DNA of 64,000 nt, from the NCBI GenBank assembly GCA_900316105.1, contig ONBR01000006.1, forward strand, positions 62,001 through 126,000. Reading direction: 5' to 3'. The notes beneath the pieces were generated by a model that saw only the letters and a list, made by a program, of their open reading frames with translations, ran no database searches and was not told the DNA's origin. Both the position numbers and the translations under genes were made by a program. The DNA is from an uncultured Olsenella sp. GTDB taxonomy: Bacteria > Actinomycetota > Coriobacteriia > Coriobacteriales > Atopobiaceae. Below, piece after piece: positions 1 through 64,000 of this stretch (positions within the stretch are counted from its first letter, which is position 1; the number at the start of each line of letters is the position of its first letter).

Positions 1-1194
1 GGTCAAGACTGCCGTCTGGGCATCCATACCCTCCACGGTGATGTGCTCGTAGGGGCCGTGGTAGCCCTCGCCGCCCGAACCCAGATTGGGGCAGGGCAGA
101 CCCATGAAGGAGAGCTGGGAGCCGTCGGTGCCGCCACGGATGGCGTTGACGACGGGGGTGACGCCGGCCTGGACGCAGGCCTTCTTTGCAAAGTCGATGG
201 TGTACATGCAGCCCTTGATCACGGACTCCATGTTCTGATACTGGTCCTTTATGGTCAGGGTGACGGTACCCTCGCCCCACTCCTCGTTCATGGACTTCTC
301 GATGTGACGGAGCGTGGCCTTGCGCGCCTCGAAGCTGGCAGCATCATGGTCGCGCACGATGTAGGTCATCGTGGTGGCCGTCTCGTCGCCGTTGATGCCC
401 AGCAGGTGGTAGAAGCCCTCGTAGCCCTCGGTGTGACGGGGCGTCTCGAAGGGCGGCAGGGCGGAATTGACCTGGCAGGCCAGGAGGGCGGCGTTGACCA
501 TCACGCCCTTGGCGGAGCCGGGGTGGACGCTGTGGCCGGTGATCTGGAAGGTGGCCTGGGCGGCGTTGAAGTTCTGGTACTGGATCTCGCCCTCCAGGTC
601 GCCGTCCACCGTGTAGGCAACGTCGGCGTCAAAGGCGGGCACGTCAAAGTGGGAGGCACCGGTGCCGATCTCCTCGTCGGGGGTAAAGGCCACGCGGATG
701 GGGCCGTGGGGGATGCCTTGGGTCAGGATGGTCTCCAGCATGGTCATGATCTCGGCCACGCCGGCCTTGTCGTCGGCGCCCAGGATGGTGGTGCCGTCCG
801 AGGTGATGAGGGTACGACCCTTGAAGTCGGCCAGGGCCGGGAAGTCCTGGACCGTCAGGGTGCGGCCGGAGTCGCCCAGGGGCAGGTCCTTGCCGTCGTA
901 GTCGGGGTGGAGCTGAGGGCGAATCTCGTGGTCGCAGAACTGCGAGACAGTGTCCATGTGGGCAATGAAGCCCAGCTTGGGGGCGTCCTCGTGGCCTGGG
1001 GTCGCGGGCAGCTTCGCAAAGACGAAGCAGCTGTCGCTGACGTTCACGTCCTGGATGCCTAGGCCGCGCAGCTCGTCTGCCAAGAGATTGGCAAGGTCGA
1101 ACTCGCACTGGGCGCTGGGGCAGTTGCCGTCGTTGGACTCGTCGCTCGGCGTGCGCACGACGACGTATTTGAGCAGGCGCTCGTATGCCTTCAT
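1..1194 (-). CDS. pepT: Peptidase T (tripeptide aminopeptidase), 3' end cut by window
   Basis: Cytosolic zinc aminopeptidase that releases the N-terminal residue from tripeptides. The reading frame starts at the ATG at 1194 (MKAYERLLKYV) and stays open to base 1, giving 398 codons; the family is usually about 405-410 residues, so only some ten C-terminal residues are missing. Visible family motifs are the metal-binding GFIAHMDT segment near residue 77, the LGADDKAG aspartate segment, and the catalytic PDEEIGTGA glutamate pair. Metal ligands are therefore present in the M20 arrangement. It stands alone, convergent with nothing visible to the left, and is followed upstream by a hairpin and the zinc-ribbon gene on the same strand. 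Identity is secure; the terminus cannot be seen. Confidence 0.95.
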   Translation of the reverse strand, partial: MKAYERLLKYVVVRTPSDESNDGNCPSAQCEFDLANLLADELRGLGIQDVNVSDSCFVFAKLPATPGHEDAPKLGFIAHMDTVSQFCDHEIRPQLHPDYDGKDLPLGDSGRTLTVQDFPALADFKGRTLITSDGTTILGADDKAGVAEIMTMLETILTQGIPHGPIRVAFTPDEEIGTGASHFDVPAFDADVAYTVDGDLEGEIQYQNFNAAQATFQITGHSVHPGSAKGVMVNAALLACQVNSALPPFETPRHTEGYEGFYHLLGINGDETATTMTYIVRDHDAASFEARKATLRHIEKSMNEEWGEGTVTLTIKDQYQNMESVIKGCMYTIDFAKKACVQAGVTPVVNAIRGGTDGSQLSFMGLPCPNLGSGGEGYHGPYEHITVEGMDAQTAVLT

Positions 1195-1263
1195 GTGGTG
1201 GTGCTCCTTCTGTTGGCGCTCGGGTGTTTTCGTTTTTCAACGCCAACAGGCTACCACTAGCGT

Positions 1264-1296
1264 GTGTGTCGCGGGAGGCTACCCCCTGCGACACAC
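1264..1296 (-). terminator. Hairpin, possible terminator of the zinc-ribbon gene
   Basis: Nine-base arms GTGTGTCGC (1264-1272) and GCGACACAC (1288-1296) enclose a second partly paired GGGAGG/CCCCCT segment. It lies directly downstream of the minus-strand zinc-ribbon gene and upstream of pepT. There is no clear T-run, so termination is inferred from position and stem strength. Confidence 0.4.
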
Positions 1297-1323
1297 GGTC
1301 CTCGCGACACGCAAAGGCACCCG

Positions 1324-2322
1324 CTACATCAGGAAGGTGGGCTGGACCTCCTCGACCATCTTGTCTCCGACGGCGCGGTTGGACGTGGGGTAGCCTATGG
1401 TCATCTCCTCGATGCCGCCGTTCTTCACGTAGACCATTCGATAAAAGATCAAGTCGCCCGCCTCATAGGAGACGACGCAGAAGCCCTTCTTTCGGTCGAT
1501 CGTCTTGTAGGCGTCGGAATCCTGACTGGCTTTGTCCTTCAAAGAGGCGTACACGTCGTCGAGGGTTTGGCCGTTACTGGAACACACACTGAGGTAGATG
1601 TCTGCGCCAGTGTATTGGTCGTAGAAGTCCAGCTCGCTATCGCTCGCGTCACGGAGCTGCGCCGTGCTGGGCATCTGGACCTTGGCTCCATACAGATTCT
1701 CGACCACCTGGTTGGAGGACGAGATGGAATAGGAGCCATAGTCTGCTGCACCGACGGGAGGGGTGAAGGAGGAATCGCCAGAGACGGAAGACGAGCCATC
1801 GGACGACTGTGGGTCGGAGATTGAGCTGGAACCGGACTCGGACGACGGGGCCGAAGTCGTGCTGGAATCCGAACTTGCGTCGCTGCCCCGGGATTGGTCG
1901 GAATCCTGACCGTCCGCGCTGGACGATGCATCGGCGGACTGGCCCGAGTCCTTCTTGTCCTGGTCACCCTGCTGGTCAGAGCTGCTGACTATAGTGGCCT
2001 GGCCAGAACCGTCGGGGTCCTTACCCGGCATGTTGGGCAGGACGGCCAGGGCGATGATGATCACCGCGGCAACCATGCCAGCTCCCAGGAGCACGGGGAT
2101 GATGGAGGACTTGGGCCTCTTCCTGGATGTGACGGCGCCCCCGCCCACTGGCAGGGGATCCACCTGCTGCTCTGGCTCCATCACGGGAAAGGATGCGGTC
2201 GAGCTGGGCGAGGCCCCATTGACCGCGTGGCCGTCCCTGCGGCCTCCGCGCACGTCGTAACCGCACTTCGGGCAGAAGCCGGCACCGTCCGGCAGCTTTG
2301 CCCCGCATTTCTCGCAGTACAT
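1324..2322 (-). CDS. Zinc-ribbon, single-pass membrane protein of unknown function
   Basis: A 332-residue protein. Start chosen at the ATG at 2322 (MYCEKCG) because GGGAG lies 9-10 bases upstream; ATGs at 2331 and 2340 overlap that site. Residues 2-20 form a rubredoxin-like zinc ribbon with two CxxC pairs (CEKC and CPKC). A basic SRKRPKSS stretch precedes one membrane helix (SIIPVLLGAGMVAAVIII region, about residues 75-100). A long Ser/Asp-rich linker of about 100 residues follows, then a compact C-terminal domain of about 115 residues predicted outside the membrane. This zinc-ribbon/TM/linker/extracytoplasmic layout is common in Gram-positive anaerobes, but I do not recognise a function. It is probably monocistronic. 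Confidence 0.75.
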   Translation of the reverse strand: MYCEKCGAKLPDGAGFCPKCGYDVRGGRRDGHAVNGASPSSTASFPVMEPEQQVDPLPVGGGAVTSRKRPKSSIIPVLLGAGMVAAVIIIALAVLPNMPGKDPDGSGQATIVSSSDQQGDQDKKDSGQSADASSSADGQDSDQSRGSDASSDSSTTSAPSSESGSSSISDPQSSDGSSSVSGDSSFTPPVGAADYGSYSISSSNQVVENLYGAKVQMPSTAQLRDASDSELDFYDQYTGADIYLSVCSSNGQTLDDVYASLKDKASQDSDAYKTIDRKKGFCVVSYEAGDLIFYRMVYVKNGGIEEMTIGYPTSNRAVGDKMVEEVQPTFLM

Positions 2323-2354
2323 GTCTCTCATCTCCCGCATAGCTCGGCCGGCGT

Positions 2355-2417
2355 GTGACAATGGCGCCAGGCGCTATTGTCACATTTTGGGACGCTAGCG
2401 CCTGGCGCTATTGTCAC
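2355..2417. repeat. Palindromic repeat family A, full copy
   Basis: A 63-bp imperfect palindrome between two divergent genes. It is built as GTGACA, a GCGCCAGGCGC core, TGTCACATTTTGGGAC, a second GCGCCTGGCGC core and TGTCAC. Almost identical copies occur at 23455-23517 and 8769-8830, a half copy at 6283-6311, and a related subfamily with a CCCCAGGGG core at 10166-10230, 34266-34328 and 50764-50791. All copies are intergenic. Confidence 0.85.
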
Positions 2418-2526
2418 AAGCTCCGAGACTCGTTTTCTCTGCCTTTTATGATACGGAATCCGCACGGCCGCCCGCTCTGTCACAATGTCACGGATAACCT
2501 TTTAGCTACCAAGGGGAGCGCCGCAC

Positions 2527-3363
2527 GTGCAACCGCTACTGCATCTGTTTGTCCTGGCCAGCGGGTCAAAGGGCAATGCCGCCGTCATCCAGGGACCCGA
2601 TGGGTCCATCCTCGTGGACTGCGGCATCTCCTGGCGCGAGCTGGGGCGCCGCGCTGACGCCGTAGGCTGCGACCTTACGCGGGTGCAGGCGGTCTTCGTG
2701 ACTCACGAGCACTCGGACCACGTGCGCGGCCTCACCACCCTGCACAAGAGGATGGAGGCCCCACTCGTTGCCACAGCCGGTACGGCCGGCGGATCTTCGG
2801 TCACGCTGGACCTCCCCTTCGACCTGGTCGACCACGACCAGAGCCTGGACCTGGCGGGCATGCACGTGGAGCTCTTTCCCACCTCACATGACGTGGCCGA
2901 CCCCTTTGGCCTGCGTGTCAGTGTCATCGACGAATACGGCGAGGTCCAGGACGCCCTGGGCTGGTGCACCGACACGGGCTACCTGACGGCAGATGCGCTG
3001 GGCAGGCTGCGCGGAGTCCGCATCCTGGGCCTTGAGGCAAACCACGACGTGAACATGCTGGCCCATGGCCCCTACCCCGCCTTTTTGAAGGCGCGCGTGG
3101 GCGGCGACCACGGCCACCTGTCAAACGACCAGGCAGCCGATGCCCTGGGACACCTGGTGGGCGAGGATACCGAGACCGTGGTGGCCCTGCACATCTCGCA
3201 AAAGAACAACACGCCCGGCGCCTGCGTCCGCACCCTTGCGGATGCCGTAGGCGCCCAGGTGGTGGACGAACTTAGCGATGGTTCCCTGGCCGAGGCCCGC
3301 ACGGCCGACGGCCTCCTGTCCATCTGCGTCGCCAGCCAGGACGACCCCCTGGTCGTCTGGTAG
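2527..3363 (+). CDS. MBL-fold metallohydrolase, YycJ/WalJ-like
   Basis: A 278-residue metallo-beta-lactamase-fold hydrolase, probably a nuclease-type enzyme. Start is the GTG at 2527, with AAGGGGAG about 8 bases upstream. The N-terminal LASGSKGNA segment and DCG strand are typical of the YycJ group. The metal-binding motif THEHSDHVRGL lies near residue 60, TSHDVADPFG near residue 120 supplies the next histidine, DTGY supplies the bridging aspartate, EANHD follows near residue 170, and a late ALHISQKN histidine completes the set. All ligands look intact. In other Gram-positives YycJ is linked to the WalRK locus; here no two-component genes are nearby, so the exact substrate is open. Confidence 0.85.
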   Translation: MQPLLHLFVLASGSKGNAAVIQGPDGSILVDCGISWRELGRRADAVGCDLTRVQAVFVTHEHSDHVRGLTTLHKRMEAPLVATAGTAGGSSVTLDLPFDLVDHDQSLDLAGMHVELFPTSHDVADPFGLRVSVIDEYGEVQDALGWCTDTGYLTADALGRLRGVRILGLEANHDVNMLAHGPYPAFLKARVGGDHGHLSNDQAADALGHLVGEDTETVVALHISQKNNTPGACVRTLADAVGAQVVDELSDGSLAEARTADGLLSICVASQDDPLVVW

Positions 3364-3420
3364 GCGTGACAAACACCCCTCACTTGGGGGGATAGCCTCC
3401 AAGTGGCACGGCGGGCGGCA

Positions 3421-4587
3421 TCAGCCCCAGGGCGTGTAGCCGGGTGCGACGCCCAGACCCTTGGCCACGATGGTGATGAAGTCCTGCACGTTGGTCACGA
3501 AGGTCGTGGCGCTCAGGGAGCCGCGATCCTGGAGCTTGTTGACCACGAACTCGGCGGAGTCCACGGCATACAGATAGAGCGGCCGCACGGTCCCGTCCTC
3601 AGTCACGCGGAAGGACGGCGTCATGTTGCCGGTGGCAATCGTGTGCAGCATGGTCGCCAGGCAGATGACGGTCGTGGCCTTCTTTACCATCTGGCGCATG
3701 GCCGTCTGCCCCTCGTAGGCGTCGGCGATGACCTCGGGCAGGGGCCCGTCGTCGCGGATGGAGCTCGTGAGCACAAAGGGAACATGGCACTTGTCCAGGG
3801 CATATATGATGCCGTTATCCACCTGGTAGTCCTTGATGAACTGGTGGATGGAGCCGGAGTTGCGCACGCGGTTGATCACATCCAGATGATTGTGGTGACC
3901 GCTGGGCATGGATCGCTGGGTGTAGATGTCCTGACCCAGGGCCGTGTGCAGGGTACCTGCCTCCAGGTCGTGCGTGGCCAAGGCATTGCCGGCCAGGACT
4001 CCGTCCACGTAGCCACCCTCGACCATGGCCTGCATGAAGCGGCGCGCGTCGTAGTCAAAGGCAAAGGCCGGTCCCATGACCCAGAGGATGTTGCCATGGT
4101 CGCGCTCGTAGCGCAGGAGCTCGATCAGACGGTCATAGTCGCGGGCAAAGGCGGTCTCGCGGCTGCGACCCTGGCGAAAGACAAACTCGCCGCCGCCAGC
4201 GTCTGGGGCACCCGACTCTACATCAAATCCGTGCGTGTATACAAGAATGCCATCGCGTCCGTCTTCGCTACGACCCATCACGATGGTCTGACCGGCCTTG
4301 AGGTTGCGGTTCTCCACGACATCCAGGGCGACGTCGTCACCTTCTCGGCGGACGACCACGCTGGAGTCCATGCGACTTTCCTCAGCCAGATGCCAGGTCC
4401 CGCCAATCTTGAAGTACTCGGGGTACATCGAGGTGCTGTGGAATCCCTCGGGGGCGACACCGTCCTTTTCCACCTGCTGGAACTTGCAGTCCGGCGCATA
4501 GACCAGCTTTGGATTGCGGAAGTTGGGCTCGTGGTAAACGGGTAGGGCAAAGTTCGGCAGGGCACGGCAGGCATCGCTGTTGTTCAA
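3421..4587 (-). CDS. TIGR00300 family (LOR/SDH-like, ornithine cyclodeaminase-like) enzyme
   Basis: A 388-residue protein. The best start is the TTG at 4587, because GAGGAGG sits five bases upstream (4593-4599); the frame continues to an ATG at 4647 but without such a site. The C-terminal half carries strong family markers: VLAGNALATHDLEA, SGHHNHLDVINRVR, GSIHQFIKDY, PFVLTSSIRDDGPLPEV and a closing TTFVTNVQDF segment. These are characteristic of the TIGR00300/LOR-SDH C-terminal domain, which binds NAD in a Rossmann-like fold; some archaeal members are ornithine cyclodeaminases converting ornithine to proline and ammonia. No arginine or proline genes adjoin it, so the substrate is an inference. 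It is flanked by spacers on both sides and seems monocistronic. Confidence 0.75.
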   Translation of the reverse strand: MNNSDACRALPNFALPVYHEPNFRNPKLVYAPDCKFQQVEKDGVAPEGFHSTSMYPEYFKIGGTWHLAEESRMDSSVVVRREGDDVALDVVENRNLKAGQTIVMGRSEDGRDGILVYTHGFDVESGAPDAGGGEFVFRQGRSRETAFARDYDRLIELLRYERDHGNILWVMGPAFAFDYDARRFMQAMVEGGYVDGVLAGNALATHDLEAGTLHTALGQDIYTQRSMPSGHHNHLDVINRVRNSGSIHQFIKDYQVDNGIIYALDKCHVPFVLTSSIRDDGPLPEVIADAYEGQTAMRQMVKKATTVICLATMLHTIATGNMTPSFRVTEDGTVRPLYLYAVDSAEFVVNKLQDRGSLSATTFVTNVQDFITIVAKGLGVAPGYTPWG

Positions 4588-5132
4588 GGTGGCCTCCTCT
4601 ATGGCGGGTAACGCATCTAGGAGACCGCAGGGACCCCCACGGGACAAGGCACGTAGTCGAGTGTTAAAGATGCAGTGTCAAGAAGTTTTCATGCGCGAAA
4701 CGAAAGCGCAGACGGCAGGATGGCAGGCCTCGGGGTAGCAGGGCAGAGGGTAATAGGGCCGCGGGACAGTAGCTATAACGTACACGGGCTGCCCAAAACG
4801 GGCCGAAACCGCAAGATTGCGCCCGTCTTGCCATTTCGCGCGCGTCATCCCTCCTCCTGCCACCAGCCCAGCGCCGCTTGGGGATAACCTCTTGCGCGGC
4901 ACTTTGCCGCCTAGGGGGCTACCCCCAGGCGGCGCGACTCCCCAAGCGGCGCGACGGCGGCTTGTGTGCGTCACGTGTTGTTTGCGCAGCTACAGCGGCC
5001 GTCAGAGAACTTTCACCATGGACTGGTATTCTTTTCCAGCTCACAGATGACTGTGAGGAGACCGCGGCTACGTCGAATTGCCGCCCTGTGAGGCGTCCAA
5101 GGTGAAAAATGACGCCAGATTGAAGGAATTGC
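4588..5132. other. Long spacer with nested palindrome and structured leader
   Basis: I see no credible gene in these 545 bases. At 4871-4952 outer arms GCGCCGCTTGGGG and CCCCAAGCGGCGC (perfect, 13 bases) enclose inner arms GCCGCC/GGCGGC around TAGGGGGCTACCCCCA. Nearer to the downstream gene there are CTCACAG/CTGTGAG (5040-5057) and GGCGTC/GACGCC (5092-5116), so that gene may have a folded 5' leader. Confidence 0.6.
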
Positions 5133-6203
5133 ATGCTAGAGAACCAGAACGAAGAGCTCGACCAGATCAACGCTGACGCGCAGGTCGAGGACCAGGACGC
5201 CATTGAGGACGAGGAGTTCGTCCAGGGCGAGGACGTTGCCGACGAGAATGACGCAGCAGACGAGGCAGAGGCCGAGGAGGACGCCGACCAGGCTCCCGCA
5301 GCCGAGGGCGAGGTCCAGGGCCAGGCCGAGGGCGAGCACGCTCCCCTCGAGGAGATGCCCCTCCAGGACAAGATCGGCCGCATGAGCGGTCTTCTGCGCC
5401 GCTACAAGAAGGCCCAGGCCGCCGTGGACGAGCGCAACGGCGAGCAGCTCCGCATCAACGAGCGCCTGATCACCATGCTCAAGGTCAAGCCCAAGACCAC
5501 CAAGAAGGAGCTTGGCTTCCTCCTGGACATGAGCTCTCGCAGCCTCACCGAGCTGCTGAAGGAGTTCGAGGCAAAGGACATCGTCGTCATCCGCACCTCC
5601 GAGGACGACGGCTACGAGACCATCGTCGAGCTCACCGAGAAGGGCAGCACCGTCGACGGTCACCTGGGCGAGCCCGTCGAGGAGATCGACTACTTTGACT
5701 GCCTCGACGAGGACGAGAAGGCACAGCTGGCCGACCTGGCCGTGAAGGTCGCCAAGTCCCTGGAGGCAAAGCTGGTCGAGATGGGCGAGGACCCCAACCG
5801 CGACGACAGGCGCGACGACCGTCGTGGCGGCTTCCGCGGCGGGCGCGACGACCGTGACCGTGGCGGACGCGGCGACTTCCGCGGCGGGCGCGACGACCGT
5901 GGCGGACGTGGTGGCTTCCGCGGCGGGCGCGACGACCGTGACCGTGGCGGCTTCCGCGGCGGGCGCGACGACCGTGACCGCGGCGGCTATCGTGGCGGCC
6001 GTGGCGACGACCGTCGTGGCGGCTTCCGCGGCGGACGCGATGACCGTGATCGTGGCGGACGTGGCGGCTACGGCCACCGCGACTTCCACGACAATGGCAA
6101 GCCCGGCTTCTCTCGCGCCGAGAGCCGCAAGGGCTACAACCACGCCGGCCGCTACAGCGACTTCGACTTCTCCAAGTCCAAGAAGCACGACGACCGCCGC
6201 TAA
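5133..6203 (+). CDS. Winged-helix (MarR-like) protein with RGG-like RNA-binding tail
   Basis: A 356-residue protein of three parts. Residues 1-80 are very acidic (Asp/Glu/Ala). Residues about 85-180 form a winged-helix fold: RMSGLLRRYKKAQ, then LITMLKVKPKTTKKELGFLLDMSSRSLTELLKEFEAKDIV, a helix-turn-helix with wing resembling MarR-type regulators. From about residue 215 the protein is a run of FRGGRDDRDRGG-type repeats, ending HAGRYSDFDFSKSKKHDDRR. The start ATG at 5133 has AAGGA upstream. RGG-rich tails bind RNA in cold-shock helicases and eukaryotic RNA proteins, so a nucleic-acid-binding role is likely. It is monocistronic, followed by a strong terminator. I do not know its target. Confidence 0.75.
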   Translation: MLENQNEELDQINADAQVEDQDAIEDEEFVQGEDVADENDAADEAEAEEDADQAPAAEGEVQGQAEGEHAPLEEMPLQDKIGRMSGLLRRYKKAQAAVDERNGEQLRINERLITMLKVKPKTTKKELGFLLDMSSRSLTELLKEFEAKDIVVIRTSEDDGYETIVELTEKGSTVDGHLGEPVEEIDYFDCLDEDEKAQLADLAVKVAKSLEAKLVEMGEDPNRDDRRDDRRGGFRGGRDDRDRGGRGDFRGGRDDRGGRGGFRGGRDDRDRGGFRGGRDDRDRGGYRGGRGDDRRGGFRGGRDDRDRGGRGGYGHRDFHDNGKPGFSRAESRKGYNHAGRYSDFDFSKSKKHDDRR

Positions 6204-6249
6204 ACGCGACAATCCCCTCTGGGGATGCCGTCCCATCGAATGATAAGGG

Positions 6250-6282
6250 CGGGCTCACCTGGCTTCGGGTGAGCCCGTTTTT
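6250..6282 (+). terminator. Rho-independent terminator
   Basis: Perfect ten-base stem CGGGCTCACC (6250-6259) and GGTGAGCCCG (6268-6277) followed by TTTTT. It closes the winged-helix/RGG gene. Confidence 0.9.
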
Positions 6283-6365
6283 GTGACAAAAGCGCCAGGC
6301 GCTACTGTCACATTTTATGCCAGAAGGGAGTACCCCTTATCCATAAGGGAGTACCCCTTTTGGCA
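6283..6365. repeat. Family A half copy plus a second palindrome
   Basis: 6283-6311 is one arm set of family A (GTGACA, GCGCCAGGCGC, TGTCAC). 6318-6365 is an imperfect palindrome starting TGCCAGAAGGGAGTACCCC and ending CCCCTTTTGGCA. A related module (ATCCAAAAGG...CCTTTGGAT) is joined to the family A copy at 8735-8830, so the two modules recombine as cassettes. Confidence 0.7.
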
Positions 6366-6378
6366 GGAACGGGCGACG

Positions 6379-7128
6379 CTAGCGCTGGGCTGCCAGGGCC
6401 GCACCGATGGCACCGGCATAGCGGGCCTCGGGCCTGGTGGCTACGGGCTTGCCCATGCGGTCGGCCAACCTCCCCACTATGTAGGCGTTGTCGCAAAGGC
6501 CGCCCGTCAGGAAGCACCGGTCCCCGGGAATCTGCGAGGCCAAGGCCACGACCTTACCCACCACGGACTCGATGACGCCCGAGGCAATGTTCTCCAGTGG
6601 CTCTCCCCGACCGATGAGCGAGATGATCTCGGACTCGGCAAAGACCGTGCACATGCTGGAGATGGTGATTTTCTCTCCCCGCGCCGCCAGCTCGCTGAGC
6701 TTCTCCTGCGAGACACCCATGCGGTTGGCCATGACCTCGAGGAACTTGCCCGTGCCAGCGGAGCACTTGTCGTTCATCAGGAACTTCTTGAGCATGCCCT
6801 TGCGCAGCTCCAGGACCTTGGTGTCCTGTCCGCCCACGTCGATGACCACACCATCTTGGCCAAAGAGCCACCAGGCGCCCTTTGCGTGACAGGTAATCTC
6901 GGTCACCGCACGACTGGCGTAGGGTACGGAGATGCGACCGTAGCCCGTGGCCACCACCTGCTCCTTTTGCACGTCAATGCCATGCTCGGCCAGGCGCTGC
7001 GCCGCCTGCTCGGCAGCCTCCACGCTAGAGAATCCCGTGGGAGCCAGCAGCTTTAGCGCCAGTTCGCCGTCCTCGACCACCGCCACCTTCGTGGCCGTGG
7101 AGCCAATGTCTATTCCGATGCCCCTCAT
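6379..7128 (-). CDS. 2-hydroxyacyl-CoA dehydratase-type activase (ASKHA ATPase, [4Fe-4S])
   Basis: A 249-residue ATP-dependent electron donor of the BadF/BadG/HgdC family. It hydrolyses ATP to push one low-potential electron onto its partner's iron-sulphur cluster. Visible are the phosphate loop GIDIGSTATKVAVVE at residues 5-19, a second ASKHA loop VIDVGGQDTKV near residue 98, and two cysteines that bridge the cluster across the homodimer: C122 in CSAGTGKFLE and C160 in SSMCTVFAESEI. Length matches the family (about 250-260). It is divergently transcribed from the dehydratase-like gene at 7444, with 315 bases between them, so the two are likely partners. Confidence 0.92.
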   Translation of the reverse strand: MRGIGIDIGSTATKVAVVEDGELALKLLAPTGFSSVEAAEQAAQRLAEHGIDVQKEQVVATGYGRISVPYASRAVTEITCHAKGAWWLFGQDGVVIDVGGQDTKVLELRKGMLKKFLMNDKCSAGTGKFLEVMANRMGVSQEKLSELAARGEKITISSMCTVFAESEIISLIGRGEPLENIASGVIESVVGKVVALASQIPGDRCFLTGGLCDNAYIVGRLADRMGKPVATRPEARYAGAIGAALAAQR

Positions 7129-7443
7129 CGCTCAACCCTCTCTACAAGCGGCGTCGCGGCCGCACAATGAATCCGTCCCATCATAACCGCCAGTGCACAT
7201 GCCCGCCTTCGTTATCCATTCACGTGCATAACGACGCCGTACACCTACGTGAGCGTACGGCGTCTGTTTTCCAAACCTCTTGTATGGTAAAAATACTTTT
7301 CGTTAGGTCACGCGAGGCACTTTGGGGCTTCTCGTCAGGCCGCCAAGGATAGGCTCTACCACATGTGAATCAGCGACCAGCAGCCGGCTGAGTCGCACGA
7401 TATTGCGCAGGTCGGGGGACCTTGCGCGTGGAGAGGAGCCACC
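7129..7443. promoter_or_regulatory. Divergent control region of the activase and its partner
   Basis: 315 bases between two divergent genes. The main structure is a perfect ten-base stem GACGCCGTAC (7233-7242) and GTACGGCGTC (7255-7264) followed by TGTTTT. On the plus strand it looks like a terminator or attenuator, although no plus-strand gene precedes it. An AT-rich patch TATGGTAAAAATAC lies at about 7284-7298. Promoters must be here, but I cannot place them with confidence. Confidence 0.45.
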
Positions 7444-8727
7444 ATGGCAGAAGAAGTGAACTATTACCCCATGTGGGAGAGCCTGGGCATAGACACCCAG
7501 TCCCATGATGCCCTGCTGGGCGCCGTGGGCCAGATGTACGGTGACATGTTCCTGACCCAGGAGAACCGTCCCAAGGCATGCGACTACCTGAACGTCTTTG
7601 CCACCAACCTCCACTCAGGCGAGATCAAGGAGAAGCTGGACGCCAAGGAGTCGGGCAAGGCAAAGAAGATCATCGGCTCCTTCTGCCTCTACGTGCCCGA
7701 GGAGATTGTAACCGCCGCCGGCGGCATCGCCGTGGGCCTCTGTGCCGGTGCCGACTTTGCCCCCACCGAGGTGGAGAAGCACCTGCCCCGCAACACCTGC
7801 CCCCTGATCAAGGGCTTCACCGGCTTCAAGCTGGGCAAGGTCTGCCCCTACATCGAGAGCTCCGACCTGGTCATCGGCGAGAATACCTGCGATGGAAAGA
7901 AGAAGGCCTACGAGTTCTTTGGCACGCAGAAGCCCATGTACATCATGGACGTGCCCCACGTCCGCACCGACGAGACCAAGCAGATGTGGCGCAACGAAAT
8001 CCATCGCCTGGCAGAGCGCCTGGAGCAAGAGACCGGCCAGAAGATCACCGCCGACTCCCTGCACGAGGGCATCAAGATGGCCAACGACAAGCGTCGCGCC
8101 CTCCAGCGCCTCTATCATGCCCGTGCCTTTGACCCAGCGCCCATCTCAGGTCTGGACAGCCTCCTCACCGTGCAGGCGGCCTTCATGGACGACTCCGTCC
8201 GACTGACCAAGGCCATCAACGACATGGCTGCCGAGTGCGAGCAGCGCGGTGCCGCAGGCGAGGGCGTCGCCCCCAAGGGTGCCAAGCGCATTCTTTACAC
8301 CGGCACCCCCATGGCAGTGCCCAACTGGAAGCTCTTCAACATCATCGAAAAGGCCGGTGGCGTCGTGGTCGGCGAGGAGTGCTGCACGGGCTCCCGCTAC
8401 TACAAGGACCTGGTGGACGAGTCCGGCCAGACTGTAGACGAGATGCTGGACAACATCGCTGACCGCTACTTCAACATCCAGTGCGCCATCTTTACCCCCA
8501 ACAAGGGCCGCGAGGAGGACGTCATCCGCATGGCCAAGGAGCAGCATGCCGACGGCATCATCGACTGCTCGCTGCAGTTCTGCACCATCTACGAGATGGA
8601 AGCCTTTGGCATGGAGGCTGCTGCCGACGAGGCGGGCATCCCCTACATGCACATCACGACCGACTACTCCACCGAGGACGCTGGCCAGCTCAAGACCCGC
8701 ATCGAGGCCTTCCTGGAGATGATCTAG
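7444..8727 (+). CDS. Single-subunit 2-hydroxyacyl-CoA dehydratase family protein, probable double-cubane cluster protein
   Basis: A 427-residue member of the HgdB/FldB iron-sulphur superfamily. The ATG at 7444 follows GGAGAGGAG. Cysteines suited to cluster binding are C119 (NTCP), C134 (KVCPY), C149 (ENTCDG), C313-C314 (EECCTGSRYY), C347, C375 and C380. Classical dehydratases need two homologous subunits plus CoA-transferase genes; neither is adjacent. A single such subunit paired only with an activase is the arrangement of the double-cubane cluster proteins (E. coli YjiM/YjiL type; Carboxydothermus DCCP), which reduce small molecules at an [8Fe-9S] site. Assignment to that group is an inference from gene context and the cysteine-pair motif. 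A dehydratase with distant partners remains possible. Confidence 0.8.
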   Translation: MAEEVNYYPMWESLGIDTQSHDALLGAVGQMYGDMFLTQENRPKACDYLNVFATNLHSGEIKEKLDAKESGKAKKIIGSFCLYVPEEIVTAAGGIAVGLCAGADFAPTEVEKHLPRNTCPLIKGFTGFKLGKVCPYIESSDLVIGENTCDGKKKAYEFFGTQKPMYIMDVPHVRTDETKQMWRNEIHRLAERLEQETGQKITADSLHEGIKMANDKRRALQRLYHARAFDPAPISGLDSLLTVQAAFMDDSVRLTKAINDMAAECEQRGAAGEGVAPKGAKRILYTGTPMAVPNWKLFNIIEKAGGVVVGEECCTGSRYYKDLVDESGQTVDEMLDNIADRYFNIQCAIFTPNKGREEDVIRMAKEQHADGIIDCSLQFCTIYEMEAFGMEAAADEAGIPYMHITTDYSTEDAGQLKTRIEAFLEMI

Positions 8728-8734
8728 GGACAGT

Positions 8735-8830
8735 GTGACAATATCCAAAAGGAAGCACCCCCTTTGGATGACAAAAGTGCCAGGCGCTACTGTCACATTT
8801 TGGGACAGTAGCGCCTGGCGCCATTGTCAC
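8735..8830. repeat. Composite palindromic repeat (family A with a second module)
   Basis: 8735-8768 holds ATCCAAAAGG and CCTTTGGAT arms, and 8769-8830 is a full family A element with TGACA, GTGCCAGGCGC, TGTCACATTTTGGGAC, GCGCCTGGCGC and TTGTCAC. It sits between converging genes and may also serve as their terminator. Confidence 0.8.
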
Positions 8831-8831
8831 A

Positions 8832-9950
8832 CTATCGGTGGAAGTGGCTGCGAATACGCAGGTAGACCGTGTGAACGTTGTCGCGGTCGTCGGTCGAGCG
8901 CAGGGTGGCCAGGGGCGCCGCCAGCGCCGTGGGGATAAAGAACTCCACCGCGCGCCAGACCACATAGCCCGCTGCCAGGGCCTCGCCAAAGAGAGGGGCA
9001 TACATGAAGGCAAAGCCCGCCTCGGCTCCGCCTGTGCCGCCCGGCAGGGGGATGGCCGAGGTCAAAAGCTCCAGCATGGAACCCGCGGCCATGCAGGTCA
9101 GGAAGTCCGCATCCATGTGGAAGGCATGGATGACGAACCAGGAGAGCGAGTAGAGGCAGGCCAGCTGCAACATCGTCACCAGCAGGGTCATCAGCATGCC
9201 ACGCCAGTTGCGGAAGGCACCACGAAAGCCCTTCGCAAACTCCTGGACCTCGTTGATGGCCATGTCATCCCAGCGGCCACGATGGTCCTCTCGAAGCCAG
9301 CCATGGCGCACCAGGAAGTTGATGAACCACTCGCCCACGCGGGTCACGATGCCGGGGGCCAGGCAGACGAACATGATGGCCGAGAGCTCCACGACCTTGA
9401 AGCCAAAGAGCACCACGCCGATGAACATGAGGTTGCCGTACAAGTCCAGGAAGAAGTTCAGCCTGAGCCCCAGCATGATCGCCGCAAAGAGGGCCTCGGC
9501 AAACTCGTAGACCACGAAGCGCGTGTACTGGACGGCGCCTGCGTCGCCCACGGAAAGGCCAGCCGCAGTCAGGCGCACAATCTGCGCTGGCGCCCCGCCC
9601 AAGCCGTTGGGTGTCAGATTGGAAAAGAAGAGACCCGCTGACTCCACGCTCATGAGGTCGCGGATGCCCAGGGGAGTCTCTGGATCCCTTGCCACGGGCA
9701 GGACATAGGCCAGCACGCCAAAGACGTAGTAGACACCATACATGCCAATGCCCAAGAGGACCCAACGCACGTCCACGCCGGCCATGGCCTCCAGAAAGGT
9801 GCCGATCTTTCCAGAGAGCACCAGGTAGGCCAGGAAGACGAGGACGACGACCTCGATGAAGATGATGCCACCGCGCGCGGCGCCAAAGCCGTTGTCGTCC
9901 TTTTGGTTGTCGTGCTCCGTCATGGCAACCTCTGAGGGTGCGTCCGTCAT
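8832..9950 (-). CDS. Lysylphosphatidylglycerol synthase transmembrane-domain (UPF0104/YbhN-like) protein
   Basis: A 372-residue polytopic membrane protein of the TIGR00374/LPG_synthase_TM family, without the C-terminal aminoacyl-transferase domain of MprF. About eight hydrophobic helices are visible, beginning GIIFIEVVVLVFLAYLVLSG. The family signature NGLGGAPAQIVRL occurs near residue 118, and IPLPGGTGGAEAGFAFMY near residue 305. Members are thought to move lipids or polyprenyl-linked sugars across the membrane; no specific substrate can be read here. Two starts are possible, 9950 with GAGG eight bases upstream and 9923 with GAGGT four bases upstream; the first is kept. Confidence 0.85.
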   Translation of the reverse strand: MTDAPSEVAMTEHDNQKDDNGFGAARGGIIFIEVVVLVFLAYLVLSGKIGTFLEAMAGVDVRWVLLGIGMYGVYYVFGVLAYVLPVARDPETPLGIRDLMSVESAGLFFSNLTPNGLGGAPAQIVRLTAAGLSVGDAGAVQYTRFVVYEFAEALFAAIMLGLRLNFFLDLYGNLMFIGVVLFGFKVVELSAIMFVCLAPGIVTRVGEWFINFLVRHGWLREDHRGRWDDMAINEVQEFAKGFRGAFRNWRGMLMTLLVTMLQLACLYSLSWFVIHAFHMDADFLTCMAAGSMLELLTSAIPLPGGTGGAEAGFAFMYAPLFGEALAAGYVVWRAVEFFIPTALAAPLATLRSTDDRDNVHTVYLRIRSHFHR

Positions 9951-9992
9951 GCGATAAACCTCGGTGTTCCTGTACTACCTGCAGATACTATC

Positions 9993-10028
9993 GAAAAAAG
10001 CCTCATGCACCTTACGGCAATGAGGCTT
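9993..10028 (-). terminator. Orphan Rho-independent terminator
   Basis: Read on the minus strand, AGCCTCAT (10027-10020) pairs with ATGAGGCT (10006-9999) and is followed by TTTTTTC. The nearest upstream minus-strand gene, hsp20, already has its own terminator at 10234-10264. A small RNA or a small remnant may end here. Confidence 0.6.
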
Positions 10029-10165
10029 CTATCTGCGCGTCAAGCGCAAAACTCCAGATAGACAGCATGTCGTCCCGTCACCGGAGCGGACTTGGCGCCA
10101 GCCGCCAGTCCCGGACTCACAGCTTGCGCTTCCTCATCTTTGACTCAAGGATGCCGTTGACGATT

Positions 10166-10230
10166 GTGACAAATGCCCCAGGGGTGAATGTCCCGCTTTG
10201 GGATGCTCACCCCTGGGGCATTTGTCGCAC
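10166..10230. repeat. Palindromic repeat family A, CCCCAGGGG subfamily
   Basis: Same architecture as the 2355 copy but with core GCCCCAGGGGTGA and CTCACCCCTGGGGC, joined by ATGTCCCGCTTTGGGATG. Related copies are at 34266-34328 and, as a half copy, 50764-50791. Confidence 0.8.
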
Positions 10231-10233
10231 TCA

Positions 10234-10264
10234 CAAAAAACGGGCACCGCTCTTGCGATGCCCG
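10234..10264 (-). terminator. Rho-independent terminator of hsp20
   Basis: On the minus strand CGGGCATCGC (10264 downward) pairs with GCGGTGCCCG around an AAGA loop and is followed by TTTTTTG. Confidence 0.85.
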
Positions 10265-10300
10265 CCTGGCTACGCATGCCTCCGAGTCGCTGGATGCATG

Positions 10301-10726
10301 CTAGTCGATGGTGATCTTCGTCACGTTGTTGGTCTCCTGCTGCTTGGGGACGTTCACCGTCAGGACGCCACCGTCGAGCTTTGCGGTAAGGCCGGTGGTG
10401 GATGCGTCCTTCAGATAGAAGCCGCGGGTGGCCTGCCACTCGGAGGTCTCCTTGTGGATGAAGTTCTTTGCCTTCTTCTCGTCGGACTCCTTCTTGTCCA
10501 CGGAGATGGACAGACGGCCCTCATTGAGCTCAACGTCCACCTGATCCTTGGTGACGCCAGGAAGCTCGGCAGAGACCACGTACTTGTCACCCGCGTCCTC
10601 GACGTCCACATCGAAGCCGCCCTCAGCAGACAGGGTGGTGAAGGGCTTCATAAAGAAGTCGTCAAAGGGATCGAAAGCCCTGCTCAGTGCCCTTGCGTAA
10701 CGATCATACGGAACCATGTTCGTCAT
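10301..10726 (-). CDS. hsp20: Small heat-shock protein, Hsp20/alpha-crystallin family
   Basis: A 141-residue ATP-independent chaperone that holds unfolding proteins. Start is the ATG at 10726, eight bases after AAGGAG; the upstream GTG at 10735 overlaps that site. The N-terminal arm carries RAFDPFDDFFMKPF. The alpha-crystallin domain runs from about residue 38 (FDVDVEDAGDKYVVSAELPGV) to the closing strand, with the signature block GGVLTVNVPK at about residues 117-126. A C-terminal extension with ITID follows. Its upstream region carries the same AATCTAAGT element as dnaK and clpB, so heat-shock control is likely. It is monocistronic with its own terminator. Confidence 0.95.
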   Translation of the reverse strand: MTNMVPYDRYARALSRAFDPFDDFFMKPFTTLSAEGGFDVDVEDAGDKYVVSAELPGVTKDQVDVELNEGRLSISVDKKESDEKKAKNFIHKETSEWQATRGFYLKDASTTGLTAKLDGGVLTVNVPKQQETNNVTKITID

Positions 10727-10999
10727 AATGCTCACTCCTTTTAGCTCGCTGGCGCCCTGGTATGTGCGCCTCTGTTTTCGCTTATATATGTTCCCTTGGG
10801 GGGAGCGAGTTATACGTATTCACAAAGAATTTCTTAGCATTCTTTGCTCATGTAATCTAAGTGTGTGTATATAAGATATTGGTTATTCTCAGATTAGTGG
10901 CCTGATAATGCAAAATTCTCTCCAACAAAGTCCACGCCTGCTTAGCTGGGCTATCATTGTTCTGTATGCGAGCGCACACATCACGCTCGACACGATAGG
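10727..10999. promoter_or_regulatory. hsp20 promoter region with heat-shock element and inverted repeat
   Basis: Two elements are visible. AATCTAAGTGTGTGTATATA begins at 10854 and matches the element found upstream of clpB (17154) and dnaK (21995). CAAAGAAT (10823-10830) and ATTCTTTG (10839-10846) form an eight-base inverted repeat closer to the gene. The region also serves the divergent gene at 11000. Confidence 0.5.
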
Positions 11000-11794
11000 A
11001 TGTCTGACGTTTTCGGGGGAAGCATGAGCGAAGACGAGTTTGACAAGACGCACGAGCCCCTTGCGAGGCCGCAGGACTATTCGTCTTCGGACGAAGAGGC
11101 CCAGCGTTACGATGGCGAGCTCCCCATGGACTCCATCGGCGCCAGTGGCGCCCTTGGCGCGACGGGCGCCATGGGCACCCAGGGCTCGGCTGGCCCGCTT
11201 CCCCGCCATGCCGCACGACAGCCCCTTCCCCAGCAGAGCGAGATTGCCGCAGCAGATACGCGCGCTGCCGAGAACCCCGAGTACGCTGGTTACGGCGACC
11301 GCTATGAGGAAGGCGCCCGCTACGTAGAGGCAGAGCCCCACTATGCCCGCCCCGCCAGCCAGGAGAGCTACTACGACGAGGCTCCCCGCATCGAGCAGCA
11401 GCTTGACGCCGAGGGCAATCCCATCGAGGTCACCCGCTCGCGCGTCCAGCCCAACTTCGTACGTCAGCGCACCCCGCATCGCACCCAGGAAGCCATCGAT
11501 GATCTGGCTCAGGACGGTGCCTCACTGGGCGAATACACGCACGACTCAAACATCTCCGTGCGCGGTGGCGCCTTCTCCGGCAGGTCCTATCGCAGGGCCC
11601 GCTCCGGCATGGGCCAGGTGCGTGGCCAGGGCAACCGCTACAGCCAGTACCTGGAGATTCCCAAGGGCAAGCGCACGATCTTCGTGACGCAACAGCGTCT
11701 GAAGCGCCGCCAGTCCCTGATGTCCACCATTGGCATCATCGTCCTCATCCTGGCCGCGGTCCTCATCATCTGGGTCCTGGTCAGCTCACTCTAG
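11000..11794 (+). CDS. Tail-anchored membrane protein of unknown function
   Basis: A 264-residue protein with no recognised enzymatic domain. The first 120 residues are of low complexity, with an ASGALGATGAMGTQGSAG stretch and Tyr/Glu/Pro-rich segments. A more ordered basic part near residues 150-230 contains NISVRGGAFSGRSYRRARSGM and a KGKRTIFVTQQRLKRRQ segment. One hydrophobic helix, about residues 240-262, ends the protein (IGIIVLILAAVLIIWVLVSSL), so it should be anchored by its C-terminus with the rest in the cytoplasm. The ATG at 11024 (MSEDEFD) is an alternative start behind GGGGGA. It lies divergent to hsp20 and ends in a strong hairpin. Confidence 0.65.
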   Translation: MSDVFGGSMSEDEFDKTHEPLARPQDYSSSDEEAQRYDGELPMDSIGASGALGATGAMGTQGSAGPLPRHAARQPLPQQSEIAAADTRAAENPEYAGYGDRYEEGARYVEAEPHYARPASQESYYDEAPRIEQQLDAEGNPIEVTRSRVQPNFVRQRTPHRTQEAIDDLAQDGASLGEYTHDSNISVRGGAFSGRSYRRARSGMGQVRGQGNRYSQYLEIPKGKRTIFVTQQRLKRRQSLMSTIGIIVLILAAVLIIWVLVSSL

Positions 11795-11817
11795 TCTGTG
11801 CCGCCATTGACAGAACA

Positions 11818-11869
11818 AGGGGCGTCGCATCCTGGTCGGCTCAAGGCCGAGTCAGGATGCGACGCCCCT
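11818..11869. terminator. Strong bidirectional hairpin
   Basis: A perfect 17-base stem, AGGGGCGTCGCATCCTG (11818-11834) with its complement at 11853-11869, and an inner GTCGGCTC/GGCCGAGT pairing. It separates two converging genes. There is no long T-run, so termination is inferred from position. Confidence 0.65.
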
Positions 11870-11903
11870 CTGCGTTTCGCGAAGATGCCGGCTTAGCGGG
11901 AGA

Positions 11904-12137
11904 CTAGCTCCAAGGGTCCCGCTCAAAGAGGGGCTCTGGTCTGGCGGGACGGTCCGAATAGGGATCGTAGCCGTCATCGTCCTCATTCTCCGCACGCAGA
12001 TAGGCGGACTTTTGCCTGGCTTGCTTGGTCGATTTGGCGGGCTTTGCGGACTGTCTTGCTGCACGGCTGGCATTCGCAGCCGCCTCAGGGTCAGCCGCCC
12101 TTGAGGCGGAAGCCTTCTTCTCTTCCTCCAAGGTCAT
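11904..12137 (-). CDS. Small hypothetical protein coupled to the PASTA gene
   Basis: A 77-residue polar protein beginning MTLEEEKKASASRAAD, with an Ala/Lys/Arg-rich centre and an acidic, Pro/Tyr-rich end (DDDGYDPYSDRPARPEP). No domain is recognised. Its start lies 12 bases after the stop of the PASTA gene, with GGAAGTGGGAGG upstream, so it should be translated from the same message. The tail composition resembles disordered adaptor segments; function unknown. Confidence 0.55.
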   Translation of the reverse strand: MTLEEEKKASASRAADPEAAANASRAARQSAKPAKSTKQARQKSAYLRAENEDDDGYDPYSDRPARPEPLFERDPWS

Positions 12138-12148
12138 CCTCCCACTTC

Positions 12149-14245
12149 CTACTGGGCGTAGACGTCAGAGTACGCCACCATGCTGCAGACACTGCCGTCA
12201 AAGCCCGTCAGATCCACTCCGTCGTAGAGGGCCTTGGGCGCTACCGTTGCCGTAGCTCGCGTGCCGCCACCCTCGTTGGCTATGAGCACCGTCCAGTAAT
12301 AGCCATTCTCCTCGCCATAGGCGCAGGTGAAGGCCGTGCCATTCTTTTGCGCACCCGCTGGCAGGGCGATGGAGTCCTGGTTCACCTTTTGCAGGGGGTC
12401 CTTGAAACCGCAGCGGTCCATGATCGCCTGCAGGGCCCCATCCGAAAGGGTATTCGCGTCAGCCGGCAGGTCCGAGACGGGAATGTCCAAGCGTATACCG
12501 TCGAACTTCTGGCCGCTGGACAGGAAGTCAGTCTCCGCAACGTCCTTCTCGCTGTCGAAGGTATGCGAGTAGGGCTTGGGGCTAAAGACGATCGAGCCCT
12601 TGTTGGTCGAGGCGTAGAGGGCATAGAGCTCGTTGTTCTCGGCGTAGTTGCTCTGGAGATCGAAATCCTGCTTGTCCAGGTAGTTTGCAATGTCCTGTGG
12701 CGAATAGTCGTGGTACTCCAGCAGGTGGTGGTAGTCGATGGGGCCGACCGCCGAGACCTTGAGCGTGATGGTGGCCCCGGCCTCAATCGTCGTCCCCTGC
12801 TTTGGGTCGGTATCCAGAACCTTACCCTTGTCCTGCTTGTCCGTCTTTATGTAGGTCACGTTGACCTTGAAGCCCTGGTCGGTCAGGGACTTGGTCACCT
12901 CTTCCTCCTCCTGACCGACGACGTAGGGCACTGTAAAGGCCTGGGCGATGGTCAGCTTGACCTCCTGGTCGGTGGTAAAGGAACGTCCCTGCTCGGGCTC
13001 GACGCCGATGACCGTACCCGCCGGCTCGCTGGAACCCATATAAGACAGGCTGATCCTACGCGCGCCCATATCGCGCAGAGCCTGTTGGGCATCATCAGAA
13101 GAAAGACCCCTGACCTTGGGAATCACTCGCGACACGCCCACGTGCAGGGTCACGGTGCTGCCCGGGTCGATGCGGGTCCCCTCGGCAGGATCGGTGCTCA
13201 GGACCTTGCCTCCCTCGCCGTCGACGATATCCTCCTGAACCTTCACCTCAAAGCCGTGCTCGCGGATGTTCATGCTGGCGAGTTCCTGCGTTTGGCCAGA
13301 CACCATGGGGACGGACTTTCCTCCCCACAGTTCCATGCGGTAGGTGGCAAAGACAACGACGGCGGCTAGCACCAGCATCAGGACCAAAAAGACTACGACG
13401 GTACGGCGCTTGCTACGGCTCTTTCCCTCGCCGGGCACGCGATCGTAGCGGTCCGGGTCATCCAGGACCGTCCTGTTGTACTTGACCGCCGCTCCAGACT
13501 TGAAACGAGAAAAGACGCCCTCGGGCAGGTCCATGGCGGGAACGGACGCGTCGATGGAATCCAAAATCTGGTCGTCGGACTTTTCGGGCTTGGCCTCCTC
13601 AACGGCGGGGACCATGCGATCGATGAAGGCGTTGATTGCCGAGGGAGCGGGAATGGCTTCCGCGTCGGGCTCGGTAGCGGCACTATCGCCCGCATCGTCG
13701 TCCTCGGCGTCGGGCTCGGTAGCGGCACTATCGCCCGCATCGTCGGGCTCGGCGTCTGGCTCGGCGTCGGAGGGCTCCCCGGAGTTCGTAATTGGCTCCT
13801 CGTCGGAATCGGCATCGAGCTCATCGGCATCCGCATCGTCGGGCTCGGCTTCGGGCTCGGCGTCGGGCTCGTCTTCGAGCTCAGACTCCTTGCCAGTATC
13901 AGACTCCTCCGAGCCCCGGCCAGGCTCGCCCTCACCCTGGTCGGTGTCCTCCTCGGCCTCGGACCCAGCATCCGTCGCGGGCTCGACCTCTGGGGGTTCA
14001 CCCTCCCCTTCCGCGTGGTCCGTCTCCTCCGCCTGGTCGGAATCCGCCTCGACATCGGCCTCAATCGATTCGTCATCCGTCCCAGCCTCGACCGGCCCGG
14101 TATCCCCTGGCGCGGCCTCAGGATCGGCCTCTGACGACTCGAGCTCGGTCTCGTCCTCCGTCGTCACTGACTCAGACAGTTCGTCTCCCGGCTCAGGCCC
14201 CTCGGAAGGAGCGCCCAACTTGGCCTCGTCTATGTCGTCCGCCAT
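12149..14245 (-). CDS. PASTA-domain membrane protein without kinase domain
   Basis: A 698-residue protein. Start ATG at 14245 (MADDIDEAK) follows GGAGGAGC by a good spacing; the frame extends upstream without one. Residues 1 to about 260 are extremely acidic and repetitive, including a 15-residue repeat (DAGDSAATEPDAE type) encoded by a 45-bp duplication near 13662-13750. A basic segment with RSKRR precedes one membrane helix (TVVVFLVLMLVLAAVVVFATY). Outside are three PASTA repeats: VPMVSGQTQE..., VIPKVRGLSSDDA... and VPYVVGQEEEE..., then a C-terminal domain of about 200 residues. PASTA domains bind peptidoglycan fragments, normally on Ser/Thr kinases or PBPs; neither catalytic domain is present here. 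A sensory or cell-wall scaffold role is inferred. Confidence 0.8.
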   Translation of the reverse strand: MADDIDEAKLGAPSEGPEPGDELSESVTTEDETELESSEADPEAAPGDTGPVEAGTDDESIEADVEADSDQAEETDHAEGEGEPPEVEPATDAGSEAEEDTDQGEGEPGRGSEESDTGKESELEDEPDAEPEAEPDDADADELDADSDEEPITNSGEPSDAEPDAEPDDAGDSAATEPDAEDDDAGDSAATEPDAEAIPAPSAINAFIDRMVPAVEEAKPEKSDDQILDSIDASVPAMDLPEGVFSRFKSGAAVKYNRTVLDDPDRYDRVPGEGKSRSKRRTVVVFLVLMLVLAAVVVFATYRMELWGGKSVPMVSGQTQELASMNIREHGFEVKVQEDIVDGEGGKVLSTDPAEGTRIDPGSTVTLHVGVSRVIPKVRGLSSDDAQQALRDMGARRISLSYMGSSEPAGTVIGVEPEQGRSFTTDQEVKLTIAQAFTVPYVVGQEEEEVTKSLTDQGFKVNVTYIKTDKQDKGKVLDTDPKQGTTIEAGATITLKVSAVGPIDYHHLLEYHDYSPQDIANYLDKQDFDLQSNYAENNELYALYASTNKGSIVFSPKPYSHTFDSEKDVAETDFLSSGQKFDGIRLDIPVSDLPADANTLSDGALQAIMDRCGFKDPLQKVNQDSIALPAGAQKNGTAFTCAYGEENGYYWTVLIANEGGGTRATATVAPKALYDGVDLTGFDGSVCSMVAYSDVYAQ

Positions 14246-14336
14246 GGGTAGCTCCTCCCACAAACCAAAACGCCCCTCTTTCCAGAGCCGCATGTAACGT
14301 TTTTTCTAGCACACAGATTAGCACGCCCAGACAAGC

Positions 14337-14370
14337 AGGACGCCGCACCCCCAAAGAAGTGCGGCGTCCT
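14337..14370. terminator. Hairpin after clpB
   Basis: Perfect 12-base arms AGGACGCCGCAC (14337-14348) and GTGCGGCGTCCT (14359-14370). It lies between the clpB stop and the PASTA gene start on the minus strand. The T-run precedes rather than follows the stem on that strand, so its efficiency is uncertain. Confidence 0.55.
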
Positions 14371-14404
14371 GAAAAAACGCCTGTATGAACTGGCCAGACA
14401 TAGG

Positions 14405-17059
14405 CTACTCGACGGAGTCGGGCTCCACGGGTTCGCCACTGTCGCTGGTGCCAGCAGCGGCCGCGGCGCCCTCCACGCGCTCCGCGCAGAGCCTGTCATC
14501 GGCACCCACGTCGATGCGGACGGTATCGCCCTCATGCAACTTGCCGTCGATGATCAGCGCGGCCACATTGTCCACCACCTGACGCTGAATCAGGCGCTTC
14601 AGGGGACGGGCGCCGTAGACAGGATCCAGGCCATCGAGGGACAGAGACTGAATGGCCGAGTCGGAAAGCTCGAGCTTGATCCTCTCGCGCGCAAGACGGG
14701 CTCGCACGTCCTTGAGCTGGATATGTACGATCTTCTCGATGTCATCCAGGCCCAGGGCATGGAAGACGACCACGTCGTCGATGCGGTTCAGGAACTCAGG
14801 CTTGAAGGTCTGACGCAGGGCATTATTGACCTGCTTCTGAACCTCGTCCGGATCGCTGGAGGCATTGGCACCCGCAATGAACTGAGAGCCGACGTTGGAA
14901 GTCATGATGATGATCGTGTTCTTGAAGGACACCACACGACCCTGGCCGTCGGTCAGACGACCATCATCCAGCACCTGGAGCAGGATGTTGAAGACGTCGG
15001 GATGCGCCTTTTCCATCTCGTCCAGGAGGATCACCGAGTAGGGACGCCTGCGCACGGCCTCGGTCAGCTGGCCGCCCTCGTCGTAGCCCACGTATCCGGG
15101 AGGTGCGCCGATCAGACGCTGGACGCTGAACTTCTCCATGTACTCGGACATGTCGATGCGCACCAGGGCCTTCTCGTCGTCAAAGAGGCACTCCGCCAGG
15201 GCCTTTGCCAGCTCGGTCTTTCCTACGCCCGTGGGGCCGAGGAAGAAGAAGGAGCCCAGGGGACGGTTGGGGTCGCTAAGGCCCGCACGGCTGCGGCGAA
15301 CAGCCGCGGACACGGCAGAGACTGCCTCGCTCTGGCCCACGACGCGCTTGTGGAGCTCGGTCTCCAGGTTCTTGAGCTTGTCCATCTCGCCCTGCATCAT
15401 CTTTGACACGGGGACTCCTGTCCAGGCCGAGACGACCTCTGCGATCTCCTCGGGAGTGACCTCCTCCTTGAGGATGCCACCCTCGTCCTGCTTGGTCTTT
15501 AGCAGCTGCTCGGCAGCGTCGTACTCCTTCTGCAGGGAGGGGATGGTGGAGTAGCGCAGCTCTGAGGCATGAGCCAGGTCTCCGTCCCTGATGGCACGGT
15601 CTACCTCGCCCTTTGCGTCCTCTATCTGGCTCTTTAGGTCCTGGACGCGGTCGACGGCAGACTTCTCGTTCTGCCAGTTGGCCTTCATGCCGTCCAGCTT
15701 CTCCTGAGTGACGGCAATCTCCTTGCGCAGGTTGGCCAGGCGCTCCTTGGAGGCATCGTCCTCCTCCTTCATCAGGGCCTGCTCCTCGATCTGCTTCTGG
15801 GTGAGCTCGCGGTCCACGGCATCAATCTCTGCGGGCATGGAATCCAGCTCCATGCGCAGGCGGCTGGCGGCCTCGTCCACCAGGTCGATGGCCTTGTCGG
15901 GCAGGAAGCGCTCGCTGATGTAGCGGTTCGACAGGTCGGCAGCGCTGACTAGGGCCGCATCAGTGATACGGACGCGGTGGTGCTGCTCGTACTTGTCCTT
16001 GAGACCGCGCAGGATGGAGATGGTGTCCTCCACGGTGGGCTCGGACACCAGGACCGTCTGGAAACGGCGGGCCAAAGCCTGGTCCTTCTCGATGTACTTG
16101 CGGTACTCGTCCAGAGTCGTCGCGCCGATGGCGTGGAGCTCGCCGCGGGCCAGAGCGGGCTTCAGGATGTTGCCCGCGTCCATGGACCCCTCGGTGGCGC
16201 CGGCGCCCACGATGGTATGGAGCTCGTCTATGAAGAGGATGATGCGACCGTCGGACTTCTCGACCTCCTTGAGCACGGACTTCAGGCGGTCCTCAAACTC
16301 GCCACGATACTTTGCGCCAGCTACCAGGGCAGACATGTCCAGCTCGACGATGTCCTTGTCCTTGATCGTGGAGGGAACGTCGCCAGCGACGATGCGCTCG
16401 GCCAGCCCCTCGACGATTGCGGTCTTTCCCACGCCAGGCTCACCGATGAGGACGGGGTTGTTCTTTGTCCTGCGGCTGAGGACCTGGATGGTGCGGCGAA
16501 TCTCCTCGACGCGGCCGATCACGGGGTCAAGCTTTCCCTGACGTGCAAGGTCCGTGACGTTGCGGCCATACTGCTCCAGGGCCTCGAACTGGGTCTTTTG
16601 GTCCTGGGAGGTGACGCGCTCGTCACCACGCAGGTCGTTGTATGCCTCCAGCACGCGCTTGCTGGTGACTCCCGCGCCCTTGAGCGCAGAGCCGGCATCG
16701 CCCTTCTCGTCCGCCAGGGCGCAAAGGAGGTGCTCGCTGGTCACATAGGCATCGCCCTGCTTGCTGGCAAGCTTCTCCGCGGCATCGCCCACGCGCACCA
16801 GCTCGTTGGAGATACCCATCTGGCTCATGTCGCCCGTGACATGGGGAGCATGCGCGATAACGTCGTCCACCTGGGCCTCTACCTGGGCGGGATCGGCACC
16901 AACGCGCTCGATGATCGCGCGGAGGTTGCGCTCGCCGGAGGAAAGCAATGCCTTCAGAAGGTGGATGGGCCTCACCTCATCCGCCTCGGCATCGGCGGCT
17001 ATGGAGACTGCCGACTGCAACGCTTCCTGGGCCGTCACTGCCCACTTGTCAAACCTCAT
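14405..17059 (-). CDS. clpB: ClpB disaggregase
   Basis: An 884-residue AAA+ chaperone that, with DnaK, extracts proteins from aggregates. ATG at 17059 ([14 protein letters not shown]) is preferred, as AAGGG lies eight bases upstream; ATG at 17065 is too close. Order of parts: Clp-N domain (1-150), first AAA+ module with Walker A GEPGVGKT near residue 205 and IDELHT, the long coiled-coil middle domain (about 400-530), second AAA+ module with GPTGVGKTE near residue 605, and a C-terminal D2-small domain. The acidic tail after VGADDRLC is longer than in E. coli. It is monocistronic and preceded by a heat-shock element at 17154-17186 shared with dnaK. Confidence 0.97.
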
Positions 17060-17508
17060 ATGCATCACCCTTCCCTGAGCCACAGCGCCTGGGGCGGATG
17101 GCTCGCTCGTCTATCGGTACTAGTGTTCCCGCCTTAGCTGGGCTTATACGTAAAATCTAAGTCTCTTTACAATAGGTTTTCTATCGGCATACTGGCAGGA
17201 TTCTGACGCGGAATGACGGCACGACGGGCGACCGCAGGAGGTGTCCGCAGCGTATCGACAGACGCCCGTGCGGCCACAACGCGCACAAGGAGCTGATGAT
17301 TTCGCTTTTGGGCAAGGGTGACGCCGTTTTACGAATTCGGGCACACTCGCAAGAATCCCGAGTGTGCCCGAATTACTGATAATTTCACTTTTCGCCCGAA
17401 ATCGCGCGTCGCGAACATTTTGTGCACGTTAGCGCCCGGCGCCCGGTGCTGCCTTGCGCGGCCTCGCGCGTCCGGACCCACCGTCGCTCGGCGCCGCACG
17501 TCAAGCCG
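17060..17508. other. Spacer upstream of clpB with heat-shock element and hairpin repeat
   Basis: No gene is apparent in 449 bases. It carries the clpB control element (17154-17186) and a perfect 16-base inverted repeat, AATTCGGGCACACTCG (17334-17349) with its complement at 17359-17374 around a nine-base loop. That hairpin lies downstream of hspR but lacks a T-run on either strand. Confidence 0.6.
17140..17190 (-). promoter_or_regulatory. clpB heat-shock promoter/operator
   Basis: The element at 17154-17186 (minus strand CGATAGAAAACCT ... AAAGAGACTTAGATT) matches that of dnaK at 21995-22027 in most positions. A plausible -10, TATAAG, follows the ACTTAGATT core and a -35 like TTGTAA precedes it by 18 bases, so the core would lie between the two boxes. 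Binding by HspR is inferred; the classical CTTGAGT-N7-ACTCAAG HAIR site is not present. Confidence 0.55.
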
Positions 17509-17988
17509 TCACTGAACGCCATCGCTACCGTCGTGCAGGAGTCCGCGCATAACCTGCTCGGGACTCGCCCCGTCATAGCGAGCCAGTGCCGTAATCTTCT
17601 CGCGCATGCGCAGCTCGTGGACCTCGTCCTCCAGCTCACGCACGCGAGCACGCAGCTCGTCGATCTGACGGTCGCGTTCCTGGGCACGTTCGCGCATGTC
17701 CAGGATACGGACCACACCAGCGAGGTTGATGCCCTCGTCGGTCAGCTTGCTAATAAGGTTCAGGCGCTCGATGTCACCACGAGAATACAGGCGGGTGTTG
17801 CCACGTGAACGACCCGGTGTCACCAGGCCCTTTTGCTCGTAGACACGCAGGGTCTGCGGGTGCATGCCCGTCAGCTCGGCCGCCACGCTGATCATGTATA
17901 GCGGCTTGTCCTTGTTGGCCGCCGATTCAGAGAACAGGCCGTCCTCCAGCTCGTCGTCGCGCTCGTGACCGCGACCACTACGCGCCAT
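17509..17988 (-). CDS. hspR: HspR, MerR-family heat-shock repressor
   Basis: A 159-residue regulator. The ATG at 17988 follows GGAG by five bases and overlaps the dnaJ stop by 11 bases; the longer frame to 18015 has no better site. After a variable N-terminus (about 30 residues) comes the MerR helix-turn-helix: LYMISVAAELTGMHPQTLRVYEQKGLVTPGRSRGNTRLYSRGDIERL. A dimerising coiled coil follows (RAQERDRQIDELRARVRELEDEVHELR). In other actinobacteria HspR works with DnaK to repress the dnaK operon, clpB and sometimes an Hsp20 gene, which is exactly the set found around it here. Confidence 0.92.
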   Translation of the reverse strand: MARSGRGHERDDELEDGLFSESAANKDKPLYMISVAAELTGMHPQTLRVYEQKGLVTPGRSRGNTRLYSRGDIERLNLISKLTDEGINLAGVVRILDMRERAQERDRQIDELRARVRELEDEVHELRMREKITALARYDGASPEQVMRGLLHDGSDGVQ

Positions 17989-18946
17989 AGCGCTCCACAT
18001 CCTTTCTGTATTCACGCGTGTCGCCCTTCTGCAGCGACTCGAAAGCGTCGCGTTCCTTGGCCGTCAGGTGCGTGGGAATCACAACCTTGACCGTCACGTA
18101 CAAGGCGCCGGTGGAACCCTTGTGCTTTACGTCCGGGGCGCCCATGTTGCGGAAACGGAAGGTCTTTCCACCCTGCGTACCTGCGGGAATCTTGAGCAAG
18201 ACCTCCTTGCCACCTGGGGTCGGGACTTTGACGCTCGCGCCAAGCGCCGCCTCGTACACGGTGATGGGTAGCTCCACGCGGACGTCCGCACCGTCGCGCT
18301 TGAAGAGCGGGTGCTCGGCCACGCGAGTCGTCACCACAAGGTCGCCCCTCGGACCGCCATTTGTCCCCAGCTCACCACGTCCGCGATAGCGAAGCTTGCC
18401 TCCGTCCACGGCGCCAGCGGGAACCTTGACCACCAGGGTCTGACGCTCGCCCGTGGAGGGCACCGTAAAGTTGACCTTCCGTGTGGTGCCCGTGAATGCC
18501 TCCTCGGCGCTGACGTCGATGGTCATCGTCAGGTCCGCGCCCTTCGAGGGCCGCGCTGCACGTTGCTGACCAGCTGATCCGCCAAATATCGTCGAGAAGT
18601 CGAAGCCGTTGAAGGCGCCGTCGCCGCTGCGAATGTTGTCAAAGATGTCCGACCAGTCGCCACCCATGTTGGTCGTGTAGGTGTAGGCACCCCTATTGCG
18701 GCCACCCGATCCGCCAAAGTCGGCACCGGGAATCCCACCAAACATCAGGAGTTGGTCGTATTCCTTGCGCTTGTCGGGATTCGACAGCGTGGTGTAGGCC
18801 TCGCTGATTTCCTTGAACTTCTGCTCGTCTCCGCCGGCGTCAGGGTGATACTTTGCCGCCAGTTTGCGGAAGGCACGCTTGATCTCGTCGTCCGTGGCGT
18901 CACGCTTCACGCCCAGAATGTCGTAGTAGTTTCTCTTTCCTGCCAT
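17978..18946 (-). CDS. dnaJ: DnaJ-type co-chaperone lacking the zinc finger (CbpA-like)
   Basis: A 322-residue Hsp40. The J domain (residues 5-70) has the essential HPD tripeptide in KYHPDAGG, followed by a glycine-rich linker (GGIPGADFGGSGGRN). The two beta-barrel substrate-binding domains begin near KGADLTMTIDVSAEEAFTG and end at the VIPTHLTAKERDAF segment. The four CxxCxGxG zinc motifs of classical DnaJ are absent, so it is a type II protein, as is usual for the actinobacterial dnaK operon partner. It overlaps hspR downstream and is separated from grpE by a terminator-like hairpin. Confidence 0.93.
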   Translation of the reverse strand: MAGKRNYYDILGVKRDATDDEIKRAFRKLAAKYHPDAGGDEQKFKEISEAYTTLSNPDKRKEYDQLLMFGGIPGADFGGSGGRNRGAYTYTTNMGGDWSDIFDNIRSGDGAFNGFDFSTIFGGSAGQQRAARPSKGADLTMTIDVSAEEAFTGTTRKVNFTVPSTGERQTLVVKVPAGAVDGGKLRYRGRGELGTNGGPRGDLVVTTRVAEHPLFKRDGADVRVELPITVYEAALGASVKVPTPGGKEVLLKIPAGTQGGKTFRFRNMGAPDVKHKGSTGALYVTVKVVIPTHLTAKERDAFESLQKGDTREYRKDVERYGA

Positions 18947-19009
18947 GAGGATGACGCCTCCCTTCGTCGTTGCGTGCCATGCCGGTCATCCCGTGGGCAC
19001 GGTCACGTA

Positions 19010-19047
19010 TATAAAAGCTGCGCCCGAACCTGTGGCCCGGGCGCAGC
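19010..19047 (-). terminator. Terminator-like hairpin between grpE and dnaJ
   Basis: On the minus strand GCTGCGCCCG pairs with CGGGCGCAGC (perfect, ten bases, 19047-19017) and is followed by TTTTATATA. It would attenuate transcription so that dnaJ-hspR is made at a lower level than dnaK-grpE. Confidence 0.75.
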
Positions 19048-19057
19048 GTCAGAGCTG

Positions 19058-19873
19058 TTACTCCGCCTTTTCGCTCGAGGCACCGTCCTGGGCCTTCGAG
19101 TCCGCGGACGTTCCCGCACCCTCGGCTTCCGAGACCTCTTCGGCCTCTGGCTCGGGGGCGGGGCGCTTCGGCCCACCAAAGGAAACCGTGACCATCGCGC
19201 TACGGATGATCTTGTCTCCCATGCGATAGCCCTTCTGATAGACCTGGGCCACCGTCTCGTCGTAGACTTCGGAGTTCTCCATGCGGCCGATGGCCTGGTG
19301 AAGGTTGGGGTCGAAAGCCTGACCAGCCGGGTCGATGACCTCCACGCCCTCCCTGTTGAGAATGGAGTACATCTTGTCGTGGATGGCGTTGACGCCCTCG
19401 ACGAACTGCATCAGCTGCTCGTCGCCCTCGCCCGTGGACCGGGCGTGCTCGGAGGCGCGCTCCATGTCATCCAGAACAGGCAAGAGATTCACCACGAGCT
19501 TCTCCGCAGCACGCTCCTTCTCGGCCAGGCGCTCCTTGGCCGTGCGACGACGGTAGTTCTCCCAGTCTGCCTGCAGGCGGGCCAGACGATTGGCCGAGTC
19601 TGCCGCCTGCTTCTTTGCCGACTCGATCTCCTCGGAGACGCCATCGAGCTTCTTTTGCAGCTCGTCTCGCTCAGCGCGAATCTTGTCGGCGTCAGCCTTG
19701 AAGTCCTCCTCGGCTGCCTGCTCGCCGGCGCGCTTTGCGGCCTCCACGCGGGCAGCCTCCTCATCCTCGCTCAGCTCGTCCGCTGCCTGGGCCTGGGCCG
19801 CGCCAGTCGTATCTGCGCCCTCCGCGGGGGCGGTGGTCGCCTTATCGTCCTCTGTCTCGATCGGCACTTTCAC
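19058..19873 (-). CDS. grpE: GrpE nucleotide exchange factor
   Basis: A 271-residue dimeric exchange factor for DnaK. The GTG at 19873 follows AAGGAGGGT by the right distance; the frame runs up to 19966 but that part overlaps the dnaK stop region. The first 80 residues are acidic and low in complexity; a long coiled coil follows (AEEDFKADADKIRAERDELQ...). The conserved core includes LARLQADWENYRRRTAKE, LLPVLDDMERA and the C-terminal beta wing DPNLHQAIGRMEN. The acidic tail after PKRPAPEPE is long. It is the second gene of the dnaK cluster. Confidence 0.95.
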   Translation of the reverse strand: MKVPIETEDDKATTAPAEGADTTGAAQAQAADELSEDEEAARVEAAKRAGEQAAEEDFKADADKIRAERDELQKKLDGVSEEIESAKKQAADSANRLARLQADWENYRRRTAKERLAEKERAAEKLVVNLLPVLDDMERASEHARSTGEGDEQLMQFVEGVNAIHDKMYSILNREGVEVIDPAGQAFDPNLHQAIGRMENSEVYDETVAQVYQKGYRMGDKIIRSAMVTVSFGGPKRPAPEPEAEEVSEAEGAGTSADSKAQDGASSEKAE

Positions 19874-19895
19874 GTCACCCTCCTTGGGGGTTCTG

Positions 19896-19930
19896 CGTTG
19901 GGCGGCCTTTGCCTTGTGGGCCGCCCAACG
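19896..19930 (-). other. Perfect hairpin between dnaK and grpE
   Basis: Twelve-base arms CGTTGGGCGGCC (19896-19907) and GGCCGCCCAACG (19919-19930) enclose an 11-base loop. It sits just upstream of the grpE ribosome binding site and has no T-run, so it may be an RNA processing or stabilising structure rather than a terminator. Confidence 0.7.
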
Positions 19931-19975
19931 CTTCCTTGCTCTAGAAGAGACTGACAATACTGTCACCCTCGATAA

Positions 19976-21889
19976 TTACTTGTTGTCCTTGTCGTCATCC
20001 ACGACCTCGTAGTCGGCGTCAACCACATCGTCGGGGTTGCCAGTAGGCTGGGCGCCTGCGGCATCAGCACCAGCGGAAGCCTGGGCGTTCGTGTCGGAGT
20101 AGACGATCTCCGCCAGCTTGTGACCAGCCTCCTGCAGCTTGTCACCGGCTGCCTTGATGGCGTCGATGTCGGTGCCGCCCAGGGCCTTCTTTGCCTCGGC
20201 CACGGCATCCTCGACCTGCTTCTTGACGTCGGCGGGAGCCTTGTCGCCCAGGTCCTTCAGGGTCTGCTCGGTGGAGTAGCAAAGGGAGTCGGTCTGGTTG
20301 CGGACCTCGATCTCGTCCTTGTGCTTCTTGTCCTCCTCGGCGTGGGCCTCGGCGTCCTTGACCATGCGGTCGACCTCGTCGTCAGACAGAGCGGTGGAGC
20401 CAGAGATGGTGATCTGCTGGGACTTGCCGGTGCCCTTGTCCTTTGCGGTGACCTTCACGATGCCGTTGGCGTCAATGTCAAAGGTGACCTCGATCTGAGG
20501 CACGCCACGACGTGCGGCGGGGATGCCGGTGAGGTTGAACTTGCCCAGCGACTTGTTGTCGCGAGCCATCTCACGCTCGCCCTGCAGGACGTTGATCTCG
20601 ACGGAGGTCTGGTTGTCCGCAGCCGTGGAGTAGATCTCGGTCTTGGAGGTCGGGATCGTGGTATTGCGGTCGATCATCTTGGTCATGACGCCGCCCATAG
20701 TCTCGACACCCAGGGACAGGGGCGTGACGTCCAGCAGGAGGATGCCAGAGACATCGCCGGTCAGAACGCCACCCTGGACGGCTGCGCCGTCGGCGACGAC
20801 CTCGTCGGGGTTCACGGACATGTTGGGCTGCTTGCCGGTCATCTGCTTGACCAGCTCCTGGACGGCGGGCATACGGCTGGAGCCACCGACGAGGATGACC
20901 TCGTTGATGTCAGACAGCTGCAGGTGAGCGTCGGACAGGGCCTTGGTGACAGGCTGCTTGCAGCGCTCGAGCAGGTCACGCGTGATGCGCTCGAACTCGG
21001 CACGGGTCAGGGTGTACATGAGGTTCTTGGGGCCATTGGCGTCCATGGCAATGAAGGGCAGGTTGATGTCAGCCTGCTGAGCGGAGGAGAGCTCCTTCTT
21101 TGCGTTCTCGGCGGCCTCCTTCAGGCGCTGCAGGGCCATGGGGTCGTTGCGAAGGTCGATCCCGTTCTCCTGCTGGAACTTGTCGGCCATCCAGTCGATG
21201 ACCTTCTGATCCCAGTCGTCGCCGCCCAGATGGTTGTCGCCGTTGGTGGCCAGAACCTCAACGACGCCGTCGGCGAGGTCGAGGATGGAGACGTCGAAGG
21301 TACCGCCGCCCAGGTCGAAGACCAGGACCTTCTGCTCCTGGTTCTGCTTGTCCAGGCCATATGCCAGAGCTGCTGCGGTGGGCTCGTTAACGATACGCTG
21401 GACGTTCAGGCCCGCGATCTTGCCAGCATCCTTGGTGGCCTGACGCTGGGCGTCGTTGAAGTATGCGGGGACGGTGATGACAGCGTCGGTGACGGGCTCG
21501 CCCAGGTACTTCTCGGCGTCAGCCTTCATCTTGGACAAAATCATGGCGCTGATCTGCTCGGGCGTGAAGTCCTCGCCCTCAATCTCGACGACGGCGCGGG
21601 AGCCGGTGCCGGACTTGACGGTGTAGGGGACCGTCTTGAGCTCGGAGCCGACCTCGTCATAGCGACGGCCCATGAAGCGCTTGATGGAGAAGACCGTGTT
21701 CTTGGGGTTGGTGACAGCCTGGTTCTTTGCTGCCTTGCCCACGATACGGTCGCCGTCCTGGCGGAAGCCAACGACGGACGGGGTGGTGCGGTCGCCCTCG
21801 GCGTTAACGATGATGGTGGGCTCGCCGCCCTCGAGGACTGCCATTGCGGAGTTGGTGGTACCCAGGTCGATACCCAGAATCTTTCCCAT
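19976..21889 (-). CDS. dnaK: DnaK (Hsp70) chaperone
   Basis: A 637-residue ATP-dependent chaperone. N-terminal ATPase motifs are intact: [19 protein letters not shown] (phosphate 1), [16 protein letters not shown] (phosphate 2) and [11 protein letters not shown] (adenosine). The interdomain linker region [14 protein letters not shown] leads into the peptide-binding beta domain, and the C-terminal lid ends in an Ala/Gly-rich tail with an acidic VVDDDKDNK end. It is first in the dnaK-grpE-dnaJ-hspR cluster, and the upstream element at 21995-22027 is shared with clpB and hsp20. Confidence 0.98.
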
Positions 21890-21974
21890 AGTAAGGTGTT
21901 CCTTTCCCTTGCCTTGCAGGCTTGGCCACCTTCCTAGGCGCTGCCCGCTTTTCTTTACGACTCTCTTGTTCCCC

Positions 21975-22030
21975 TACACTGTGATTCTATACATAATCTA
22001 AGTCTCTTTGCATAAGGTTTTTTATCGCAC
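21975..22030 (-). promoter_or_regulatory. dnaK heat-shock promoter/operator
   Basis: Plus-strand AATCTAAGTCTCTTTGCATA starts at 21995 and continues to 22027. On the minus strand, the core ACTTAGATT lies between a TTATGC-like -35 and a TATAGA -10. The clpB copy aligns almost base for base; the hsp20 copy keeps AATCTAAGT and the TATAAG that follows. This is the best candidate for the HspR target in this genome. Confidence 0.6.
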
Positions 22031-22334
22031 GAGACATTAGGAGACATTAGGGACGGAGCACTTTGTCTCTGAGACAATAGGGACGGAGCCCGCTGTCTCA
22101 GAGAGACATTAGGGACGGAGCATTCTGTCTCAGAGACATTAGGGACGGAGCCCGCTCCCCGCGCGTCAGCGGAGGCGAAACGCTCGCTCCCCTCTCGGCG
22201 AGGCGCCCTCCCTAGCCGGTCCCTAGCCGGTCTTGCGCGCCGCAGGGCCTTTGCCCCCTCCGACATAGCTCACACAAGAGCGTCGGCTCTGTCCCCTTTG
22301 TCTCTGAGACAATTTGCTCCGTCCCCAATGTCTC
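22031..22334. repeat. Palindromic repeat family B cluster
   Basis: Four forward copies of GAGACATTAGGGACGGAGC (or GAGACAATAG...) start at 22041, 22071, 22103 and 22133, about 30 bases apart, each followed by TGTCTC arms. Two inverted copies end the block at 22286-22304 and 22316-22334. The unique middle (about 22152-22285) holds no gene I can support. Confidence 0.85.
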
Positions 22335-22385
22335 GTGCCCCAGAGTCGACTATCCTAGGTGTCTAGTCAAGCGCAAGGAGTTCCC

Positions 22386-23357
22386 ATGCCCATCAACATT
22401 CCAGACGGCCTTCCCGCAAAGAGGACCCTCCACCAGGAGCACATCTTTGCCCTGGAGGAAGAGACCGCGAGCGAGCAGCGCATTCGCCCCCTCCGTTTCA
22501 TCCTGCTCAATCTCATGCCCACCAAGGTCGAGACCGAGACCCAGATTCTGCGCCTCATGTCCAAGTCGCCCATTCAGGTGAACGTCGACTTCATGCGCGT
22601 AAGTACGCACGAGTCGACGCACGTTTCCAAGGACCACCTGGTCAAGTTCTACGACACCTTCGACAAGTTCAAGGACAGGAACTACGACGGCATGATCATC
22701 ACGGGCGCACCCGTCGAGCAGATGGCCTTCGACGAGGTCGACTACTGGGACGAGCTCTGCGAGATCATCGACTGGTCGCAGAAGCACGTCTTCTCCACCA
22801 TGTACCTGTGCTGGGGTGCCCTCGCCGGCCTCTGGCACCTCTACCAGATCCCAAAGAAGCAGCTCCCCCAGAAGCTCTTTGGCGTCTTTCCCCAGCGCCT
22901 GTGCGACGAGTACAACTTCCTCACCAACGGCTTTGACGAGGTGCACAACATGCCCCACTCTCGCCATGCCGCCATCGAGGCCAGCGAGCTCCTGGAGCAC
23001 CCCGAACTGCACGTACTTTCCGAGGGCTTCGAGACCGGCCCGGCCATCATCGCCACCCGCGACTTCCACGAGATCTATGTAACTGGCCACTTCGAGTATG
23101 GCCGCGACACCCTGGCCCAGGAGTACTGGCGCGACTTCAAGCGCGGCCTGCCCATCCGCAAGCCAGAGAACTACTTCCCGGATGACAACCCGGAGAACCA
23201 GCCTATCTTTACCTGGCGCTCCCATGCGAACCTGCTCTATCGCAACTGGATCAACTGGGTCTACCAGATGACCCCCTACGAGATGGACCGCATCCCCGAC
23301 GAGATCGCCGCCCTGCGCGCCGACTCCGATGGCATGGTGGACAAGTTCGAGGCATAG
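22386..23357 (+). CDS. metA: MetA-type homoserine O-acyltransferase, predicted acetyl-CoA dependent
   Basis: A 323-residue enzyme activating homoserine for methionine synthesis. Start ATG at 22386 follows AAGGAG by six bases. The glutamine-amidotransferase-like catalytic cysteine is in YLCWGALAGL, and the catalytic HFEYG histidine-glutamate pair lies near residue 235. The acyl-CoA pocket reads ITGAPVEQMAF: glutamate at the position where E. coli MetA has glycine (APLG). Work on this family links that glutamate to acetyl-CoA use. I therefore infer homoserine O-acetyltransferase activity. The gene is alone and ends at a bidirectional terminator. No SAM or T-box leader is visible. Confidence 0.92.
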   Translation: MPINIPDGLPAKRTLHQEHIFALEEETASEQRIRPLRFILLNLMPTKVETETQILRLMSKSPIQVNVDFMRVSTHESTHVSKDHLVKFYDTFDKFKDRNYDGMIITGAPVEQMAFDEVDYWDELCEIIDWSQKHVFSTMYLCWGALAGLWHLYQIPKKQLPQKLFGVFPQRLCDEYNFLTNGFDEVHNMPHSRHAAIEASELLEHPELHVLSEGFETGPAIIATRDFHEIYVTGHFEYGRDTLAQEYWRDFKRGLPIRKPENYFPDDNPENQPIFTWRSHANLLYRNWINWVYQMTPYEMDRIPDEIAALRADSDGMVDKFEA

Positions 23358-23412
23358 CGATTCGAGGCGTGGCGGCCTTGGGGCCAATGGCTCAGCGTTA
23401 CACCAGCGGACA

Positions 23413-23449
23413 AGAAAAAGCGACGGCCTTGCGGTCGTCGCTTCTCTAT
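23413..23449. terminator. Bidirectional Rho-independent terminator
   Basis: Perfect stem AAGCGACGGCC (23418-23428) and GGTCGTCGCTT (23433-23443, with one G-T pair), loop TTGC. A-run on the left gives TTTTT for the minus strand and CTCTATT follows on the plus strand. It serves metA and the converging gene. Confidence 0.8.
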
Positions 23450-23454
23450 TAGAT

Positions 23455-23517
23455 GTGACAAAGGTGCCTGGCGCTATTGTCACATTTTGGGACGCTGGTG
23501 CCTGGCACTATTGTCAC
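23455..23517. repeat. Palindromic repeat family A, full copy
   Basis: Same 63-bp architecture as 2355-2417, with the central ATTGTCACATTTTGGGACGC block identical. Two compensatory changes keep the outer arms paired (GTGCCTGGC and GGTGCCTGGCAC). Confidence 0.85.
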
Positions 23518-23521
23518 ACGG

Positions 23522-24196
23522 CTAGTCGGTCATGCGGGCCTTGAGGTCGGCCGCCACCTGATGAGGGTCGTCGGCGTGCACGATGGCGCGACCGACCAGC
23601 ACCACGTCGGGGTGCTTTGCCACCACGTCGTCAATGTTCTGCAGGCTGATGTGGCCGACAACGCCCACCTCGCAGTCGGGCAGCTGTTCCTTCAGGGACT
23701 CCAGCACCTGGAAGGGGGTCTCGATGCCAGCCTCACCCTCGTCCTTTACCTCGGCCGTTGCATCTGCGGCACTCAGGTCGATGAGCAGACCAGAGGGAAT
23801 CACGAACTTGTAGACGCCCATGGCGTTGAGCTCCAGGGCACGGGCAACAGGGTTTTCCACACCAGCCAGGTCAGCAACGACCGATCGGCCGTACACCTCG
23901 GCGATGTGCAGGACGGATTGGAAGGTCTCGTCCGAGGCCAGGCCCAGGACCGTCACCACGTCAGCCCCGTACTCAAAGCACTTCTTTGCCACGTAGCCGC
24001 CACTGTGGAAGATCTTTACGTCGGCCAGGGTATCCTTGTCCGGGAAGGCGTGCTTCACGTGATGAACCAGCGATAGTCCCTCTTCCATAAGGAGGGGATA
24101 GCCGACTTCCACGATGTCCACCGAGTCACGGGTGGCTAGTACCAAGTCCAGGCAATCTTCGACGCTGGGCGAGTCAAGGGTGAGCTGGAGTCTCAT
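23522..24196 (-). CDS. 3-hexulose-6-phosphate synthase/KGPDC-like protein with altered metal motif
   Basis: A 224-residue TIM-barrel protein of the orotidine monophosphate decarboxylase superfamily. ATG at 24196 follows AAGGAG. The family sequence is clear: MRLQLTLDSPSVEDCL, VDIVEVGYPLL, GADVVTVLGLASDETFQ, GVYKFVI and VGVVGHISLQNI. Hexulose-phosphate synthase and 3-keto-L-gulonate-6-phosphate decarboxylase both use the DxKxxD magnesium motif; here it reads D59-V-K61-I-F-H64, so the last aspartate is histidine. The partner isomerase (hxlB) or ascorbate genes are not nearby. Activity is therefore uncertain: a changed substrate or a metal-independent variant are both possible. Confidence 0.75.
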   Translation of the reverse strand: MRLQLTLDSPSVEDCLDLVLATRDSVDIVEVGYPLLMEEGLSLVHHVKHAFPDKDTLADVKIFHSGGYVAKKCFEYGADVVTVLGLASDETFQSVLHIAEVYGRSVVADLAGVENPVARALELNAMGVYKFVIPSGLLIDLSAADATAEVKDEGEAGIETPFQVLESLKEQLPDCEVGVVGHISLQNIDDVVAKHPDVVLVGRAIVHADDPHQVAADLKARMTD

Positions 24197-24490
24197 GGGA
24201 AGGTCTCCTTGGGTCGGGGCGCGGCTGCAGGGCGGCGCAGACGCGCATACGATGCGATGCGGCGGACGGGCGGTTGGGCCTGGACTGCCACCGCGACGCC
24301 ATGCTGGTGACTTTACCCTAGGATTACGGACGACTGACAGGAACAAACCCCCAGCGTAGGAGGTATGTCTGTAGACGTAACAATATGGCAACCTTGTGAA
24401 GGGGCCTGATGCCCGCTTGGAGGAGCAGCAGAAAGTGATGCGGGGCGCCAGCGCGCGTGTCAAGAGAAACGTCCCCCTGACACGACACCC
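24197..24490. other. Spacer with a REP-like palindrome
   Basis: No gene is seen. At 24457-24483 lies GTGTCAAGAGAAACGTCC followed by CCCTGACAC, a short palindrome resembling those at 26314-26344 and 31588-31609. The rest holds the promoter for the gene at 24196. Confidence 0.5.
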
Positions 24491-26188
24491 CTAGTAGTGC
24501 CGTCCGTAGCGACCGGCCGAGATGCCCCGCCCGCGCGAGCGCGACCCGCTGAAGAGCTTGCGTGTGGTACGCGTGGTCGAGCGCGTGGGGTTGGGCACGA
24601 TGCGACTCTGGTCGTAGTCAAAGCCCTCGAGGTCCCAGAGGGGAACGAGCTTCTTTGTGAAGTACTCGATCTCGCGCAGGGGCGTGATTTCGTCGGGGGC
24701 CACGAAGGTGTAGGCATGACCGGTGGCACCCGCACGGCCGGTGCGGCCGATGCGATGGACGTAGTCCTCGGGGTCCATGGGCACGTCGAAGTTCACGACC
24801 GCGTCGATGCCCGAGACGTCGATGCCACGGGACATAACGTCGGTGGCGACGAGCACCTGGACCTTGCCCTCGCGGAACTTCTCCAAGGCGCGCTCGCGGG
24901 CCTTCTGGGGACGGTCAGCGTGCATGACGTCCACCTTGAAGTCGGCGTTCTTTAGGAATTGCTCCAGCTCGTCGGCGCGATGCTTGGTGCGGGTAAAGAC
25001 AAGGACGCGCTCCGGCAGGTGGTCATCCGCACCGCCCGTGGTCAGTAGGGCCTGGAGGAGCTGGGCCTTCTGACCTTGTGTGACGGGGCAGAGGTGCTCC
25101 TCCACGGTGTCCGCCGTCTGGCCGATGCGGGCAATCTCGATGAGGACGGGATCCTTGAGCATGGCATCGACGGTGCCCTTGATTGAGGGCGGGATGGTAG
25201 CGGAGAAGAGGAGGGTCTGGCGGTCCTTGGGGCAAGCGGCCACGATGCGGCGGACGCTGGGCCAGAAGCCCATGTCCAGCATGCGATCTGCCTCGTCCAG
25301 GACCAGGCACTGAACTTCCTTGAGGCTCACATGGTCGTGCTCGATCAGGTCCAGGAGTCGGCCGGGCGTGGCAACGAGAAGGTCACAACCGGCTTCGAGC
25401 TCGCGGATCTGACGGTCGAACTTTGCGCCGCCCATCACGACGACGGCCTTTTGGCCGGTGTGCTCGCACACGACGGAGACGACGTCCTCAATCTGGGAGG
25501 CAAGCTCGCGCGTGGGGGTCACTACCAGGGCAAAGGGGCCGAAGGGGTGTGCGTTGGGATTGGTCTGGCGGTCCGACGGGGTGCCTGTGCGCTGACCCTG
25601 GGGCTTGCGGGAGCGGGAACGCTTGCGATGGCGCTTGGGCTTCGAGGCGGGGCCGTGGTCGCTGGCCTGGGAGTCATGGCGGTTGGAAGTCGGCTTGCCC
25701 TTGGGGCGGGAGGAGGCGCCATCCGAGGCCGTGGTCACGGAGCTCGCGGAGGCGGGCCTCTTGTGATGGCGACGACGCTTGGGGCGTGCGATGGAGCCAT
25801 CGGGGTTCACGCGGGCCGAGGTGGAGGCTCCGCCCTCGGTGGTGTCTGCCAGGGTGTCTCCGGCGGGGACGTCAAGGTTGGCGTCGTCGGGTCCGGACGC
25901 CTCGTCCGAGGGGGCTGCCTGCTGCGAGGCGGCCGCCTCGTCGGCGGCTATCTGGGCCGCCTGCTCCTCGCGGGCCTGACGGGACTTCTCTGCAATGACC
26001 TGCAGGATTGGCAGGGCGAAGGCCGCGGTCTTTCCCGTGCCAGTCTGCGCGGAGGCGATGACGTCGTGACCCGCCAGAATCTGCGGAATGGACTGCGCCT
26101 GGACGGGAGTTGGTTCGGTGAAGCCGAGCGCTTCGACGCCGGCCAGAATGTGCTCGTTTAGCCCGAGCTCGGCAAATTTGTTTTCCAT
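24491..26188 (-). CDS. DEAD-box RNA helicase with a long insertion in RecA domain 1
   Basis: A 565-residue ATP-dependent RNA helicase of the RhlE/CsdA group. Motifs in order: Q motif (FTEPTPVQAQSIP), I (AQTGTGKT, residues 47-54), Ia (TPTRELA, about 224), II (VLDEADRMLDMGF), III (LFSATIP), IV-VI (LVFTRTKHRADEL, VLVATDVMSRGID, YVHRIGRTGRAG). Between motifs I and Ia there are about 170 residues rather than the usual 25-30; residues 67 to 214 form a low-complexity insertion that turns from acidic to very basic (PKRRRHHKRP, KPKRHRKRSRSRKP). The C-terminal tail ends SGSRSRGRGISAGRYG. Likely roles are ribosome assembly or mRNA decay. Confidence 0.93.
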   Translation of the reverse strand: MENKFAELGLNEHILAGVEALGFTEPTPVQAQSIPQILAGHDVIASAQTGTGKTAAFALPILQVIAEKSRQAREEQAAQIAADEAAASQQAAPSDEASGPDDANLDVPAGDTLADTTEGGASTSARVNPDGSIARPKRRRHHKRPASASSVTTASDGASSRPKGKPTSNRHDSQASDHGPASKPKRHRKRSRSRKPQGQRTGTPSDRQTNPNAHPFGPFALVVTPTRELASQIEDVVSVVCEHTGQKAVVVMGGAKFDRQIRELEAGCDLLVATPGRLLDLIEHDHVSLKEVQCLVLDEADRMLDMGFWPSVRRIVAACPKDRQTLLFSATIPPSIKGTVDAMLKDPVLIEIARIGQTADTVEEHLCPVTQGQKAQLLQALLTTGGADDHLPERVLVFTRTKHRADELEQFLKNADFKVDVMHADRPQKARERALEKFREGKVQVLVATDVMSRGIDVSGIDAVVNFDVPMDPEDYVHRIGRTGRAGATGHAYTFVAPDEITPLREIEYFTKKLVPLWDLEGFDYDQSRIVPNPTRSTTRTTRKLFSGSRSRGRGISAGRYGRHY

Positions 26189-26451
26189 GCCCCCTAGTAT
26201 TAACTAAAACCATGCCTTATGCATGCCACAAGGAGACATTTAGGGCATATTGATGGGAAATATGCAGAAGCTTGCGAGAATGACGGACGCCAGCTGGATT
26301 CACCTCCCGTCATCACGTGACAAGAGAACCGTCTCCTGCCACGTTACTGGGTCTGTTACCTCTCCGACTAGGGTGACTATGTCTTGGAGCCCCGTGGAGA
26401 GGAAACAGACCCTGAGCGGAGGTGGCAAACGAGACGAGAGACGGTCATCTC
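26189..26451. other. Spacer with a REP-like palindrome
   Basis: No gene is seen. At 26314-26344, CACGTGACAAGAGAACCGTC is followed by TCCTGCCACGT, a member of the same short palindrome group as 24457-24483. Confidence 0.5.
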
Positions 26452-27228
26452 CTAGGAGATGAGGACGTCGCACTTGTGTCGGCGCAGCTCCTGGATGATG
26501 GCGGGCTTGACGCCGTCGTCCACCACCACGTGGTCGATCTGGTCCAGGCTCGCAAACTTGCTGAAGCTGACGCGACCAAACTTGGTGGAGTCCACCAAGA
26601 GGGTCGAGCTATGCCCAATGGAGAGGTACTTGGCCTTGAGTTGGGCCGTGTCCACGTTGGGTGTGGTCAGTCCCTCTCGGATGTCGATGCAGGTGGTGGA
26701 GACGAAGCACTTCTCGACGCTGAAATGGTCTAGGGCCTCCAGGGTTATGCCACCGCAGGCAAAGTGGAAGCCGGGCCGGACCCTGCCGCCGATGGCGATG
26801 GTCTCGAAGTCATCGCGAGTCTCCAGGAGCGAGAGGACGGTAAGGTCAGACGAGATGACCTTGAGGCCCGTCAGGCTGGACTGTGCCAGGGCGCGCGCGA
26901 AGGCAATGGCGGTGGTGCCCGTGTCGATGGAAAGGCTGTCGCCGTTCGCGACCAGCTCCAGGGCCTTCTGAGCTATGCGGGCCTTGACGGCATCCTCGCC
27001 GCGTTCCGCTAGGAGCTTCTCGCGGTCGACACCCGCACGCGCCACCACGCCGCCATGGGTGCGGGTAACAAGGCGCTCCTGCTCCAGGTGGGCAAGGTCG
27101 CTGCGGATGGTGGCCGACGTGACGTCGAACTCCTGGGCCAGCTCCGCCACGCTGCAGCTGGATCGAGCAAGGATCAGGGTGAGCATCCGCTCCCTGCGTT
27201 CCGTGATGTTCAGCGGCCTCTCCGCCAT
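26452..27228 (-). CDS. DeoR/GlpR-family transcriptional regulator
   Basis: A 258-residue repressor. The ATG at 27228 (MAERPLNITERRERM) follows GAGAGG by six bases. The N-terminal helix-turn-helix reads SVAELAQEFDVTSATIRSDLAHLEQERLVTRTHGGVV. The C-terminal effector-binding domain (DeoRC) carries the phosphosugar-sensing marks SIDTGTTAIAFARAL and STTCIDIREGLTTPNV. It is the last gene downstream of the PTS/oxidoreductase/deoC genes on the same strand, so it probably controls them with a sugar phosphate as inducer. TTTCG-rich sites upstream of deoC are candidate operators. Confidence 0.9.
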   Translation of the reverse strand: MAERPLNITERRERMLTLILARSSCSVAELAQEFDVTSATIRSDLAHLEQERLVTRTHGGVVARAGVDREKLLAERGEDAVKARIAQKALELVANGDSLSIDTGTTAIAFARALAQSSLTGLKVISSDLTVLSLLETRDDFETIAIGGRVRPGFHFACGGITLEALDHFSVEKCFVSTTCIDIREGLTTPNVDTAQLKAKYLSIGHSSTLLVDSTKFGRVSFSKFASLDQIDHVVVDDGVKPAIIQELRRHKCDVLIS

Positions 27229-27405
27229 GTCATGCCTCTCTCTGCTGCAACTGCGGCCGTGGGGACCCGCCCGTCCAACCACGCCCATATCGAATCTTCG
27301 ACCGTCTCCGTTCGTAAAACCAGGATAGGGCATAAGGAAGGCCCCCGGGCGCGTGGACGGCGGCGCCGGGGACCTCCTCACAACAGCTCTAGGCTCTTGA
27401 GGCCC

Positions 27406-29349
27406 CTAGAGCTTCAGGATGTCCAGGACCTCCTGCTTGGTGCTGGCCTTCTTAAGCTTGTCGATGTTGTCCTCGTCGATGAGGGTCTTTGCCACCTGGC
27501 CCAGGATGGCCACATGCTCCTCGCCACGACCGGCGACGCCGATGAGCAGGTAGGCTGTGTGCCCGTCGAAGTCGACACCCTCGGGAACCTGGATGAAGCA
27601 GATGCCGGAATGCTTTACCTTCTCCTTGGAGCTGTCCAGACCATGGGGCAGGGCAACGCCACTTCCAAGGTAGACCGAGACGTCACGGTCGCGGTCGAAC
27701 ATGTCCTGGCGATAGCCCTCGTTCACGTAGCCGCGGCTCACCAGCAGGTCGGCGCAGGCGTTGATGGCCTCGGTCTTGTTGGCCAGGTGGGCGCCCAGGA
27801 CGATGTTCCGCTCGTCGAAGACAGGAAGGATGCCGTCGCTCAAGCCGGCTGGCGTGGGCTCTGCCAGGGGCGCCGCCGCAGGAGCCGCGCCCATCTGCGC
27901 GTCCACGACCGGAGTCGCCTTGGCGGCAGACCTGTCCATCAGGCCCTGGATCTCCTTGACCACCCGGTCGTACTCGTCCTGATCCATGAAGTTGTTCACG
28001 GTCAGGATGGGGATGGTGCCGCCGGTGGCCTGCTTGGCGCGCTCGGCCAAGTTCTGGTTGGTCACGATCACGTCCGCGTCGGAGGGAATCTCCGAGATGG
28101 CAACGTGGGGCACCTGGGGACGCAGGCCGGCCTTCATGAGCCGGGTCTTCAGGATGGAGGAGCCCATGGCCGAGGAGCCCATGCCGGCATCGCAGGCAAA
28201 GACGACCTTGTCCAGCTTGGCCACGGTGCCGGCGGTGGAGCGAACGACGTCGGCAGCAGCTGCGGCCACGGCGTCAGAGACCTCTGCGTCGGTACCCGCG
28301 GTCTCCAGGGCGGGCTGGCTGCCCTTGCGGCCCATGATCATCTTCAGGATGGCGGCCGTCACCACGAAGGAGACGATGCCCGAAAGGAAGTAGCCGATGG
28401 TGTTTGGCAGGATGGCGTCCTTGGCGGACATCATGTAGAAGGTAAAGACCGAGCCGGGGGACACGGGGCCCACGGCACCGCCACCGAAGGTGGTGATGAC
28501 GAAGAGAAGGACCATCTGGCCCAGCATGGGGCCAAAGATCGTCAGGGGCTGGGAGAGGACGAAGGGGAAGCAGGGCTCGGCGATGCCGCCGAAGAACATG
28601 ATGAAGGCGGCACCAGGGGCAGACTTGCGCTGCATCTCGTCACCAAAGAGGGAGAAGGCGATCATGCAGCCGGTCCAGTTGGCGCAGGCGGCCTCGACGT
28701 AGAAGAGGACCGACTTGCCCTGCTCCACGACCTGCTGGATTCCCAGGGGCGCCATGATGCCGTGGTTGATGGCGTTGTTGAGGAAAAGGACCTGGGAGGG
28801 CTGGACGATGATGGAGAGCAGGGGCACCAGGCCGCGGTCGCACATGTAGTTGACACCCGTCGAGAAGGCCCCCTCGACGGCCGAGACGGCCGGTGCCACG
28901 CCGGCATAGCCGATCATGCAAAGAACGAAGCCGATGATGCCCAGGGAGAAGTTGTCCACCAGCATCTCCATGCCCGGCTTCACGTGACCGTCGATGGCCT
29001 CGTCGAACTTCTTCAGGAGAAGGGCGGCGACCGGGCCCATGATCATGCCGCCCACCAGCATGGTGATGTCGGCGCCGATGACCACGCCCATGGTGGCGAA
29101 GGCACCGATGACTCCGCCCCTCTTTCCATGGACGTTGTAGCCACCCGTATAGCCGATCATGACGGGCAGGAGATAGGTCAGGATAGGCGTGATCAGCTTT
29201 GCCCAGTACTCGTTGGGAATCCAGCCCGTCTCCAGGAAGAGGGCGGTCAGGAGGCCCCATCCGATGAAGATGCCGATGTTGGGCATCACCATGGCGCTGA
29301 GGACTCCTCCCCACTTTTGGATCTTTGCTTGCACCGATGTAGAGCTCAT
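27406..29349 (-). CDS. mtlA: PTS mannitol-type transporter, fused EIICBA
   Basis: A 647-residue permease that takes up a polyol and phosphorylates it. ATG at 29349 follows AAAGGGGTG. The EIIC membrane domain fills residues 1-340 (MVMPNIGIFIGWGLLTALF, NNAINHGIMAPLG and GGIAEPCFPFVL motifs). EIIB lies at about 375-470, with the phosphocysteine in FACDAGMGSSAMG. EIIA lies at about 500-647, with the phosphohistidine in VALPHGLDSSKEKV. All phosphorylation sites are intact. The usual mannitol-1-phosphate dehydrogenase (mtlD) is missing; instead a Gfo/Idh/MocA oxidoreductase and deoC are upstream. The substrate may therefore not be mannitol. Confidence 0.9.
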   Translation of the reverse strand: MSSTSVQAKIQKWGGVLSAMVMPNIGIFIGWGLLTALFLETGWIPNEYWAKLITPILTYLLPVMIGYTGGYNVHGKRGGVIGAFATMGVVIGADITMLVGGMIMGPVAALLLKKFDEAIDGHVKPGMEMLVDNFSLGIIGFVLCMIGYAGVAPAVSAVEGAFSTGVNYMCDRGLVPLLSIIVQPSQVLFLNNAINHGIMAPLGIQQVVEQGKSVLFYVEAACANWTGCMIAFSLFGDEMQRKSAPGAAFIMFFGGIAEPCFPFVLSQPLTIFGPMLGQMVLLFVITTFGGGAVGPVSPGSVFTFYMMSAKDAILPNTIGYFLSGIVSFVVTAAILKMIMGRKGSQPALETAGTDAEVSDAVAAAAADVVRSTAGTVAKLDKVVFACDAGMGSSAMGSSILKTRLMKAGLRPQVPHVAISEIPSDADVIVTNQNLAERAKQATGGTIPILTVNNFMDQDEYDRVVKEIQGLMDRSAAKATPVVDAQMGAAPAAAPLAEPTPAGLSDGILPVFDERNIVLGAHLANKTEAINACADLLVSRGYVNEGYRQDMFDRDRDVSVYLGSGVALPHGLDSSKEKVKHSGICFIQVPEGVDFDGHTAYLLIGVAGRGEEHVAILGQVAKTLIDEDNIDKLKKASTKQEVLDILKL

Positions 29350-29471
29350 AGTGCTAACACCCCTTTGCAACTCGTCGTCTCCCGCGCTTCCACGCGTATT
29401 CCAGGCGCAGCTCACCGACCGGGCGGACCCAAGTCCGTCGGCTGCTCATGCTTCCTTGTCGTACCTGAGGC

Positions 29472-30491
29472 CTACTCGACCTGAACCGCCCGCCCCTCCA
29501 AGAGGGACTTGAGGGCACAGTTGACCAGCTTGAGCGCCATGAGGCCGTCCTGGCCCGTTACCTCGGGCTCGGTGTCATTGACGATGCTGTCCACGAAGGA
29601 CCGGTCCTCGCTCACGTAGGCGTCCTTAAAGAGGGTCCGCCAGGTGGGCATGGAATCCTGGCGCAGGGTCATGTCCGGCGTTGCGACGGAGACGCTGTTG
29701 TCCCGCTGGGAGCCCACCTTTACCAGCCCCTTGGTGCCCAGGACCTCGGCTCGGGCGTCGTAGCCGTACTGGACGTACTGGGCGCCGTCGATCATGCCCA
29801 GGACGCCGTTCTCGAACTCCAGGATCATGGCGACGGTGTCGTAGTAGTCGGGATACTGGTCGCGCTTCTCGGGAGAGCGGAAGTTGTGGCCGATGGCACG
29901 TATGGACATGACCTCGGAGCCCACCAGCCAGCGGACGCAGTCCAGGTCATGGCTGTTGACCTCGCCGATGGGACCGGCGCTCTTGCTGATGTCGTACATC
30001 CACTCCTTGGGCTCGCTGGGACCGTGGGTCAGGGACTTTACCAGGGTGATGTCCCCGATTGCGCCGGAGTCGACGGCCTCCTTGGCCCGGCGGAAGTTCT
30101 TGTCGAAGCGACGCATGAACCCCAGCTGGAGCTTGACCCCGGCCTGTTCACAGGCCTCGATCATCTGCTGGCACTCCTCGATGGAGGAGGCCATGGGCTT
30201 CTCGCAGAAGACGTGCTTGCCAGCAGCGGCAGCGGCGCAGACGATCTCGCGGTGCATGCCGGTGGGCGTCACGACGATGACAGCGTCAACCTCCGGGTCC
30301 TTGAGGGCATCGCGGTAGTCGGTATAGGTCTTCTGGACGCCAAGCTCCTCCTGGGCTGCCTTGAGGTTTGGCTCGAAGGGGTCACAGAGAGCCACCAGGC
30401 GAGCGCCTGGCACGCTACCGTTGTAGTCTCGAGCATGAATCATCCCTGCGCGACCAGTGCCGATCGCGCACACGCCAATGGTCTTCTTCAT
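29472..30491 (-). CDS. Gfo/Idh/MocA-family NAD(P)-dependent sugar/polyol dehydrogenase
   Basis: A 339-residue oxidoreductase, closest in look to inositol 2-dehydrogenases. The Rossmann loop GTGRAG is near residue 11, the EKPMASSIEE motif with the catalytic lysine near residue 96, and the domain-2 histidine in GEVNSHDLDCVRWL near residue 180, which fits the family's D-x3-H arrangement. AAGGA lies upstream of the ATG at 30491. Between deoC and the PTS gene, it should oxidise or isomerise the imported sugar or polyol phosphate, or its dephosphorylated form. The exact substrate cannot be read from sequence. Confidence 0.9.
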   Translation of the reverse strand: MKKTIGVCAIGTGRAGMIHARDYNGSVPGARLVALCDPFEPNLKAAQEELGVQKTYTDYRDALKDPEVDAVIVVTPTGMHREIVCAAAAAGKHVFCEKPMASSIEECQQMIEACEQAGVKLQLGFMRRFDKNFRRAKEAVDSGAIGDITLVKSLTHGPSEPKEWMYDISKSAGPIGEVNSHDLDCVRWLVGSEVMSIRAIGHNFRSPEKRDQYPDYYDTVAMILEFENGVLGMIDGAQYVQYGYDARAEVLGTKGLVKVGSQRDNSVSVATPDMTLRQDSMPTWRTLFKDAYVSEDRSFVDSIVNDTEPEVTGQDGLMALKLVNCALKSLLEGRAVQVE

Positions 30492-30607
30492 TTTTCCGTT
30501 CCTTAGTCTCTTGCCCTTGGCTGACTGCCCTGGGCTATCTGGCTCTGGGTCTCCTGGGCCAAGGGCCTGCCGTCTCCCGGGAGCTTGCGGTCTCCCGGGC
30601 CCCGCGC

Positions 30608-31297
30608 CTAGGCCTCCTGGGCCAGGCGGTCGTGGAGCTGGGCCACCAGCTTGACGCCGGAGGAGGTGCCCAGGCGGGTCGCACCGGCCTCGATCATGGC
30701 CAGGGCGGTGTCGAGGTCGCGGATGCCGCCGGCAGCCTTCACCTGAACGTCGGGACCCACGGTCTCCTTCATCAAGCGGACGTGCTCAACCTTGGCGCCC
30801 GCCGTGCCGAAGCCCGTGGAGGTCTTCACGAAGTCGGGCTTGACCCTCCTTGCCACCTGGCAGACGCCCACGATCTCCTCGTCGGTCAGGTAGCAGGTCT
30901 CCAGGATGACCTTGCAGCAGATGCCGGCCTCGCGGGCGACGGCCACCAGGGCGGACATCTCGCGCTCGATGTAGTCGTAGTCGTGCTGCTTGACCCTGCC
31001 CACGTTGCAGACGTAGTCAAACTCCTGGCAGCCGTCCTTGACGGCGTTCTGGGCCTCGGCAACCTTGGTCTCGATGGTGGTCTGGCCCAGGGGGAAGCTC
31101 AAGGCGGCGCCGGTCAGGACCTCGGAGCCCTCCAGCATCTTGCGGCACATGCTGACGGGGTAGGAGTTGATGGCGACGGACTTGAAGCCGTACTGGCGAG
31201 CCTCGTCGCAAAGCCTCTGGAAGTCGGCCTCGATGGCAAAGGCCTTGAGGTTGGTGTGGTCGATCATGCCTGCAAGCTCTGCCTCGGTGATGGTCAT
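30608..31297 (-). CDS. deoC: Deoxyribose-phosphate aldolase
   Basis: A 229-residue class I aldolase that splits 2-deoxyribose 5-phosphate into glyceraldehyde 3-phosphate and acetaldehyde. ATG at 31297 (MTITEAELAGMIDHTNLK) follows AAAGGAC. The Schiff-base lysine is in PDFVKTSTGFG near residue 155, with the supporting lysine in VQVKAAGGIRD near residue 184 and the aspartate in EFDYVCNVG. It heads the operon whose later genes are an oxidoreductase and a PTS transporter; it is normally found with nucleoside genes, which are absent here. Confidence 0.95.
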   Translation of the reverse strand: MTITEAELAGMIDHTNLKAFAIEADFQRLCDEARQYGFKSVAINSYPVSMCRKMLEGSEVLTGAALSFPLGQTTIETKVAEAQNAVKDGCQEFDYVCNVGRVKQHDYDYIEREMSALVAVAREAGICCKVILETCYLTDEEIVGVCQVARRVKPDFVKTSTGFGTAGAKVEHVRLMKETVGPDVQVKAAGGIRDLDTALAMIEAGATRLGTSSGVKLVAQLHDRLAQEA

Positions 31298-31703
31298 GGA
31301 CGGGTCCTTTCTGTCGTACGCGAGTAATCGCGGATATTGGGGGCGGGCGAACACGCGGCGCATGCCGGTAGGCTCAAGGCAGTGGTTCCGGATGGCGGCC
31401 GCGGTCGCGGCTCGGAGTCGCGGCTCGGGGTCGTTCGCCCCTTGCGTCTATGATTATGGCTTTGGTTTTTCGTTTTGCAAGCAATTATTTTCTTTTTGCC
31501 CATAATTTTTTTCGTTTCCTTTTGTTTCGATACTCAAAGACAAAACGAAAGGAGAAGCGAAAATTTCAAAACAAGGCGCCTTCGTAGCAGGGGGACGGTC
31601 CCCTGTCACAGAGATGACAAACTAGACAGCAGCCTGTCATCTGCTTGCACCTATAATAGGCTTCGGATGTACGACGTGTGGGCGAGGCGAAACGGGGCGG
31701 TCC
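31298..31703. promoter_or_regulatory. Divergent control region of the deoC operon and corA
   Basis: For deoC (minus strand) a promoter is visible: -35 TTGCAA (31480-31475), 16-base spacer, -10 CATAAT (31458-31453). Around it are TTTCG-type boxes: TTTTTCGTTTTGCAA (31466-31480), TTTCGTTTCC and TTTTGTTTCGA (31506-31530), and AAAACGAAAGG/AGAAGCGAAA (31541-31562), good candidates for DeoR-family operators. For corA (plus strand) TATAAT is at 31653-31658 without a clear -35. A REP-like palindrome lies at 31588-31609. Confidence 0.6.
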
Positions 31704-32774
31704 ATGATCGAGTTCTACAAGACCTACCTGGATTGGCCTAGCGAGGAGACGCTGCCCACTCCCATCACGGTCAGTGAGGCAGTGGCCAGCACAAATGCTG
31801 CCACCGACGCCGCGGTCGACGACCCCGTCACGGCATCATCCCCCACTGCCACCACCAAGCGTATCGACTTCCCCACCGAGGGCTGCTGGGTCAGCGTCAC
31901 CGACCCCACCCCAAAGGAGGCCGACTGGCTTCGGGACGAGCTGGGCATCGTGCCCGAGTTCGTCAAGTCCGCCCTCGACGACGAAGAGGTCTCGCACGTC
32001 GACTTCGACGATGACACGGGTCAGGCCCTGGTAATCGTGGACTGCCCCTTCGTCGAGAGTGACGAGGATGCCGTGGACAGCTCGATTATCCAGTACGACA
32101 CCCACCCCCTCTCCATGCTCTTTCTGCCCGAGAGCGACATGGTGGTCACGGTCAGCCTGCGTGGCGACTCCACGGTGGACGCCGCCACTGGCGGAAAGCT
32201 CCGCAACCTGGACACCGATCGCCACGCCCGTATGCTCCTGGTCTTCCTCTTGCACATCTCCCAGCGCTACCTGGTGGCACTACGCTCAATCAGTCGCCAG
32301 TTCCGCGAGAACGAGCGCAAGCTCCGCCGCTCCATGAGCAATTCGGACCTCATGAAGATGCTGGGCTTCGAGAAGTCCCTGGTCTACTTCTCCACCTCCC
32401 TGCGTGCCCTGGATTCCACCCTGGTCCGCATCGGCTACGGCCGCATCGTGATGCTGCACGAAGACGACCGCGACCTCCTGGAAGACGTCCAAATCGAGGT
32501 CAAGCAGGCACTGGAGATGTGTACCATCAACACCACGGTTCTGGACGAGACCATGGAGACCTTCAGCTCGCTCATCAATAACAACCTCAACCTCACCATG
32601 AAGACCCTGGCCATCATCACGTTGGTCCTGTCCATGCCCACGATGGTCTTTAGCTTCTATGGCATGAACACGCCGCTACCCTTCGACGAGGGCTGGCTCT
32701 TTCCCCTCTTTGCGGCAGTGATCCTCTCTCTCATCTCGGCAGTCTGGATTCGCAACAGCCGCCGCATGTACTAG
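31704..32774 (+). CDS. corA: CorA-type magnesium/divalent cation channel
   Basis: A 356-residue pentameric channel protein. The N-terminus carries an unusual Ala/Thr/Asp-rich linker of about 45 residues before the cytoplasmic alpha/beta domain. The stalk helix and two C-terminal membrane helices follow; the selectivity-filter signature YGMN is present in FSFYGMNTPLPF near residue 323, and the last helix ends with basic residues RNSRRMY. Opposite orientation to the deoC operon, with a TATAAT box upstream. It is one of three magnesium-related membrane systems in the window. Confidence 0.93.
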   Translation: MIEFYKTYLDWPSEETLPTPITVSEAVASTNAATDAAVDDPVTASSPTATTKRIDFPTEGCWVSVTDPTPKEADWLRDELGIVPEFVKSALDDEEVSHVDFDDDTGQALVIVDCPFVESDEDAVDSSIIQYDTHPLSMLFLPESDMVVTVSLRGDSTVDAATGGKLRNLDTDRHARMLLVFLLHISQRYLVALRSISRQFRENERKLRRSMSNSDLMKMLGFEKSLVYFSTSLRALDSTLVRIGYGRIVMLHEDDRDLLEDVQIEVKQALEMCTINTTVLDETMETFSSLINNNLNLTMKTLAIITLVLSMPTMVFSFYGMNTPLPFDEGWLFPLFAAVILSLISAVWIRNSRRMY

Positions 32775-32898
32775 CAGCCGCCTGCAGGTGGTACCTAGGG
32801 GGATACTCCCCTGCGCGCTAGGGCGTGACAATCACTCCACGCAAGAAAAGAGAAGCCCTCGCAGCTACCGTTTATCACAAGTATCTAAAGGAGAACGC

Positions 32899-34263
32899 AT
32901 GAAGAAGGCCCGCCCATACCCCCGCGTAGTGGTGACAAAGAAGGCCGCACGGTCCCTGCGCGCCGGCCATCCCTGGGTCTTTGAGGGCGAGATCCTGCGA
33001 GTCGAGCCCTCGCAGGAGGGCACAATGCCGGAGCCCGGCGGACTCGTGGACGTCTTTGAGGAGAACGGCACCTGGCAGGGTGCAGGGCTCATCTCGCCGC
33101 AGTCAAAGATTCGCGTCCGCATCCTGAGCAAGAACGCGAACGACCGCTTTGACCTTGCCTTCTGGGAACGTCGCCTCCAGTGGGCCTGGCAACACCGATT
33201 GACCACCATGGGCAGCCTGAGCCTGCCTGGATGCGAGCCCGATACCAACTGCTGCCGTGTCGTCTTTTCCGAGGCGGACAGCCTGCCCGGCCTCATCGTC
33301 GACCGTTACGAGGACGTGCTAGTGGCCCAGGTGGGCACCGTGGGCATGGAGCGTCTGTGTCCCCTCCTCTACCCCCTGCTGGTCCAGGTGCTGGCGGGCG
33401 ATGGCGTGCAGGTCCGCGGCATATACGAGCGCAACGACTCGCCCTCGCGCGTGAAGGAGGGGCTGGAGCTCTACAAAGGCTGGTATGACTTCTCGTCTGC
33501 GGCTCAGAGCCCTTGGACGGATGCCCTCGCTGCGGCCGGGACCGCCCTTCCGCAGCTCCCTCTGCCCGATGATGCCCGCGTCATGGCCCAGGAAAACGGC
33601 ATCGTCTTTGACCTGGACCTGGAGAACAGCCAAAAGACGGGCTTCTTCCTGGACCAGAAGTACAACCGTCGCGCAGTACGCAATCTGGCAGCAGGCAAGC
33701 GCGTCCTTGACTGCTTCTGCCACGTGGGGCCATTTGGCCTCAACGCCGCCGCAGGTGGCGCGGACTTCGTCCGCTTCGTGGATGTAAGCCAAACGGCCAT
33801 CGACCTGGCACGCGAGAACGCCCGGCTGAACGGCTTCCTGCCCGATGGGGTCTCCAGTACCGACAAGATAGGCTTTACCTGCGCGAACGTCCTCGAGTAC
33901 CTACCCGAGCTCGCGCGCGACAAGGGCCGCCTGCGCCAGGAGGGAGGCCCCTTCGACCTCATCGTCCTGGACCCGCCCGCCTTCACAAAGAGCCGCTCCA
34001 CCATCAGCCACGCCCAGAAGGGCTACCGCGAGATCAACCAGGCCGCGATGCGCCTCCTGCCCCGTGGTGGCTATCTGGCCACCTGCTCGTGCAGCCACTT
34101 CATGAGCCGCGACCTTCTGGCAAATGCCATCGCCGAGGCCGCGCACAACGTGAATGTCCAGCTCAAGCAGGTAGCCGAGCGTCAGCAGGCCCCCGACCAC
34201 CCCATCCTCTGGGGCGTCCCCGAGACCCATTACCTGGACTTCTTCATCTTCCAGGTCGTATAA
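32899..34263 (+). CDS. RlmI-like 23S rRNA cytosine-5 methyltransferase
   Basis: A 454-residue class I SAM-dependent methyltransferase. ATG at 32899 follows AAAGGAG. The N-terminal PUA-like RNA-binding part (AARSLRAGHPWVFEGEI) leads into an RlmI middle domain with GLIVDRYEDVLVAQVGT. The SAM loop is VLDCFCHVGPFGLNAA near residue 272 and the catalytic region contains LDPPAFTKSRS and LATCSCSHFM, where the nucleophilic cysteine pair motif is typical of C5 cytosine methylation. The E. coli relative modifies C1962. An insertion in the middle (SAAQSPWTDALAAAGTALPQ) makes it longer than RlmI (about 396). Confidence 0.88.
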   Translation: MKKARPYPRVVVTKKAARSLRAGHPWVFEGEILRVEPSQEGTMPEPGGLVDVFEENGTWQGAGLISPQSKIRVRILSKNANDRFDLAFWERRLQWAWQHRLTTMGSLSLPGCEPDTNCCRVVFSEADSLPGLIVDRYEDVLVAQVGTVGMERLCPLLYPLLVQVLAGDGVQVRGIYERNDSPSRVKEGLELYKGWYDFSSAAQSPWTDALAAAGTALPQLPLPDDARVMAQENGIVFDLDLENSQKTGFFLDQKYNRRAVRNLAAGKRVLDCFCHVGPFGLNAAAGGADFVRFVDVSQTAIDLARENARLNGFLPDGVSSTDKIGFTCANVLEYLPELARDKGRLRQEGGPFDLIVLDPPAFTKSRSTISHAQKGYREINQAAMRLLPRGGYLATCSCSHFMSRDLLANAIAEAAHNVNVQLKQVAERQQAPDHPILWGVPETHYLDFFIFQVV

Positions 34264-34265
34264 GG

Positions 34266-34328
34266 GTGACAGTTGCCCCAAGGGTGAGCGTCCCAGAATG
34301 GGACATTTAGCCCTGGGGTATTTGTCAC
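34266..34328. repeat. Palindromic repeat family A, CCCCAGGGG subfamily
   Basis: Starts GTGACAGTTGCCCCAAGGGT and ends TTAGCCCTGGGGTATTTGTCAC, with GTCCCAGAATGGGAC in the centre. It lies between converging genes and overlaps the last codons of tadA by a few bases. Confidence 0.8.
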
Positions 34329-34888
34329 TTCCTCTTCCGTGCCTTTCGACGAGCCTTGAAGAAGGCCTTGAGCTCGGCGGAGCACTCGTCCGCCAGGACG
34401 CCGGGCGTCAGCTCGAAGCGGTGGTTGAGCCGCTGGTCGTTTCCCAGCTGAAAGAGCGAGACCAGTGCCCCCGCCTTTGGGTCCGTGGCGCCAAAGACAC
34501 AGCGGTCTATGCGGCCGTTCACCATCAGGCCCGCACACATGACGCAGGGCTCCAGGGTCACATAGACCGTGCAGCCCGAGAGCCGCCAGTGCCCCAAGGC
34601 CCGAGCGGCCTCCACCATGGCCAGGAACTCCGCATGCGCCGAGGGATCCTCGTCCAGCTCGCGCCTGTTATGGGCGCGGGCGATCACGCGCGGCTCGCCG
34701 GCCGCAGCCCTTTGGGCCTCTCGCTGGATGGGACCCATCTCGTCGGTCACGAAGTAGGGGCTGGCGGGGTCGCATGTCGCGTCGTAGACCACCACGGCAC
34801 CTATGGGCACCTCGCCCACGGCCGCCGCAGCACGGGCCTCTTCCAGCGCCATATGCATATAGCGCTCGTCCTCGCTCACGTCGGTCAT
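34325..34888 (-). CDS. tadA: tRNA-specific adenosine deaminase
   Basis: A 187-residue zinc deaminase that makes inosine 34 in tRNA-Arg(ACG). The zinc site is complete: HAE (in SAHAEFLAMVEAA) and PCVMC (in TLEPCVMCAG), with the catalytic glutamate in HAE. It is longer than the usual 150-170 residues because of about 20 extra residues after VVVYD (CDPASPYFVTDEMGP...). The basic C-terminus ends KARRKARKRK. It is divergent from the tRNA-Ser gene, and its stop overlaps a family A repeat. Confidence 0.95.
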   Translation of the reverse strand: MTDVSEDERYMHMALEEARAAAAVGEVPIGAVVVYDATCDPASPYFVTDEMGPIQREAQRAAAGEPRVIARAHNRRELDEDPSAHAEFLAMVEAARALGHWRLSGCTVYVTLEPCVMCAGLMVNGRIDRCVFGATDPKAGALVSLFQLGNDQRLNHRFELTPGVLADECSAELKAFFKARRKARKRK

Positions 34889-34947
34889 CGATACTCTCCC
34901 CCACGAATCGTCTCATTATGTTGTAGGATATATCCGCAACTCTTTGC

Positions 34948-35039
34948 GGAGGGATGGCAGAGTGGTTGAATGCAGCGGTCTTGAAAACCGTCGAGCGGTT
35001 TACCCCGTTCCGAGGGTTCGAATCCCTCTCCCTCCGCCA
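34948..35039 (+). tRNA. tRNA-Ser(UGA)
   Basis: A 92-base gene with encoded CCA. Acceptor arms GGAGGGA and TCCCTCC match perfectly. The anticodon loop CTTGAAA gives anticodon UGA, and a long variable arm (CGAGCGG...CCGTTC region) and GGTTCGAATCC T-loop are typical of serine tRNAs. Confidence 0.97.
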
Positions 35040-35075
35040 TTTTTCGTTTCCCCTTACGGCACGCTTACCTTCTGA

Positions 35076-35105
35076 CCCCCGCGTTAGCAGGGGGCTTTTT
35101 CTTTT
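35076..35105 (+). terminator. Terminator after tRNA-Ser
   Basis: CCCCC and GGGGG around GCGTTAGCA, followed by CTTTTTCTTTT. A short but GC-only stem with a long T-run. Confidence 0.75.
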
Positions 35106-35173
35106 GTGCGGGTATACTGGTCTCATCCAGCAAAGCGCCGTCAACCCAGGCAGACGCGTCGGACGGAGGAACA

Positions 35174-35725
35174 ATGATAGCGCTCATCATCGTCATAGCC
35201 ATTGTCGTAATCCTAGCCATCGTCTACATCTCCCTGCACAACAACATCGTCAGGATGGACAACCGCTGCGACAATGCCTGGCAGACCATCGACACCCAGC
35301 TCCAGCGTCGAAATGACCTCATCCCCAACCTTGTGGAGACGGTCAAGGGCTACGCAAAGCACGAGTCGGGCACCCTCGAGGCCGTCACCCAGGCCCGCTC
35401 CATGATTCAGACCGCCACCACCCCCGAGGCAAAGATGGAGGCGTCCAACGTCCTCACAGGTGCCCTGCGCTCGCTCTTTGCCGTAGCCGAGGCCTACCCC
35501 GACCTCAAGGCAAACGAGAACTTCCAGCAGCTCCAGGAGGACCTCACGGACACCGAGAACAAGATCTCCTATGCCCGCCAGAGCTTCAACGACTGTGTGC
35601 TGGAGTACAACAACGCCATAGAGACCTTCCCCGGTAATATCGTCGCAGGCAGCAAGTTCAAGGCCCGCACAGGCTTCGAGGTCACGGACGCCTCCGCCCG
35701 TCAGGCGCCCAAGGTGCAGTTCTAG
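35174..35725 (+). CDS. LemA family protein
   Basis: A 183-residue membrane protein with one N-terminal helix (IALIIVIAIVVILAIVYI) and a four-helix cytoplasmic or external bundle. Family markers are NRCDNAWQTIDTQLQRRNDLIPNLVETVKGYAKHE, YPDLKANENFQQLQEDLTDTENKI and YNNAIETFPGNIVA. The ATG at 35174 follows GGAGG. LemA proteins are widespread, sometimes beside TPM-domain or M48 protease genes, but their role is not known; none of those partners is here. It ends at a strong terminator. Confidence 0.95.
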   Translation: MIALIIVIAIVVILAIVYISLHNNIVRMDNRCDNAWQTIDTQLQRRNDLIPNLVETVKGYAKHESGTLEAVTQARSMIQTATTPEAKMEASNVLTGALRSLFAVAEAYPDLKANENFQQLQEDLTDTENKISYARQSFNDCVLEYNNAIETFPGNIVAGSKFKARTGFEVTDASARQAPKVQF

Positions 35726-35747
35726 GGGTCACGCCACATTACTGACA

Positions 35748-35801
35748 AGGGGAGCCCCTCTTTTTTTCCAGCGTTTTGGGAAAAGAGGGGCTCCCCTATT
35801 T
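35748..35801 (+). terminator. Strong Rho-independent terminator after lemA
   Basis: AGGGGAGCCCCTC (35748-35760) pairs with GAGGGGCTCCCCT (35785-35797); a TTTTTTT/AAAA inner part extends the stem. ATTTT follows. Confidence 0.85.
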
Positions 35802-35878
35802 TCATACGTGTACAATGTGCCGTTGGAGTTCGGCCATACCTCGCGCATCCCGGCTCCGATTCCGCAAGCAATCAGAAA

Positions 35879-36007
35879 GGTCATCGATGAAACCTCGACC
35901 GCACAGTCGATGACCCCACGCGAGTCCTTGTTGGTCTTGCCGTGGGGTAGCCCAAGCAGCAGCGCGCCCAGCTATGCGAGGCGGCGCGCCTGACCAACAA
36001 AGAGGAG
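35879..36007 (+). promoter_or_regulatory. Structured 5' leader, candidate metal-responsive RNA
   Basis: Four pairings can be drawn. P1: GGTCATCGA (35879-35887) with TCGATGACC (35907-35915). P2: ACCCCACG (35913-35920) with CGTGGGGT (35941-35948), sharing bases with P1. P3: TTGTTGGTC (35928-35936), in the P2 loop, with GACCAACAA (35992-36000), giving a pseudoknot-like topology. P4: GCGCGCC (35962-35968) with GGCGCGC (35983-35989). The 3' arm of P3 ends just before the GAGGAG ribosome binding site (36002-36007), so its pairing could hide or free translation. It does not match the M-box or yybP-ykoY consensus as I know them. Confidence 0.6.
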
Positions 36008-36012
36008 CTCGC

Positions 36013-37857
36013 ATGATTTACCTGACCCAGATTCTGGGAAATCCCGTCTATGACCTCAACGGAGAGCGCATCGGCAAGGTCAACGACCTTGGCATCGCCA
36101 CTGGCGAGGTATTTCCCCGCGTCACCTCCCTGGCCGTCCAGGGACCTGGACGTACGCCCTTCATGATCAGCTGGCGCAAGTACGTCGGCTCCTTCGACGA
36201 GGACGAGGTCCATCTGAAGGTCATCGCCACCGACATTCGCTTCAGCTACCTCCAGCCCGACGAGGTGCTGATGGCCCGCGACATCCTGAACAAGCAGATT
36301 GTCGACACCCGTGGCGCACGCGTCGTCCGCGTGAACGACCTCAAGCTCTCGGACACCAACCAGAACCAGCTCCGTCTCCTGGGAGCAGAGGTTGGCGTGA
36401 GAGGCCTCCTGCGCGCCCTCTCTCCCGCACTGGAAAAGATTACTCTACACGCCGCAAGGTCCCTGGGAAAGTCCATTCCCGAGCGCATCATCGCCTGGAA
36501 CTACATGGATCTCCTGGACCGCGACCTCTCTGACGTGAAGCTCTCCGTATCCCACAAGACCCTGGACGAACTCCATCCCGCAGACATAGCCGACATCATC
36601 GAGCGCCTGGACCCCCGCCTGCGTGGCCAGGTCTTTGCCCAGCTGGACGAGGAGCAGGCGGCTGATGCCATCGCCGAGCTGGAGGACGACTCCATGGCAG
36701 CCGAGCTCATGGGCGACATGAGCGAGGACGCCGCGTCGCGGCTCCTGTCCGAGATGGACCCCGACGACGCAGCAGAGCTGGTGGGCGAGCTGGACTACGA
36801 GAAGGCCGAGAAGCTCCTACGCCTGATGGGCGTCAAGGAGCGCAGCGCCATCAACCAGCTTCTGGGCTATCCCGAGGACACCGCCGGCCGTATCATGACC
36901 TCGCAGTTCGTTCAGATTGACGAATCCGGCACCGCAAGGGACGCCGCCAACGTCATCAGGGGCCTGGACGAGGACTTCGAGACGGTGAGCTACGTCTACC
37001 TGAACGACGACGAGGGCCGTCTTTCGGGCGTAGTCAGCCTCCGTAAGCTCGTGGCTGCAGACGACACGACCCGACTGAAGGACATCGCCTACGACGACAT
37101 CGTCTATGCCCATCCGGAGGATGACCAGGAGGACGTCGCCCAGGACATCGCCAAGTACAACCTCCTGTCCATGCCCATAGTGGATGACAAGAAGAAGCTC
37201 CAGGGCATCGTGACCGTCGACGACGCCCTGGACGTCCTGGAGGAGGAGCACCAGGAAGACCTGCAGATAGCAGGTGCCGGTCACTCCGACTCGGACAACC
37301 GCTCTGGTTCCCACGACATAGCCTGGCTGGTTCGAAACGAGTTTTGGTTCATCATCTGGATGGCGGGCCTGGCGGCTCTGGTCGGCCTTGTAGGGGAGCC
37401 TCGCCGCGCCCTGGCGCTGGCTCTGGGGAGCGCCCTGCCCGTTGCCGTCGTAGCGGCCCTAGACTCCATCACCTACGTGACGAACTTCTTCATCGAGCAC
37501 GACCCGGACGACCCCGACTCCCCCTCACTCGTGGGATTCGCCTTCAAGGGCGCTGGTCTGGGCCTCCTCTTCTCCGCCTTCGTGGCCCTGGTATCAACAG
37601 GCATCTTCAGTGCCTTCTTTACAGGTTCGGACTCCCTCTACAGAGTAGGTCGACTGGGGGCGGCGGGATTTTCGGCTGCGGCGGCAAGCATCCTGATTAC
37701 CTTCCTCCTCATGCCCCTCTATCTCAAGGTTCTCAGCACCCGAGACGAAAGGGGCAAGGAGACGTCAGGGACGACCCTGCAGGTCATCGCCATGGCCATT
37801 GCGGTGGTGGTCTTCATCGTCATCGCCCTGGCCCTCGTTCGCGTTTGGGGGCTCTAG
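36013..37857 (+). CDS. PRC-barrel / MgtE_N / CBS-pair membrane protein, probable magnesium sensor
   Basis: A 614-residue protein. ATG at 36013 (MIYLTQILGNPVYD) follows GAGGAG. Residues 1-150 look like two PRC-barrel-type beta domains (VYDLNGERIGKVNDLG, VVRVNDLKLSD). Residues about 180-310 are an MgtE N-terminal helical domain (LHPADIADIIERLDPRLRGQVFAQLDEEQAADAIAELED). A CBS pair follows (GYPEDTAGRIMTSQFVQID..., ILSM-like KYNLLSMPIVDDKKKLQGIVTVDDAL). The last 170 residues hold about five membrane helices. The MgtE pore signature with GGNxG is not present, so this is not a plain MgtE channel. The next gene starts two bases after its stop, which suggests it senses magnesium for that transporter. 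Confidence 0.8.
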   Translation: MIYLTQILGNPVYDLNGERIGKVNDLGIATGEVFPRVTSLAVQGPGRTPFMISWRKYVGSFDEDEVHLKVIATDIRFSYLQPDEVLMARDILNKQIVDTRGARVVRVNDLKLSDTNQNQLRLLGAEVGVRGLLRALSPALEKITLHAARSLGKSIPERIIAWNYMDLLDRDLSDVKLSVSHKTLDELHPADIADIIERLDPRLRGQVFAQLDEEQAADAIAELEDDSMAAELMGDMSEDAASRLLSEMDPDDAAELVGELDYEKAEKLLRLMGVKERSAINQLLGYPEDTAGRIMTSQFVQIDESGTARDAANVIRGLDEDFETVSYVYLNDDEGRLSGVVSLRKLVAADDTTRLKDIAYDDIVYAHPEDDQEDVAQDIAKYNLLSMPIVDDKKKLQGIVTVDDALDVLEEEHQEDLQIAGAGHSDSDNRSGSHDIAWLVRNEFWFIIWMAGLAALVGLVGEPRRALALALGSALPVAVVAALDSITYVTNFFIEHDPDDPDSPSLVGFAFKGAGLGLLFSAFVALVSTGIFSAFFTGSDSLYRVGRLGAAGFSAAAASILITFLLMPLYLKVLSTRDERGKETSGTTLQVIAMAIAVVVFIVIALALVRVWGL

Positions 37858-37858
37858 C

Positions 37859-39124
37859 ATGACCAATACGAAAGAGCTCAAGAAGATCGCTGGAAGCAGC
37901 GCTCGCAAGGGTCGTCTTGCCCTCCTGGCGGCAATGGGTCCCGGCCTGCTCACTGCGCTGGCTGGCAACGATGCGGGCGGCATTGCCACCTACTCCTCCG
38001 CTGGTGCCTCCTATGGCTACGGGATGCTCTGGACCGTGCCCCTGATGTGCCTCCTCCTCATAGTGGTGCAGGAGACCTCTGCACGCATGGGCTGCGCCAC
38101 GGGCAAGGGCTTCGCCTCCCTGATCCGCGAGCAGTTTGGCATCCGAATCTCGGCAGTGGCAATGCTGGCCCTGGTGATATCGAACTTCGCGGTCACACTC
38201 TCGGAGTTCGCCGGTATCGCCCAGGGTATGGCCCTCTTTGGCGTGCCCACCTACGTGTCGGTACCCGTGGCGGCATTGGCCACCTGGTTGCTCACCATGA
38301 CTGGCTCCTACCGCCGCATCGAAAAGATTCTGCTCATCATCAGCTGCGTCTTCGTCACCTATGTGATTGCCGGCATCTGCGCAGGTCCCGACTGGGGGCA
38401 GGCCCTCTACACCACCATCGTGCCCCAGGGTTCGAGCGACCCCGGCTACATCTCGCTCATGGTGGCAAACGTCGGTACCACGATTTCGCCCTACATGATC
38501 TTTATGGTGTCCAGCAACGTGGTGGAAAAGAACCTCGACGCCTCCGACATCCCGGGACAGCGTGCCGACAACGTCTCTGGGGCCATCGTGGCGGAGGTCA
38601 TTACCTGGTTCATCATGATGACGACAGGGACCATCCTCTATCCCGCGGGTATCCCCGTCAATGACGCTGCCGATGCCGCCATGGCTCTGGTGCCCCTGGC
38701 AGGCCAGTATGCTTCGGGCCTCTTTGCCGCTGGCCTGGTAGGCGCATCCTTCCTGGCAGCCTGCGTCATGCCTGGCATAACCGCGGGCGCCGTCTGCGAG
38801 GCATTTGGCTGGGAGCGAGGCGCCAACAGCAGTTGGCGAGAAGCGCCCACCTACCACGGCATCATCACGGTCATCACAATCCTGAGCGCCGCCATGGTTC
38901 TCATGCCTGGTGCAGACCTCTTTGGCATCATGATGGTGTCACAGGTCATCAACGGCGTCCTCCTGCCCGTCCTGCTTCTGTGCATGGTCTTCATTGCCAG
39001 CGACAGACACGTGATGGGCAAGAACGCAAACGGCCGCATCTGGTCGACCCTCACCTGGTTCACGATCGTGGCCGTAGCCATCCTGACGGTAGTGATGTTC
39101 GTCTTCCAGACCCTAGGTTACTAA
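37859..39124 (+). CDS. NRAMP-related magnesium transporter (NRMT-like)
   Basis: A 421-residue SLC11/NRAMP-fold transporter with about eleven membrane helices. The helix 1 metal site reads GNDAGGIAT where manganese/iron transporters have DPGN; helix 6 reads TTISPYMIF where they have a methionine in AxxMPH. The retained aspartate, the Asn-to-Gly change and the lost methionine are the features reported for the magnesium-specific NRAMP clade, whose studied member is from Eggerthella lenta, another coriobacterium. ATG at 37859 overlaps the intergenic TAG-C spacer of the upstream sensor-like gene, so the two are one operon. Function as a magnesium importer is inferred. Confidence 0.85.
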   Translation: MTNTKELKKIAGSSARKGRLALLAAMGPGLLTALAGNDAGGIATYSSAGASYGYGMLWTVPLMCLLLIVVQETSARMGCATGKGFASLIREQFGIRISAVAMLALVISNFAVTLSEFAGIAQGMALFGVPTYVSVPVAALATWLLTMTGSYRRIEKILLIISCVFVTYVIAGICAGPDWGQALYTTIVPQGSSDPGYISLMVANVGTTISPYMIFMVSSNVVEKNLDASDIPGQRADNVSGAIVAEVITWFIMMTTGTILYPAGIPVNDAADAAMALVPLAGQYASGLFAAGLVGASFLAACVMPGITAGAVCEAFGWERGANSSWREAPTYHGIITVITILSAAMVLMPGADLFGIMMVSQVINGVLLPVLLLCMVFIASDRHVMGKNANGRIWSTLTWFTIVAVAILTVVMFVFQTLGY

Positions 39125-39142
39125 GGTAGGCTGGCATACAGG

Positions 39143-39171
39143 ACGGCGGTGGGACCTGGTCCCTCCGCCGT
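39143..39171 (+). terminator. Hairpin after the magnesium operon
   Basis: ACGGCGG (39143-39149) and CCGCCGT (39165-39171) with inner GGGACC/GGTCCC. ATTTCCTCC follows, so the T-run is poor. Confidence 0.55.
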
Positions 39172-39239
39172 GCCGATTTCCTCCCCGGTACCGCATGGGT
39201 CGGCCCCTTCGCGAGAAGCGGGGTGGCCGCCAGGTGTAG

Positions 39240-39336
39240 GGGCGGGGCCACGTTTGTCCAGGCGCAGTTTCGCAGCAGCGCGCCTTGCGCGTTGCGAGAA
39301 TATCTGAGCACTGGGCAAACGTGGCCGCCCCATCCT
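39240..39336. repeat. Palindromic repeat family D
   Basis: Outer arms GGCCACGTTTG and CAAACGTGGCC enclose a core GGCGCAGTTTCGCAGC and GCGAGAATATCTGAGCA. The core recurs inverted at 62210-62298 (CGCAGTTTCGCAGC, GCGAGAATGTCTGAGCA) and in a shorter form at 52155-52226. Outer arms differ in sequence between copies but always pair. Confidence 0.75.
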
Positions 39337-39337
39337 T

Positions 39338-40072
39338 TTACTTGCTTGCCTTCTTGTACTCGTCCAGGAAGGAGTTGAACATGCCCTTCGTCTTGCCGAG
39401 CTGCTTGCCTAGGGCCTTCGATCCCTTGTCCACGGCCACGGAGGCCTTGGCGTCGAACTTCTTTGATGCTGCCGCACCCTTGACCTTTGCCTTTGCGTAG
39501 CCCTCGCCGGCCTTTGCCGCAACACCACCCGTGAGTTGCAGGTCCTTTGCGGCATCATCCACGACCATATAGCCCTTGGAGTAGCCCTTTACCATGCTGG
39601 CGGGGATGGGCAGGGCACCAACCAGGGACTCCGCCATGCCGCCGTCGCCCACGTAGAAGGCCTCCACCTTGCCAGTATTTTCGTCAAAGGATACATCGCT
39701 CACGAAACCCAGGTCCTTGCCGCTCCTTGTGCGAGCGTCCATGCCAGCCCACATGACGCAGCGGTCCCAGTCCAGATTCAGGCGCTTGCGTGCTGCGTCG
39801 TCGGTACCGTTCTTCTCGTCCGTGATCAGCAGATGGTCGTCTTCACGCGCAATGGAGTCATAGGCCACAAAGATGTCCTTGCGCTTGACCATGCCAGCAA
39901 CGTCGGGTCTCTTTACCAGGTAGCCCACGAGCCTGCTTCCCTTGGGCGAGAAGACCGCCATGTGGATGCGGCCAAGCTTCTTGAACTCCTCCTCCTTGCC
40001 CTGCTTGGTCTTCTTGACCTTGTGCACGCCTACCTTCTTGCGTGTAAGCTCGCTCAGCCTGACCGTGGCCAT
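39338..40072 (-). CDS. PRC-barrel domain protein
   Basis: A 244-residue soluble protein. ATG at 40072 (MATVRLSELTRKKVGVHKV) follows GGGAGG by five bases. Two PRC-barrel-like halves can be seen: LGRIHMAVFSPKGSRLVGYLVKRPD near residues 38-62 and DLGFVSDVSFDENTGKVEAFYVGDGG near 122-147. The C-terminal 70 residues are Ala/Lys-rich (AKAGEGYAKAKVKGAAASKKF). PRC barrels bind RNA or protein, as in RimM. It is convergent with the magnesium operon, which also contains PRC-type domains. Function unknown. Confidence 0.7.
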   Translation of the reverse strand: MATVRLSELTRKKVGVHKVKKTKQGKEEEFKKLGRIHMAVFSPKGSRLVGYLVKRPDVAGMVKRKDIFVAYDSIAREDDHLLITDEKNGTDDAARKRLNLDWDRCVMWAGMDARTRSGKDLGFVSDVSFDENTGKVEAFYVGDGGMAESLVGALPIPASMVKGYSKGYMVVDDAAKDLQLTGGVAAKAGEGYAKAKVKGAAASKKFDAKASVAVDKGSKALGKQLGKTKGMFNSFLDEYKKASK

Positions 40073-40131
40073 CCGTACCTCCCGAAATCGACCCACCCAA
40101 AAGCCCTACGGATGGGCTTTCCCAACAAGAA

Positions 40132-40166
40132 GGCGGGCGGGTGCATCCTTGCGCACCACGCCCGCC
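40132..40166 (-). terminator. Hairpin after the YtxH gene
   Basis: GGCGGGC (40132-40138) pairs with GCCCGCC (40160-40166), with inner GTGCATCC/GGATGC-like pairing. A second short stem AAAGCCC/GGGCTTT (40100-40120) follows on the minus strand. Confidence 0.5.
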
Positions 40167-40226
40167 ACAAATTCGATGTGCAAAGTGACGAGCACTGCCT
40201 TACAGCATACCCATCACACCTGCTTC

Positions 40227-40688
40227 CTAGGCCTCCTTGGGAGCCTCTGCCGCCGCGTCCTCGTCGCCACCGGCAACCTCGACATGCACGGGCTCAACGG
40301 GCTCAACGGGTTCGCCCTCCTCGGTGGGGGTGACCTTGTCTGCCACGGTGTTCACGGCATCCTGGACCTGTGCCGAGGTGGCGCCGACCACGTCGGACAG
40401 GGAGTTACGCAGCTGGTCCATGCGCTCGCGAGCAAGGTCGACCTTTGCACGGAGCTCGTCGCTCGTGGCATCAACGCCGGGACGGACGTTGTTGATCTTC
40501 TCCATAACGACGCGAGAACCGCGCTCGTAGGAGTCCACTGCGCTATCCCATGCGTCATTGACCACGTCGGCCGTCATGGCGCGACTCTCGGCACCAGACC
40601 TCGGGGCGAGCATGACTCCGGCAACGACGCCTGCGGCCGCACCGATGATGCCGCCAACGATAAATCCCAAAGTACCCTTTGCGCTCAT
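40227..40688 (-). CDS. YtxH-domain protein
   Basis: A 153-residue protein beginning MSAKGTLGFIVGGIIGAAAGVVAGVMLAPRSG, the glycine-rich membrane helix and APRSG motif that define the YtxH family. The rest is helical and charged (ELRAKVDLARERMDQLRNSLSDV) and ends with a VEPVEPVHVEV acidic tail. Such proteins are often general-stress proteins in Gram-positives. Monocistronic; function unknown beyond family. Confidence 0.85.
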   Translation of the reverse strand: MSAKGTLGFIVGGIIGAAAGVVAGVMLAPRSGAESRAMTADVVNDAWDSAVDSYERGSRVVMEKINNVRPGVDATSDELRAKVDLARERMDQLRNSLSDVVGATSAQVQDAVNTVADKVTPTEEGEPVEPVEPVHVEVAGGDEDAAAEAPKEA

Positions 40689-40804
40689 GACGTCCTCCTG
40701 TTGGTTATGGCCTTGTGGCCTGTGGTCGTGCGGCTTAGCCTAGGCTGGTCGCATCCCTCTGCAAATCATCCAAACGCCGCATGACACACGGCAACTAAGA
40801 CACT

Positions 40805-42247
40805 CTAACGCACCCTGCGAGGTCCAGGGATGTATTCCTCGTGGACGGGGGCAGACTCGCTCTTTTGCGGCTCATCCTCGGGCAGGCCGTCCTCGTAGTG
40901 GCGAACCTTTGAAGCCTCGTCCTCGACGGGCTCCTCGCCATCCTCCCCCTGAGCACGAGCCTCTGCGAGGGCATCCTGGTTGTCCTTGTACTGATCGGTG
41001 AGGTCCTGAATCTGCTGGGCGTTGCGCTCGTTCTCCTCGGCTTCCTTCTGCTCGGGGTCAACCTTCGCATCAGGCCCCAGGTACTCCACGCGCTCGTCGG
41101 GCTTCACAGGCTCCACGACAGGCTCGGACGCAAAGGCATCATCGGGATTCTCGGAGTACTCCTTGTCCAGGAGCTCAGACTCGGAGAGCTCCTCGGCAGG
41201 CTCGTCCTTGGCAACTGCCTTGCCCTTGGACTCAAAGACCGACTCCTCTGCGGCCTCCTCAATGTCCTCGGACTCCCTGGACGCCGCCTTCTCCTCGGCC
41301 TCCTTCTCCTCGGCTGCTGCCACCTCTGCCGCCTCAGTTCCGTCAATGTACGACACAGTTGTCTCCTCCATCGACTGATCGTCCTCAAGGGACGGTGCCA
41401 CCTCTGCTGCCGCAGGCTCTGCGGTAGCAGTCACTTCCTCAGTCTGTACGGCAGCGGCCTCTGCCTGGGCGCGGCGACGCTCCTCGTCCTGGCGGCTGAT
41501 CTCGTCCAGATCGACCGCCCAGGAGGGCATGGCCGCCCGGCGGGCCGCCTCGGCCTCCTCCTCGCGGCGACGAATCTCCTCCTCGGCGGCCTTTCGGTCG
41601 GCCTCCTCGAGGGCCATCGCCTCTGCCTGCACCTTCGCGCGAGCCTCGGCAATCTGCTCCTCGCGCTCGGCAATCTGCTCCTCACGCTCCTGGAGCTTGC
41701 GCTGGTACTCCGCGGTAACCTCGGCACGCAGCTCATCCTCAACCTGCTGGCGATAGGTCACCTCGTGAATCTCGCCGATGTTCTGCACCATGCTGGTCAG
41801 TCCGGCAACGATGGCCTCCACATCGGGCACGGGATCTCCGCCGCCACCAAAGGCCCAGTTGGCAATCCAGACGGCACTGGAGAGGGCACCCATGACTAGG
41901 ACGTCATCGGGGCAGGAGAGCTCGATGTCAAAGCTGCGGTCGTCTTCCTCCACGGGGAAGGTACGGCCAGAGATAATCTCTGCAGACTCGCTGGACTGCG
42001 AGAGGAGCTCGACCGTCATATGCTCCAGGAGGTGAGCGATCTCGGTGTCACCCATGACACCCTTGAAGGTCTCCTCCCTGTCGCCCATGCACACATGCTC
42101 GGTGATGTGGGGCATCAGGTAGTAGATGCGCGAGGTGGCCACCAGGTCCTCGCTAGTCATGAGAGGAGCGCCCTCGACGATGCGCACGCGCGCCGTCAGG
42201 TTTTCCAGGCCTACCCGGACCCTCTTGATTGAAATCATCTGTGCCAT
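40805..42247 (-). CDS. Cyanophycin-synthetase-N-like domain fused to coiled coil and acidic tail
   Basis: A 480-residue protein, start ATG at 42247. Residues 1-160 (ISIKRVRVGLENLTARVRIVEGAP; DTEIAHLLEHMTVELLSQ; ISGRTFPVEEDDRSFDIEL) resemble the N-terminal domain of cyanophycin synthetases, which carry an HxxEHxxxEL motif. The ATP-grasp and Mur-ligase domains are absent. Residues about 165-260 are a long coiled coil (EYQRKLQEREEQIAEREEQIAEARAK). The rest is acidic and disordered with a late RVEYLGPDAKVD segment, ending EYIPGPRRVR. I know of no function; the cyanophycin link is an inference from motif spacing. Confidence 0.6.
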   Translation of the reverse strand: MAQMISIKRVRVGLENLTARVRIVEGAPLMTSEDLVATSRIYYLMPHITEHVCMGDREETFKGVMGDTEIAHLLEHMTVELLSQSSESAEIISGRTFPVEEDDRSFDIELSCPDDVLVMGALSSAVWIANWAFGGGGDPVPDVEAIVAGLTSMVQNIGEIHEVTYRQQVEDELRAEVTAEYQRKLQEREEQIAEREEQIAEARAKVQAEAMALEEADRKAAEEEIRRREEEAEAARRAAMPSWAVDLDEISRQDEERRRAQAEAAAVQTEEVTATAEPAAAEVAPSLEDDQSMEETTVSYIDGTEAAEVAAAEEKEAEEKAASRESEDIEEAAEESVFESKGKAVAKDEPAEELSESELLDKEYSENPDDAFASEPVVEPVKPDERVEYLGPDAKVDPEQKEAEENERNAQQIQDLTDQYKDNQDALAEARAQGEDGEEPVEDEASKVRHYEDGLPEDEPQKSESAPVHEEYIPGPRRVR

Positions 42248-42365
42248 GGGCTGGAACCTTCCCTTGTACCGTCTTGTTCTGAATGCATTGTACCAGTGCG
42301 CGGCCGCGGCAGACCATTGCGCCTGTGGCAGGCCACTTCTGGCCCGTTGAGCGGGTCAGACTTTC

Positions 42366-43739
42366 CTACTTGTCCACTTGTTCTTCCTGGCCTTCCCGAG
42401 ACTCTCGTCCCTCCCTGTCAGGATCCTCGGCAGGAGGTTCGTCCGCGTCCTCCTGAGGCTCTGGCGCCGTGACGCGCACCAGGGAAACGCGACGACGCCT
42501 GAGGGACTGGACGTGGAAGGTATACCCCTCCAGCTGGAACTCGTCCCCAGGCCTGGGCAATCCGTCGAACTCGTCCAGGATGAAGCCGGCAATGGTCTCG
42601 TACTCCTCTGAATCCTCGATGGGCCAGCCGAGCTCGATGGCGTCGTCGATAGAGTAGCGGCCGTCCACCAGCCACTCGCGCTCCGAGAGCTGGGTCAGGT
42701 ATTTGTTGTCGGGATCGAACTCGTCCTCGATCTCGCCCACGACCTCCTCGACGATGTCCTCTATCGTAATGATGCCCGCGGTGCCGCCGTACTCGTCCAC
42801 GACGATGACCATGTGGTCGTGGGCACCACGCATCTCGGACAGGAGGGGGATGATGTCCTTCGTGTCAGGGACGAAGTCCGCGTGGCGCATGTAGCGCTTG
42901 ATGGGATCGGCAGCGGCGTGGTTGTCCATAGCGGGGCCGATCAGGTCCTTGATGTGGGCAATGCCCACGATGCGGTCGATGTCCTCGTGGTAGATGGGGA
43001 TACGGGAGTAGCCCTTGTCCTGCATGATGTCGATGACCGTGCCCACGGTAGTGTCGTCTTCCACGAAGGTCACGTCCACGCGAGGGACCATGACCTCGCG
43101 GGCATTGGTGTCACCCAGGTCGATGACCTCGTGAATCATGGACTTCTCCTCGGCGGAGAGCTCGTCGGAGTCACGCACCATGTAGCGGATCTCGTCCTCC
43201 GACACATCCTGACGGTCCTCGGTGCCCTTGATGTGTAGGAGAAGGGCCAGGCCGTTGGAGCTTGCCGCAGTCAACCAAACCAGGGGATGGACAACCTTTG
43301 AGAAGCCCCTGAGCGGACCCGTGACCTTCTTTGCCACGCCCTCGGCATCCGCCATGGCGATGCGCTTGGGCACAAGCTCGCCCACCACGATGGAGAAGTA
43401 GGAGACGATGAGGGTGATGATCACCGTGGCGAGCGTGTTGGCCAGGCCCTGGTCCAGGCCAAATCCAGACAGCCAGGCACCCATGGGCTCGGACAGGCTG
43501 GTGGCTGCAAATGCCGAACTAAAGAAGCCCAGGAGGGTAATGCCCACCTGAATGGTGGCCAGGAAGCGGCTGGGGTTCTCCACGGCATCGGAAGCAGCCG
43601 CAGCGCGCTTGTCGCCCTCCTCTGCCTCATGGTCCAGAAGGACCTTGTGTGCCGTAGAAAGTGCCATCTCCGACATGGAGAAATACCCGTTGAAGATGGT
43701 CAGAATTACCGTAACCGCAATCGATATGGCTATGTTCAT
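42366..43739 (-). CDS. CNNM/CorC-type transporter with CBS pair (hemolysin family)
   Basis: A 457-residue membrane protein. The N-terminal DUF21/CNNM domain (residues 1-190) has four helices, opening [30 protein letters not shown] and including [21 protein letters not shown] pair follows ([71 protein letters not shown]). The C-terminal CorC_HlyC domain ([16 protein letters not shown]...) ends in an acidic tail. Relatives export magnesium or sodium, so this may complement the importers upstream. Earlier 'hemolysin' naming is historical. Confidence 0.93.
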
Positions 43740-43842
43740 GTGCGCGTGTGCGCCCTCCCCGTTCTAGGCCGCAGCGGACTCCTGGTCCGCATCGGTGTAA
43801 ATGTTAACAGTGTAGCAAAAGCGGGGACCTTCTCTGTAACGG

Positions 43843-44300
43843 CTAGGTATTGTGACCAATCCGCAACCCATGAGCCAAAAGGAGACGGGCCACTTTTGGC
43901 TCATTGAAAATGACGTTCTCCATAATGTGAGTCTCTTCCTGCTGCCTGAAGCCAAGCCGAGCCTTGCGCAGGCCAACATCCTCGAAGTAGTACTTGAGTG
44001 GCGTGCCGATATACTGCTTGCCCTTCACGCCATAACGCTTGGCGGAACTTATCAGGAAGGCGTCCTGAAAGTAGTCCAGATACTTCTTGATGGTGGGATC
44101 GCTGAGATCAGCCCTCTCAACGCTGCGGAAGGTGCTGGCAAGCCTCTGAGGGTTGGTGAACGACCCGACTGATGAGGACACGGCGTTTACCAGCTCCGAG
44201 AGCTGGGCATCGTTGCGTACGTGATTGCTCTCAACTATGTCACGCAGGTAGGTCTCGTCAAAGAGGCGGCTGAGGTAAGAGGCCTTGTCTTCGTCGGTGC
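43843..44300 (-). pseudogene. C-terminal fragment of a COG1373-type AAA ATPase (DUF4143)
   Basis: The minus-strand frame gives KASYLSRLFDETYLRDIVESNH, then a YLDYFQDAFLISSAKRYGVKGKQYIGTPLKYYFEDVGLRKA block and HIMENVIFNE. These are the DUF4143 parts of the ATPase family. No Walker motifs precede it; the upstream frame is broken near 44300. The typical end with a nuclease-like lobe is missing, because the frame runs into the palindrome at 43869-43903 and its last residues (LLLAHGLRIGHNT) come from that repeat. It is therefore truncated at both ends. The N-terminal part of such an ATPase lies at 46264-46599 in the same orientation. Confidence 0.8.
43869..43903. repeat. Palindromic repeat family C, left copy
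   Basis: ATGAGCCAAAAGGAGACGGG followed by CCACTTTTGGCTCAT. It is the inverted counterpart of 46651-46685; the two differ at two of 35 positions when one is reversed. Confidence 0.85.
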
Positions 44301-44512
44301 GAAGACAACGAAGCCTCGCTCCCCGTGCGCGGACCACGAGAGAAGAAGAGGGTATAGGGCTTATTGGCAGCATGACCGGCGGCAGCATCTATACCGTCAA
44401 CCACACCCAAGCCCAAGGTGTCCGTCGTCAGCACCAGCCGCTCCCCCTGATTGGCCCCAGGCGACGCAAGGGCGCAGTGGGGCCAGTAAAACATGAGAGG
44501 CCGCTTGGCTGG
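44301..44512. other. Decayed sequence beside the ATPase fragment
   Basis: A minus-strand open stretch can be read as ERLVLTTDTLGLGVVDGID and NKPYTLFFSRG, but it does not continue into the neighbouring fragment. I cannot assign it and see no start site; it is probably remnant DNA. Confidence 0.4.
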
Positions 44513-45892
44513 CTATTGCGGTTTCGCCATTACATACGCGTGCGCCCTTGTCGGACTTTCGACGAGCCTTCCCGCCTCAACGAGGTGCCTGATCTTCCTT
44601 TGGGCGGTCCTGGTCGTTACGCCGCCGGCCTTGGCAAGACTCGAACTCGTCACAAAGCCATCGCGCTCCACTATGGATGAGACAAGCGCGAGCGCGCCCA
44701 GACCGCCATCCATCCGTCCTCCCGCCAACACAGGGACGAACGCCCTAAAGACGTCTCCATCCTCAAGGGTGGGCACCCTGCCGCTGTAGAGCAGCGAGTA
44801 TCGGTTGAGGTTTCGCACGCCACTGCCCAGCTCCTCAGCCCGCCCAATGCTCGCGAAAAAGCGAGCGATGATGGGGTTCTTGGGAATAGGGTTGAAATCC
44901 GACAGGCTGAGCCTGCCCTCGTAGAGTGCCCGGCTGGCGTTCTGGGTGGATATCGCATCGTCATCTATCACGATCCTGGCGACAAAGGGGCTCAGATACT
45001 CGCGGTGAATCAGCAAGTTGGACACAAGCTCGCGCACTATGATGTTTCGCGCGCTTACCCGTTGGTCTCCCTCCAGAGCAAAACGGTCGGGAAGATGCCT
45101 GCGCGCGAACTCGGATATTTGGTCGTACGCTTCGATGAGGTTGGTCTCCACGATAAGACGGTCGTCATAGCGGTCGGTGTTTTCATGTCGGCATATTGCG
45201 TCTGTGCGATAGGCCGGGCATACGTCAGCAATAAGCTCGTCAGTCCCAAGGAGAAGAACCGAGGCGAGCGTGAACCCCTCCTCGCCCGTATCGCGGTTGC
45301 GAAGAACGAGCCGCGCACTGCGGAGGAGCTCATCGTTACTAAGCTCACCCCAAGGGTGATCGGGCGACTTTGATACGGCCATCCTCCTCGCGCGATCTAT
45401 GAGATCGTCTCGGATTTCGCTGCGGTCGATGTACTTGTACACGCGATTCTCGGTATATAGGTTCTGCTTGCGCGCATAGAGCAGCGCAATCTGATCGACG
45501 CCCGTGATTTTTACGTCCGTGTCAGCCAAGCGGTCGTAGACCACACCCTTGTAGCGATATACCGCAGGACCCATGGGCACCCAAACTCGCACGACGACAG
45601 TGTCCTCGTCGCAGGCGATGTCTTCCATCTCAGCAAGCGGTGCGGGGTCGAACAGCTTGGGGTTGTTGAGGACATTTGCGATGTTGCGCTTTACCTCAAG
45701 GGCACGCCTGCGTTGCATTCCCTCGACTCGACCTTCGTCTGTGACCCCTAGGAAGAGGTTGCCTCCCTGACGATTAGCAAAGGAGCAAATCGTTTCGAAG
45801 GTGTCAGCACCGGGAAGGGACCCGCAACGCTTGAGCTCGCGCATGAGCCCCTCGCCATCGCTAATGTGCTTGAGCATGCCTTCGTAATCCAT
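44513..45892 (-). CDS. AlbA_2 (Schlafen-type) domain ATP-binding regulator
   Basis: A 459-residue protein. The ATG at 45892 (MDYEGML) follows GGGGAG by six bases; ATG at 45898 is too close to that site. Residues 10-125 are the AlbA_2 fold (ETICSFANRQGGNLFLGVTDEGRVEGM and VPMGPAVYRYKGVVYDRLADTDVKI). Residues about 260-370 match the HATPase_c_4 type segment (IIVRELVSNLLIHREYLSPFVARIVIDDDAI, IARFFASIGRAEELGSGVRNL). A C-terminal winged helix is likely (FVTSSSLAKAGGVTTRTAQRKIRHLVEAGRLV). Members are described as transcriptional regulators or accessory genes. It lies inside the island bounded by the 35-bp inverted repeat. Confidence 0.85.
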   Translation of the reverse strand: MDYEGMLKHISDGEGLMRELKRCGSLPGADTFETICSFANRQGGNLFLGVTDEGRVEGMQRRRALEVKRNIANVLNNPKLFDPAPLAEMEDIACDEDTVVVRVWVPMGPAVYRYKGVVYDRLADTDVKITGVDQIALLYARKQNLYTENRVYKYIDRSEIRDDLIDRARRMAVSKSPDHPWGELSNDELLRSARLVLRNRDTGEEGFTLASVLLLGTDELIADVCPAYRTDAICRHENTDRYDDRLIVETNLIEAYDQISEFARRHLPDRFALEGDQRVSARNIIVRELVSNLLIHREYLSPFVARIVIDDDAISTQNASRALYEGRLSLSDFNPIPKNPIIARFFASIGRAEELGSGVRNLNRYSLLYSGRVPTLEDGDVFRAFVPVLAGGRMDGGLGALALVSSIVERDGFVTSSSLAKAGGVTTRTAQRKIRHLVEAGRLVESPTRAHAYVMAKPQ

Positions 45893-46263
45893 GGCCATCT
45901 CCCCAGTCAGCTCGTACCGTGACGCATCAATTTAGGGTCCGCGATGCATCTTGTAGTTGCCAGGCGACACTGTCGCGACAGGATCTGTCGCTTGTCGTCT
46001 AAAATACCACAGCCCACGCCCTAACGGGCGACACTGTCGCGACATTGCCGTCGCTTGTCGCCCAAGGCCACCATAGGCCACAACCACACGCGCGGCACTG
46101 CGAGGTCGGCCTTGTCAGGACGTCTTTTGGGCGTAGAGCTGGAAGAGGTGGGAGACGATGCGCTCCTCGTCGCCGTTGAAGGAGACGCCGTAGGCGGCCT
46201 CTACATGCTGGTCTTCTTGGGCCTTCTTGGCCAGGAGAACATGCGGATCGAGGGCTTCAGATA
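45893..46263. other. Spacer with two copies of a TGTCGC palindrome
   Basis: 45963-45999 and 46026-46063 both carry GGCGACACTGTCGCGACA and a later GTCGCTTGTCG; in the second copy GGGCGACA and TGTCGCCC pair. The remaining sequence can be read on the minus strand as LAKKAQEDQHVEAAYGVSFNG..., an open stretch I cannot identify; no start or homology supports it. Confidence 0.55.
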
Positions 46264-46659
46264 CTACCTCTTCTGCGACGACGATCCGCTCAGCACCACC
46301 TTCAGGGGTACTGAGTTGCGGCGGTCGGCATCCCAGAGCGACTTCACGACATCCTGCCAATGAGGTATCTTCTGCACCTCGTCAACCACAAGAATCGCAG
46401 GTCCCTCCCCACCGCGTGTCATGTTGCGCGCCCGTTGCCATTCAGTCGAGAGCCAGTCTGCATTTCGTACGAATGCGTCGTCCGCGCTTGCGTAATGCGA
46501 CGCGGCGTCGATGTGTCTGAGCGCCTGTGTAATCATCGTGCTCTTGCCCGTCTGGCGCGGCACTCCGTGCGCAGCTACGAGCACAACGACAGATGGCGGC
46601 CGGGACTGGCGGTGGCCTGTCGTGCAGACTGCCGCCGTTTGTCCGACCCGATGAGCCAA
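46264..46659 (-). pseudogene. N-terminal fragment of a COG1373-type AAA ATPase
   Basis: The frame encodes a Walker A loop (GVPRQTGKSTMITQAL), Walker B (AILVVDEVQKIPHWQDVV) and a sensor-like LKVVLSGSSS, after which it stops. Real homology starts near VVVLVAAHG (about 46595); the codons before that lie towards the family C palindrome at 46651-46685. About 130 codons remain of a gene that should have about 400. Fragment order and strand match the C-terminal piece at 43843-44300, suggesting either one gene split by insertion of the AlbA_2 region or two decayed paralogues. Confidence 0.8.
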
Positions 46660-46685
46660 AAGTGGCCTGTCCCCTTTTGGCTCAT
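46651..46685. repeat. Palindromic repeat family C, right copy
   Basis: ATGAGCCAAAAGTGGCCTGT followed by CCCCTTTTGGCTCAT. With 43869-43903 it forms a 35-bp inverted repeat bracketing 2.8 kb. Confidence 0.85.
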
Positions 46686-46830
46686 CGGCTTCCCGCCCCG
46701 CCTACGGTGCATTTCTCTCGCGCCACCCGAATGCATGGGCACGACTCGTGCCGACACACTTATGTTGAGAACACGTGTCATATCGTTGCGCCGCGTGCGC
46801 CCCGGGATGTACGCGGCTTGAGGAGGCATT

Positions 46831-48906
46831 ATGGCTGCAGGAACCGAAAGGGTAAAGAATCTCGCGCTCGTGGGCCAAGGTGGCGTGGGCAAAACCATGC
46901 TTGCCGAGGCCATGCTGCACCTGACGGGCAAGACGACCCGCCTGGGTGGCCACGCTGGCACAAAGCCCACGCTGGACTATGACAGCGAGGAGAGCGCTCG
47001 TGGCTTCTCCATCTCTACGACTATCGCTCCCATCGAGTACGCTGGTTGCCGCATCAACGTCCTCGACGCTCCCTGCTACCCCGACTTCGTGGGCGACGCC
47101 TACGGTGCCCTATCCGCCGTGGAGACCGCCCTCTTTGTGGTGGATGCCGCCTCTGGACCTGGCGCCATCACCACCCGCCTCTGGTACGCCGCCGAGGACC
47201 TGTCCCTGGCACGCGCTCTCTTCATCAACCGTCTGGACCGTCCCGACGCCGATTGGGACACCGCCCTTCTGACCGCCCAGGACCGCTTTGGCAATAGGCT
47301 CGCCGCGGTCACCATCCCCATGGGCTCGGGCGATGCCTTCTCGGGCATCACCGACGTCGTACACATGAAGGCTCGCCACCTCGAGGACGGCAAGCCCGTG
47401 GTCGAGGATATTCCCGCTGACTTCCAGGATGCCGCCCAGCAGGCACATGATCAGCTGGTGGAGCTTGTCGTCGAGGCAGACGACGAGCTGATGATGAGGT
47501 ACCTGGACGGTGGCGAGATCACCACCGAGGAGCTGGAGGGCCTGCTGGCAAAGGCAATCCTGGACCGCGTCTTCGTTCCCGTCTTTGCGGGCTCCTGCGT
47601 GCGCGAGGAGGGTGTCATCTCGCTCCTGGAGGATGTGTCCCAGTGGTTCCCCACGATGGCCGACTATGGCCGCGTGCCCCTGGTCAACGGCGAGGAGCTG
47701 GACATCAGCCCCGACGACGACCGTCCCGTCGCCTTTGTCTTCAAGTCCCTGCAGGACCAGCAGAACGGCAAGCTTTCCTTCATCAAGGTCCTTGCCGGTA
47801 CGATCAAGCCCGGTGTCGAGCTCAACAACGCCCGTACCCGCAAGTCCGAGCGCCTTGGGCATCTCTATAGCATGATGGGTCGCGAAATGACCGACCTCAA
47901 GGAAGTCGCGGCTGGAGACATCTGCGTCGTCCCCAAGCTGGATGCGCTGACGGGCGACACCCTGTCCGTGACCGGCAAGGTCGAGGCTGCTGCCTTCCGC
48001 TTCCCCAACTCGCTCTATCGTGTGGCTATCGAGCCCGACGAGCGTGGTGGCGAGGGCAAGCTCTATGCCTTCCTGGAGAAGTCCGCTGACGCCGATCCGA
48101 CCCTTACCGTCGAGCGTGACGAGAACACCGGACAGACCGTGGTCTCCGCCATCGGCGAGGCTCAGGTCTCCGTCCTCCTGGATCGCCTGGAGGAGCGTAC
48201 GGGCGTGAAGGCCCATACCGTCAAGCTGCGCATTCCCTATCGCGAGACCATCCGCCGCGTGGCAAGCGCCCAGGGCAGGCACAAGAAGCAGACCGGTGGT
48301 GCTGGCCAGTACGGCGACTGCTGGCTGCGCATCGAGCCCAATCCCGGCACTGGTTATGAGTTCGTGGACGAGGTCGTCGGCGGCCACATCCCGCGCAACT
48401 TCATCCCCGCCATCGACAAGGGCGTCCAGGAGACCATGGCTGACGGCGTCGTTGCCGGCTACCCCATGATCGACGTGAAGGTCGCCGTCTACGACGGCTC
48501 CTATCACCCCGTCGACTCCAACGAGATGGCCTTCAAGACCGCCGCGCGCATCGGCTTCCAAAAGGCGGTTGCCCAGGCAGAGCCCGTCCTGCTCGAGCCC
48601 ATGGCGCACCTTTCCATCACTGTGCCCGACTCCTACGCAGGCTCCGTGATGGGCGACGTCTCCGCTTCGCGTGGTCGTGTGGAGGGCATGGCTGCCACAG
48701 ACGACAAGGGCGCCCTGGCAGGCTACACCACCATCGAGGCCACGGTGCCCTACGCCGAGGTCACCGACTATGCATCACGCCTGCGTTCGCTGTCGCGTGG
48801 CACGGGCGAGTTCACCTTGGAGATCTCGGGCTACGAGCAGGTACCCCACGACGTTCAGGAGAAGCTGGCAGAGGAGTACGCGCAGCGCCGTGCCGAGGGC
48901 AGGTAG
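46831..48906 (+). CDS. EF-G-like translation GTPase paralogue (EF-G2 type)
   Basis: A 691-residue five-domain protein; ATG at 46831 follows GAGGAGG. All EF-G domains can be followed: G domain (1-270), domain II (DRPVAFVFKSLQDQQNGKLSFIKVLAG), domains III-V (PTLTVERDENTGQTVVSAIGE; GGAGQYGDCWLRIEP; HLSITVPDSYAGSVMGDVSASRGRVEGM). The G motifs deviate: G1 is GQGGVGKT (15-22), G3 is DAPCYPDF (79-86) so the catalytic histidine is tyrosine, and G4 is NRLD rather than NKMD. Actinobacterial EF-G2 proteins with similar changes are reported to lack ribosome-stimulated GTPase activity. It is not next to ribosomal genes, so it is the accessory copy. Confidence 0.9.
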   Translation: MAAGTERVKNLALVGQGGVGKTMLAEAMLHLTGKTTRLGGHAGTKPTLDYDSEESARGFSISTTIAPIEYAGCRINVLDAPCYPDFVGDAYGALSAVETALFVVDAASGPGAITTRLWYAAEDLSLARALFINRLDRPDADWDTALLTAQDRFGNRLAAVTIPMGSGDAFSGITDVVHMKARHLEDGKPVVEDIPADFQDAAQQAHDQLVELVVEADDELMMRYLDGGEITTEELEGLLAKAILDRVFVPVFAGSCVREEGVISLLEDVSQWFPTMADYGRVPLVNGEELDISPDDDRPVAFVFKSLQDQQNGKLSFIKVLAGTIKPGVELNNARTRKSERLGHLYSMMGREMTDLKEVAAGDICVVPKLDALTGDTLSVTGKVEAAAFRFPNSLYRVAIEPDERGGEGKLYAFLEKSADADPTLTVERDENTGQTVVSAIGEAQVSVLLDRLEERTGVKAHTVKLRIPYRETIRRVASAQGRHKKQTGGAGQYGDCWLRIEPNPGTGYEFVDEVVGGHIPRNFIPAIDKGVQETMADGVVAGYPMIDVKVAVYDGSYHPVDSNEMAFKTAARIGFQKAVAQAEPVLLEPMAHLSITVPDSYAGSVMGDVSASRGRVEGMAATDDKGALAGYTTIEATVPYAEVTDYASRLRSLSRGTGEFTLEISGYEQVPHDVQEKLAEEYAQRRAEGR

Positions 48907-48960
48907 GACCCAGGTGAATAATTAGGCGGCTGGCCATACTGAGACAGCGCCGAAAACCCG

Positions 48961-48997
48961 ATGGCGCCCAGTGGAAAACCACTGGGCGCCATTCTCT
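48961..48997. terminator. Perfect 14-base hairpin between converging genes
   Basis: ATGGCGCCCAGTGG (48961-48974) and CCACTGGGCGCCAT (48979-48992), loop AAAA, then TCTCTAG. It probably ends the EF-G-like gene and may serve the opposite radical SAM gene. Confidence 0.75.
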
Positions 48998-49087
48998 AGG
49001 AAAGGAGGGCGCCCGTGCGTTGCGGACACCCTCCTGCTTTGACCTGCCTTGGTGGACCCTGACGCCCTTGCATCAGGTCGAGCCCTC

Positions 49088-50554
49088 CTAGTCGAGGACA
49101 GCCTCCTCCTCGGAGTCCTGCTCAGCAAGCATCTTGGCCTTCTTGTCGATGTCCATGATGGACTCCTCGAAGTCGTAGACCTTCTTGCCGGTGGGGTGCT
49201 CCTCAAGCCAGAGCTTCTGGGCCTCGGGCGCCCACTCCTTGGCGTAGCCGGCAACGCGGTCGTGCAGGGTCTCGACGGACTCCTCGGCCGTATACTGCGT
49301 GGACTTTGCGCCGGACTCGTGGACGATATCGGGCAGGATCTCGGGGTTCTCCAACATGGGGCAGGGCTGCAGCATGTTGTCGTTCCAGGGGTAGTGCGCA
49401 CGATAGGACTGAAAGATGGGCTGCTGCAGGCACTCCAGCCAGCTATGCTCCTTGAAGTTGACGTTGGAGTAGTGGATGAAGACGCAGGGCTCCACGTCGC
49501 CGCGGGCGTTAACGTGGCAGTAGGAACGGCCACCAGCGATGCAGCCGCCAACATACTCGCCGTCGTTCTGGAAGTCCATGGCAAAGATGGGCAGGCCGCC
49601 CTCGATGCCGCGGACCTCGCGGATGCGCTTCATGACGTACTTGCGCTGCTCGATGGTGGGCATGAGGTCGGCGGAGGCACCCTCACCCACGGGCATGTAG
49701 TGGAAGAACCAGGCCCAGCGGCAGCCGTGGTCGATCAGGTTCTGGAAGTAGGCGTCAGAGGTGACGACGTCGATGTTGGCGCGGGTGTAGGCGGTGGAGG
49801 TGCCATAGACCAAGCCGTACTTGTGCATCAGGTCGAATGCAGCCATGACCTCGTTGAAGGAGCCGTCTCCACGACGGGCGTCATTGGTCTCCTCGGTGCC
49901 CTCGACGGACACGGAGAAGACGATGTTGCCCAGACGCTGGACCTCCTTGCAGAAGTCGTCGTCGACCAGGGAGGCGTTGGTAAAGATGTTGAAGAGGCAG
50001 TCATTGTGCTTCTCGGCGATCTTCAGGATGTCCTTCTTGCGGACCAGGGGCTCGCCACCGGTGAGCATGAAGAGGTGGGTGCCCAGGGCCTTGGACTCGG
50101 AGACCAGGCGGTCCATGTCGTCCAGGGTCAGGTTGAGGGCGTTGCCGTAGTCAGCGGCCCAGCAGCCAACGCAGTGCTTGTTGCAGGCGGATGTGGGGTC
50201 AAAGAGGATGATCCAGGGCACGTTGCACTGGTACTTGTCGGCCATCTCGGTGCAGGTGCGCAGGCCACGGAAGGCAGCCTCGTAGCCACCAGTCAGGACG
50301 ACGTTCTTGATGACGTTGGGGTCGGTCTCGTCAATGAAGCGGAAGAGCCACTGCTCCCACTTGGAGCCAGGGTGCATGGCGGCGCGCATGCTCTTGATGG
50401 CACCGGGGTTGGTGCCGCGAAGGAGCTTTTCGGCCATATTGATGACGTGCTCGATGGCCTCCTCGCGGTTCTTGCCAGAGGCAGACTTGATTACCTGATC
50501 GATAGCGATGCTGAACGCCTTGCGCTCGGCAGCGTGTGCGATTTTGGATTGCAT
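49088..50554 (-). CDS. Radical SAM protein with C-terminal SPASM-like cysteines
   Basis: A 488-residue anaerobic enzyme. The cluster motif is C124-NKH-C128-VG-C131, followed by the SAM-binding GGEP in FMLTGGEPLV. A second cysteine group (GGCIAGGRSYCHVNARGDVEPCVF and QPCPML) resembles SPASM auxiliary-cluster ligands. An N-terminal helical segment of about 110 residues (EEAIEHVINMAEKLLRG) and an acidic tail (DSEEEAVLD) extend the core. Relatives with this layout act on peptides or sulfatases or remain unassigned; no peptide substrate gene is visible nearby. It is monocistronic. Confidence 0.85.
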   Translation of the reverse strand: MQSKIAHAAERKAFSIAIDQVIKSASGKNREEAIEHVINMAEKLLRGTNPGAIKSMRAAMHPGSKWEQWLFRFIDETDPNVIKNVVLTGGYEAAFRGLRTCTEMADKYQCNVPWIILFDPTSACNKHCVGCWAADYGNALNLTLDDMDRLVSESKALGTHLFMLTGGEPLVRKKDILKIAEKHNDCLFNIFTNASLVDDDFCKEVQRLGNIVFSVSVEGTEETNDARRGDGSFNEVMAAFDLMHKYGLVYGTSTAYTRANIDVVTSDAYFQNLIDHGCRWAWFFHYMPVGEGASADLMPTIEQRKYVMKRIREVRGIEGGLPIFAMDFQNDGEYVGGCIAGGRSYCHVNARGDVEPCVFIHYSNVNFKEHSWLECLQQPIFQSYRAHYPWNDNMLQPCPMLENPEILPDIVHESGAKSTQYTAEESVETLHDRVAGYAKEWAPEAQKLWLEEHPTGKKVYDFEESIMDIDKKAKMLAEQDSEEEAVLD

Positions 50555-50858
50555 GGGCTATGTCCCTCTCTCAATGAGTCTTACACATGGTGCATGTTAC
50601 AGCTTGACCTGTGGACGTCAAACACCACCGGACATTTCCGCAGCTTAAGCAAACACACTCCATATTTTTTGACCCGCGTTTAAAACTTTGAGGGTATTCT
50701 ACCCCATCGAAAGCACCCCAGGCATCGTTTTTGCAACCAACACAGCAGCAATTAAAGTGGGCCTGACAAATACCCCTGGGACATTTGTCACACCCAAAAC
50801 AAAAAGCGGCACCCGACGGTATCGACGGGCGCCGCTTCAAGCCGCTAGGAGGTCAGTC
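50555..50858. other. Spacer with family A half copy and terminator
   Basis: No gene is seen. 50764-50791 (TGACAAATACCCCTGGGACATTTGTCA region) is a half copy of the CCCCAGGGG subfamily. The terminator of the dehydrogenase gene lies at 50797-50837. The rest is the control region of the radical SAM gene, with a TAGAAT box on the minus strand near 50694-50699. Confidence 0.5.
50797..50837 (-). terminator. Rho-independent terminator of the dehydrogenase gene
   Basis: On the minus strand AAGCGGCGCCCG pairs with CGGGTGCCGCTT (one G-T pair) and TTTGTTTT follows. Confidence 0.85.
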
Positions 50859-51815
50859 TTACCAGCACTTGATCTTTTCGATGTTCTCGCGAATGTGAGC
50901 GCAGGACTTGTGGAACTTCTCCTGCTCGTCCTCGGAGAGCTCGATGGGCAGGACGCGGTCCACGCCGTCGCAGCCGACAACTGCGGGAATGGAGGTGTAA
51001 ATGCCGGTCTCGCCGTAGAAGGAGCCATCCTCGGGCAGGAGGGTACCGCAGGGAGTGACCAGCTTGGAGTCCTGGACAACGGCCTTGACCAGCTCGGTGG
51101 CGGCGTTGCAGATGGAGTACTCGGTGCAGCCCTTGCCAGCATAGGTCACATAGCCACCCTGACGTGCGGCGTCCTCCAGGGCGTCACGGTCAAAGTGGAA
51201 GTGCTCGGGGTCGGTGCGCTCCAGCTCATCAGCGGGAATGGTACCAAAGGAGACGTGAGACCAGGCGGCAAACTGGCTTGCACCGTGCTCTCCCAGCATC
51301 CAGGAGTTGATGGAAGAGGGGTTGAAGCCCGTCTCGGTGGCAAGGGCATGGCGGAAGCGAGCGGAGTCCAGGCAGGTGCCAGAGCCGACGATCTGGTGAG
51401 GCTCAAGGCCAGCCAGGTTGTAAATCATGGTGGCCACGACGTCACAGGGGTTGGCGATGGTGACGATGATGCCCTTGTAGCCCTTGAAGTGGGGTGCCCA
51501 CTTCTTGGTCTCGGCTGCAGTCACCTCGAGCTCGCCGTCGCGGTTGCCAGCGGCAGCGGCCACGTGACCAGCGGCGTTGACCACGATATCGCAGTCAAGA
51601 AGGGCCTCATAGTCCTGGTGACAGTTGTAAACGCGTGCCTGACGCGGATAGAAGGGCATGGCGTCCTGGTAGTCGTTGACCTCGCAGGCAACCTTGCTCT
51701 CGATGTCGTCGACGCAGTAGAGCTCAGCGGCCAGGCCCTGGTACAAGATGGCGTTGGCCACATGTGCGCCAACGTGACCCATACCCAGGACGCCAATCTT
51801 CATGATCTTACCCAT
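50859..51815 (-). CDS. L-lactate/2-hydroxyacid dehydrogenase family (LDH/HicDH-like)
   Basis: A 318-residue NAD-dependent dehydrogenase. ATG at 51815 (MGKIMKIGVLGMG) follows AAAGG. The nucleotide loop is GMGHVGAHVA; catalytic residues are seen in GTCLDSARFRHAL (Asp, Arg) and MLGEHGASQFA (His). In lactate and malate dehydrogenases the mobile loop carries Gln or Arg in a short QKPGETR-type sequence; here it reads GHVAAAAGNRDGELEVTAAE, longer and without that residue. This looks more like L-2-hydroxyisocaproate dehydrogenase, so branched 2-oxoacids are likely substrates. Physiologically it could recycle NADH during amino-acid fermentation. Substrate choice is an inference. Confidence 0.85.
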   Translation of the reverse strand: MGKIMKIGVLGMGHVGAHVANAILYQGLAAELYCVDDIESKVACEVNDYQDAMPFYPRQARVYNCHQDYEALLDCDIVVNAAGHVAAAAGNRDGELEVTAAETKKWAPHFKGYKGIIVTIANPCDVVATMIYNLAGLEPHQIVGSGTCLDSARFRHALATETGFNPSSINSWMLGEHGASQFAAWSHVSFGTIPADELERTDPEHFHFDRDALEDAARQGGYVTYAGKGCTEYSICNAATELVKAVVQDSKLVTPCGTLLPEDGSFYGETGIYTSIPAVVGCDGVDRVLPIELSEDEQEKFHKSCAHIRENIEKIKCW

Positions 51816-52244
51816 CGAAATCGCCTTTCTCTTCACCAGTCTCACGGTGGTGGGACAATCCAAAGTGCACATTAAACCATACAACAAGCCCCCAAAAAGC
51901 AGCAGCAGTGTTCCACAGCTTGCAACATCCAGAAAACAATGGTGCGCGAAGCGCGCGCCATTCTCCCTCCCCTTGTGAGAGCGATGGGCCAAGCGGCCCG
52001 AGCAAGCTAGTCTGCCTAGGCGGGAAGAGGGGGCGTAGCTTTGTCCCGCGCGCAGTTCCCACTAAGTGCGCGCGAAGCGCGCGCCATTCTTCCTCCCCTT
52101 GTGAGAGCGATGGGCCAAGCGGCCCGAGCAAGCTAGTCTGCCAAGGCAGGAAGAGGGCCCACATCTTTGTTCCGGCGCAGTTCGCGCGCAGCGCGCTGTT
52201 TGAGCACGGAGCAAAGATGTGGGCCCTCCCCCAGGCCAGACAGC
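51816..52244. repeat. Repeat-filled spacer: 88-bp direct repeats and a family D hairpin
   Basis: Copy 1 (51944-52031) and copy 2 (52070-52157) share GCGCGAAGCGCGCGCCATTC, TGTGAGAGCGATGGGCCAAG and CGAGCAAGCTAGTCTGCC with few differences, offset by 126 bases. 52155-52226 is a hairpin with arms GGGCCCACATCTTTG and CAAAGATGTGGGCCC around GGCGCAGTTCGCGCGCAGCG and TTTGAGCA, related to 39240-39336. No gene is supported. Confidence 0.8.
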
Positions 52245-53759
52245 CTAGACCGCACGCCCCGCCGCATGGCCCAGGCTCGAAGGCCCTTCTGGGGTCACTA
52301 TATTGGGCGTGTAGCCTGACAGGAACTTCTCTTCGTAGAAGCCCTGGGGTATCTCCACCGGGTACTCGCCGTTGAAGCAGGCCATACAGTAGCCGCCACA
52401 GGGCAGGCACTTGCGCAGGCCCTCGATGGAGAGGAAGCCCATGGAGTCCGCACCGATGTAGTCGCGAATCTCCTCGACGGTCTTGTTTGCACTGATGAGC
52501 TGGTCCTGGGTGGCCGTGTCGATGCCGTAGAAGCAGGGCCATACCACCTCGGGAGAGGCGGAGCGCATGTGCACCTCGGTGGCGCCAGCCTCGCGAAGCA
52601 TGCGAACGATCTGCTTGGATGTCGTTCCGCGTACCACGGAGTCGTCCACCATCAGGATGCGTTTGCCGGCGACGACGTCCGAAAGCGCGGTGAGCTTCAT
52701 ACGCACGCCACGTTCGCGCAGTTCCTGGGTAGGGGCGATGAAGGTGCGGGCCACATAGCGGTTCTTGATCAGGCCCGTCTGGAATGGAACGCCCAACTCC
52801 AGGGCAAAGCCCTCGGCTGCAGGCGTGCCACTATCGGGCACGCTGATTACCAGGTCCACGTCCGCCGGGGACTCGCGCGCCAGCTGGCGGCCCATCTCGT
52901 GGCGAACCTTGTAGAAGGAGCTACCGTCCTGCACGGAGTCGGGACGGCTGAAGTACACATCCTCAAAGACGCACTTTGCCTCGCCCTCCTGGGGCAGGCC
53001 CTCCGCACTGACGATGCCATCGTCAGAGATACGCAGGATCTCTCCAGGCTGCACCTCACGCACGAAGCTTGCTCCCACGATGTCCAAGGCGCAGGTCTCG
53101 CTGGTGACGACCCATTCCCCCTCGTCCAGTTTGCCCAGGACCAGAGGCCTGATGCCCAGGGGATCGCGGAAAGCATAGAGGGCATTCTCACGCAGGAGGA
53201 CCATGGCGTAACCGCCCTTGATCATGGTCATGGTGCGACGGATGCCTTTGCGGATGTGATGGGTCTGGTGGGTAAAGTAGCCAATCAGTCTGGCCGCGAC
53301 CTCGGAGTCGGTGTCGGAGCGGAAGGGAACCCCAGCCTCGACGAGCTCGCGACGGAGGTCATCCACATTGGTCAGGGTGCCATTGTGGGCGAGAGCGATC
53401 AGCACGTCCTCGATGGCAGAAAGGTGAGGCTGAGAAGACTCCCAGCTCTTTGCACCAGAGGTGCCGTAGCGGCAGTGGCCGATGGCAACCTTGCCCTGCA
53501 TGGCCTGCAGGTCCTCGTCCTTGAAGACCTCGGTCACCAGGCCCAGGTCCTTGCGGACCAGGACGGTCTTTCCGTTGCCCACGGCGATACCGGCAGAATC
53601 CTGCCCGCGGTGCTGCAGCGCTCGCAGAGCAAAGTATGTCATACGAGAGACGTCCCTATTTGGTGCCCACACGCCAAAGACACCGCACTCCTCGTGGATT
53701 TCGTGCGTATCACCCGTGGTCATCTGTGCTTCGAGCTGGGCTTCCATGGATGCTGACAT
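52245..53759 (-). CDS. purF: Amidophosphoribosyltransferase
   Basis: A 504-residue enzyme for the first step of purine synthesis (PRPP plus glutamine to phosphoribosylamine). ATG at 53759 follows GGGAG. The leader of about 24 residues before EECGVFG should be removed to expose the N-terminal cysteine nucleophile. Glutaminase marks RALQHRGQDSAGIAV, HCRYGTSG and LAHNGTLTN are present. The PRPP loop reads ILMVDDSVVRGTTSKQIV. Four cysteines near the C-terminus (CLPCGGYCMACFNGEYP) and an earlier CFYG fit the 4Fe-4S-containing Bacillus-type PurF. It is separate from the purE-purM-purN operon further right. Confidence 0.97.
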   Translation of the reverse strand: MSASMEAQLEAQMTTGDTHEIHEECGVFGVWAPNRDVSRMTYFALRALQHRGQDSAGIAVGNGKTVLVRKDLGLVTEVFKDEDLQAMQGKVAIGHCRYGTSGAKSWESSQPHLSAIEDVLIALAHNGTLTNVDDLRRELVEAGVPFRSDTDSEVAARLIGYFTHQTHHIRKGIRRTMTMIKGGYAMVLLRENALYAFRDPLGIRPLVLGKLDEGEWVVTSETCALDIVGASFVREVQPGEILRISDDGIVSAEGLPQEGEAKCVFEDVYFSRPDSVQDGSSFYKVRHEMGRQLARESPADVDLVISVPDSGTPAAEGFALELGVPFQTGLIKNRYVARTFIAPTQELRERGVRMKLTALSDVVAGKRILMVDDSVVRGTTSKQIVRMLREAGATEVHMRSASPEVVWPCFYGIDTATQDQLISANKTVEEIRDYIGADSMGFLSIEGLRKCLPCGGYCMACFNGEYPVEIPQGFYEEKFLSGYTPNIVTPEGPSSLGHAAGRAV

Positions 53760-53883
53760 CTGCGCTCCCTATGCAGGTTAGAATGTAAATGTCCATTGGC
53801 GCGCCTTACAGCCGCGCGACACACGCGGATTTAGTCTACTTCATTCGTCCGCGTCTTCAGGAACATGACTGAAAGGGAAACAA

Positions 53884-55116
53884 ATGGGTTACCGCACCTA
53901 CACATGTCCGATCGCCAAGCGCTGCGGCGGTTGCGAATGGCTGTCGGTACCCTATCCCATCCAGCTCCGCCGCAAGCAGGAGGCCATGGAGGAGCTCTTT
54001 GCCGAGGTCTGTCAGGTAGATGGCATAGAGGTCTCCCCCATCCACGGTATGGAGGACCCCCGCGCATTCAGGCAGAAGGCTGCCGCCCCCTATGCACCCG
54101 GGGCAAAGGGCAAGAATCGTATCCGCACCGGCTTCTACCAGAGCGGATCCCACCGCATCGTCTGGTGCGAGAAATGCCTGGTGGAGGACCCCCGTGCCCG
54201 CGCCATCCTCAACGACGTCGCCCACGTGGCCGAGCATCTGGGCATCTCTGCCTACCAAGAGGACCGCGGCACAGGCTGCCTGCGCAATGCCGTGGTCCGC
54301 TGCGGCTGGCGGACGGACGAGGTCCTGCTGACCATCGTCACGAATGGCGAGCAGCTGCCCCGCTCGGAGGACCTCGTGGGCGCCCTCCTGGACCTCCACC
54401 CAGAGATTAGCTCCATCGTACAGAACATAAACGACCGCCGCACCAATGCCATCCTTGGCAGGAGGAACGTCACCCTATACGGGCCTGGTATCATGCACGA
54501 CGAGCTCCTGGACTGCACCTTCGAGATCGGCCCCACGAGCTTCTACCAGACCAACCCCTCCCAGACCGAGGTCCTCTATCAGCTGGCCATCGACGCCGCC
54601 GGCCTACGCGATGGCGACCGAGTTCTGGACGCCTACTGCGGCACGGGAACTATCGGACTCTGCCTTGCAAACGAGGCGCGTCATGCCGGCATCGAGGATG
54701 TCGGGCTCGTCGGCGTGGACTCGGTGGGCAACGCCATATCCTCCGCACGGCGCAACGCCAGGGCAAACGGCCTTGCCGGCGAAAGCCACTTCATCCGCGA
54801 CGACGCTACCGAGTACATGGCGCGTGTGGCCCAGAGTCAGGCACACTTCGACGTCGTTATCATGGACCCACCGCGCGCAGGCTCGACCCCCGAGTTCCTG
54901 GCAGGCGTGGCAGCGCTGGCTCCACGCCGTATCGTCTACGTGAGCTGCAACCCAAAGACCCAACTCCGCGACCTCTGCGAGTTGGGACCCCGCGGCTACC
55001 GCGTAGAATCCATCGAGCTCGTAGACATGTTCCCCCACACAAAGCATGTGGAGACCGTAGTATTGATGTCACGCGTTAGCAAATCAGAAGTTGTGGCGAT
55101 GACAAAATGGAATTGA
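53884..55116 (+). CDS. RlmD/RumA-type RNA uracil-5-methyltransferase
   Basis: A 410-residue SAM-dependent methyltransferase. The N-terminal cluster motif CPIAKRCGGCEW (C8, C14, C17) is that of the 4Fe-4S-containing m5U enzymes, but the TRAM domain of E. coli RlmD is missing. SAM binding is shown by VLDAYCGTGTIGLCLA near residue 240, the conserved SFYQTNPSQTE before it, and the catalytic cysteine by VYVSCNPKTQLRDL near residue 350. The likely target is 23S rRNA. Its 3' end becomes AT-rich and overlaps the next gene by ten bases. Confidence 0.92.
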   Translation: MGYRTYTCPIAKRCGGCEWLSVPYPIQLRRKQEAMEELFAEVCQVDGIEVSPIHGMEDPRAFRQKAAAPYAPGAKGKNRIRTGFYQSGSHRIVWCEKCLVEDPRARAILNDVAHVAEHLGISAYQEDRGTGCLRNAVVRCGWRTDEVLLTIVTNGEQLPRSEDLVGALLDLHPEISSIVQNINDRRTNAILGRRNVTLYGPGIMHDELLDCTFEIGPTSFYQTNPSQTEVLYQLAIDAAGLRDGDRVLDAYCGTGTIGLCLANEARHAGIEDVGLVGVDSVGNAISSARRNARANGLAGESHFIRDDATEYMARVAQSQAHFDVVIMDPPRAGSTPEFLAGVAALAPRRIVYVSCNPKTQLRDLCELGPRGYRVESIELVDMFPHTKHVETVVLMSRVSKSEVVAMTKWN

Positions 55117-55472
55117 AGAAGCTTGACTATAACCTTACGGTCTGTAAGGTGAGGAATATTACGGAAACCGATCTTTCGTCTGATTTTTATTTTATCGGGA
55201 AAACGGATGAAGAACTTTCTCTTGTATGCAGGACAGAATGTGTGCCTGCTGAAACAATCGAGCGGGAAGATGGCTGGAAGGGTTTCAGAATACAAGGAGT
55301 CCTTGATTTTTCCTTAGTGGGCATACTAGCCCCTATCGCAGACATTCTCGCAAAGAACAAGATTGGTATCTTTGCAGTATCAACCTTTAATACGGATTAT
55401 GTATTGGTCAAACAGGAGAACTTTGAAAGGGCGATGCAAGTATTAGCTGCTTCTGGCTACTCAGTTTTGTAA
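55107..55472 (+). CDS. ACT-domain protein of low GC content
   Basis: A 121-residue protein, ATG at 55107 inside the end of the methyltransferase gene. The sequence CKVRNITETDLSSDFYFIGKTDEELSLVCRTECVP followed by FRIQGVLDFSLVGILAPIADILAKNKIGIFAVSTFNTDYVLVK is a pair of ACT-type folds as in the CASTOR/ACT_7 group. These bind amino acids. Codon use is strikingly AT-rich (TTT, ATT, GAA) compared with all neighbours, and the end of the preceding gene shares this, so a segment of about 400 bases looks recently acquired. A terminator follows directly. Confidence 0.85.
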   Translation: MELKKLDYNLTVCKVRNITETDLSSDFYFIGKTDEELSLVCRTECVPAETIEREDGWKGFRIQGVLDFSLVGILAPIADILAKNKIGIFAVSTFNTDYVLVKQENFERAMQVLAASGYSVL

Positions 55473-55738
55473 CTCCCGGTTTTACGCAATGAAAGAGAGC
55501 AAGCCACCCTTATGGCTAATCCCATGGGGCAGCTTGCTCTTTTATTCTGTGATATCGACACTGATACCGGACTTGAATTTGAAGTGGCAGGGATGGTGAG
55601 GCACGATTGAGGCCGCAATCCGAATCCCAAGCCCCAACCTCACGTAGAACCCTACACCAACATTCGCGGACACGATCCTCAAAGGGCAAAAGTGCGTTAT
55701 CCTACCTGGGATTCGCTTTGATGCCAGGAGGGGAGACC
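55473..55738. other. Spacer with terminator and a possible gene remnant
   Basis: After the terminator at 55496-55547, the minus strand stays open from about 55690 to a stop at 55542 (reading GFYVRLGLGIRIAAS, then PCHFKFKSGISVDITE). It has no start or ribosome binding site and I cannot assign it; it may be the tail of a lost gene. Confidence 0.35.
55496..55547 (+). terminator. Terminator after the ACT-domain gene
   Basis: AGAGCAAGC (55496-55504) pairs with GCTTGCTCT (55532-55540), then TTTATT. Confidence 0.75.
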
Positions 55739-56470
55739 ATGGATTCGGAGACCGTACGCGGAGCGTCAAGCCAACATCGCGCCCTATCCGCCCTGCCCAA
55801 GGCCTTCCCCCACACACTGCCTGTCATGGCGGGCTACCTGCTTCTGTCCATGACCTTGGGACTTGTCACGCACACCTACGGGCTACCCTTCCAGTATCCC
55901 CTGTCCATGGCTGTCGTCATTTACGGAGGCTCGGTCGAGTTTCTCGTGGCAAATATGATGCTGGGTGCCTTTGACCCCCTTCAGGCCTTCGTCGTCGCCT
56001 TTGTGGTCAATGCCCGGCATCTCTTCTATGGCCTATCAATGCTGCCCCGATACAGGGGCGTCGGAAAGAAGAAGCCCTATCTGATCTACGCCCTGAGCGA
56101 CGAGACCTTCTCGGTCAACTGCTCCGTGGAAGTTCCCCAAGGCGTAGACCATGGCTGGTTCTATTATTGGGTGACCTTCCTTGACCAGCTCTACTGGGTC
56201 ACCGGAGCCACCGTAGGCAACCTCTTTGGCAACCTTTTGACCTTCGACACGCGCGGACTTGATTTTGCCATGACCGCCATGTTCGTCGCCATCTTTGTCG
56301 ACAACTTCCTCAGGGAGGACTGGCACGCCAGCTCCTTCCTGGGCCTGGGCATCACCCTGGTCTGCCTAGCGGTCTTTGGACCAAAGAGTTTCATCGTCCC
56401 ATCCATGCTCGCCATCTTGGCGGTGTTGACGCTCTTGCGCCCAAAGACCACGTCGGAGGCAGGGGCATGA
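55739..56470 (+). CDS. azlC: AzlC family branched-chain amino acid exporter, large subunit
   Basis: A 243-residue membrane protein. ATG at 55739 (MDSETVRG) follows GGAGGGGAG; the open frame extends upstream without a site. Family markers: [53 protein letters not shown] and [13 protein letters not shown]. About seven membrane helices. AzlC works with AzlD to export branched-chain amino acids or analogues. It overlaps azlD by four bases (ATGA). Confidence 0.95.
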
Positions 56471-56796
56471 CACTCATTGAGCAAGCCATAACAATCATCC
56501 TGGCGGGCATTGCCACGCTTCTGACCCGGTGCCTTCCCTTCGTGGCATTTCCCGAGGGAAAGCGAACTCCCCCCTACATCGAATACCTGGGCAAGGTACT
56601 ACCTGCTGCCGTCTTTGGCTTGCTGGTGATCTACTGCCTCAAGGACGTCAGCCTCCTGTCGGGCAGCCATGGCATCCCAGAGCTCATTGCCGTTGCCGTA
56701 ACCGCAGGATTGCAGGCATGGAAAAAGAACATGATGCTTTCCATCGCGGGTGGGACCGTATGCTATATGGCCCTCATCCAGCTGGTCTTTGTCTGA
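56467..56796 (+). CDS. azlD: AzlD family branched-chain amino acid exporter, small subunit
   Basis: A 109-residue protein with four hydrophobic helices. [54 protein letters not shown] is typical of AzlD, and the ALPFxLF-like RCLPFVAFP motif is present. Translationally coupled to azlC. It completes the two-component exporter. Confidence 0.95.
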
Positions 56797-56831
56797 CACG
56801 GCATGCCAGACAAACTCAAATCTGTGCCGTC

Positions 56832-57956
56832 CTAGTGTGCGGCGTGATGCTCTTCCTTCTGGACGTACATCTTTACGTCGGCGACGCGACAGAGCTTGTC
56901 CACGTTTATGCCCGGATACTCCCGCGTGCTCGCATAGCCAATGGAGATGTCGACACCATGTAGGTTTCCGTAGTTTCCAGATGCCATGATCTCCTTTATG
57001 CGATGACCCGCCTCGTGAGGGTCGGGTCCATCTGGGCCTATCAGCATCACGAACTCGTCGCCACCCAGACGTCCCGCAAAGGTCTTTCTGCCCACAGCGG
57101 GCTCGGTGGCCGTATCCTCGCCCTCCATACCCTCGAGACCCAGCGTGGTGCGAATGGCTGCGCCAAGGCCAGCAATGGCAAGGTCTCCCGTATGGTGACC
57201 ATAGTGGTCGTTGATGCGCTTGAAGTTGTCCACATCAAGCAGACAAAAGGTGTAATCCTCCGTCAAATCCAAGCGTTCGACCACCTCAAAGAAGCGCGTG
57301 CGATTGAATAGACCCGAAAGACTGTCAAAGTGTGACTGTATGGCAAGCTCACGCCGTGTCTCATACAGCTCATGCAAGTTCACGTAGCTGCGAATGCGGT
57401 CGCGGGACGTGATGTAGTGCAGGACTAGGGCAACGACATAAAAGATGACCGCATTGTAGGCATCACCCATGGCAAGGGCCTCTGGCTTGCCCACCATCGC
57501 GCTACCTATCAGACCAGCCACGCCCAGGCCCAGCACGATAATCATCGGGAACAGACTGGTGATGAAGAAGATTGCGACGATGATCATGACCACATGAAAT
57601 GAGGTTGCCACAACCGTATTGTCTGCAGCCGATGACGCGATTCCAAAGGACAGGAGCGCTATGGATACGAAAATCGAGATAAAGGCGCTGTGCCTCTCCG
57701 CCAAAGGCTTGATGTTGATGACTAGGGCAACCAGGGCAAAGCCCAGGGTCTCCATGCCGTACACGATCATGAACCGCGAATTGACTCCCGCGACCGAGAG
57801 GAGGAGGAAGAAGGCCATCACGACAAAGAATATCCTCGACAGGTCACGGGCGGACCTGAGATTGTGGCGGACTATGTTCGGCGCACACGAATCGTAGACT
57901 TCTCGGGAATACCCGTAGTGCAGGAAGGCTTCGAGGCGGTCCATGGCTGTACTCAT
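56832..57956 (-). CDS. Membrane-bound diguanylate cyclase (GGDEF)
   Basis: A 374-residue protein. The ATG at 57956 (MSTAMDRLEAF) is used; a TTG at 57971 is possible and both have weak ribosome binding sites. Five to six membrane helices occupy residues about 40-190. The GGDEF domain starts near DSLSGLFNRTRFFEVV, with the substrate-site FCLLDVDNFKRINDHYGHHTGD and the catalytic loop GRLGGDEFVMLIG intact, so it should make cyclic di-GMP. An insertion (LGLEGMEGEDTATEPAVGRK) precedes that loop. The RxxD inhibitory site is not obvious. It is convergent with azlCD. Confidence 0.92.
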   Translation of the reverse strand: MSTAMDRLEAFLHYGYSREVYDSCAPNIVRHNLRSARDLSRIFFVVMAFFLLLSVAGVNSRFMIVYGMETLGFALVALVINIKPLAERHSAFISIFVSIALLSFGIASSAADNTVVATSFHVVMIIVAIFFITSLFPMIIVLGLGVAGLIGSAMVGKPEALAMGDAYNAVIFYVVALVLHYITSRDRIRSYVNLHELYETRRELAIQSHFDSLSGLFNRTRFFEVVERLDLTEDYTFCLLDVDNFKRINDHYGHHTGDLAIAGLGAAIRTTLGLEGMEGEDTATEPAVGRKTFAGRLGGDEFVMLIGPDGPDPHEAGHRIKEIMASGNYGNLHGVDISIGYASTREYPGINVDKLCRVADVKMYVQKEEHHAAH

Positions 57957-57993
57957 CTTTCTTGCATTCAATCAATTACTCTTGCGAACCGAG

Positions 57994-58037
57994 GGGCTTG
58001 CCCCACTGGCGCAAGAGCGCACTAGCGGGGCAAGCCC
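57994..58037. terminator. Hairpin after purN
   Basis: GGGCTTGCCCC (57994-58004) pairs perfectly with GGGGCAAGCCC (58027-58037); an inner GCGC pairing extends it. It lies downstream of the purE-purN operon on the minus strand. No long T-run. Confidence 0.6.
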
Positions 58038-58048
58038 AAGGCACGGCC

Positions 58049-58675
58049 TTATTCCGGGTCAATGATGACCTTGCGTCCCTCGACGTGGACGCGGTCCTCG
58101 GCCAGAAGCTGAATCACGTCGGGATAGAGCTCGTGCTCCACGGCATGGATATGCTCCTCCAGCTCGTCCACGGTCCAGCCCTCCTCCACGGGCACGGGAC
58201 TTTGAGCGATGATGGGGCCGCAGTCGTAGTTGTCGTCGGCAAAATGCACCGTCACACCCGTGACCTTTACACCATAGTCGTAGGCATCCTGGATGGCATG
58301 GGCGCCCTTGAAGCTGGGCAGAAGGGCGGGATGCAGGTTGACGACCCTATTGGGGAAACTGGCCAGGATGGGGGCATGAACCATCCGCATGTAGCCGGCC
58401 ATGATCACGTACTCGACGCCGTGCTGCTTGAGCTCGGTGGCGATGACCTCGTCGGCCACCATGGGGTCCTTGTAAATCTCCTTGGAGAGGGTCAGCGTCT
58501 GGATGCCGGCGGCCTCAGCACGCTTGAGTCCGTAGGCATCGGGCCTCGAGCTTACCACCAGCGCGACTTCGGCATCCAGGGTTCCCGTGGCGATACGGTC
58601 GATGATAGCCTGGAGGTTGGTGCCGCTACCACTGATCAGAACGCCCAGCTTCAGGGGCTTTTCCGGCTTGCTCAT
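58049..58675 (-). CDS. purN: Phosphoribosylglycinamide formyltransferase
   Basis: A 208-residue folate-dependent enzyme of purine synthesis. ATG at 58675 overlaps the purM stop by four bases (ATGA). The N-terminal ISGSGTNLQAIID loop binds the substrate phosphate, and the catalytic residues are seen in VNLHPALLPSFKG (Asn, His) and HFADDNYDCGPIIAQ (Asp). Last gene of the purE-sortase-purM-purN operon. Confidence 0.97.
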   Translation of the reverse strand: MSKPEKPLKLGVLISGSGTNLQAIIDRIATGTLDAEVALVVSSRPDAYGLKRAEAAGIQTLTLSKEIYKDPMVADEVIATELKQHGVEYVIMAGYMRMVHAPILASFPNRVVNLHPALLPSFKGAHAIQDAYDYGVKVTGVTVHFADDNYDCGPIIAQSPVPVEEGWTVDELEEHIHAVEHELYPDVIQLLAEDRVHVEGRKVIIDPE

Positions 58676-59769
58676 CGGTAGGTCACCTTCCCCGTGCCAG
58701 GCACGCACTCGCCCATCAGGAAGGCGTCGAAGCCCTCGCTGGCCAGGGCTGCCTTGACAGAGTCGACGTCCTCGGGTGCGACGATGATGGACATGCCGAC
58801 GCCCATGTTGAAGGTCTTGTAGGCCTCGTCGGGAGTGAGACCAGCCGCCTTGATGCAGTAGTCGATGATGGGAGGCACTGACCAGGCGGGGCTGCTCGCC
58901 TCATCCCAACCACATCCAAAGGCGCCACCGCGATCAACGACCGCATCGACGTCGTCGGGCAGGGCACGATTGAGGTTCTCGGTGATGCCGCCGCCCGTGA
59001 TGTGGGCCATGGCATGGAAGGGCACGCCCTTCTTGAGCAGGCGCGTGAGGGCGCCTGCATAGATGGTGGTGGGACGCATGACGGCATCGGCAATGGACTC
59101 GCCACCCAGCTCCTCCAGGGGCTGCTCAAGCTCCTCCACGGTCTTTCCCTCGATGGCGACCTTGCGGACCAGGGAGTAGCCATTGGAGTGAATGCCACTG
59201 GAGGGCAGACCCAAAATCACGTCGCCCGCATGGACCTTGTCAGGACCGATCATCTTTGGCCTGTCGACGACGCCCACGACGAATCCCGCCAGGTCGTAGT
59301 CATCGGGCTTCATGACGCCAGGGTGCTCGGCCATCTCGCCGCCCACCAGGGCGCAGCCCGAAAGCTTGCAGCCCTCGGCGATGCCCTTTACGATCTGGGC
59401 CACGTGCTCGGCCTTGAGCTTGCCGATTGCCACGTAATCCAGGAAGAAGAGAGGCTCGGCGCCAATGGGCACCACGTCGTCCACGCACATGGCCACCAGG
59501 TCCTGTCCGACCGTGTCATGCCTGTCCAGAAGCTGGGCTATGGCAAGCTTGGTACCCACGCCGTCGGTACCAGACACCAGGACGGGGTCCTCCATGCCCT
59601 TGAAGTCCTTCATCGAGAAGCACGAGCCAAAGCCACCCAGGCCACCGATGACCTCTGGCCTGTTGGTCGCCTTTACGGCGTCCTTGATGGCGTCGACCGC
59701 GCGAGCACCCTCGTCCACATCGACGCCCGCGTCGGCGTAGGTGATGTGCTTGGTCTGCTGTTCTGTCAT
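58672..59769 (-). CDS. purM: Phosphoribosylformylglycinamidine cyclo-ligase
   Basis: A 365-residue ATP-dependent enzyme that closes the imidazole ring (AIR synthase). ATG at 59769 (MTEQQTKHITYADAGVDV) follows GAGAGGAA. Motifs include the N-terminal YADAGVDVDEGARAVDAIK, SGTDGVGTKLAIAQLL, MCVDDVVPIGAEPLFFLDY and ALVGGEMAEHPGV, and the C-terminal HITGGGITENLNRALPD. Translationally coupled to purN; the sortase gene ends 15 bases upstream. Confidence 0.97.
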   Translation of the reverse strand: MTEQQTKHITYADAGVDVDEGARAVDAIKDAVKATNRPEVIGGLGGFGSCFSMKDFKGMEDPVLVSGTDGVGTKLAIAQLLDRHDTVGQDLVAMCVDDVVPIGAEPLFFLDYVAIGKLKAEHVAQIVKGIAEGCKLSGCALVGGEMAEHPGVMKPDDYDLAGFVVGVVDRPKMIGPDKVHAGDVILGLPSSGIHSNGYSLVRKVAIEGKTVEELEQPLEELGGESIADAVMRPTTIYAGALTRLLKKGVPFHAMAHITGGGITENLNRALPDDVDAVVDRGGAFGCGWDEASSPAWSVPPIIDYCIKAAGLTPDEAYKTFNMGVGMSIIVAPEDVDSVKAALASEGFDAFLMGECVPGTGKVTYR

Positions 59770-59784
59770 GTCTGTTCCTCTCAC

Positions 59785-60609
59785 CTAGCTTGCGGACGCC
59801 AGGGCCTTGTCCGCCTCGTCCTTGGGAACGCACACGAGGACACTTCGCCCATTCGTGCCGTCCGGAAGGTAGTACTCCTTATAGTAGTTGCAAGTCACCA
59901 GTGAAAACACATGGTCCGTACCCGTGATGACCTTATCCGCATCCGCACGCTTGGTGACGGCCTTTGACAGGAGACCGTCTAAGTAGCCCCTGAACTCCTC
60001 CGTGGTCGGGAAGTCAAACTGGCGGACCGTCTGATCATCGGCACGGACATAGTACATGAGCAGGGGCTCGAGTCTAGTGGCCCCCTGCTCCGTAACGTAC
60101 CAGACCGTGTTGATCTGGTCGAAGGTCTCCTGCTTGTCCATGGCGGCAATCTGCTCGAACATGGTGCCGTTCTTCATATGATGGCCGTAGATGATGGTCT
60201 GCTGGTCCAGCATGCCCGGTCGCTGATTCTCGCAGTCCATGAAAATCTGACCACCGATGCCGTACTCGTGCTCTGCGGTGTGTCGCAGGTAGTAGGTGTT
60301 GTCAGTGGTCTGGTAGACGGGATAGTTAAGCGTCGTCCCGGGTACATACAGCCAGCCCACGACATCCTGGTTCACAGCCTTGAGACCGGCCCAGTCTACC
60401 TGAGGGATGTCATCGGGCTCGTCACTCACCTGCGCGTACTGGGCGAGCTTCTCGTTCTCGACCTCGATCTGGTGGTAGCGCCACTGGATGAAGCCGTAGA
60501 TACCCACAGCCACGACCAGAAGGACGATGCCAACTACCATCAGCACGTTGGAGACGGTGCGAGACTTGCCCTTCTTGGGCTTGTCGGAGTCCGAACGATC
60601 CTTTGCCAT
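59785..60609 (-). CDS. srtB: Class B sortase
   Basis: A 274-residue membrane-anchored transpeptidase. An N-terminal basic stretch and one helix (VLMVVGIVLLVVAVGIYGFI) leave the catalytic domain outside. The active site is complete: His in TIIYGHHMKNGTMF, Cys in FSLVTCNYYKEYY, Arg in NGRSVLVCVP. The domain opens with VGWLYVPGTTLNYPVYQ, as in SrtB proteins. No sorting-signal substrate or pilin gene is adjacent. It sits between purE (nine bases upstream) and purM (15 bases downstream), so it must be transcribed with purine genes. Confidence 0.92.
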   Translation of the reverse strand: MAKDRSDSDKPKKGKSRTVSNVLMVVGIVLLVVAVGIYGFIQWRYHQIEVENEKLAQYAQVSDEPDDIPQVDWAGLKAVNQDVVGWLYVPGTTLNYPVYQTTDNTYYLRHTAEHEYGIGGQIFMDCENQRPGMLDQQTIIYGHHMKNGTMFEQIAAMDKQETFDQINTVWYVTEQGATRLEPLLMYYVRADDQTVRQFDFPTTEEFRGYLDGLLSKAVTKRADADKVITGTDHVFSLVTCNYYKEYYLPDGTNGRSVLVCVPKDEADKALASAS

Positions 60610-60618
60610 GGAAACGAC

Positions 60619-61080
60619 CTAGCCCTCCGCCATCTGCTTCTTGAAGTCGGCAATGACCTGAGCGTAGTGGGCATCAGAGGTGGCCAGGATCTGCGTGGCA
60701 TAGATGGCAGCGTTCTTTGCCCCGCCGATGGCCACGCAGGCCACGGGCACGCCTGAGGGCATCTGCACCATGGAAAGCAGGGAGTCCATGCCACCCAGGT
60801 CGCTCGTCTTCATGGGCACGCCGACGATTGGCAGGGGTGTGTAGGCAGCCACGACACCACCCAGGTGGGCAGCCTTGCCAGCTGCGGCAATAATCACCTT
60901 GAGTCCACGCTCCTGGGCGGACGCGGCCCACTCATGCACCTTGTCGGGGGTACGGTGTGCGGAAGCCACGACCAGCTCGTAGGGAACGCCGAACTCCTCG
61001 AGCTGCTTTGTGCAGGCCTCCATAGCGGGAAGGTCCGACTTCGACCCCATGATGACACCAACGAGCGGTTTTTCAGCCAT
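60619..61080 (-). CDS. purE: N5-carboxyaminoimidazole ribonucleotide mutase
   Basis: A 153-residue class I PurE. ATG at 61080 follows GGAGGAGC. Motifs: VGVIMGSKSDLPAMEAC, VVASAHRTPDKVHEWA, IIAAAGKAAHLGGVVAAYTPLPIVGVPM and MPSGVPVACVAIGGAKNAAIYA. First gene of the purE-srtB-purM-purN operon; no purK is adjacent. Confidence 0.97.
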   Translation of the reverse strand: MAEKPLVGVIMGSKSDLPAMEACTKQLEEFGVPYELVVASAHRTPDKVHEWAASAQERGLKVIIAAAGKAAHLGGVVAAYTPLPIVGVPMKTSDLGGMDSLLSMVQMPSGVPVACVAIGGAKNAAIYATQILATSDAHYAQVIADFKKQMAEG

Positions 61081-61317
61081 AGTGCTCCTCCAAAGGATGT
61101 TTATGGGCGTACCAAGGAAAGCATCTGTTTCCAATCCCGGACGTCGCTGGCGATTGAAGAGAGCCCTCTCAGAACGCATTCAGTCCAAGTATAGATGCTC
61201 GCACAAGACGTTCGTGTTTCCTCTTCGCGATACTTTCCTGAAAAGATTGCACCACTATTCCACCTTGTCTATCCTGTTTGACTGCATCGAATCAAAAGCC
61301 ATGTAAGGAGGGCATCG

Positions 61318-62193
61318 ATGTCAGACGCACACGACCTTTATCTGTATCGGCGCAAGGGGAACTACGCCCCGCGCGTTGGCGCTGTCCACGATCTGTGCGG
61401 CTATGGCAACTGCTCGCTCGTCGTCGCCATTACCATCGTCTCTGCCGCGGGCTGCGACGTATGTCCCGTGCCCACTTCGCTCTTTTCCGCCAACACGAAG
61501 TTTCCCGTCTTCTACATGCACGACACCACCGACATCCTCAACGACTACCTGGATGCCTGGAACAAGGAGAAAGTCGACCTGGATGCCATCTACTCGGGCT
61601 TTCTTGGCTCCGCCACCCAGGTAGACGTAATCAAGCGCATGTACCTGGAATATCCCCACGCCCTGCGCATCGTCGACCCCGTAATGGGCGACGACGGAAA
61701 GAAGTACCCCACCTACACCCAGGAGATGTGTGATGCCACTCGCGAGCTGGTCGAGGGGGCGGACCTCCTGACCCCCAATCTCACCGAGGCCTCTTTGCTC
61801 ACGGATATCTCCTATGAGGGACAGGACGTCGACGATGACTACGTGCATCGCATGATTGATGCCCTTCTGACAATGGGTGCAAAGTCAGTGGTCCTCAAGG
61901 GCGTAGTTCGAGGAGACGGCAAAATCCGCAACTACCTGGCTGGTGAGGGATACGCACCTGCAGAGGTCATTGCCGAAGAACTGCCCTACATGTTGCACGG
62001 GACGGGTGATGTCTTTGCCTCGGCTACCCTGGCAGCAATCATGTGCGGTAGGAGCCTCTACGACGCGGTGGACTTTGCCAGCACCTTCGTCCACGATGCC
62101 ATGGTCATCACGCGCGAGCAGCCAGATTACGAGATGCGTGGCGTTACCTTTGAGCCAGTCCTCGGAGAGGTCACGGACCTGCTGAGGAAATAG
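61318..62193 (+). CDS. Pyridoxal/pyridoxamine kinase (PdxY-like)
   Basis: A 291-residue ribokinase-superfamily enzyme of vitamin B6 salvage. ATG at 61318 follows AAGGAGGG. The N-terminal VGAVHDLCGYGNCSLVVAITIVSAAGCDVCPVPTSLFSANTKF is typical of coriobacterial and clostridial pyridoxamine kinases. DPVMGDDGKKY contacts phosphate, DLLTPNLTEASLL follows, and the catalytic aspartate lies in LHGTGDVFASA near residue 229. It is divergent from purE. Monocistronic. Confidence 0.92.
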   Translation: MSDAHDLYLYRRKGNYAPRVGAVHDLCGYGNCSLVVAITIVSAAGCDVCPVPTSLFSANTKFPVFYMHDTTDILNDYLDAWNKEKVDLDAIYSGFLGSATQVDVIKRMYLEYPHALRIVDPVMGDDGKKYPTYTQEMCDATRELVEGADLLTPNLTEASLLTDISYEGQDVDDDYVHRMIDALLTMGAKSVVLKGVVRGDGKIRNYLAGEGYAPAEVIAEELPYMLHGTGDVFASATLAAIMCGRSLYDAVDFASTFVHDAMVITREQPDYEMRGVTFEPVLGEVTDLLRK

Positions 62194-62493
62194 CCCCGTC
62201 CTCGCCATGGGCGCCCCATCCCTTGCCCCAATGCTCAGACATTCTCGCGTCGTAAGGCTCCGCTGCGAAACTGCGCTTGGGACAAGGGATGGGGCGCCTC
62301 GTACTGAGGGCAGGTGTAATCCACCAGGGCGCGACCTCGTATGAGCTCGAAGGCAACGCCCCTTGAGCGGGGCGAGGTTGATGCGCGCTTCGCACACCCT
62401 ATGATGAGGACCCCGCGAGGCTTTTTCCTCGCGGGGTCCTTTGGTTACTGCAGCCAGGTTATTTAAACTGATGGGCTTTGGCCACTTGTTTGA
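62194..62493. repeat. Spacer with family D repeat and terminator
   Basis: GGCGCCCCATCCCTTG (62210-62225) pairs perfectly with CAAGGGATGGGGCGCC (62283-62298). Read on the minus strand, the enclosed core is CGCAGTTTCGCAGC ... GCGAGAATGTCTGAGCAT, the same as at 39240-39336. A separate hairpin lies at 62407-62440. No gene is supported. Confidence 0.8.
62407..62443. terminator. Strong hairpin terminator
   Basis: AGGACCCCGCGAGG (62407-62420) pairs perfectly with CCTCGCGGGGTCCT (62427-62440), loop CTTTTT, then TTGG. It is the terminator for the minus-strand gene at 62494 and may also serve the pyridoxal kinase gene. Confidence 0.75.
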
Positions 62494-63465
62494 CTAGAGG
62501 GCGGCGCCGCCGGACGTTGATGACGTTGTCGTATCTGATGCACCGTCCCCATCGCTGGTCTTGCTTGCGTCATCCGCGCTATCGTCCGTCGACTTGCCAT
62601 CTACGACGTCGGTCGTCTCGGAGTCCAGCTCCGTCTTTGACTCGTCCTTGCCAGACCCCATGAGATTCGTGATGAACTCGGGAGTGAAGGAGGATGTGAT
62701 GGACTCCTGGAGCTGGTCGGCCGTCTGAGCGTCCACGCCCGTAATCGTGCAATTGAAGCGGACGCCGTTGCCCTCGGTGGTGGTCTTTGACCAGATGAAG
62801 GTCATCAGGGTCTTTCGCGAACCAGAGGGCTCGAGGAGACCAAAGAGACCAGCCTGCTGCAGTTCGCCCTCCTCGTTCTCGTAGACATCGACGTGATAGA
62901 TGACGGTGTTGATGTCAGGATTCAGGAGCGCATTGACCGAGAAGGCCGCTGCCTGAATCTGGGAACCAGCGAAGGACTCGAGGGCATTCTTGGACGAAGT
63001 GTCCGTGACGGTGACCTCGATGCGATGGGTGTTCTCATCTGCCTCCTGGACACTGAAGTCCGTCGGGAACTGCGTGAAGCCAGTGCCCCATTCGACGCCG
63101 TGGTCCAGGGCCTGGTAGACGGTATCGATGTTGACGTCAGTAGCCAGGTCGGCAGTCGTCGCCCTGCGGATAATGCCCGTGATAATCTGCATGCCAACAA
63201 TGACAGCGAAGAGGATCACGATGAAGGTGACGGAAGTACGCGTGATCCTCTTTCCCACGTCGGAGCCCGAGGGATCCGCATCGGACAGCGGGTCGATGGG
63301 CGCCTTGCGGCGCGAGCGAATCTTGTCCAGCGTGATGGCCGTCTCTTCGCTTGTGTGACCCGTGTCATTCACCGTGCTAAAGAGCTTCTCGGCCTCTTCG
63401 GCGTTGAGACTGCCCTTGGGAATGAGCTTGAGCTTGCGTTTAGTTTTGCGGTCTTCCCTGGCCAT
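62494..63465 (-). CDS. Single-pass membrane protein of unknown function
   Basis: A 323-residue protein, ATG at 63465 (MAREDRKTKRKLKLIPKGSL). Residues 1-75 are charged and cytoplasmic. One membrane helix follows (TSVTFIVILFAVIVGMQIITGII, about residues 77-99). The outside domain of about 170 residues (TVYQALDHGVEWGTGFTQFPTDFSVQEAD ... HRIEVTVTDTSSKNALESFAGSQIQAAAFSVNALLNPDINTVIYHVDVYENEEG) is compact, with alternating strands. The tail of 50 residues is Asp/Ser/Thr-rich. No known family is recognised. It lies between the NUDIX gene and a strong terminator. Confidence 0.7.
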   Translation of the reverse strand: MAREDRKTKRKLKLIPKGSLNAEEAEKLFSTVNDTGHTSEETAITLDKIRSRRKAPIDPLSDADPSGSDVGKRITRTSVTFIVILFAVIVGMQIITGIIRRATTADLATDVNIDTVYQALDHGVEWGTGFTQFPTDFSVQEADENTHRIEVTVTDTSSKNALESFAGSQIQAAAFSVNALLNPDINTVIYHVDVYENEEGELQQAGLFGLLEPSGSRKTLMTFIWSKTTTEGNGVRFNCTITGVDAQTADQLQESITSSFTPEFITNLMGSGKDESKTELDSETTDVVDGKSTDDSADDASKTSDGDGASDTTTSSTSGGAAL

Positions 63466-63562
63466 ACGGCTTCTCCCAAATACGCGTAGTCGTGCGCTCA
63501 GAACTCTAGCTCTATAAGTATAGGCAAGGTTCCAGGACCTTTACCACTTGAAGGTCCAATAA

Positions 63563-64000
63563 TTACCCAACCTCTGCTTCCGTGGGCGGTTCCAACCGAT
63601 GAGCGATGGCATCGCACACAAGAGCACCCACGATGGTCTTTGAATCCTCGATGCGGCCGTCCAGCACGGCATCGATGAGCTCGGGCAGCTCGACCAGGTC
63701 CACGTTGATGAACTCATCCGCGTCGGGATTCGAGTGATCGAAGGACAGACCCGTCGCCATGTAGATGTGAATGCGTTCGTCGCTATAGCCCACGGCAGGG
63801 ACGATGGTGGTCAGGAAGGCCATCTTTTCAGCCCTCATGCCCGTCTCCTCCAGAAGCTCGCGCTCGGCGCACGCCAGGGGGTCCTCGCCCGGGTCAAGCT
63901 TGCCCGCGGGAATCTCCACGGTCACACGGTCCAGGGTGGCTCGGTACTGCCTGACCAGGCAGATTCTTCCATCGTCCGTGAGGGCAACAACCGCAACGGC
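63563..64000 (-). CDS. NUDIX hydrolase (ADP-ribose pyrophosphatase-like), 5' part cut by window
   Basis: The last 145 codons of a NUDIX hydrolase; the frame is open to base 64000, so the start lies outside. The Nudix box is complete: GKLDPGEDPLACAERELLEETGM (G-x5-E-x7-REUxEExGU pattern). VCLVRQYR-like residues (ICLVRQYRATLDRVTVEIPAG) before it and the VGYSDERIHIYMATGL segment after it are typical of ADP-ribose pyrophosphatases. Such enzymes clear ADP-ribose from NAD turnover. The family is about 180 residues, so roughly 30-40 are missing. Confidence 0.9.
   Translation of the reverse strand, partial: AVAVVALTDDGRICLVRQYRATLDRVTVEIPAGKLDPGEDPLACAERELLEETGMRAEKMAFLTTIVPAVGYSDERIHIYMATGLSFDHSNPDADEFINVDLVELPELIDAVLDGRIEDSKTIVGALVCDAIAHRLEPPTEAEVG

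Follow-up and report, generated by a model that had tools for sequence, protein, structure and literature searches.

A magnesium-import operon of the Atopobiaceae with a conserved short reading frame in its leader and a pore-less MgtE-like protein: putative two-layer control

How is magnesium import governed where the gene for an MgtE-derived protein stands directly before that of an NRAMP-related transporter and the leader carries no recognizable riboswitch? In the window (the whole stretch of 64,000 nucleotides analyzed here, from an uncultured Olsenella sp. of the Atopobiaceae), such a unit consists of a structured leader, a sensor gene A, and a transporter gene B. We lean toward the reading of a magnesium-import operon under two layers of control, a leader switch built on a short upstream reading frame (uORF) and the sensor protein A.

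The A–B operon and its transporter

The operon and its upstream border comprise the following features:
35747..35798, + strand: intrinsic-terminator-like inverted repeat, AGGGGAGCCCCTC...GAGGGGCTCCCCT, read from the sequence and outside the element proper
35808..35816, + strand: conserved GTGTACAAT, probable promoter –10 region, from conservation across Atopobiaceae loci
36013..37857, + strand: gene A (614 aa), for a sensor of PRC-MgtE_N-CBS-CBS architecture whose MgtE membrane domain is degenerate and pore-less, from domain and fold searches
37859..39124, + strand: gene B, NRAMP-related magnesium transporter (NRMT), 421 aa, from structure search and Pfam

The terminator-like repeat lies 3′ of the lemA gene and insulates the operon from upstream transcription. 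In most Atopobiaceae loci, TACAAT occurs 40–103 nt 5′ of the uORF start.

The initial annotation had proposed that leader, MgtE-derived sensor, and an importer of the NRAMP type form a magnesium unit, and this is well supported: B adjoins A in 48/48 family loci and likewise in the loci inspected in further families and classes (outside the family, the exceptions are L169–L171 and the ATPase fusions). B starts one base after the stop of A, not two as had been stated. A natural A–B fusion, which had been suggested as a check, is absent among the examined loci. In L031, a 900-aa frame results from unrelated sequence joined 5′ of A, while B remains a gene of its own; in the 1318-aa frames of L166 and L167 the partner is a P-type ATPase, not B.

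Protein B belongs to the NRMTs and is thus a predicted Mg2+ transporter. Among solved structures, the nearest is that of EleNRMT (7qia, E 1.5e-142), which transports Mg2+ (PMC8806188). The DxxG binding-site motif of helix 1 is kept with D38 and G41 in 29/29 B sequences, as is T207 of the TxxA/T site in helix 6, which in NRMTs has no methionine; the last position of the latter motif is S in 18 sequences (window included), A in 11, and never M.

Such a pair had been thought undescribed, which is incorrect. Most nrmT genes have a gene for the MgtE cytoplasmic domain as a neighbor, often with an M-box in front; feedback regulation by the MgtE-like genes upstream of nrmT was proposed (Shin et al. 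2014, PMC4072509). As in the window, that gene stands directly 5′ of an NRAMP-related Mg2+ transporter. Those genes, however, encode cytoplasmic-domain fragments, whereas A of the window has a degenerate MgtE membrane domain as well, and, in place of the M-box often present there, the window has a uORF leader. The A–B pair is therefore known and the leader is new.

Reading frame and hairpin in the leader

The initial annotation had also suggested that a structured leader controls the operon, which is supported, the leader being the novel part. The most unusual element of the locus, a uORF followed by a hairpin with an anti-Shine–Dalgarno loop, had been missed. The leader features are:
35874..35880, + strand: Shine–Dalgarno (SD) sequence of the uORF (AGAAAGG), at a conserved position
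35887..35913, + strand: uORF of 8 codons plus stop, MKPRPHSR*, from conservation and coding-type variation
35914..35947, + strand: hairpin P2 (CCCCACG/CGTGGGG, arms 35914–35920 and 35941–35947), from covariation
35921..35936, + strand: anti-SD segment CGAGTCCTTGTTGGTC in the P2 loop, from the predicted minimum-energy fold and covariation
35992..36012, + strand: GACCAACAAAGAGGAGCTCGC, SD region of gene A and counterpart of the anti-SD, from covariation and the predicted fold

The uORF is present in 43/47 family loci (anchored on A, independently of the leader), and in nearly all Atopobiaceae loci an AGAARGG-like sequence directly precedes its start; the few Atopobiaceae A genes without it include L035, L037, and L043. 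A pattern search in the class finds it in 86/398 genomes, all of the window's own family, with 0 matches for the reversed-pattern control. Throughout GTDB, a scan for the peptide gives 71 matches in 84,980 species genomes; 70 of the 71 are in Atopobiaceae and 69 sit 50–140 nt 5′ of A. The sole match outside the family, L219, is taken as chance because no A is nearby. A looser pattern (uORF core plus hairpin) gives far too many chance matches to be of use.

The variation is of the coding type, with ATG, GTG, or TTG as start, TGA, TAA, or TAG as stop, synonymous third positions, and an in-frame N-terminal extension. At the same place 5′ of A, other families have MKSKPRPHSR*, MKPKPRPHSS*, or MKVRKPKPHS[MNSKW]*, and another order of the class has MRPFS[QR]*. 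Variants ending in [KR]P[HF]Sx-stop before A thus extend to two more families of the window's order and to a second order. The last residue of the peptide varies in family f2. By conservation, a short reading frame thus appears to precede the transporter operon, as in leaders of the mgtQ type.

Hairpin P2 begins directly 3′ of the uORF stop. Four to six pair types occur at most of its positions across genera, and it scores 21.9 against 13.1 for shuffled sequences, with 105/115 exceeding their shuffle mean. In the predicted minimum-energy fold of the window leader, the SD of A is paired with the anti-SD. The energy of this pairing is –19.5 kcal/mol for own pairs versus –14.9 ± 0.47 kcal/mol for pairs permuted between genera, the lowest of 1000 permutations being –16.3 kcal/mol; within family f3 alone the test is weak, since the f3 sequences are similar. 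The spacing is also conserved, with the first anti-SD base at a median of 9–9.5 nt past the uORF stop in three families. The folding energy of the whole leader is unexceptional (z –1.4). An alternative stem, P1, over the uORF start is weakly supported and missing from f3, and was dropped as a general element. Covariation and predicted fold together point to a structure that hides the downstream SD of A.

Related operons have a different leader. Outside the class, five loci (L168 and L182–L185) have an M-box (ykoK, RF00380; 132–147 bits) in the same place, 5′ of the same operon; none was found in the 12 Coriobacteriia loci searched or in the window leader. Rfam gives no match to the latter at the gathering threshold and no credible one at a relaxed threshold, where all matches are of the microRNA type, fall on the terminator repeat farther 5′, and are put down to chance. 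The M-box has, we infer, given way to a translational switch built on the uORF.

How the leader may act

Conservation of the uORF, covariation of hairpin and anti-SD, constant spacing, and the M-box of relatives suggest the following first layer. By default, the P2 loop would pair with the SD region of A and keep translation of A and B low. A ribosome lingering on the last codons or the stop of MKPRPHSR would cover about 9 nt, which is the 5′ arm of P2, and would abut the anti-SD; the SD would thereby be freed and A and B translated. Such lingering would be expected under scarce Mg2+, so that the uORF leader would stand in for the M-box riboswitch of related operons. The lingering, the direction of the switch, and Mg2+ as its signal are all presumed here.

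A similar layout is known in the mgtQ-mgtB leader of Salmonella, where an 8-residue ORF precedes the gene for a Mg2+ transporter; the ribosome-binding site of the latter is masked by a structure, and translation of the ORF frees it (Choi et al. 2021, PMC8092293). Both leaders combine an 8-residue uORF with a structure over the downstream ribosome-binding site (predicted in the window). The mgtQ RNA, however, is unrelated and from another phylum, whereas the window leader is conserved class-wide; the first gene is the transporter in mgtQ-mgtB and the sensor in the window. The mgtQ peptide requires Asp2 and Glu5 (PMC8092293), whereas MKPRPHSR is basic and unrelated. Across the uORF loci compared, it has no conserved Asp or Glu, MKDRPHSR being a single variant, and this absence counts against the proposed switch.

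A bolder and rather doubtful version of the switch is that [KR]P[HF]Sx-stop causes a nascent-peptide or codon arrest, the terminating ribosome itself being the Mg2+ sensor that replaces the Mg2+ riboswitch across the class. Proline-rich antimicrobial peptides of type II, such as apidaecin and drosocin, act at translation termination, where they trap release factors on the ribosome (PMC11347161). Like MKPRPHSR, they are short, contain PRP or PH, and end at a stop codon, a resemblance only; they have 18 residues against eight, and the critical R17–L18 pair of apidaecin has no conserved counterpart in the uORF peptides. As the last uORF residue is not conserved across families, an arrest of this kind is a lead only.

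It is unlikely, instead, that the leader is a new riboswitch in which Mg2+ binds the RNA and stabilizes the pairing of hairpin and anti-SD, the uORF merely adding ribosome occupancy. The M-box held in that place by relatives is an RNA sensor, the hairpin and the pseudoknot-like pairing do covary, and much of the uORF is conserved at the nucleotide level too, including the rare codons CGA, AGT, and AAA. But the stretch between P2 and the SD ranges from almost none to over 100 nt, without a shared aptamer-like core among the compared leaders, and what is conserved is a reading frame that has start and stop codons and varies synonymously.

Those codons also allow the uORF to be seen as a sensor of translation capacity rather than of Mg2+, in which short supply of the tRNAs matching AAA, CCT, CGA, CCT, AGT, and CGA would slow the ribosome and open the SD of A. 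In the window, AAA, CGA, AGT, and CCT account for 5.7%, 6.7%, 5%, and 13% of the codons for Lys, Arg, Ser, and Pro, respectively; yet all 88 distinct leaders keep CGA as codon 4, and 82 of the 88 keep AGT as codon 7. We judge this improbable, as the peptide features recur in other families amid different residues and relatives have a Mg2+ riboswitch there. Just as improbable is a constitutive translation coupler that keeps the SD open at a fixed expression level with no sensing: the end of the uORF is indeed close to the structure hiding the next SD, and such an arrangement would suit coupling as well, but the strong conservation of the peptide and the site of the Mg2+ riboswitch point to regulation.

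The pore-less MgtE-like protein

37312..37851, + strand: five-helix membrane part of A (residues 434–613), from the AF2 model and fold comparison

In the proposed two-layer control, the second layer would be protein A. Pfam gives a PRC domain (1–69), MgtE_N (187–289), and two CBS domains, followed by five membrane helices. The MgtE_N and CBS domains of the initial annotation thus stand (E 2.2e-26 and 3.7e-17), while its several PRC domains reduce to one. A aligns with the solved MgtE structure 2yvx at E 1.7e-40. Residues D251, D371, E373, D404, E412, E415, and D416 are invariant in 34 homologues and E255 is kept in 33/34; most acidic residues of the Mg2+ sensor are retained.

The roughly five helices without a GG[NT] pore motif are borne out, but they do not form a different membrane domain, as had been supposed. 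Modeled alone (AF2, pLDDT 91.7, pTM 0.85), the membrane part has MgtE entries (4u9l, 4u9n, 5x9h, 2zy9, 2yvx) as 5/6 of the leading solved folds, with Z 11.3–12.5 over about 172 residues and rmsd 4.4–4.7 Å. Foldseek with this part alone is weak (MgtE at E 0.2), and the fold statement rests on VIA-align and a profile chain through family f12. PF01769 matches neither the window nor L158, and does match L168, a relative (E 1e-16). Where reference MgtEs have MGG/MGS in TM2, the profile alignment shows AAL in A; at the TM5 position where all eight reference MgtEs have an aspartate, the residue of A is not acidic, and TM5 of A contains no acidic residue. Against a complete MgtE channel, PF01769 is thus unmatched and the pore motifs are lost, although the fold is kept: the membrane part is a degenerate MgtE membrane domain. 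Like the MgtE channel, A joins sensor domains to that fold; it lacks the pore motifs, adds the N-terminal PRC domain, and adjoins an NRMT.

That A is an independent Mg2+ channel beside an unrelated B can, despite the MgtE fold, be set aside, given the unmatched PF01769, the lost GG motif and TM5 aspartate, and the loci in which B still adjoins an A that ends in a single helix (f2) or, outside the class, is often soluble. Because the acidic residues of MgtE_N-CBS are kept while the pore is lost, A may sense cytosolic Mg2+ and restrain or permit import by the adjacent B; the physical gating or stabilization of B by A suggested in the initial annotation would likewise be putative. Two genomes have the PRC-MgtE_N-CBS module in fusion with a P-type cation ATPase, which supports it as a portable regulator of importers. 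When Shin et al. co-expressed an MgtE-like gene with its transporter, in their one such test and with the genes of A. capsulatum, rescue was no better (PMC4072509), a result that counts against an action of A on B.

The pore-less protein bears on the role of the MgtE-like partner, a question left by Shin et al. (2014), and suggests that the MgtE sensor is detachable from its pore and usable with unrelated importers (NRMT, or P-type ATPase by fusion). Since the uORF has eight codons and belongs to one operon alone, small reporters can address arrest, the response to Mg2+, and the switching of the RNA. Coriobacteriia are a class of gut bacteria with a micro-ORF leader before a magnesium importer and its sensor. 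If the proposed switch is true, orthologous operons of one phylum would have swapped an RNA aptamer for a ribosome-read micro-ORF with the same target, a natural experiment on the replacement of regulatory mechanisms.

Genes A and B and their neighborhood

The operon joins gene A, for a PRC-MgtE_N-CBS sensor, to gene B, for an NRAMP-related Mg2+ transporter (NRMT). In the window, one base separates the stop of A from the start of B.

36013-37857, + strand, gene A (614 aa)
37859-39124, + strand, gene B (421 aa)

The best structural relative of B is EleNRMT, a solved NRAMP-related Mg2+ transporter (E 1.5e-142); the DxxG site and T207 are present in B, with a Ser replacing the Ala of EleNRMT. The genome of the window belongs to the Atopobiaceae, near Olsenella. 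A homolog of A occurs in 121/140 Atopobiaceae genomes, and B directly follows A in all 48 Atopobiaceae loci read. Among further families of the order, A of f2 (probably Eggerthellaceae) comprises the sensor part plus one C-terminal helix in ∼455 aa, and A of f3 (probably Coriobacteriaceae) has the five-helix part; in f12, from a different order of the same class (Coriobacteriia), A has 612 aa. Elsewhere in the phylum, beyond this class, A comes either as a soluble protein or with a recognizable MgtE membrane domain, and B adjoins A there too (L168 and L182-L187). The pair proposed in the initial annotation is kept across families, orders, and classes. It had been thought undescribed; the pairing, with a guess of feedback by the MgtE-like protein, is already in Shin et al. 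2014 (PMC4072509).

At three other loci (L169-L171), A-like proteins of ∼602 aa occur and no NRMT lies within 1.5 kb; the domain search, run on L169, gives weak matches to PRC and to the MgtE membrane domain. A convergent block adjoins the operon, and a CorA-type transporter, outside that conserved block, lies ∼4 kb upstream:

31704-32774, + strand, CorA-type transporter
39338-40096, 40227-40688, 40805-42247, and 42366-43739, − strand, convergent block

The block encodes a PRC-domain protein (two PRC stretches), YtxH-like and cyanophycin-synthetase-N-like proteins, and a CNNM/CorC-type transporter, in an order kept in 9/9 Atopobiaceae neighborhoods examined. In the window, three Mg2+-related transporter families, the CorA type included, thereby fall inside a 12-kb stretch.

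Membrane part and sensor residues of A

The domain order in A is PRC, MgtE_N, two CBS, then five membrane helices. The Pfam model of the MgtE membrane domain does not match A of the window, which has lost the GG[NT] motif, as first noticed, as well as the TM5 aspartate. The membrane domain is nevertheless a degenerate MgtE and not the different domain initially assumed. Profile comparison makes the connection in steps: the window matches f12 at E 2e-6, and f12 in turn matches a set of eight genuine MgtEs at E 9e-8; the direct comparison reaches only E 0.0018. Predicted alone (pLDDT 91.7, pTM 0.85), the membrane part aligns best with the MgtE membrane domain (Z 11.3-12.5, ∼172/194 residues); Foldseek by itself gives a weak score.

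We take D91, D95, E59, D214, E216, D226, D247, E255, E258, and D259 of Thermus thermophilus MgtE to be Mg2+ ligands, as in MgtE structures. In 34 homologs of A, the residues at D91, D214, E216, D247, E255, E258, and D259 are invariant; position 95 is Glu in 33, position 59 is variable, and position 226 is Asn throughout. Since the pore motifs are lost and the sensor-side acids kept, the best reading of A is a pore-less MgtE that serves as a sensor and not as a channel. Two genomes from another class (L172 and L173; G612:C77, G650:C8) encode a fusion of the PRC-MgtE_N-CBS module with a P-type cation-transporting ATPase (∼1317 aa), which supports a portable regulatory module.

The uORF leader

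No Rfam family fits the leader of the window. A short ORF with its own Shine–Dalgarno precedes A in 43/47 Atopobiaceae loci; three A–B operons of the family (L035, L037, L043) are without the uORF leader. In the window, the uORF has eight codons:

35887-35913, + strand, uORF (ATG AAA CCT CGA CCG CAC AGT CGA TGA)

The peptide MKPRPHSR is encoded in 72 of 88 distinct leaders, collected with a pattern requiring MKPRP; variation there concerns positions 6-8, synonymous third positions, and the type of stop codon. Loci outside that pattern still encode MKDRPHSR, MKSRPHSR, and MKPRPCRR. Among 84,980 species genomes scanned, the exact peptide occurs in 71 stretches (70 in Atopobiaceae), with the start of A 50-140 nt downstream in 69; the remaining two are at a contig end and in a betaproteobacterial MAG without A. 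The uORF encodes MKSKPRPHSR or MKPKPRPHSS in f3, MRPFSQ or MRPFSR in f12, and in f2 mostly MKVRKPKPHS followed by a single residue that varies; the shared core is [KR]P[HF]S, one residue, and the stop. Many codons are rare within their synonymous set, yet they are retained. The leader is a conserved uORF-based element, with no description in the literature searched.

Pairing in the leader and a proposed link to magnesium

Directly 3′ of the uORF stop is a hairpin in which most positions show several pair types when genera are compared, and its loop is complementary to the Shine–Dalgarno region of A (anti-SD). With one leader per genus, own loop/Shine–Dalgarno pairings average −19.5 kcal/mol vs. 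−14.9 ± 0.47 with partners swapped between genera (lowest of 1000 permutations, −16.3). From the stop codon to the first paired anti-SD base, the median is 9 to 9.5 nt in all three families, roughly as far as a ribosome extends when the stop codon occupies its A site. The total folding energy of the window leader is ordinary vs. shuffles (z −1.4); in its predicted minimum-energy fold, the Shine–Dalgarno of A is paired. The leader is structured, as initially noticed.

By default, the anti-SD would be paired and A and B translated little; a ribosome lingering at the uORF end would break the hairpin and expose the Shine–Dalgarno of A. In Salmonella, mgtQ, also of eight codons, promotes mgtB translation by freeing a hidden ribosome-binding site (PMC8092293), but both its peptide and its RNA differ from those of the A–B leader. 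Apidaecin, which traps release factors (PMC11347161), has a C-terminal part resembling MKPRPHSR, a candidate arrest peptide; this likeness, and with it ribosome arrest, is a lead only.

The M-box (Mg2+ riboswitch RF00380) is absent from the window and from 12 loci of the class searched; outside the class, it precedes the same operon in five loci (L168, L182-L185) at 132-147 bits. Because of this distribution, we infer from its position that, in the class, the uORF leader stands in place of the Mg2+ riboswitch, which would link it to Mg2+.

Follow-up and report, generated by a model that had tools for sequence, protein, structure and literature searches.

The window analysed here, 64,000 nucleotides of DNA from an uncultured Olsenella sp., carries a two-gene operon preceded by a structured leader, both on the forward strand (+). 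The first gene (36013-37857) encodes a membrane protein with PRC-barrel, MgtE_N and CBS domains (Pfam PF05239, PF03448 and PF00571); its orthologue in one Atopobiaceae genome (G050:C32:434-2257, +) carries an in-frame TAG. The second gene (37859-39124) encodes an NRMT-type transporter of the Nramp family (PF01566), whose best match in the PDB is 7qia (EleNRMT) with 478.5 bits, the next chain scoring 100.1 bits. NRMT proteins are marked by a DxxG motif in helix 1, replacing DxxN, and by TxxA/T in helix 6, and EleNRMT is described as a Mg2+ transporter (PMC8806188). The Olsenella protein carries the DxxG signature in helix 1, where its NDAGG aligns with the NDAGG of 7qia; in helix 6 it reads GTTISP against GTTIAP of 7qia, in keeping with TxxA/T, with one motif position that may be Ser. 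The regulated operon is one for import of a divalent metal, probably Mg2+.

Genes for Mg2+ homeostasis abound in the surrounding region. Besides the NRMT operon, it contains a CorA-like Mg2+ transporter gene (PF01544; 31704-32774, +) about 3 kb upstream and a gene for a CNNM/CBS/CorC_HlyC membrane protein (42366-43739, -); the CNNM/CorC-type family includes putative Mg2+ exporters. A second PRC-barrel protein is encoded just past the operon, in convergent orientation (39338-40096, -). On the other side, lemA is followed by a long inverted repeat (35748-35797) that carries a T run and separates the gene from the leader; the repeat is probably the lemA terminator.

The leader opens with a short upstream reading frame (uORF; 35887-35913), for which we found orthologous uORFs and whose codons ATG AAA CCT CGA CCG CAC AGT CGA TGA spell the leader peptide MKPRPHSR*. 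Its Shine-Dalgarno (SD) sequence, AGAAAGG (35874-35880), lies 6 nt before the ATG. Helix P1 pairs 35879-35887 (GGTCATCGA) with 35907-35915 (TCGATGACC): its 5' arm shares bases with the uORF SD and includes the first base of the start codon, and its 3' arm comprises the last uORF codon, the stop codon and the two next bases. P2 pairs 35914-35920 (CCCCACG) with 35941-35947 (CGTGGGG) and can be lengthened by the pair A35913-T35948, so that its full arms (35913-35920 and 35941-35948) begin at the uORF stop and bases 35913-35915 are common to P1 and P2. P3 joins the anti-SD side, located between the arms of P2 (35928-35936, TTGTTGGTC), to 35992-36000 (GACCAACAA) by nine Watson-Crick pairs. Its 3' arm directly adjoins the SD of the importer operon, AGAGGAG (36001-36007), which precedes the start codon at 36013. 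The helices, read from the sequence and re-located by script, agree with a first-pass annotation of the same DNA, which had given the same positions for P1, P2 and P3, the overlap of the first two and the nine perfectly complementary bases immediately before the SD; it had overlooked that P1 overlaps the SD, the start and the end of an eight-codon reading frame.

The minimum free energy (MFE) of the leader is -64.7 kcal/mol, against -47.25 (s.d. 4.1) for shuffled sequences (z = -4.26; 0 of 200 shuffles as good). In the predicted MFE structure P1 coexists with an extended P3, whose helix reaches 5' to 35920 and runs on through the SD and beyond, covering the start codon as well. In this leader (L001), pairing between the segment after the uORF and the SD segment ranks first of 100 shuffles.

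The short reading frame across Coriobacteriia

Of 140 Atopobiaceae genomes searched with the leader DNA, 102 gave matches. Most were confined to its first ~45 bases, and the conserved block, at about query positions 5-47, consists of the SD and the uORF. With the exception of L030, where the frame is retained and Ser replaces Pro at codon 3, all loci obtained by DNA similarity fit the uORF pattern (69 of 70). Applied to 84,980 species genomes, this pattern matched 92 stretches; among the 80 matches listed of the 92, all are from Atopobiaceae or from Olsenella-type or loosely named actinobacterial genomes, except Azospirillum and Cellvibrio. These two have no stop codon at the position of the uORF end and are set aside as chance matches.

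Codon usage was counted in 90 distinct Atopobiaceae leaders, with a search pattern that left third positions free. The first four codons are ATG (90), AAA (88) or AAG (2), CCT (71) or CCC (19), and CGA (90), followed by CCT in 87 leaders and by a variable sixth codon. The seventh is AGT (82), CGT (7) or TGT (1), the eighth CGA in 84, and the stop TGA (80), TAG (6) or TAA (4). From codon 2 to codon 5, variation falls on third positions only; in 59 aligned leaders the entropy of these codons is 0.12, 0.00 and 1.33 bits at positions 1, 2 and 3. Judging from this conservation of the codon pattern, the uORF is very likely translated. A strong constraint is also seen at synonymous sites, such as the fourth codon, which is CGA in 60 of 60 Atopobiaceae representatives; it could reflect selection at the RNA level.

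A second, overlapping frame, read by hand, runs for 27 codons from the ATG at 35910 to 35993. We considered it as a coupling device and dropped it, since its ATG is lost wherever the uORF stop is TAA or TAG (8 of 60 representatives) or codon 8 differs from CGA (7 of 60).

Throughout the class Coriobacteriia, related uORFs sit upstream of the same type of operon (PRC/MgtE_N/CBS plus NRMT-type Nramp). We grouped the leaders into Atopobiaceae (f1), a putative Collinsella-type family (f10), a putative Eggerthella-type family (f2), both labels being our own reading, and other orders of the class, whose loci are the better-scoring matches and not a random draw. Representatives with less than 90% similarity numbered 60 of 99, 15 of 30, 27 of 32 and 23 of 32, respectively. 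Leaders lacking a uORF or a main start were left out before the counts (L026, L081, L139 and L185, which have no recognised main start, and L238, L265 and L292).

The characteristic peptide is MKPRPHSR in Atopobiaceae, MKSKPRPHSR in the Collinsella-type family, MKVRKxKPHSx in the Eggerthella-type family and M[KRT]PxSx in other orders. The Collinsella-type frame, GTG AAA TCC AAA CCT CGA CCT CAC AGT CGC TGA, occurs in 30 of 31 loci examined; the Eggerthella-type frame, TTG AAG GTT CGA AAA CCG AAA CCT CAC AGT AAG TAG (MKVRKPKPHSK and variants), in 32 of 33, among them the diverged L225. In other orders (32 of 32 loci) the uORF is in most cases down to six codons, for example MKPHSP, MTPSSP or MRPFSQ, and one of the 32, L284, has no Pro. 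Over the class, the length of 6-11 codons shifts in whole codons, and start (ATG, GTG, TTG) and stop codons (TGA, TAA, TAG) are swapped between families. An SD-like motif precedes the uORF in 60/60 Atopobiaceae, 15/15 Collinsella-type, 27/27 Eggerthella-type and 22/23 other-order leaders, and in the single f3 leader (1/1).

A common rule, M..P-x-S(AGT)-x..stop, holds in 119 of 125 representative leaders (56/60, 15/15, 26/27 and 22/23 in the order f1, f10, f2 and other orders, used throughout below), compared with 9 of 2500 shuffles and 1 of 20 leaders from outside the class, the latter a loose match; inspection by eye of the 20 outside leaders revealed no similar uORF. Counting back from the stop, Pro is the fourth codon in 60/60, 14/15, 26/27 and 20/23 representatives, and Ser, as AGT and never as TCN, is the second in 56/60, 14/15, 26/27 and 21/23. 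The uORF is absent or its core lost in L265, L292, L284 and L225. The Nramp gene adjoins the first gene in all 60 loci of the Collinsella- and Eggerthella-type families. Locus L243 of the latter links the leader to the protein of known structure: its Nramp protein agrees with EleNRMT at about 369 of 384 positions counted from the alignment (an identity of about 96%), and the locus has an MKVRKSKPHSK uORF with a P2/P3 leader.

The near-fixed Pro and AGT Ser codons would suit an amino-acid attenuator, in which the Pro, Arg, Lys, His or Ser codons sense the charging of one tRNA and the importer follows amino-acid supply. However, the uORF contains no run of any single amino acid, its shortest forms (MTPSSP, MRPFSQ) contain Pro just once or twice and lack any fixed His or Arg, and the downstream genes encode a metal importer and no biosynthetic operon; we regard this explanation as the least probable of those considered. 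Hardly better placed is a role without sensing, either constitutive coupling, whereby the uORF keeps the leader open, or a micropeptide acting in trans. The short conserved peptide and its position before the operon fit such a role, as does the presence of one uORF per genome in nearly all cases (79 matches in 78 genomes). Against coupling, the distance from the uORF stop to the main start, 51-141 nt in Atopobiaceae and up to 276 nt in the Eggerthella-type family, is too long and too variable, and under either version the maintained alternative pairings described below would be superfluous.

Co-variation and exclusivity of the stems

To follow each helix through evolution, we compared the pairing energy of a leader's own arms with that of its arm and the partner arms of other species, over 5000 permutations; the test does not model the tree. 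For P3, own arms pair better by 3.05, 0.68, 3.41 and 2.37 kcal/mol, with 0, 591, 0 and 0 of 5000 permutations as good, the Collinsella-type value not being significant. For P2 the corresponding counts are 0, 175, 0 and 0. P2 and P3 thus co-vary in three of the four groups (Atopobiaceae, the Eggerthella-type family and other orders). Controls with a reversed partner or another segment were mostly flat; the exceptions, two other-order P2 controls with 203 and 112 of 5000, indicate that composition contributes there.

Support for P1 is weaker but compensatory: 277, 7, 297 and 68 of 5000 permutations were as good, which is not significant in Atopobiaceae and the Eggerthella-type family. RNAalifold recovered part of P2 and not P1 from the other-order alignment (A1, 29 loci, with identical leaders and two nine-codon ones left out), and chose other short pairs in the Collinsella-type family, so the named helices were counted instead. 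In other orders 82.3% of P1 cells are paired, with a covariation reached by 0 of 500 shuffles and above that of all six slid registers; 85.8% of P2 cells are paired, and 8 of its 12 pairs have changed on both sides. In the Collinsella-type family P1 is 83.7% paired, and its 5' arm and the stop codon alter jointly: in eight sequences a C-G pair has become U-A where the stop has gone from TGA to TAA (TGA/TCA to TAA/TTA). The stop codon of the uORF therefore co-varies with bases near its own ribosome-binding site.

A median of 0.59, 0.54, 0.45 and 0.64 of the P3 5' arm lies inside the P2 stem. With about half of the anti-SD side engaged in this way, P2 and P3 largely exclude each other, and together they very probably form an exclusive switch of the SD. 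Complementarity of the anti-SD side to the SD segment has a median rank of 3 of 100 against shuffles, and 64 of 98 leaders rank fifth or higher; in some, such as L003 and L004, it is no better than in shuffles. A further helix, P4, between the P2 3' arm and the following bases, is supported in the Eggerthella-type family only (8 of 5000 permutations as good, against 722 in Atopobiaceae, 3101 in the Collinsella-type family and 3617 in other orders) and was therefore left out of the general model. In leaders L223-L252 of that family, for example L243, a P4 such as GCAGTCG/CGACTGC completes a 1:2, 2:3, 3:4 set.

The first-pass annotation had read the leader as a riboswitch for a divalent metal. 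In such a riboswitch, Mg2+ would stabilise either the pairing of the P2 loop with the SD segment or the combination of P1 and P3, and the uORF would be an accessory or a passenger. The SD-masking helix is conserved, as this reading would have it, and a pseudoknot is possible in the Eggerthella-type family, where a good part of the anti-SD side lies in the P2 loop (a median of 45% of its bases are paired in P2). Loop-only pairing with the SD segment, the mark of an H-type pseudoknot, is moreover better within than between species in Atopobiaceae and the Eggerthella-type family (1 and 2 of 5000). Yet it is weak, with means of -2.9 to -5.8 kcal/mol against -16 to -20 for the full P3, and in the other three groups more than half of the P3 5' arm sits in the P2 stem, so that P2 and P3 are mostly exclusive. 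The best-conserved part of the leader is, besides, a short frame complete with SD, start and stop codons, and not an aptamer-like junction. We consider a metal riboswitch unlikely, if less so than the two explanations discussed above.

Comparison with known families points the same way. A gathering-threshold Rfam scan of the whole window returned one tRNA and nothing else; a relaxed scan of 35720-36100 gave no M-box, no yybP-ykoY and no other family that fits the leader; and neither M-box nor yybP-ykoY was found in six homologous loci. The Collinsella-1 motif (RF01700), as described in PMC2864571, had no match in the homologous loci scanned. A riboswitch of a known Rfam family was accordingly rejected. 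The earlier interpretation is in sum partly supported: its mutually exclusive folds at the SD of a divalent-metal importer operon are kept by compensatory changes in related Coriobacteriia, and the leader matches neither metal family that it had named, whereas its riboswitch is not supported, the strongly conserved core being a reading frame.

A proposed ribosome-operated attenuator and its relatives

In the explanation that we propose, ribosomes operate the leader as a translational attenuator of the Mg2+-importer operon; we put its probability at roughly 0.7. With a reading frame at the conserved core in place of an aptamer-like junction, the likely sensor is the ribosome as it translates the leader peptide. 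The tiny uORF (here eight codons) would be translated from its own SD. In the putative OFF state, P1 would pair the uORF ribosome-binding site with the segment after the stop and P3 the anti-SD side with the importer SD, masking both ribosome-binding sites. In the ON state, P2 would engage the bases that follow the stop, together with a portion of the anti-SD side in most groups, and both sites would be left open. The pairings behind these two states are backed by co-variation.

Ribosomes on the uORF would break P1 and thereby select the state; translation of the uORF probably controls the SD switch. The footprint of a ribosome reaches about 15 nt ahead of its P site. The conserved Pro is the fourth codon ahead of the stop; if a ribosome were to pause or drop off while this Pro occupies its P site, its front would be about at the stop codon and the P2 arm would be left free, whereas a ribosome at the uORF stop would cover that arm. 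At low Mg2+, by analogy with MgtL and MgtQ, uORF translation may fail or slow early, so that P2 forms and the importer is made.

Mg2+ is a fairly likely signal, judging by the kinship of the importer with EleNRMT. NRMT genes in Clostridia and Deltaproteobacteria are described with an M-box upstream (PMC4072509), and the clostridial arrangement suggests the same signal here. The direction of control as stated is put forward at even odds. When the leaders were folded at equilibrium with a stretch the size of a ribosome blocked at the start, the conserved Pro or the stop, no consistent SD exposure was obtained in any group: by partition functions, exposure with a stall at Pro exceeded that with a stall at the stop in 32/60, 6/15, 18/27 and 11/23 leaders. 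Direction and trigger therefore remain proposals. In the window's leader, P3 is still formed in the MFE structure with an early ribosome on the uORF, and a forced P2 is 8.4 kcal/mol worse (-62.8 against -71.2), so that the model requires kinetic, co-transcriptional folding.

A broader suggestion is more tentative, and we lean slightly against it: the minimal leader peptides of the class, down to six codons (M-[KRT]-P-x-S-x-stop), may let the ribosome serve as a Mg2+ gauge without any acidic residue, the intermittent Pro and the near-invariant AGU Ser making translation fail at low Mg2+ and thus flipping the SD-masking RNA.

Searches of the open-licence literature on leader peptides, uORFs and attenuation in Coriobacteriia, on NRMT operons and on RNA motifs of these genera turned up no description of the element. 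It shares with the M-box (ykoK) the control of NRMT-type Mg2+ importers (PMC4072509), and the M-box of M. tuberculosis is described as a translational platform with uORFs (PMC12810186); the conserved element here is, in contrast, the uORF, with no M-box in this leader or in the six homologous loci. The nearest catalogue of motifs lists, as a strong candidate for a riboswitch, an mgtE motif from Thioalkalivibrio, which is likewise a structured leader with the SD and AUG at a stem base, before a gene annotated mgtE. Compared by its description, however, it is limited to Thioalkalivibrio and has numerous conserved nucleotides, and that description mentions no uORF (PMC11109978). The ilvB uORF motif of Corynebacterium is, as reported there, also actinobacterial and was first a riboswitch candidate, later shown to be a uORF; it differs in being rich in Ile, Leu and Val codons and in working via an intrinsic terminator (PMC11109978).

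On the proposed reading, the element is an attenuator that a uORF operates and that masks the SD of a Mg2+ importer, unrelated in sequence to the enterobacterial ones. Like elements of the MgtL/MgtQ type, it has, as read from its sequence, a short conserved uORF with SD and apparently exclusive folds, one of which would mask the downstream ribosome-binding site; the acidic residues (or EPDP) of that type are missing, with no Asp or Glu in MKPRPHSR or its common variants and a single Glu in one Eggerthella-type variant (L242, MKVRERKPVSK).

MgtL, upstream of mgtA in E. coli and Salmonella, also has alternate Pro codons near its N-terminus and precedes a Mg2+ importer, and the ribosome is described as failing at its motif in low Mg2+; it differs by the acidic EPDP and by Rho-dependent termination, whereas in the present leader Pro alternates with K/R and control apparently acts on the SD (PMC11282234 for MgtL). 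MgtQ is an 8-codon uORF between mgtC and mgtB of Salmonella, where stems 1:2 and 3:4 mask the mgtB ribosome-binding site, stem 2:3 frees it, and slow or aborted uORF translation favours the ON state (PMC8092293). The eight codons, the conserved Pro and the alternative stems are mirrored in Olsenella, as would be the translational control of a Mg2+ transporter. No sequence similarity was seen between the two, though, and as MgtQ is described, Asp2 and Glu5 matter where the present peptide has no acidic residue; stem 1 lies inside the uORF where one of its sides here is the uORF ribosome-binding site; and phylum, transporter family and position (between genes, here at the operon start) are different (PMC8092293).

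In the literature compared, sensing of Mg2+ by ribosome failure on leader peptides belongs to enterobacteria only, with MgtL and MgtQ. If true, the present mechanism would mean that ribosome-based sensing of Mg2+ was invented a second time and independently, outside Proteobacteria and with another peptide chemistry, and would provide a regulatory handle on NRMT importers of known structure. Its six-codon form is near the minimum for a regulatory reading frame and makes it directly testable which feature of a codon or nascent chain renders a ribosome sensitive to Mg2+. Altogether, the same logic in a non-homologous leader kept class-wide, in Olsenella as in relatives of Eggerthella, would show acidic residues to be no requirement of the principle behind MgtL and MgtQ.
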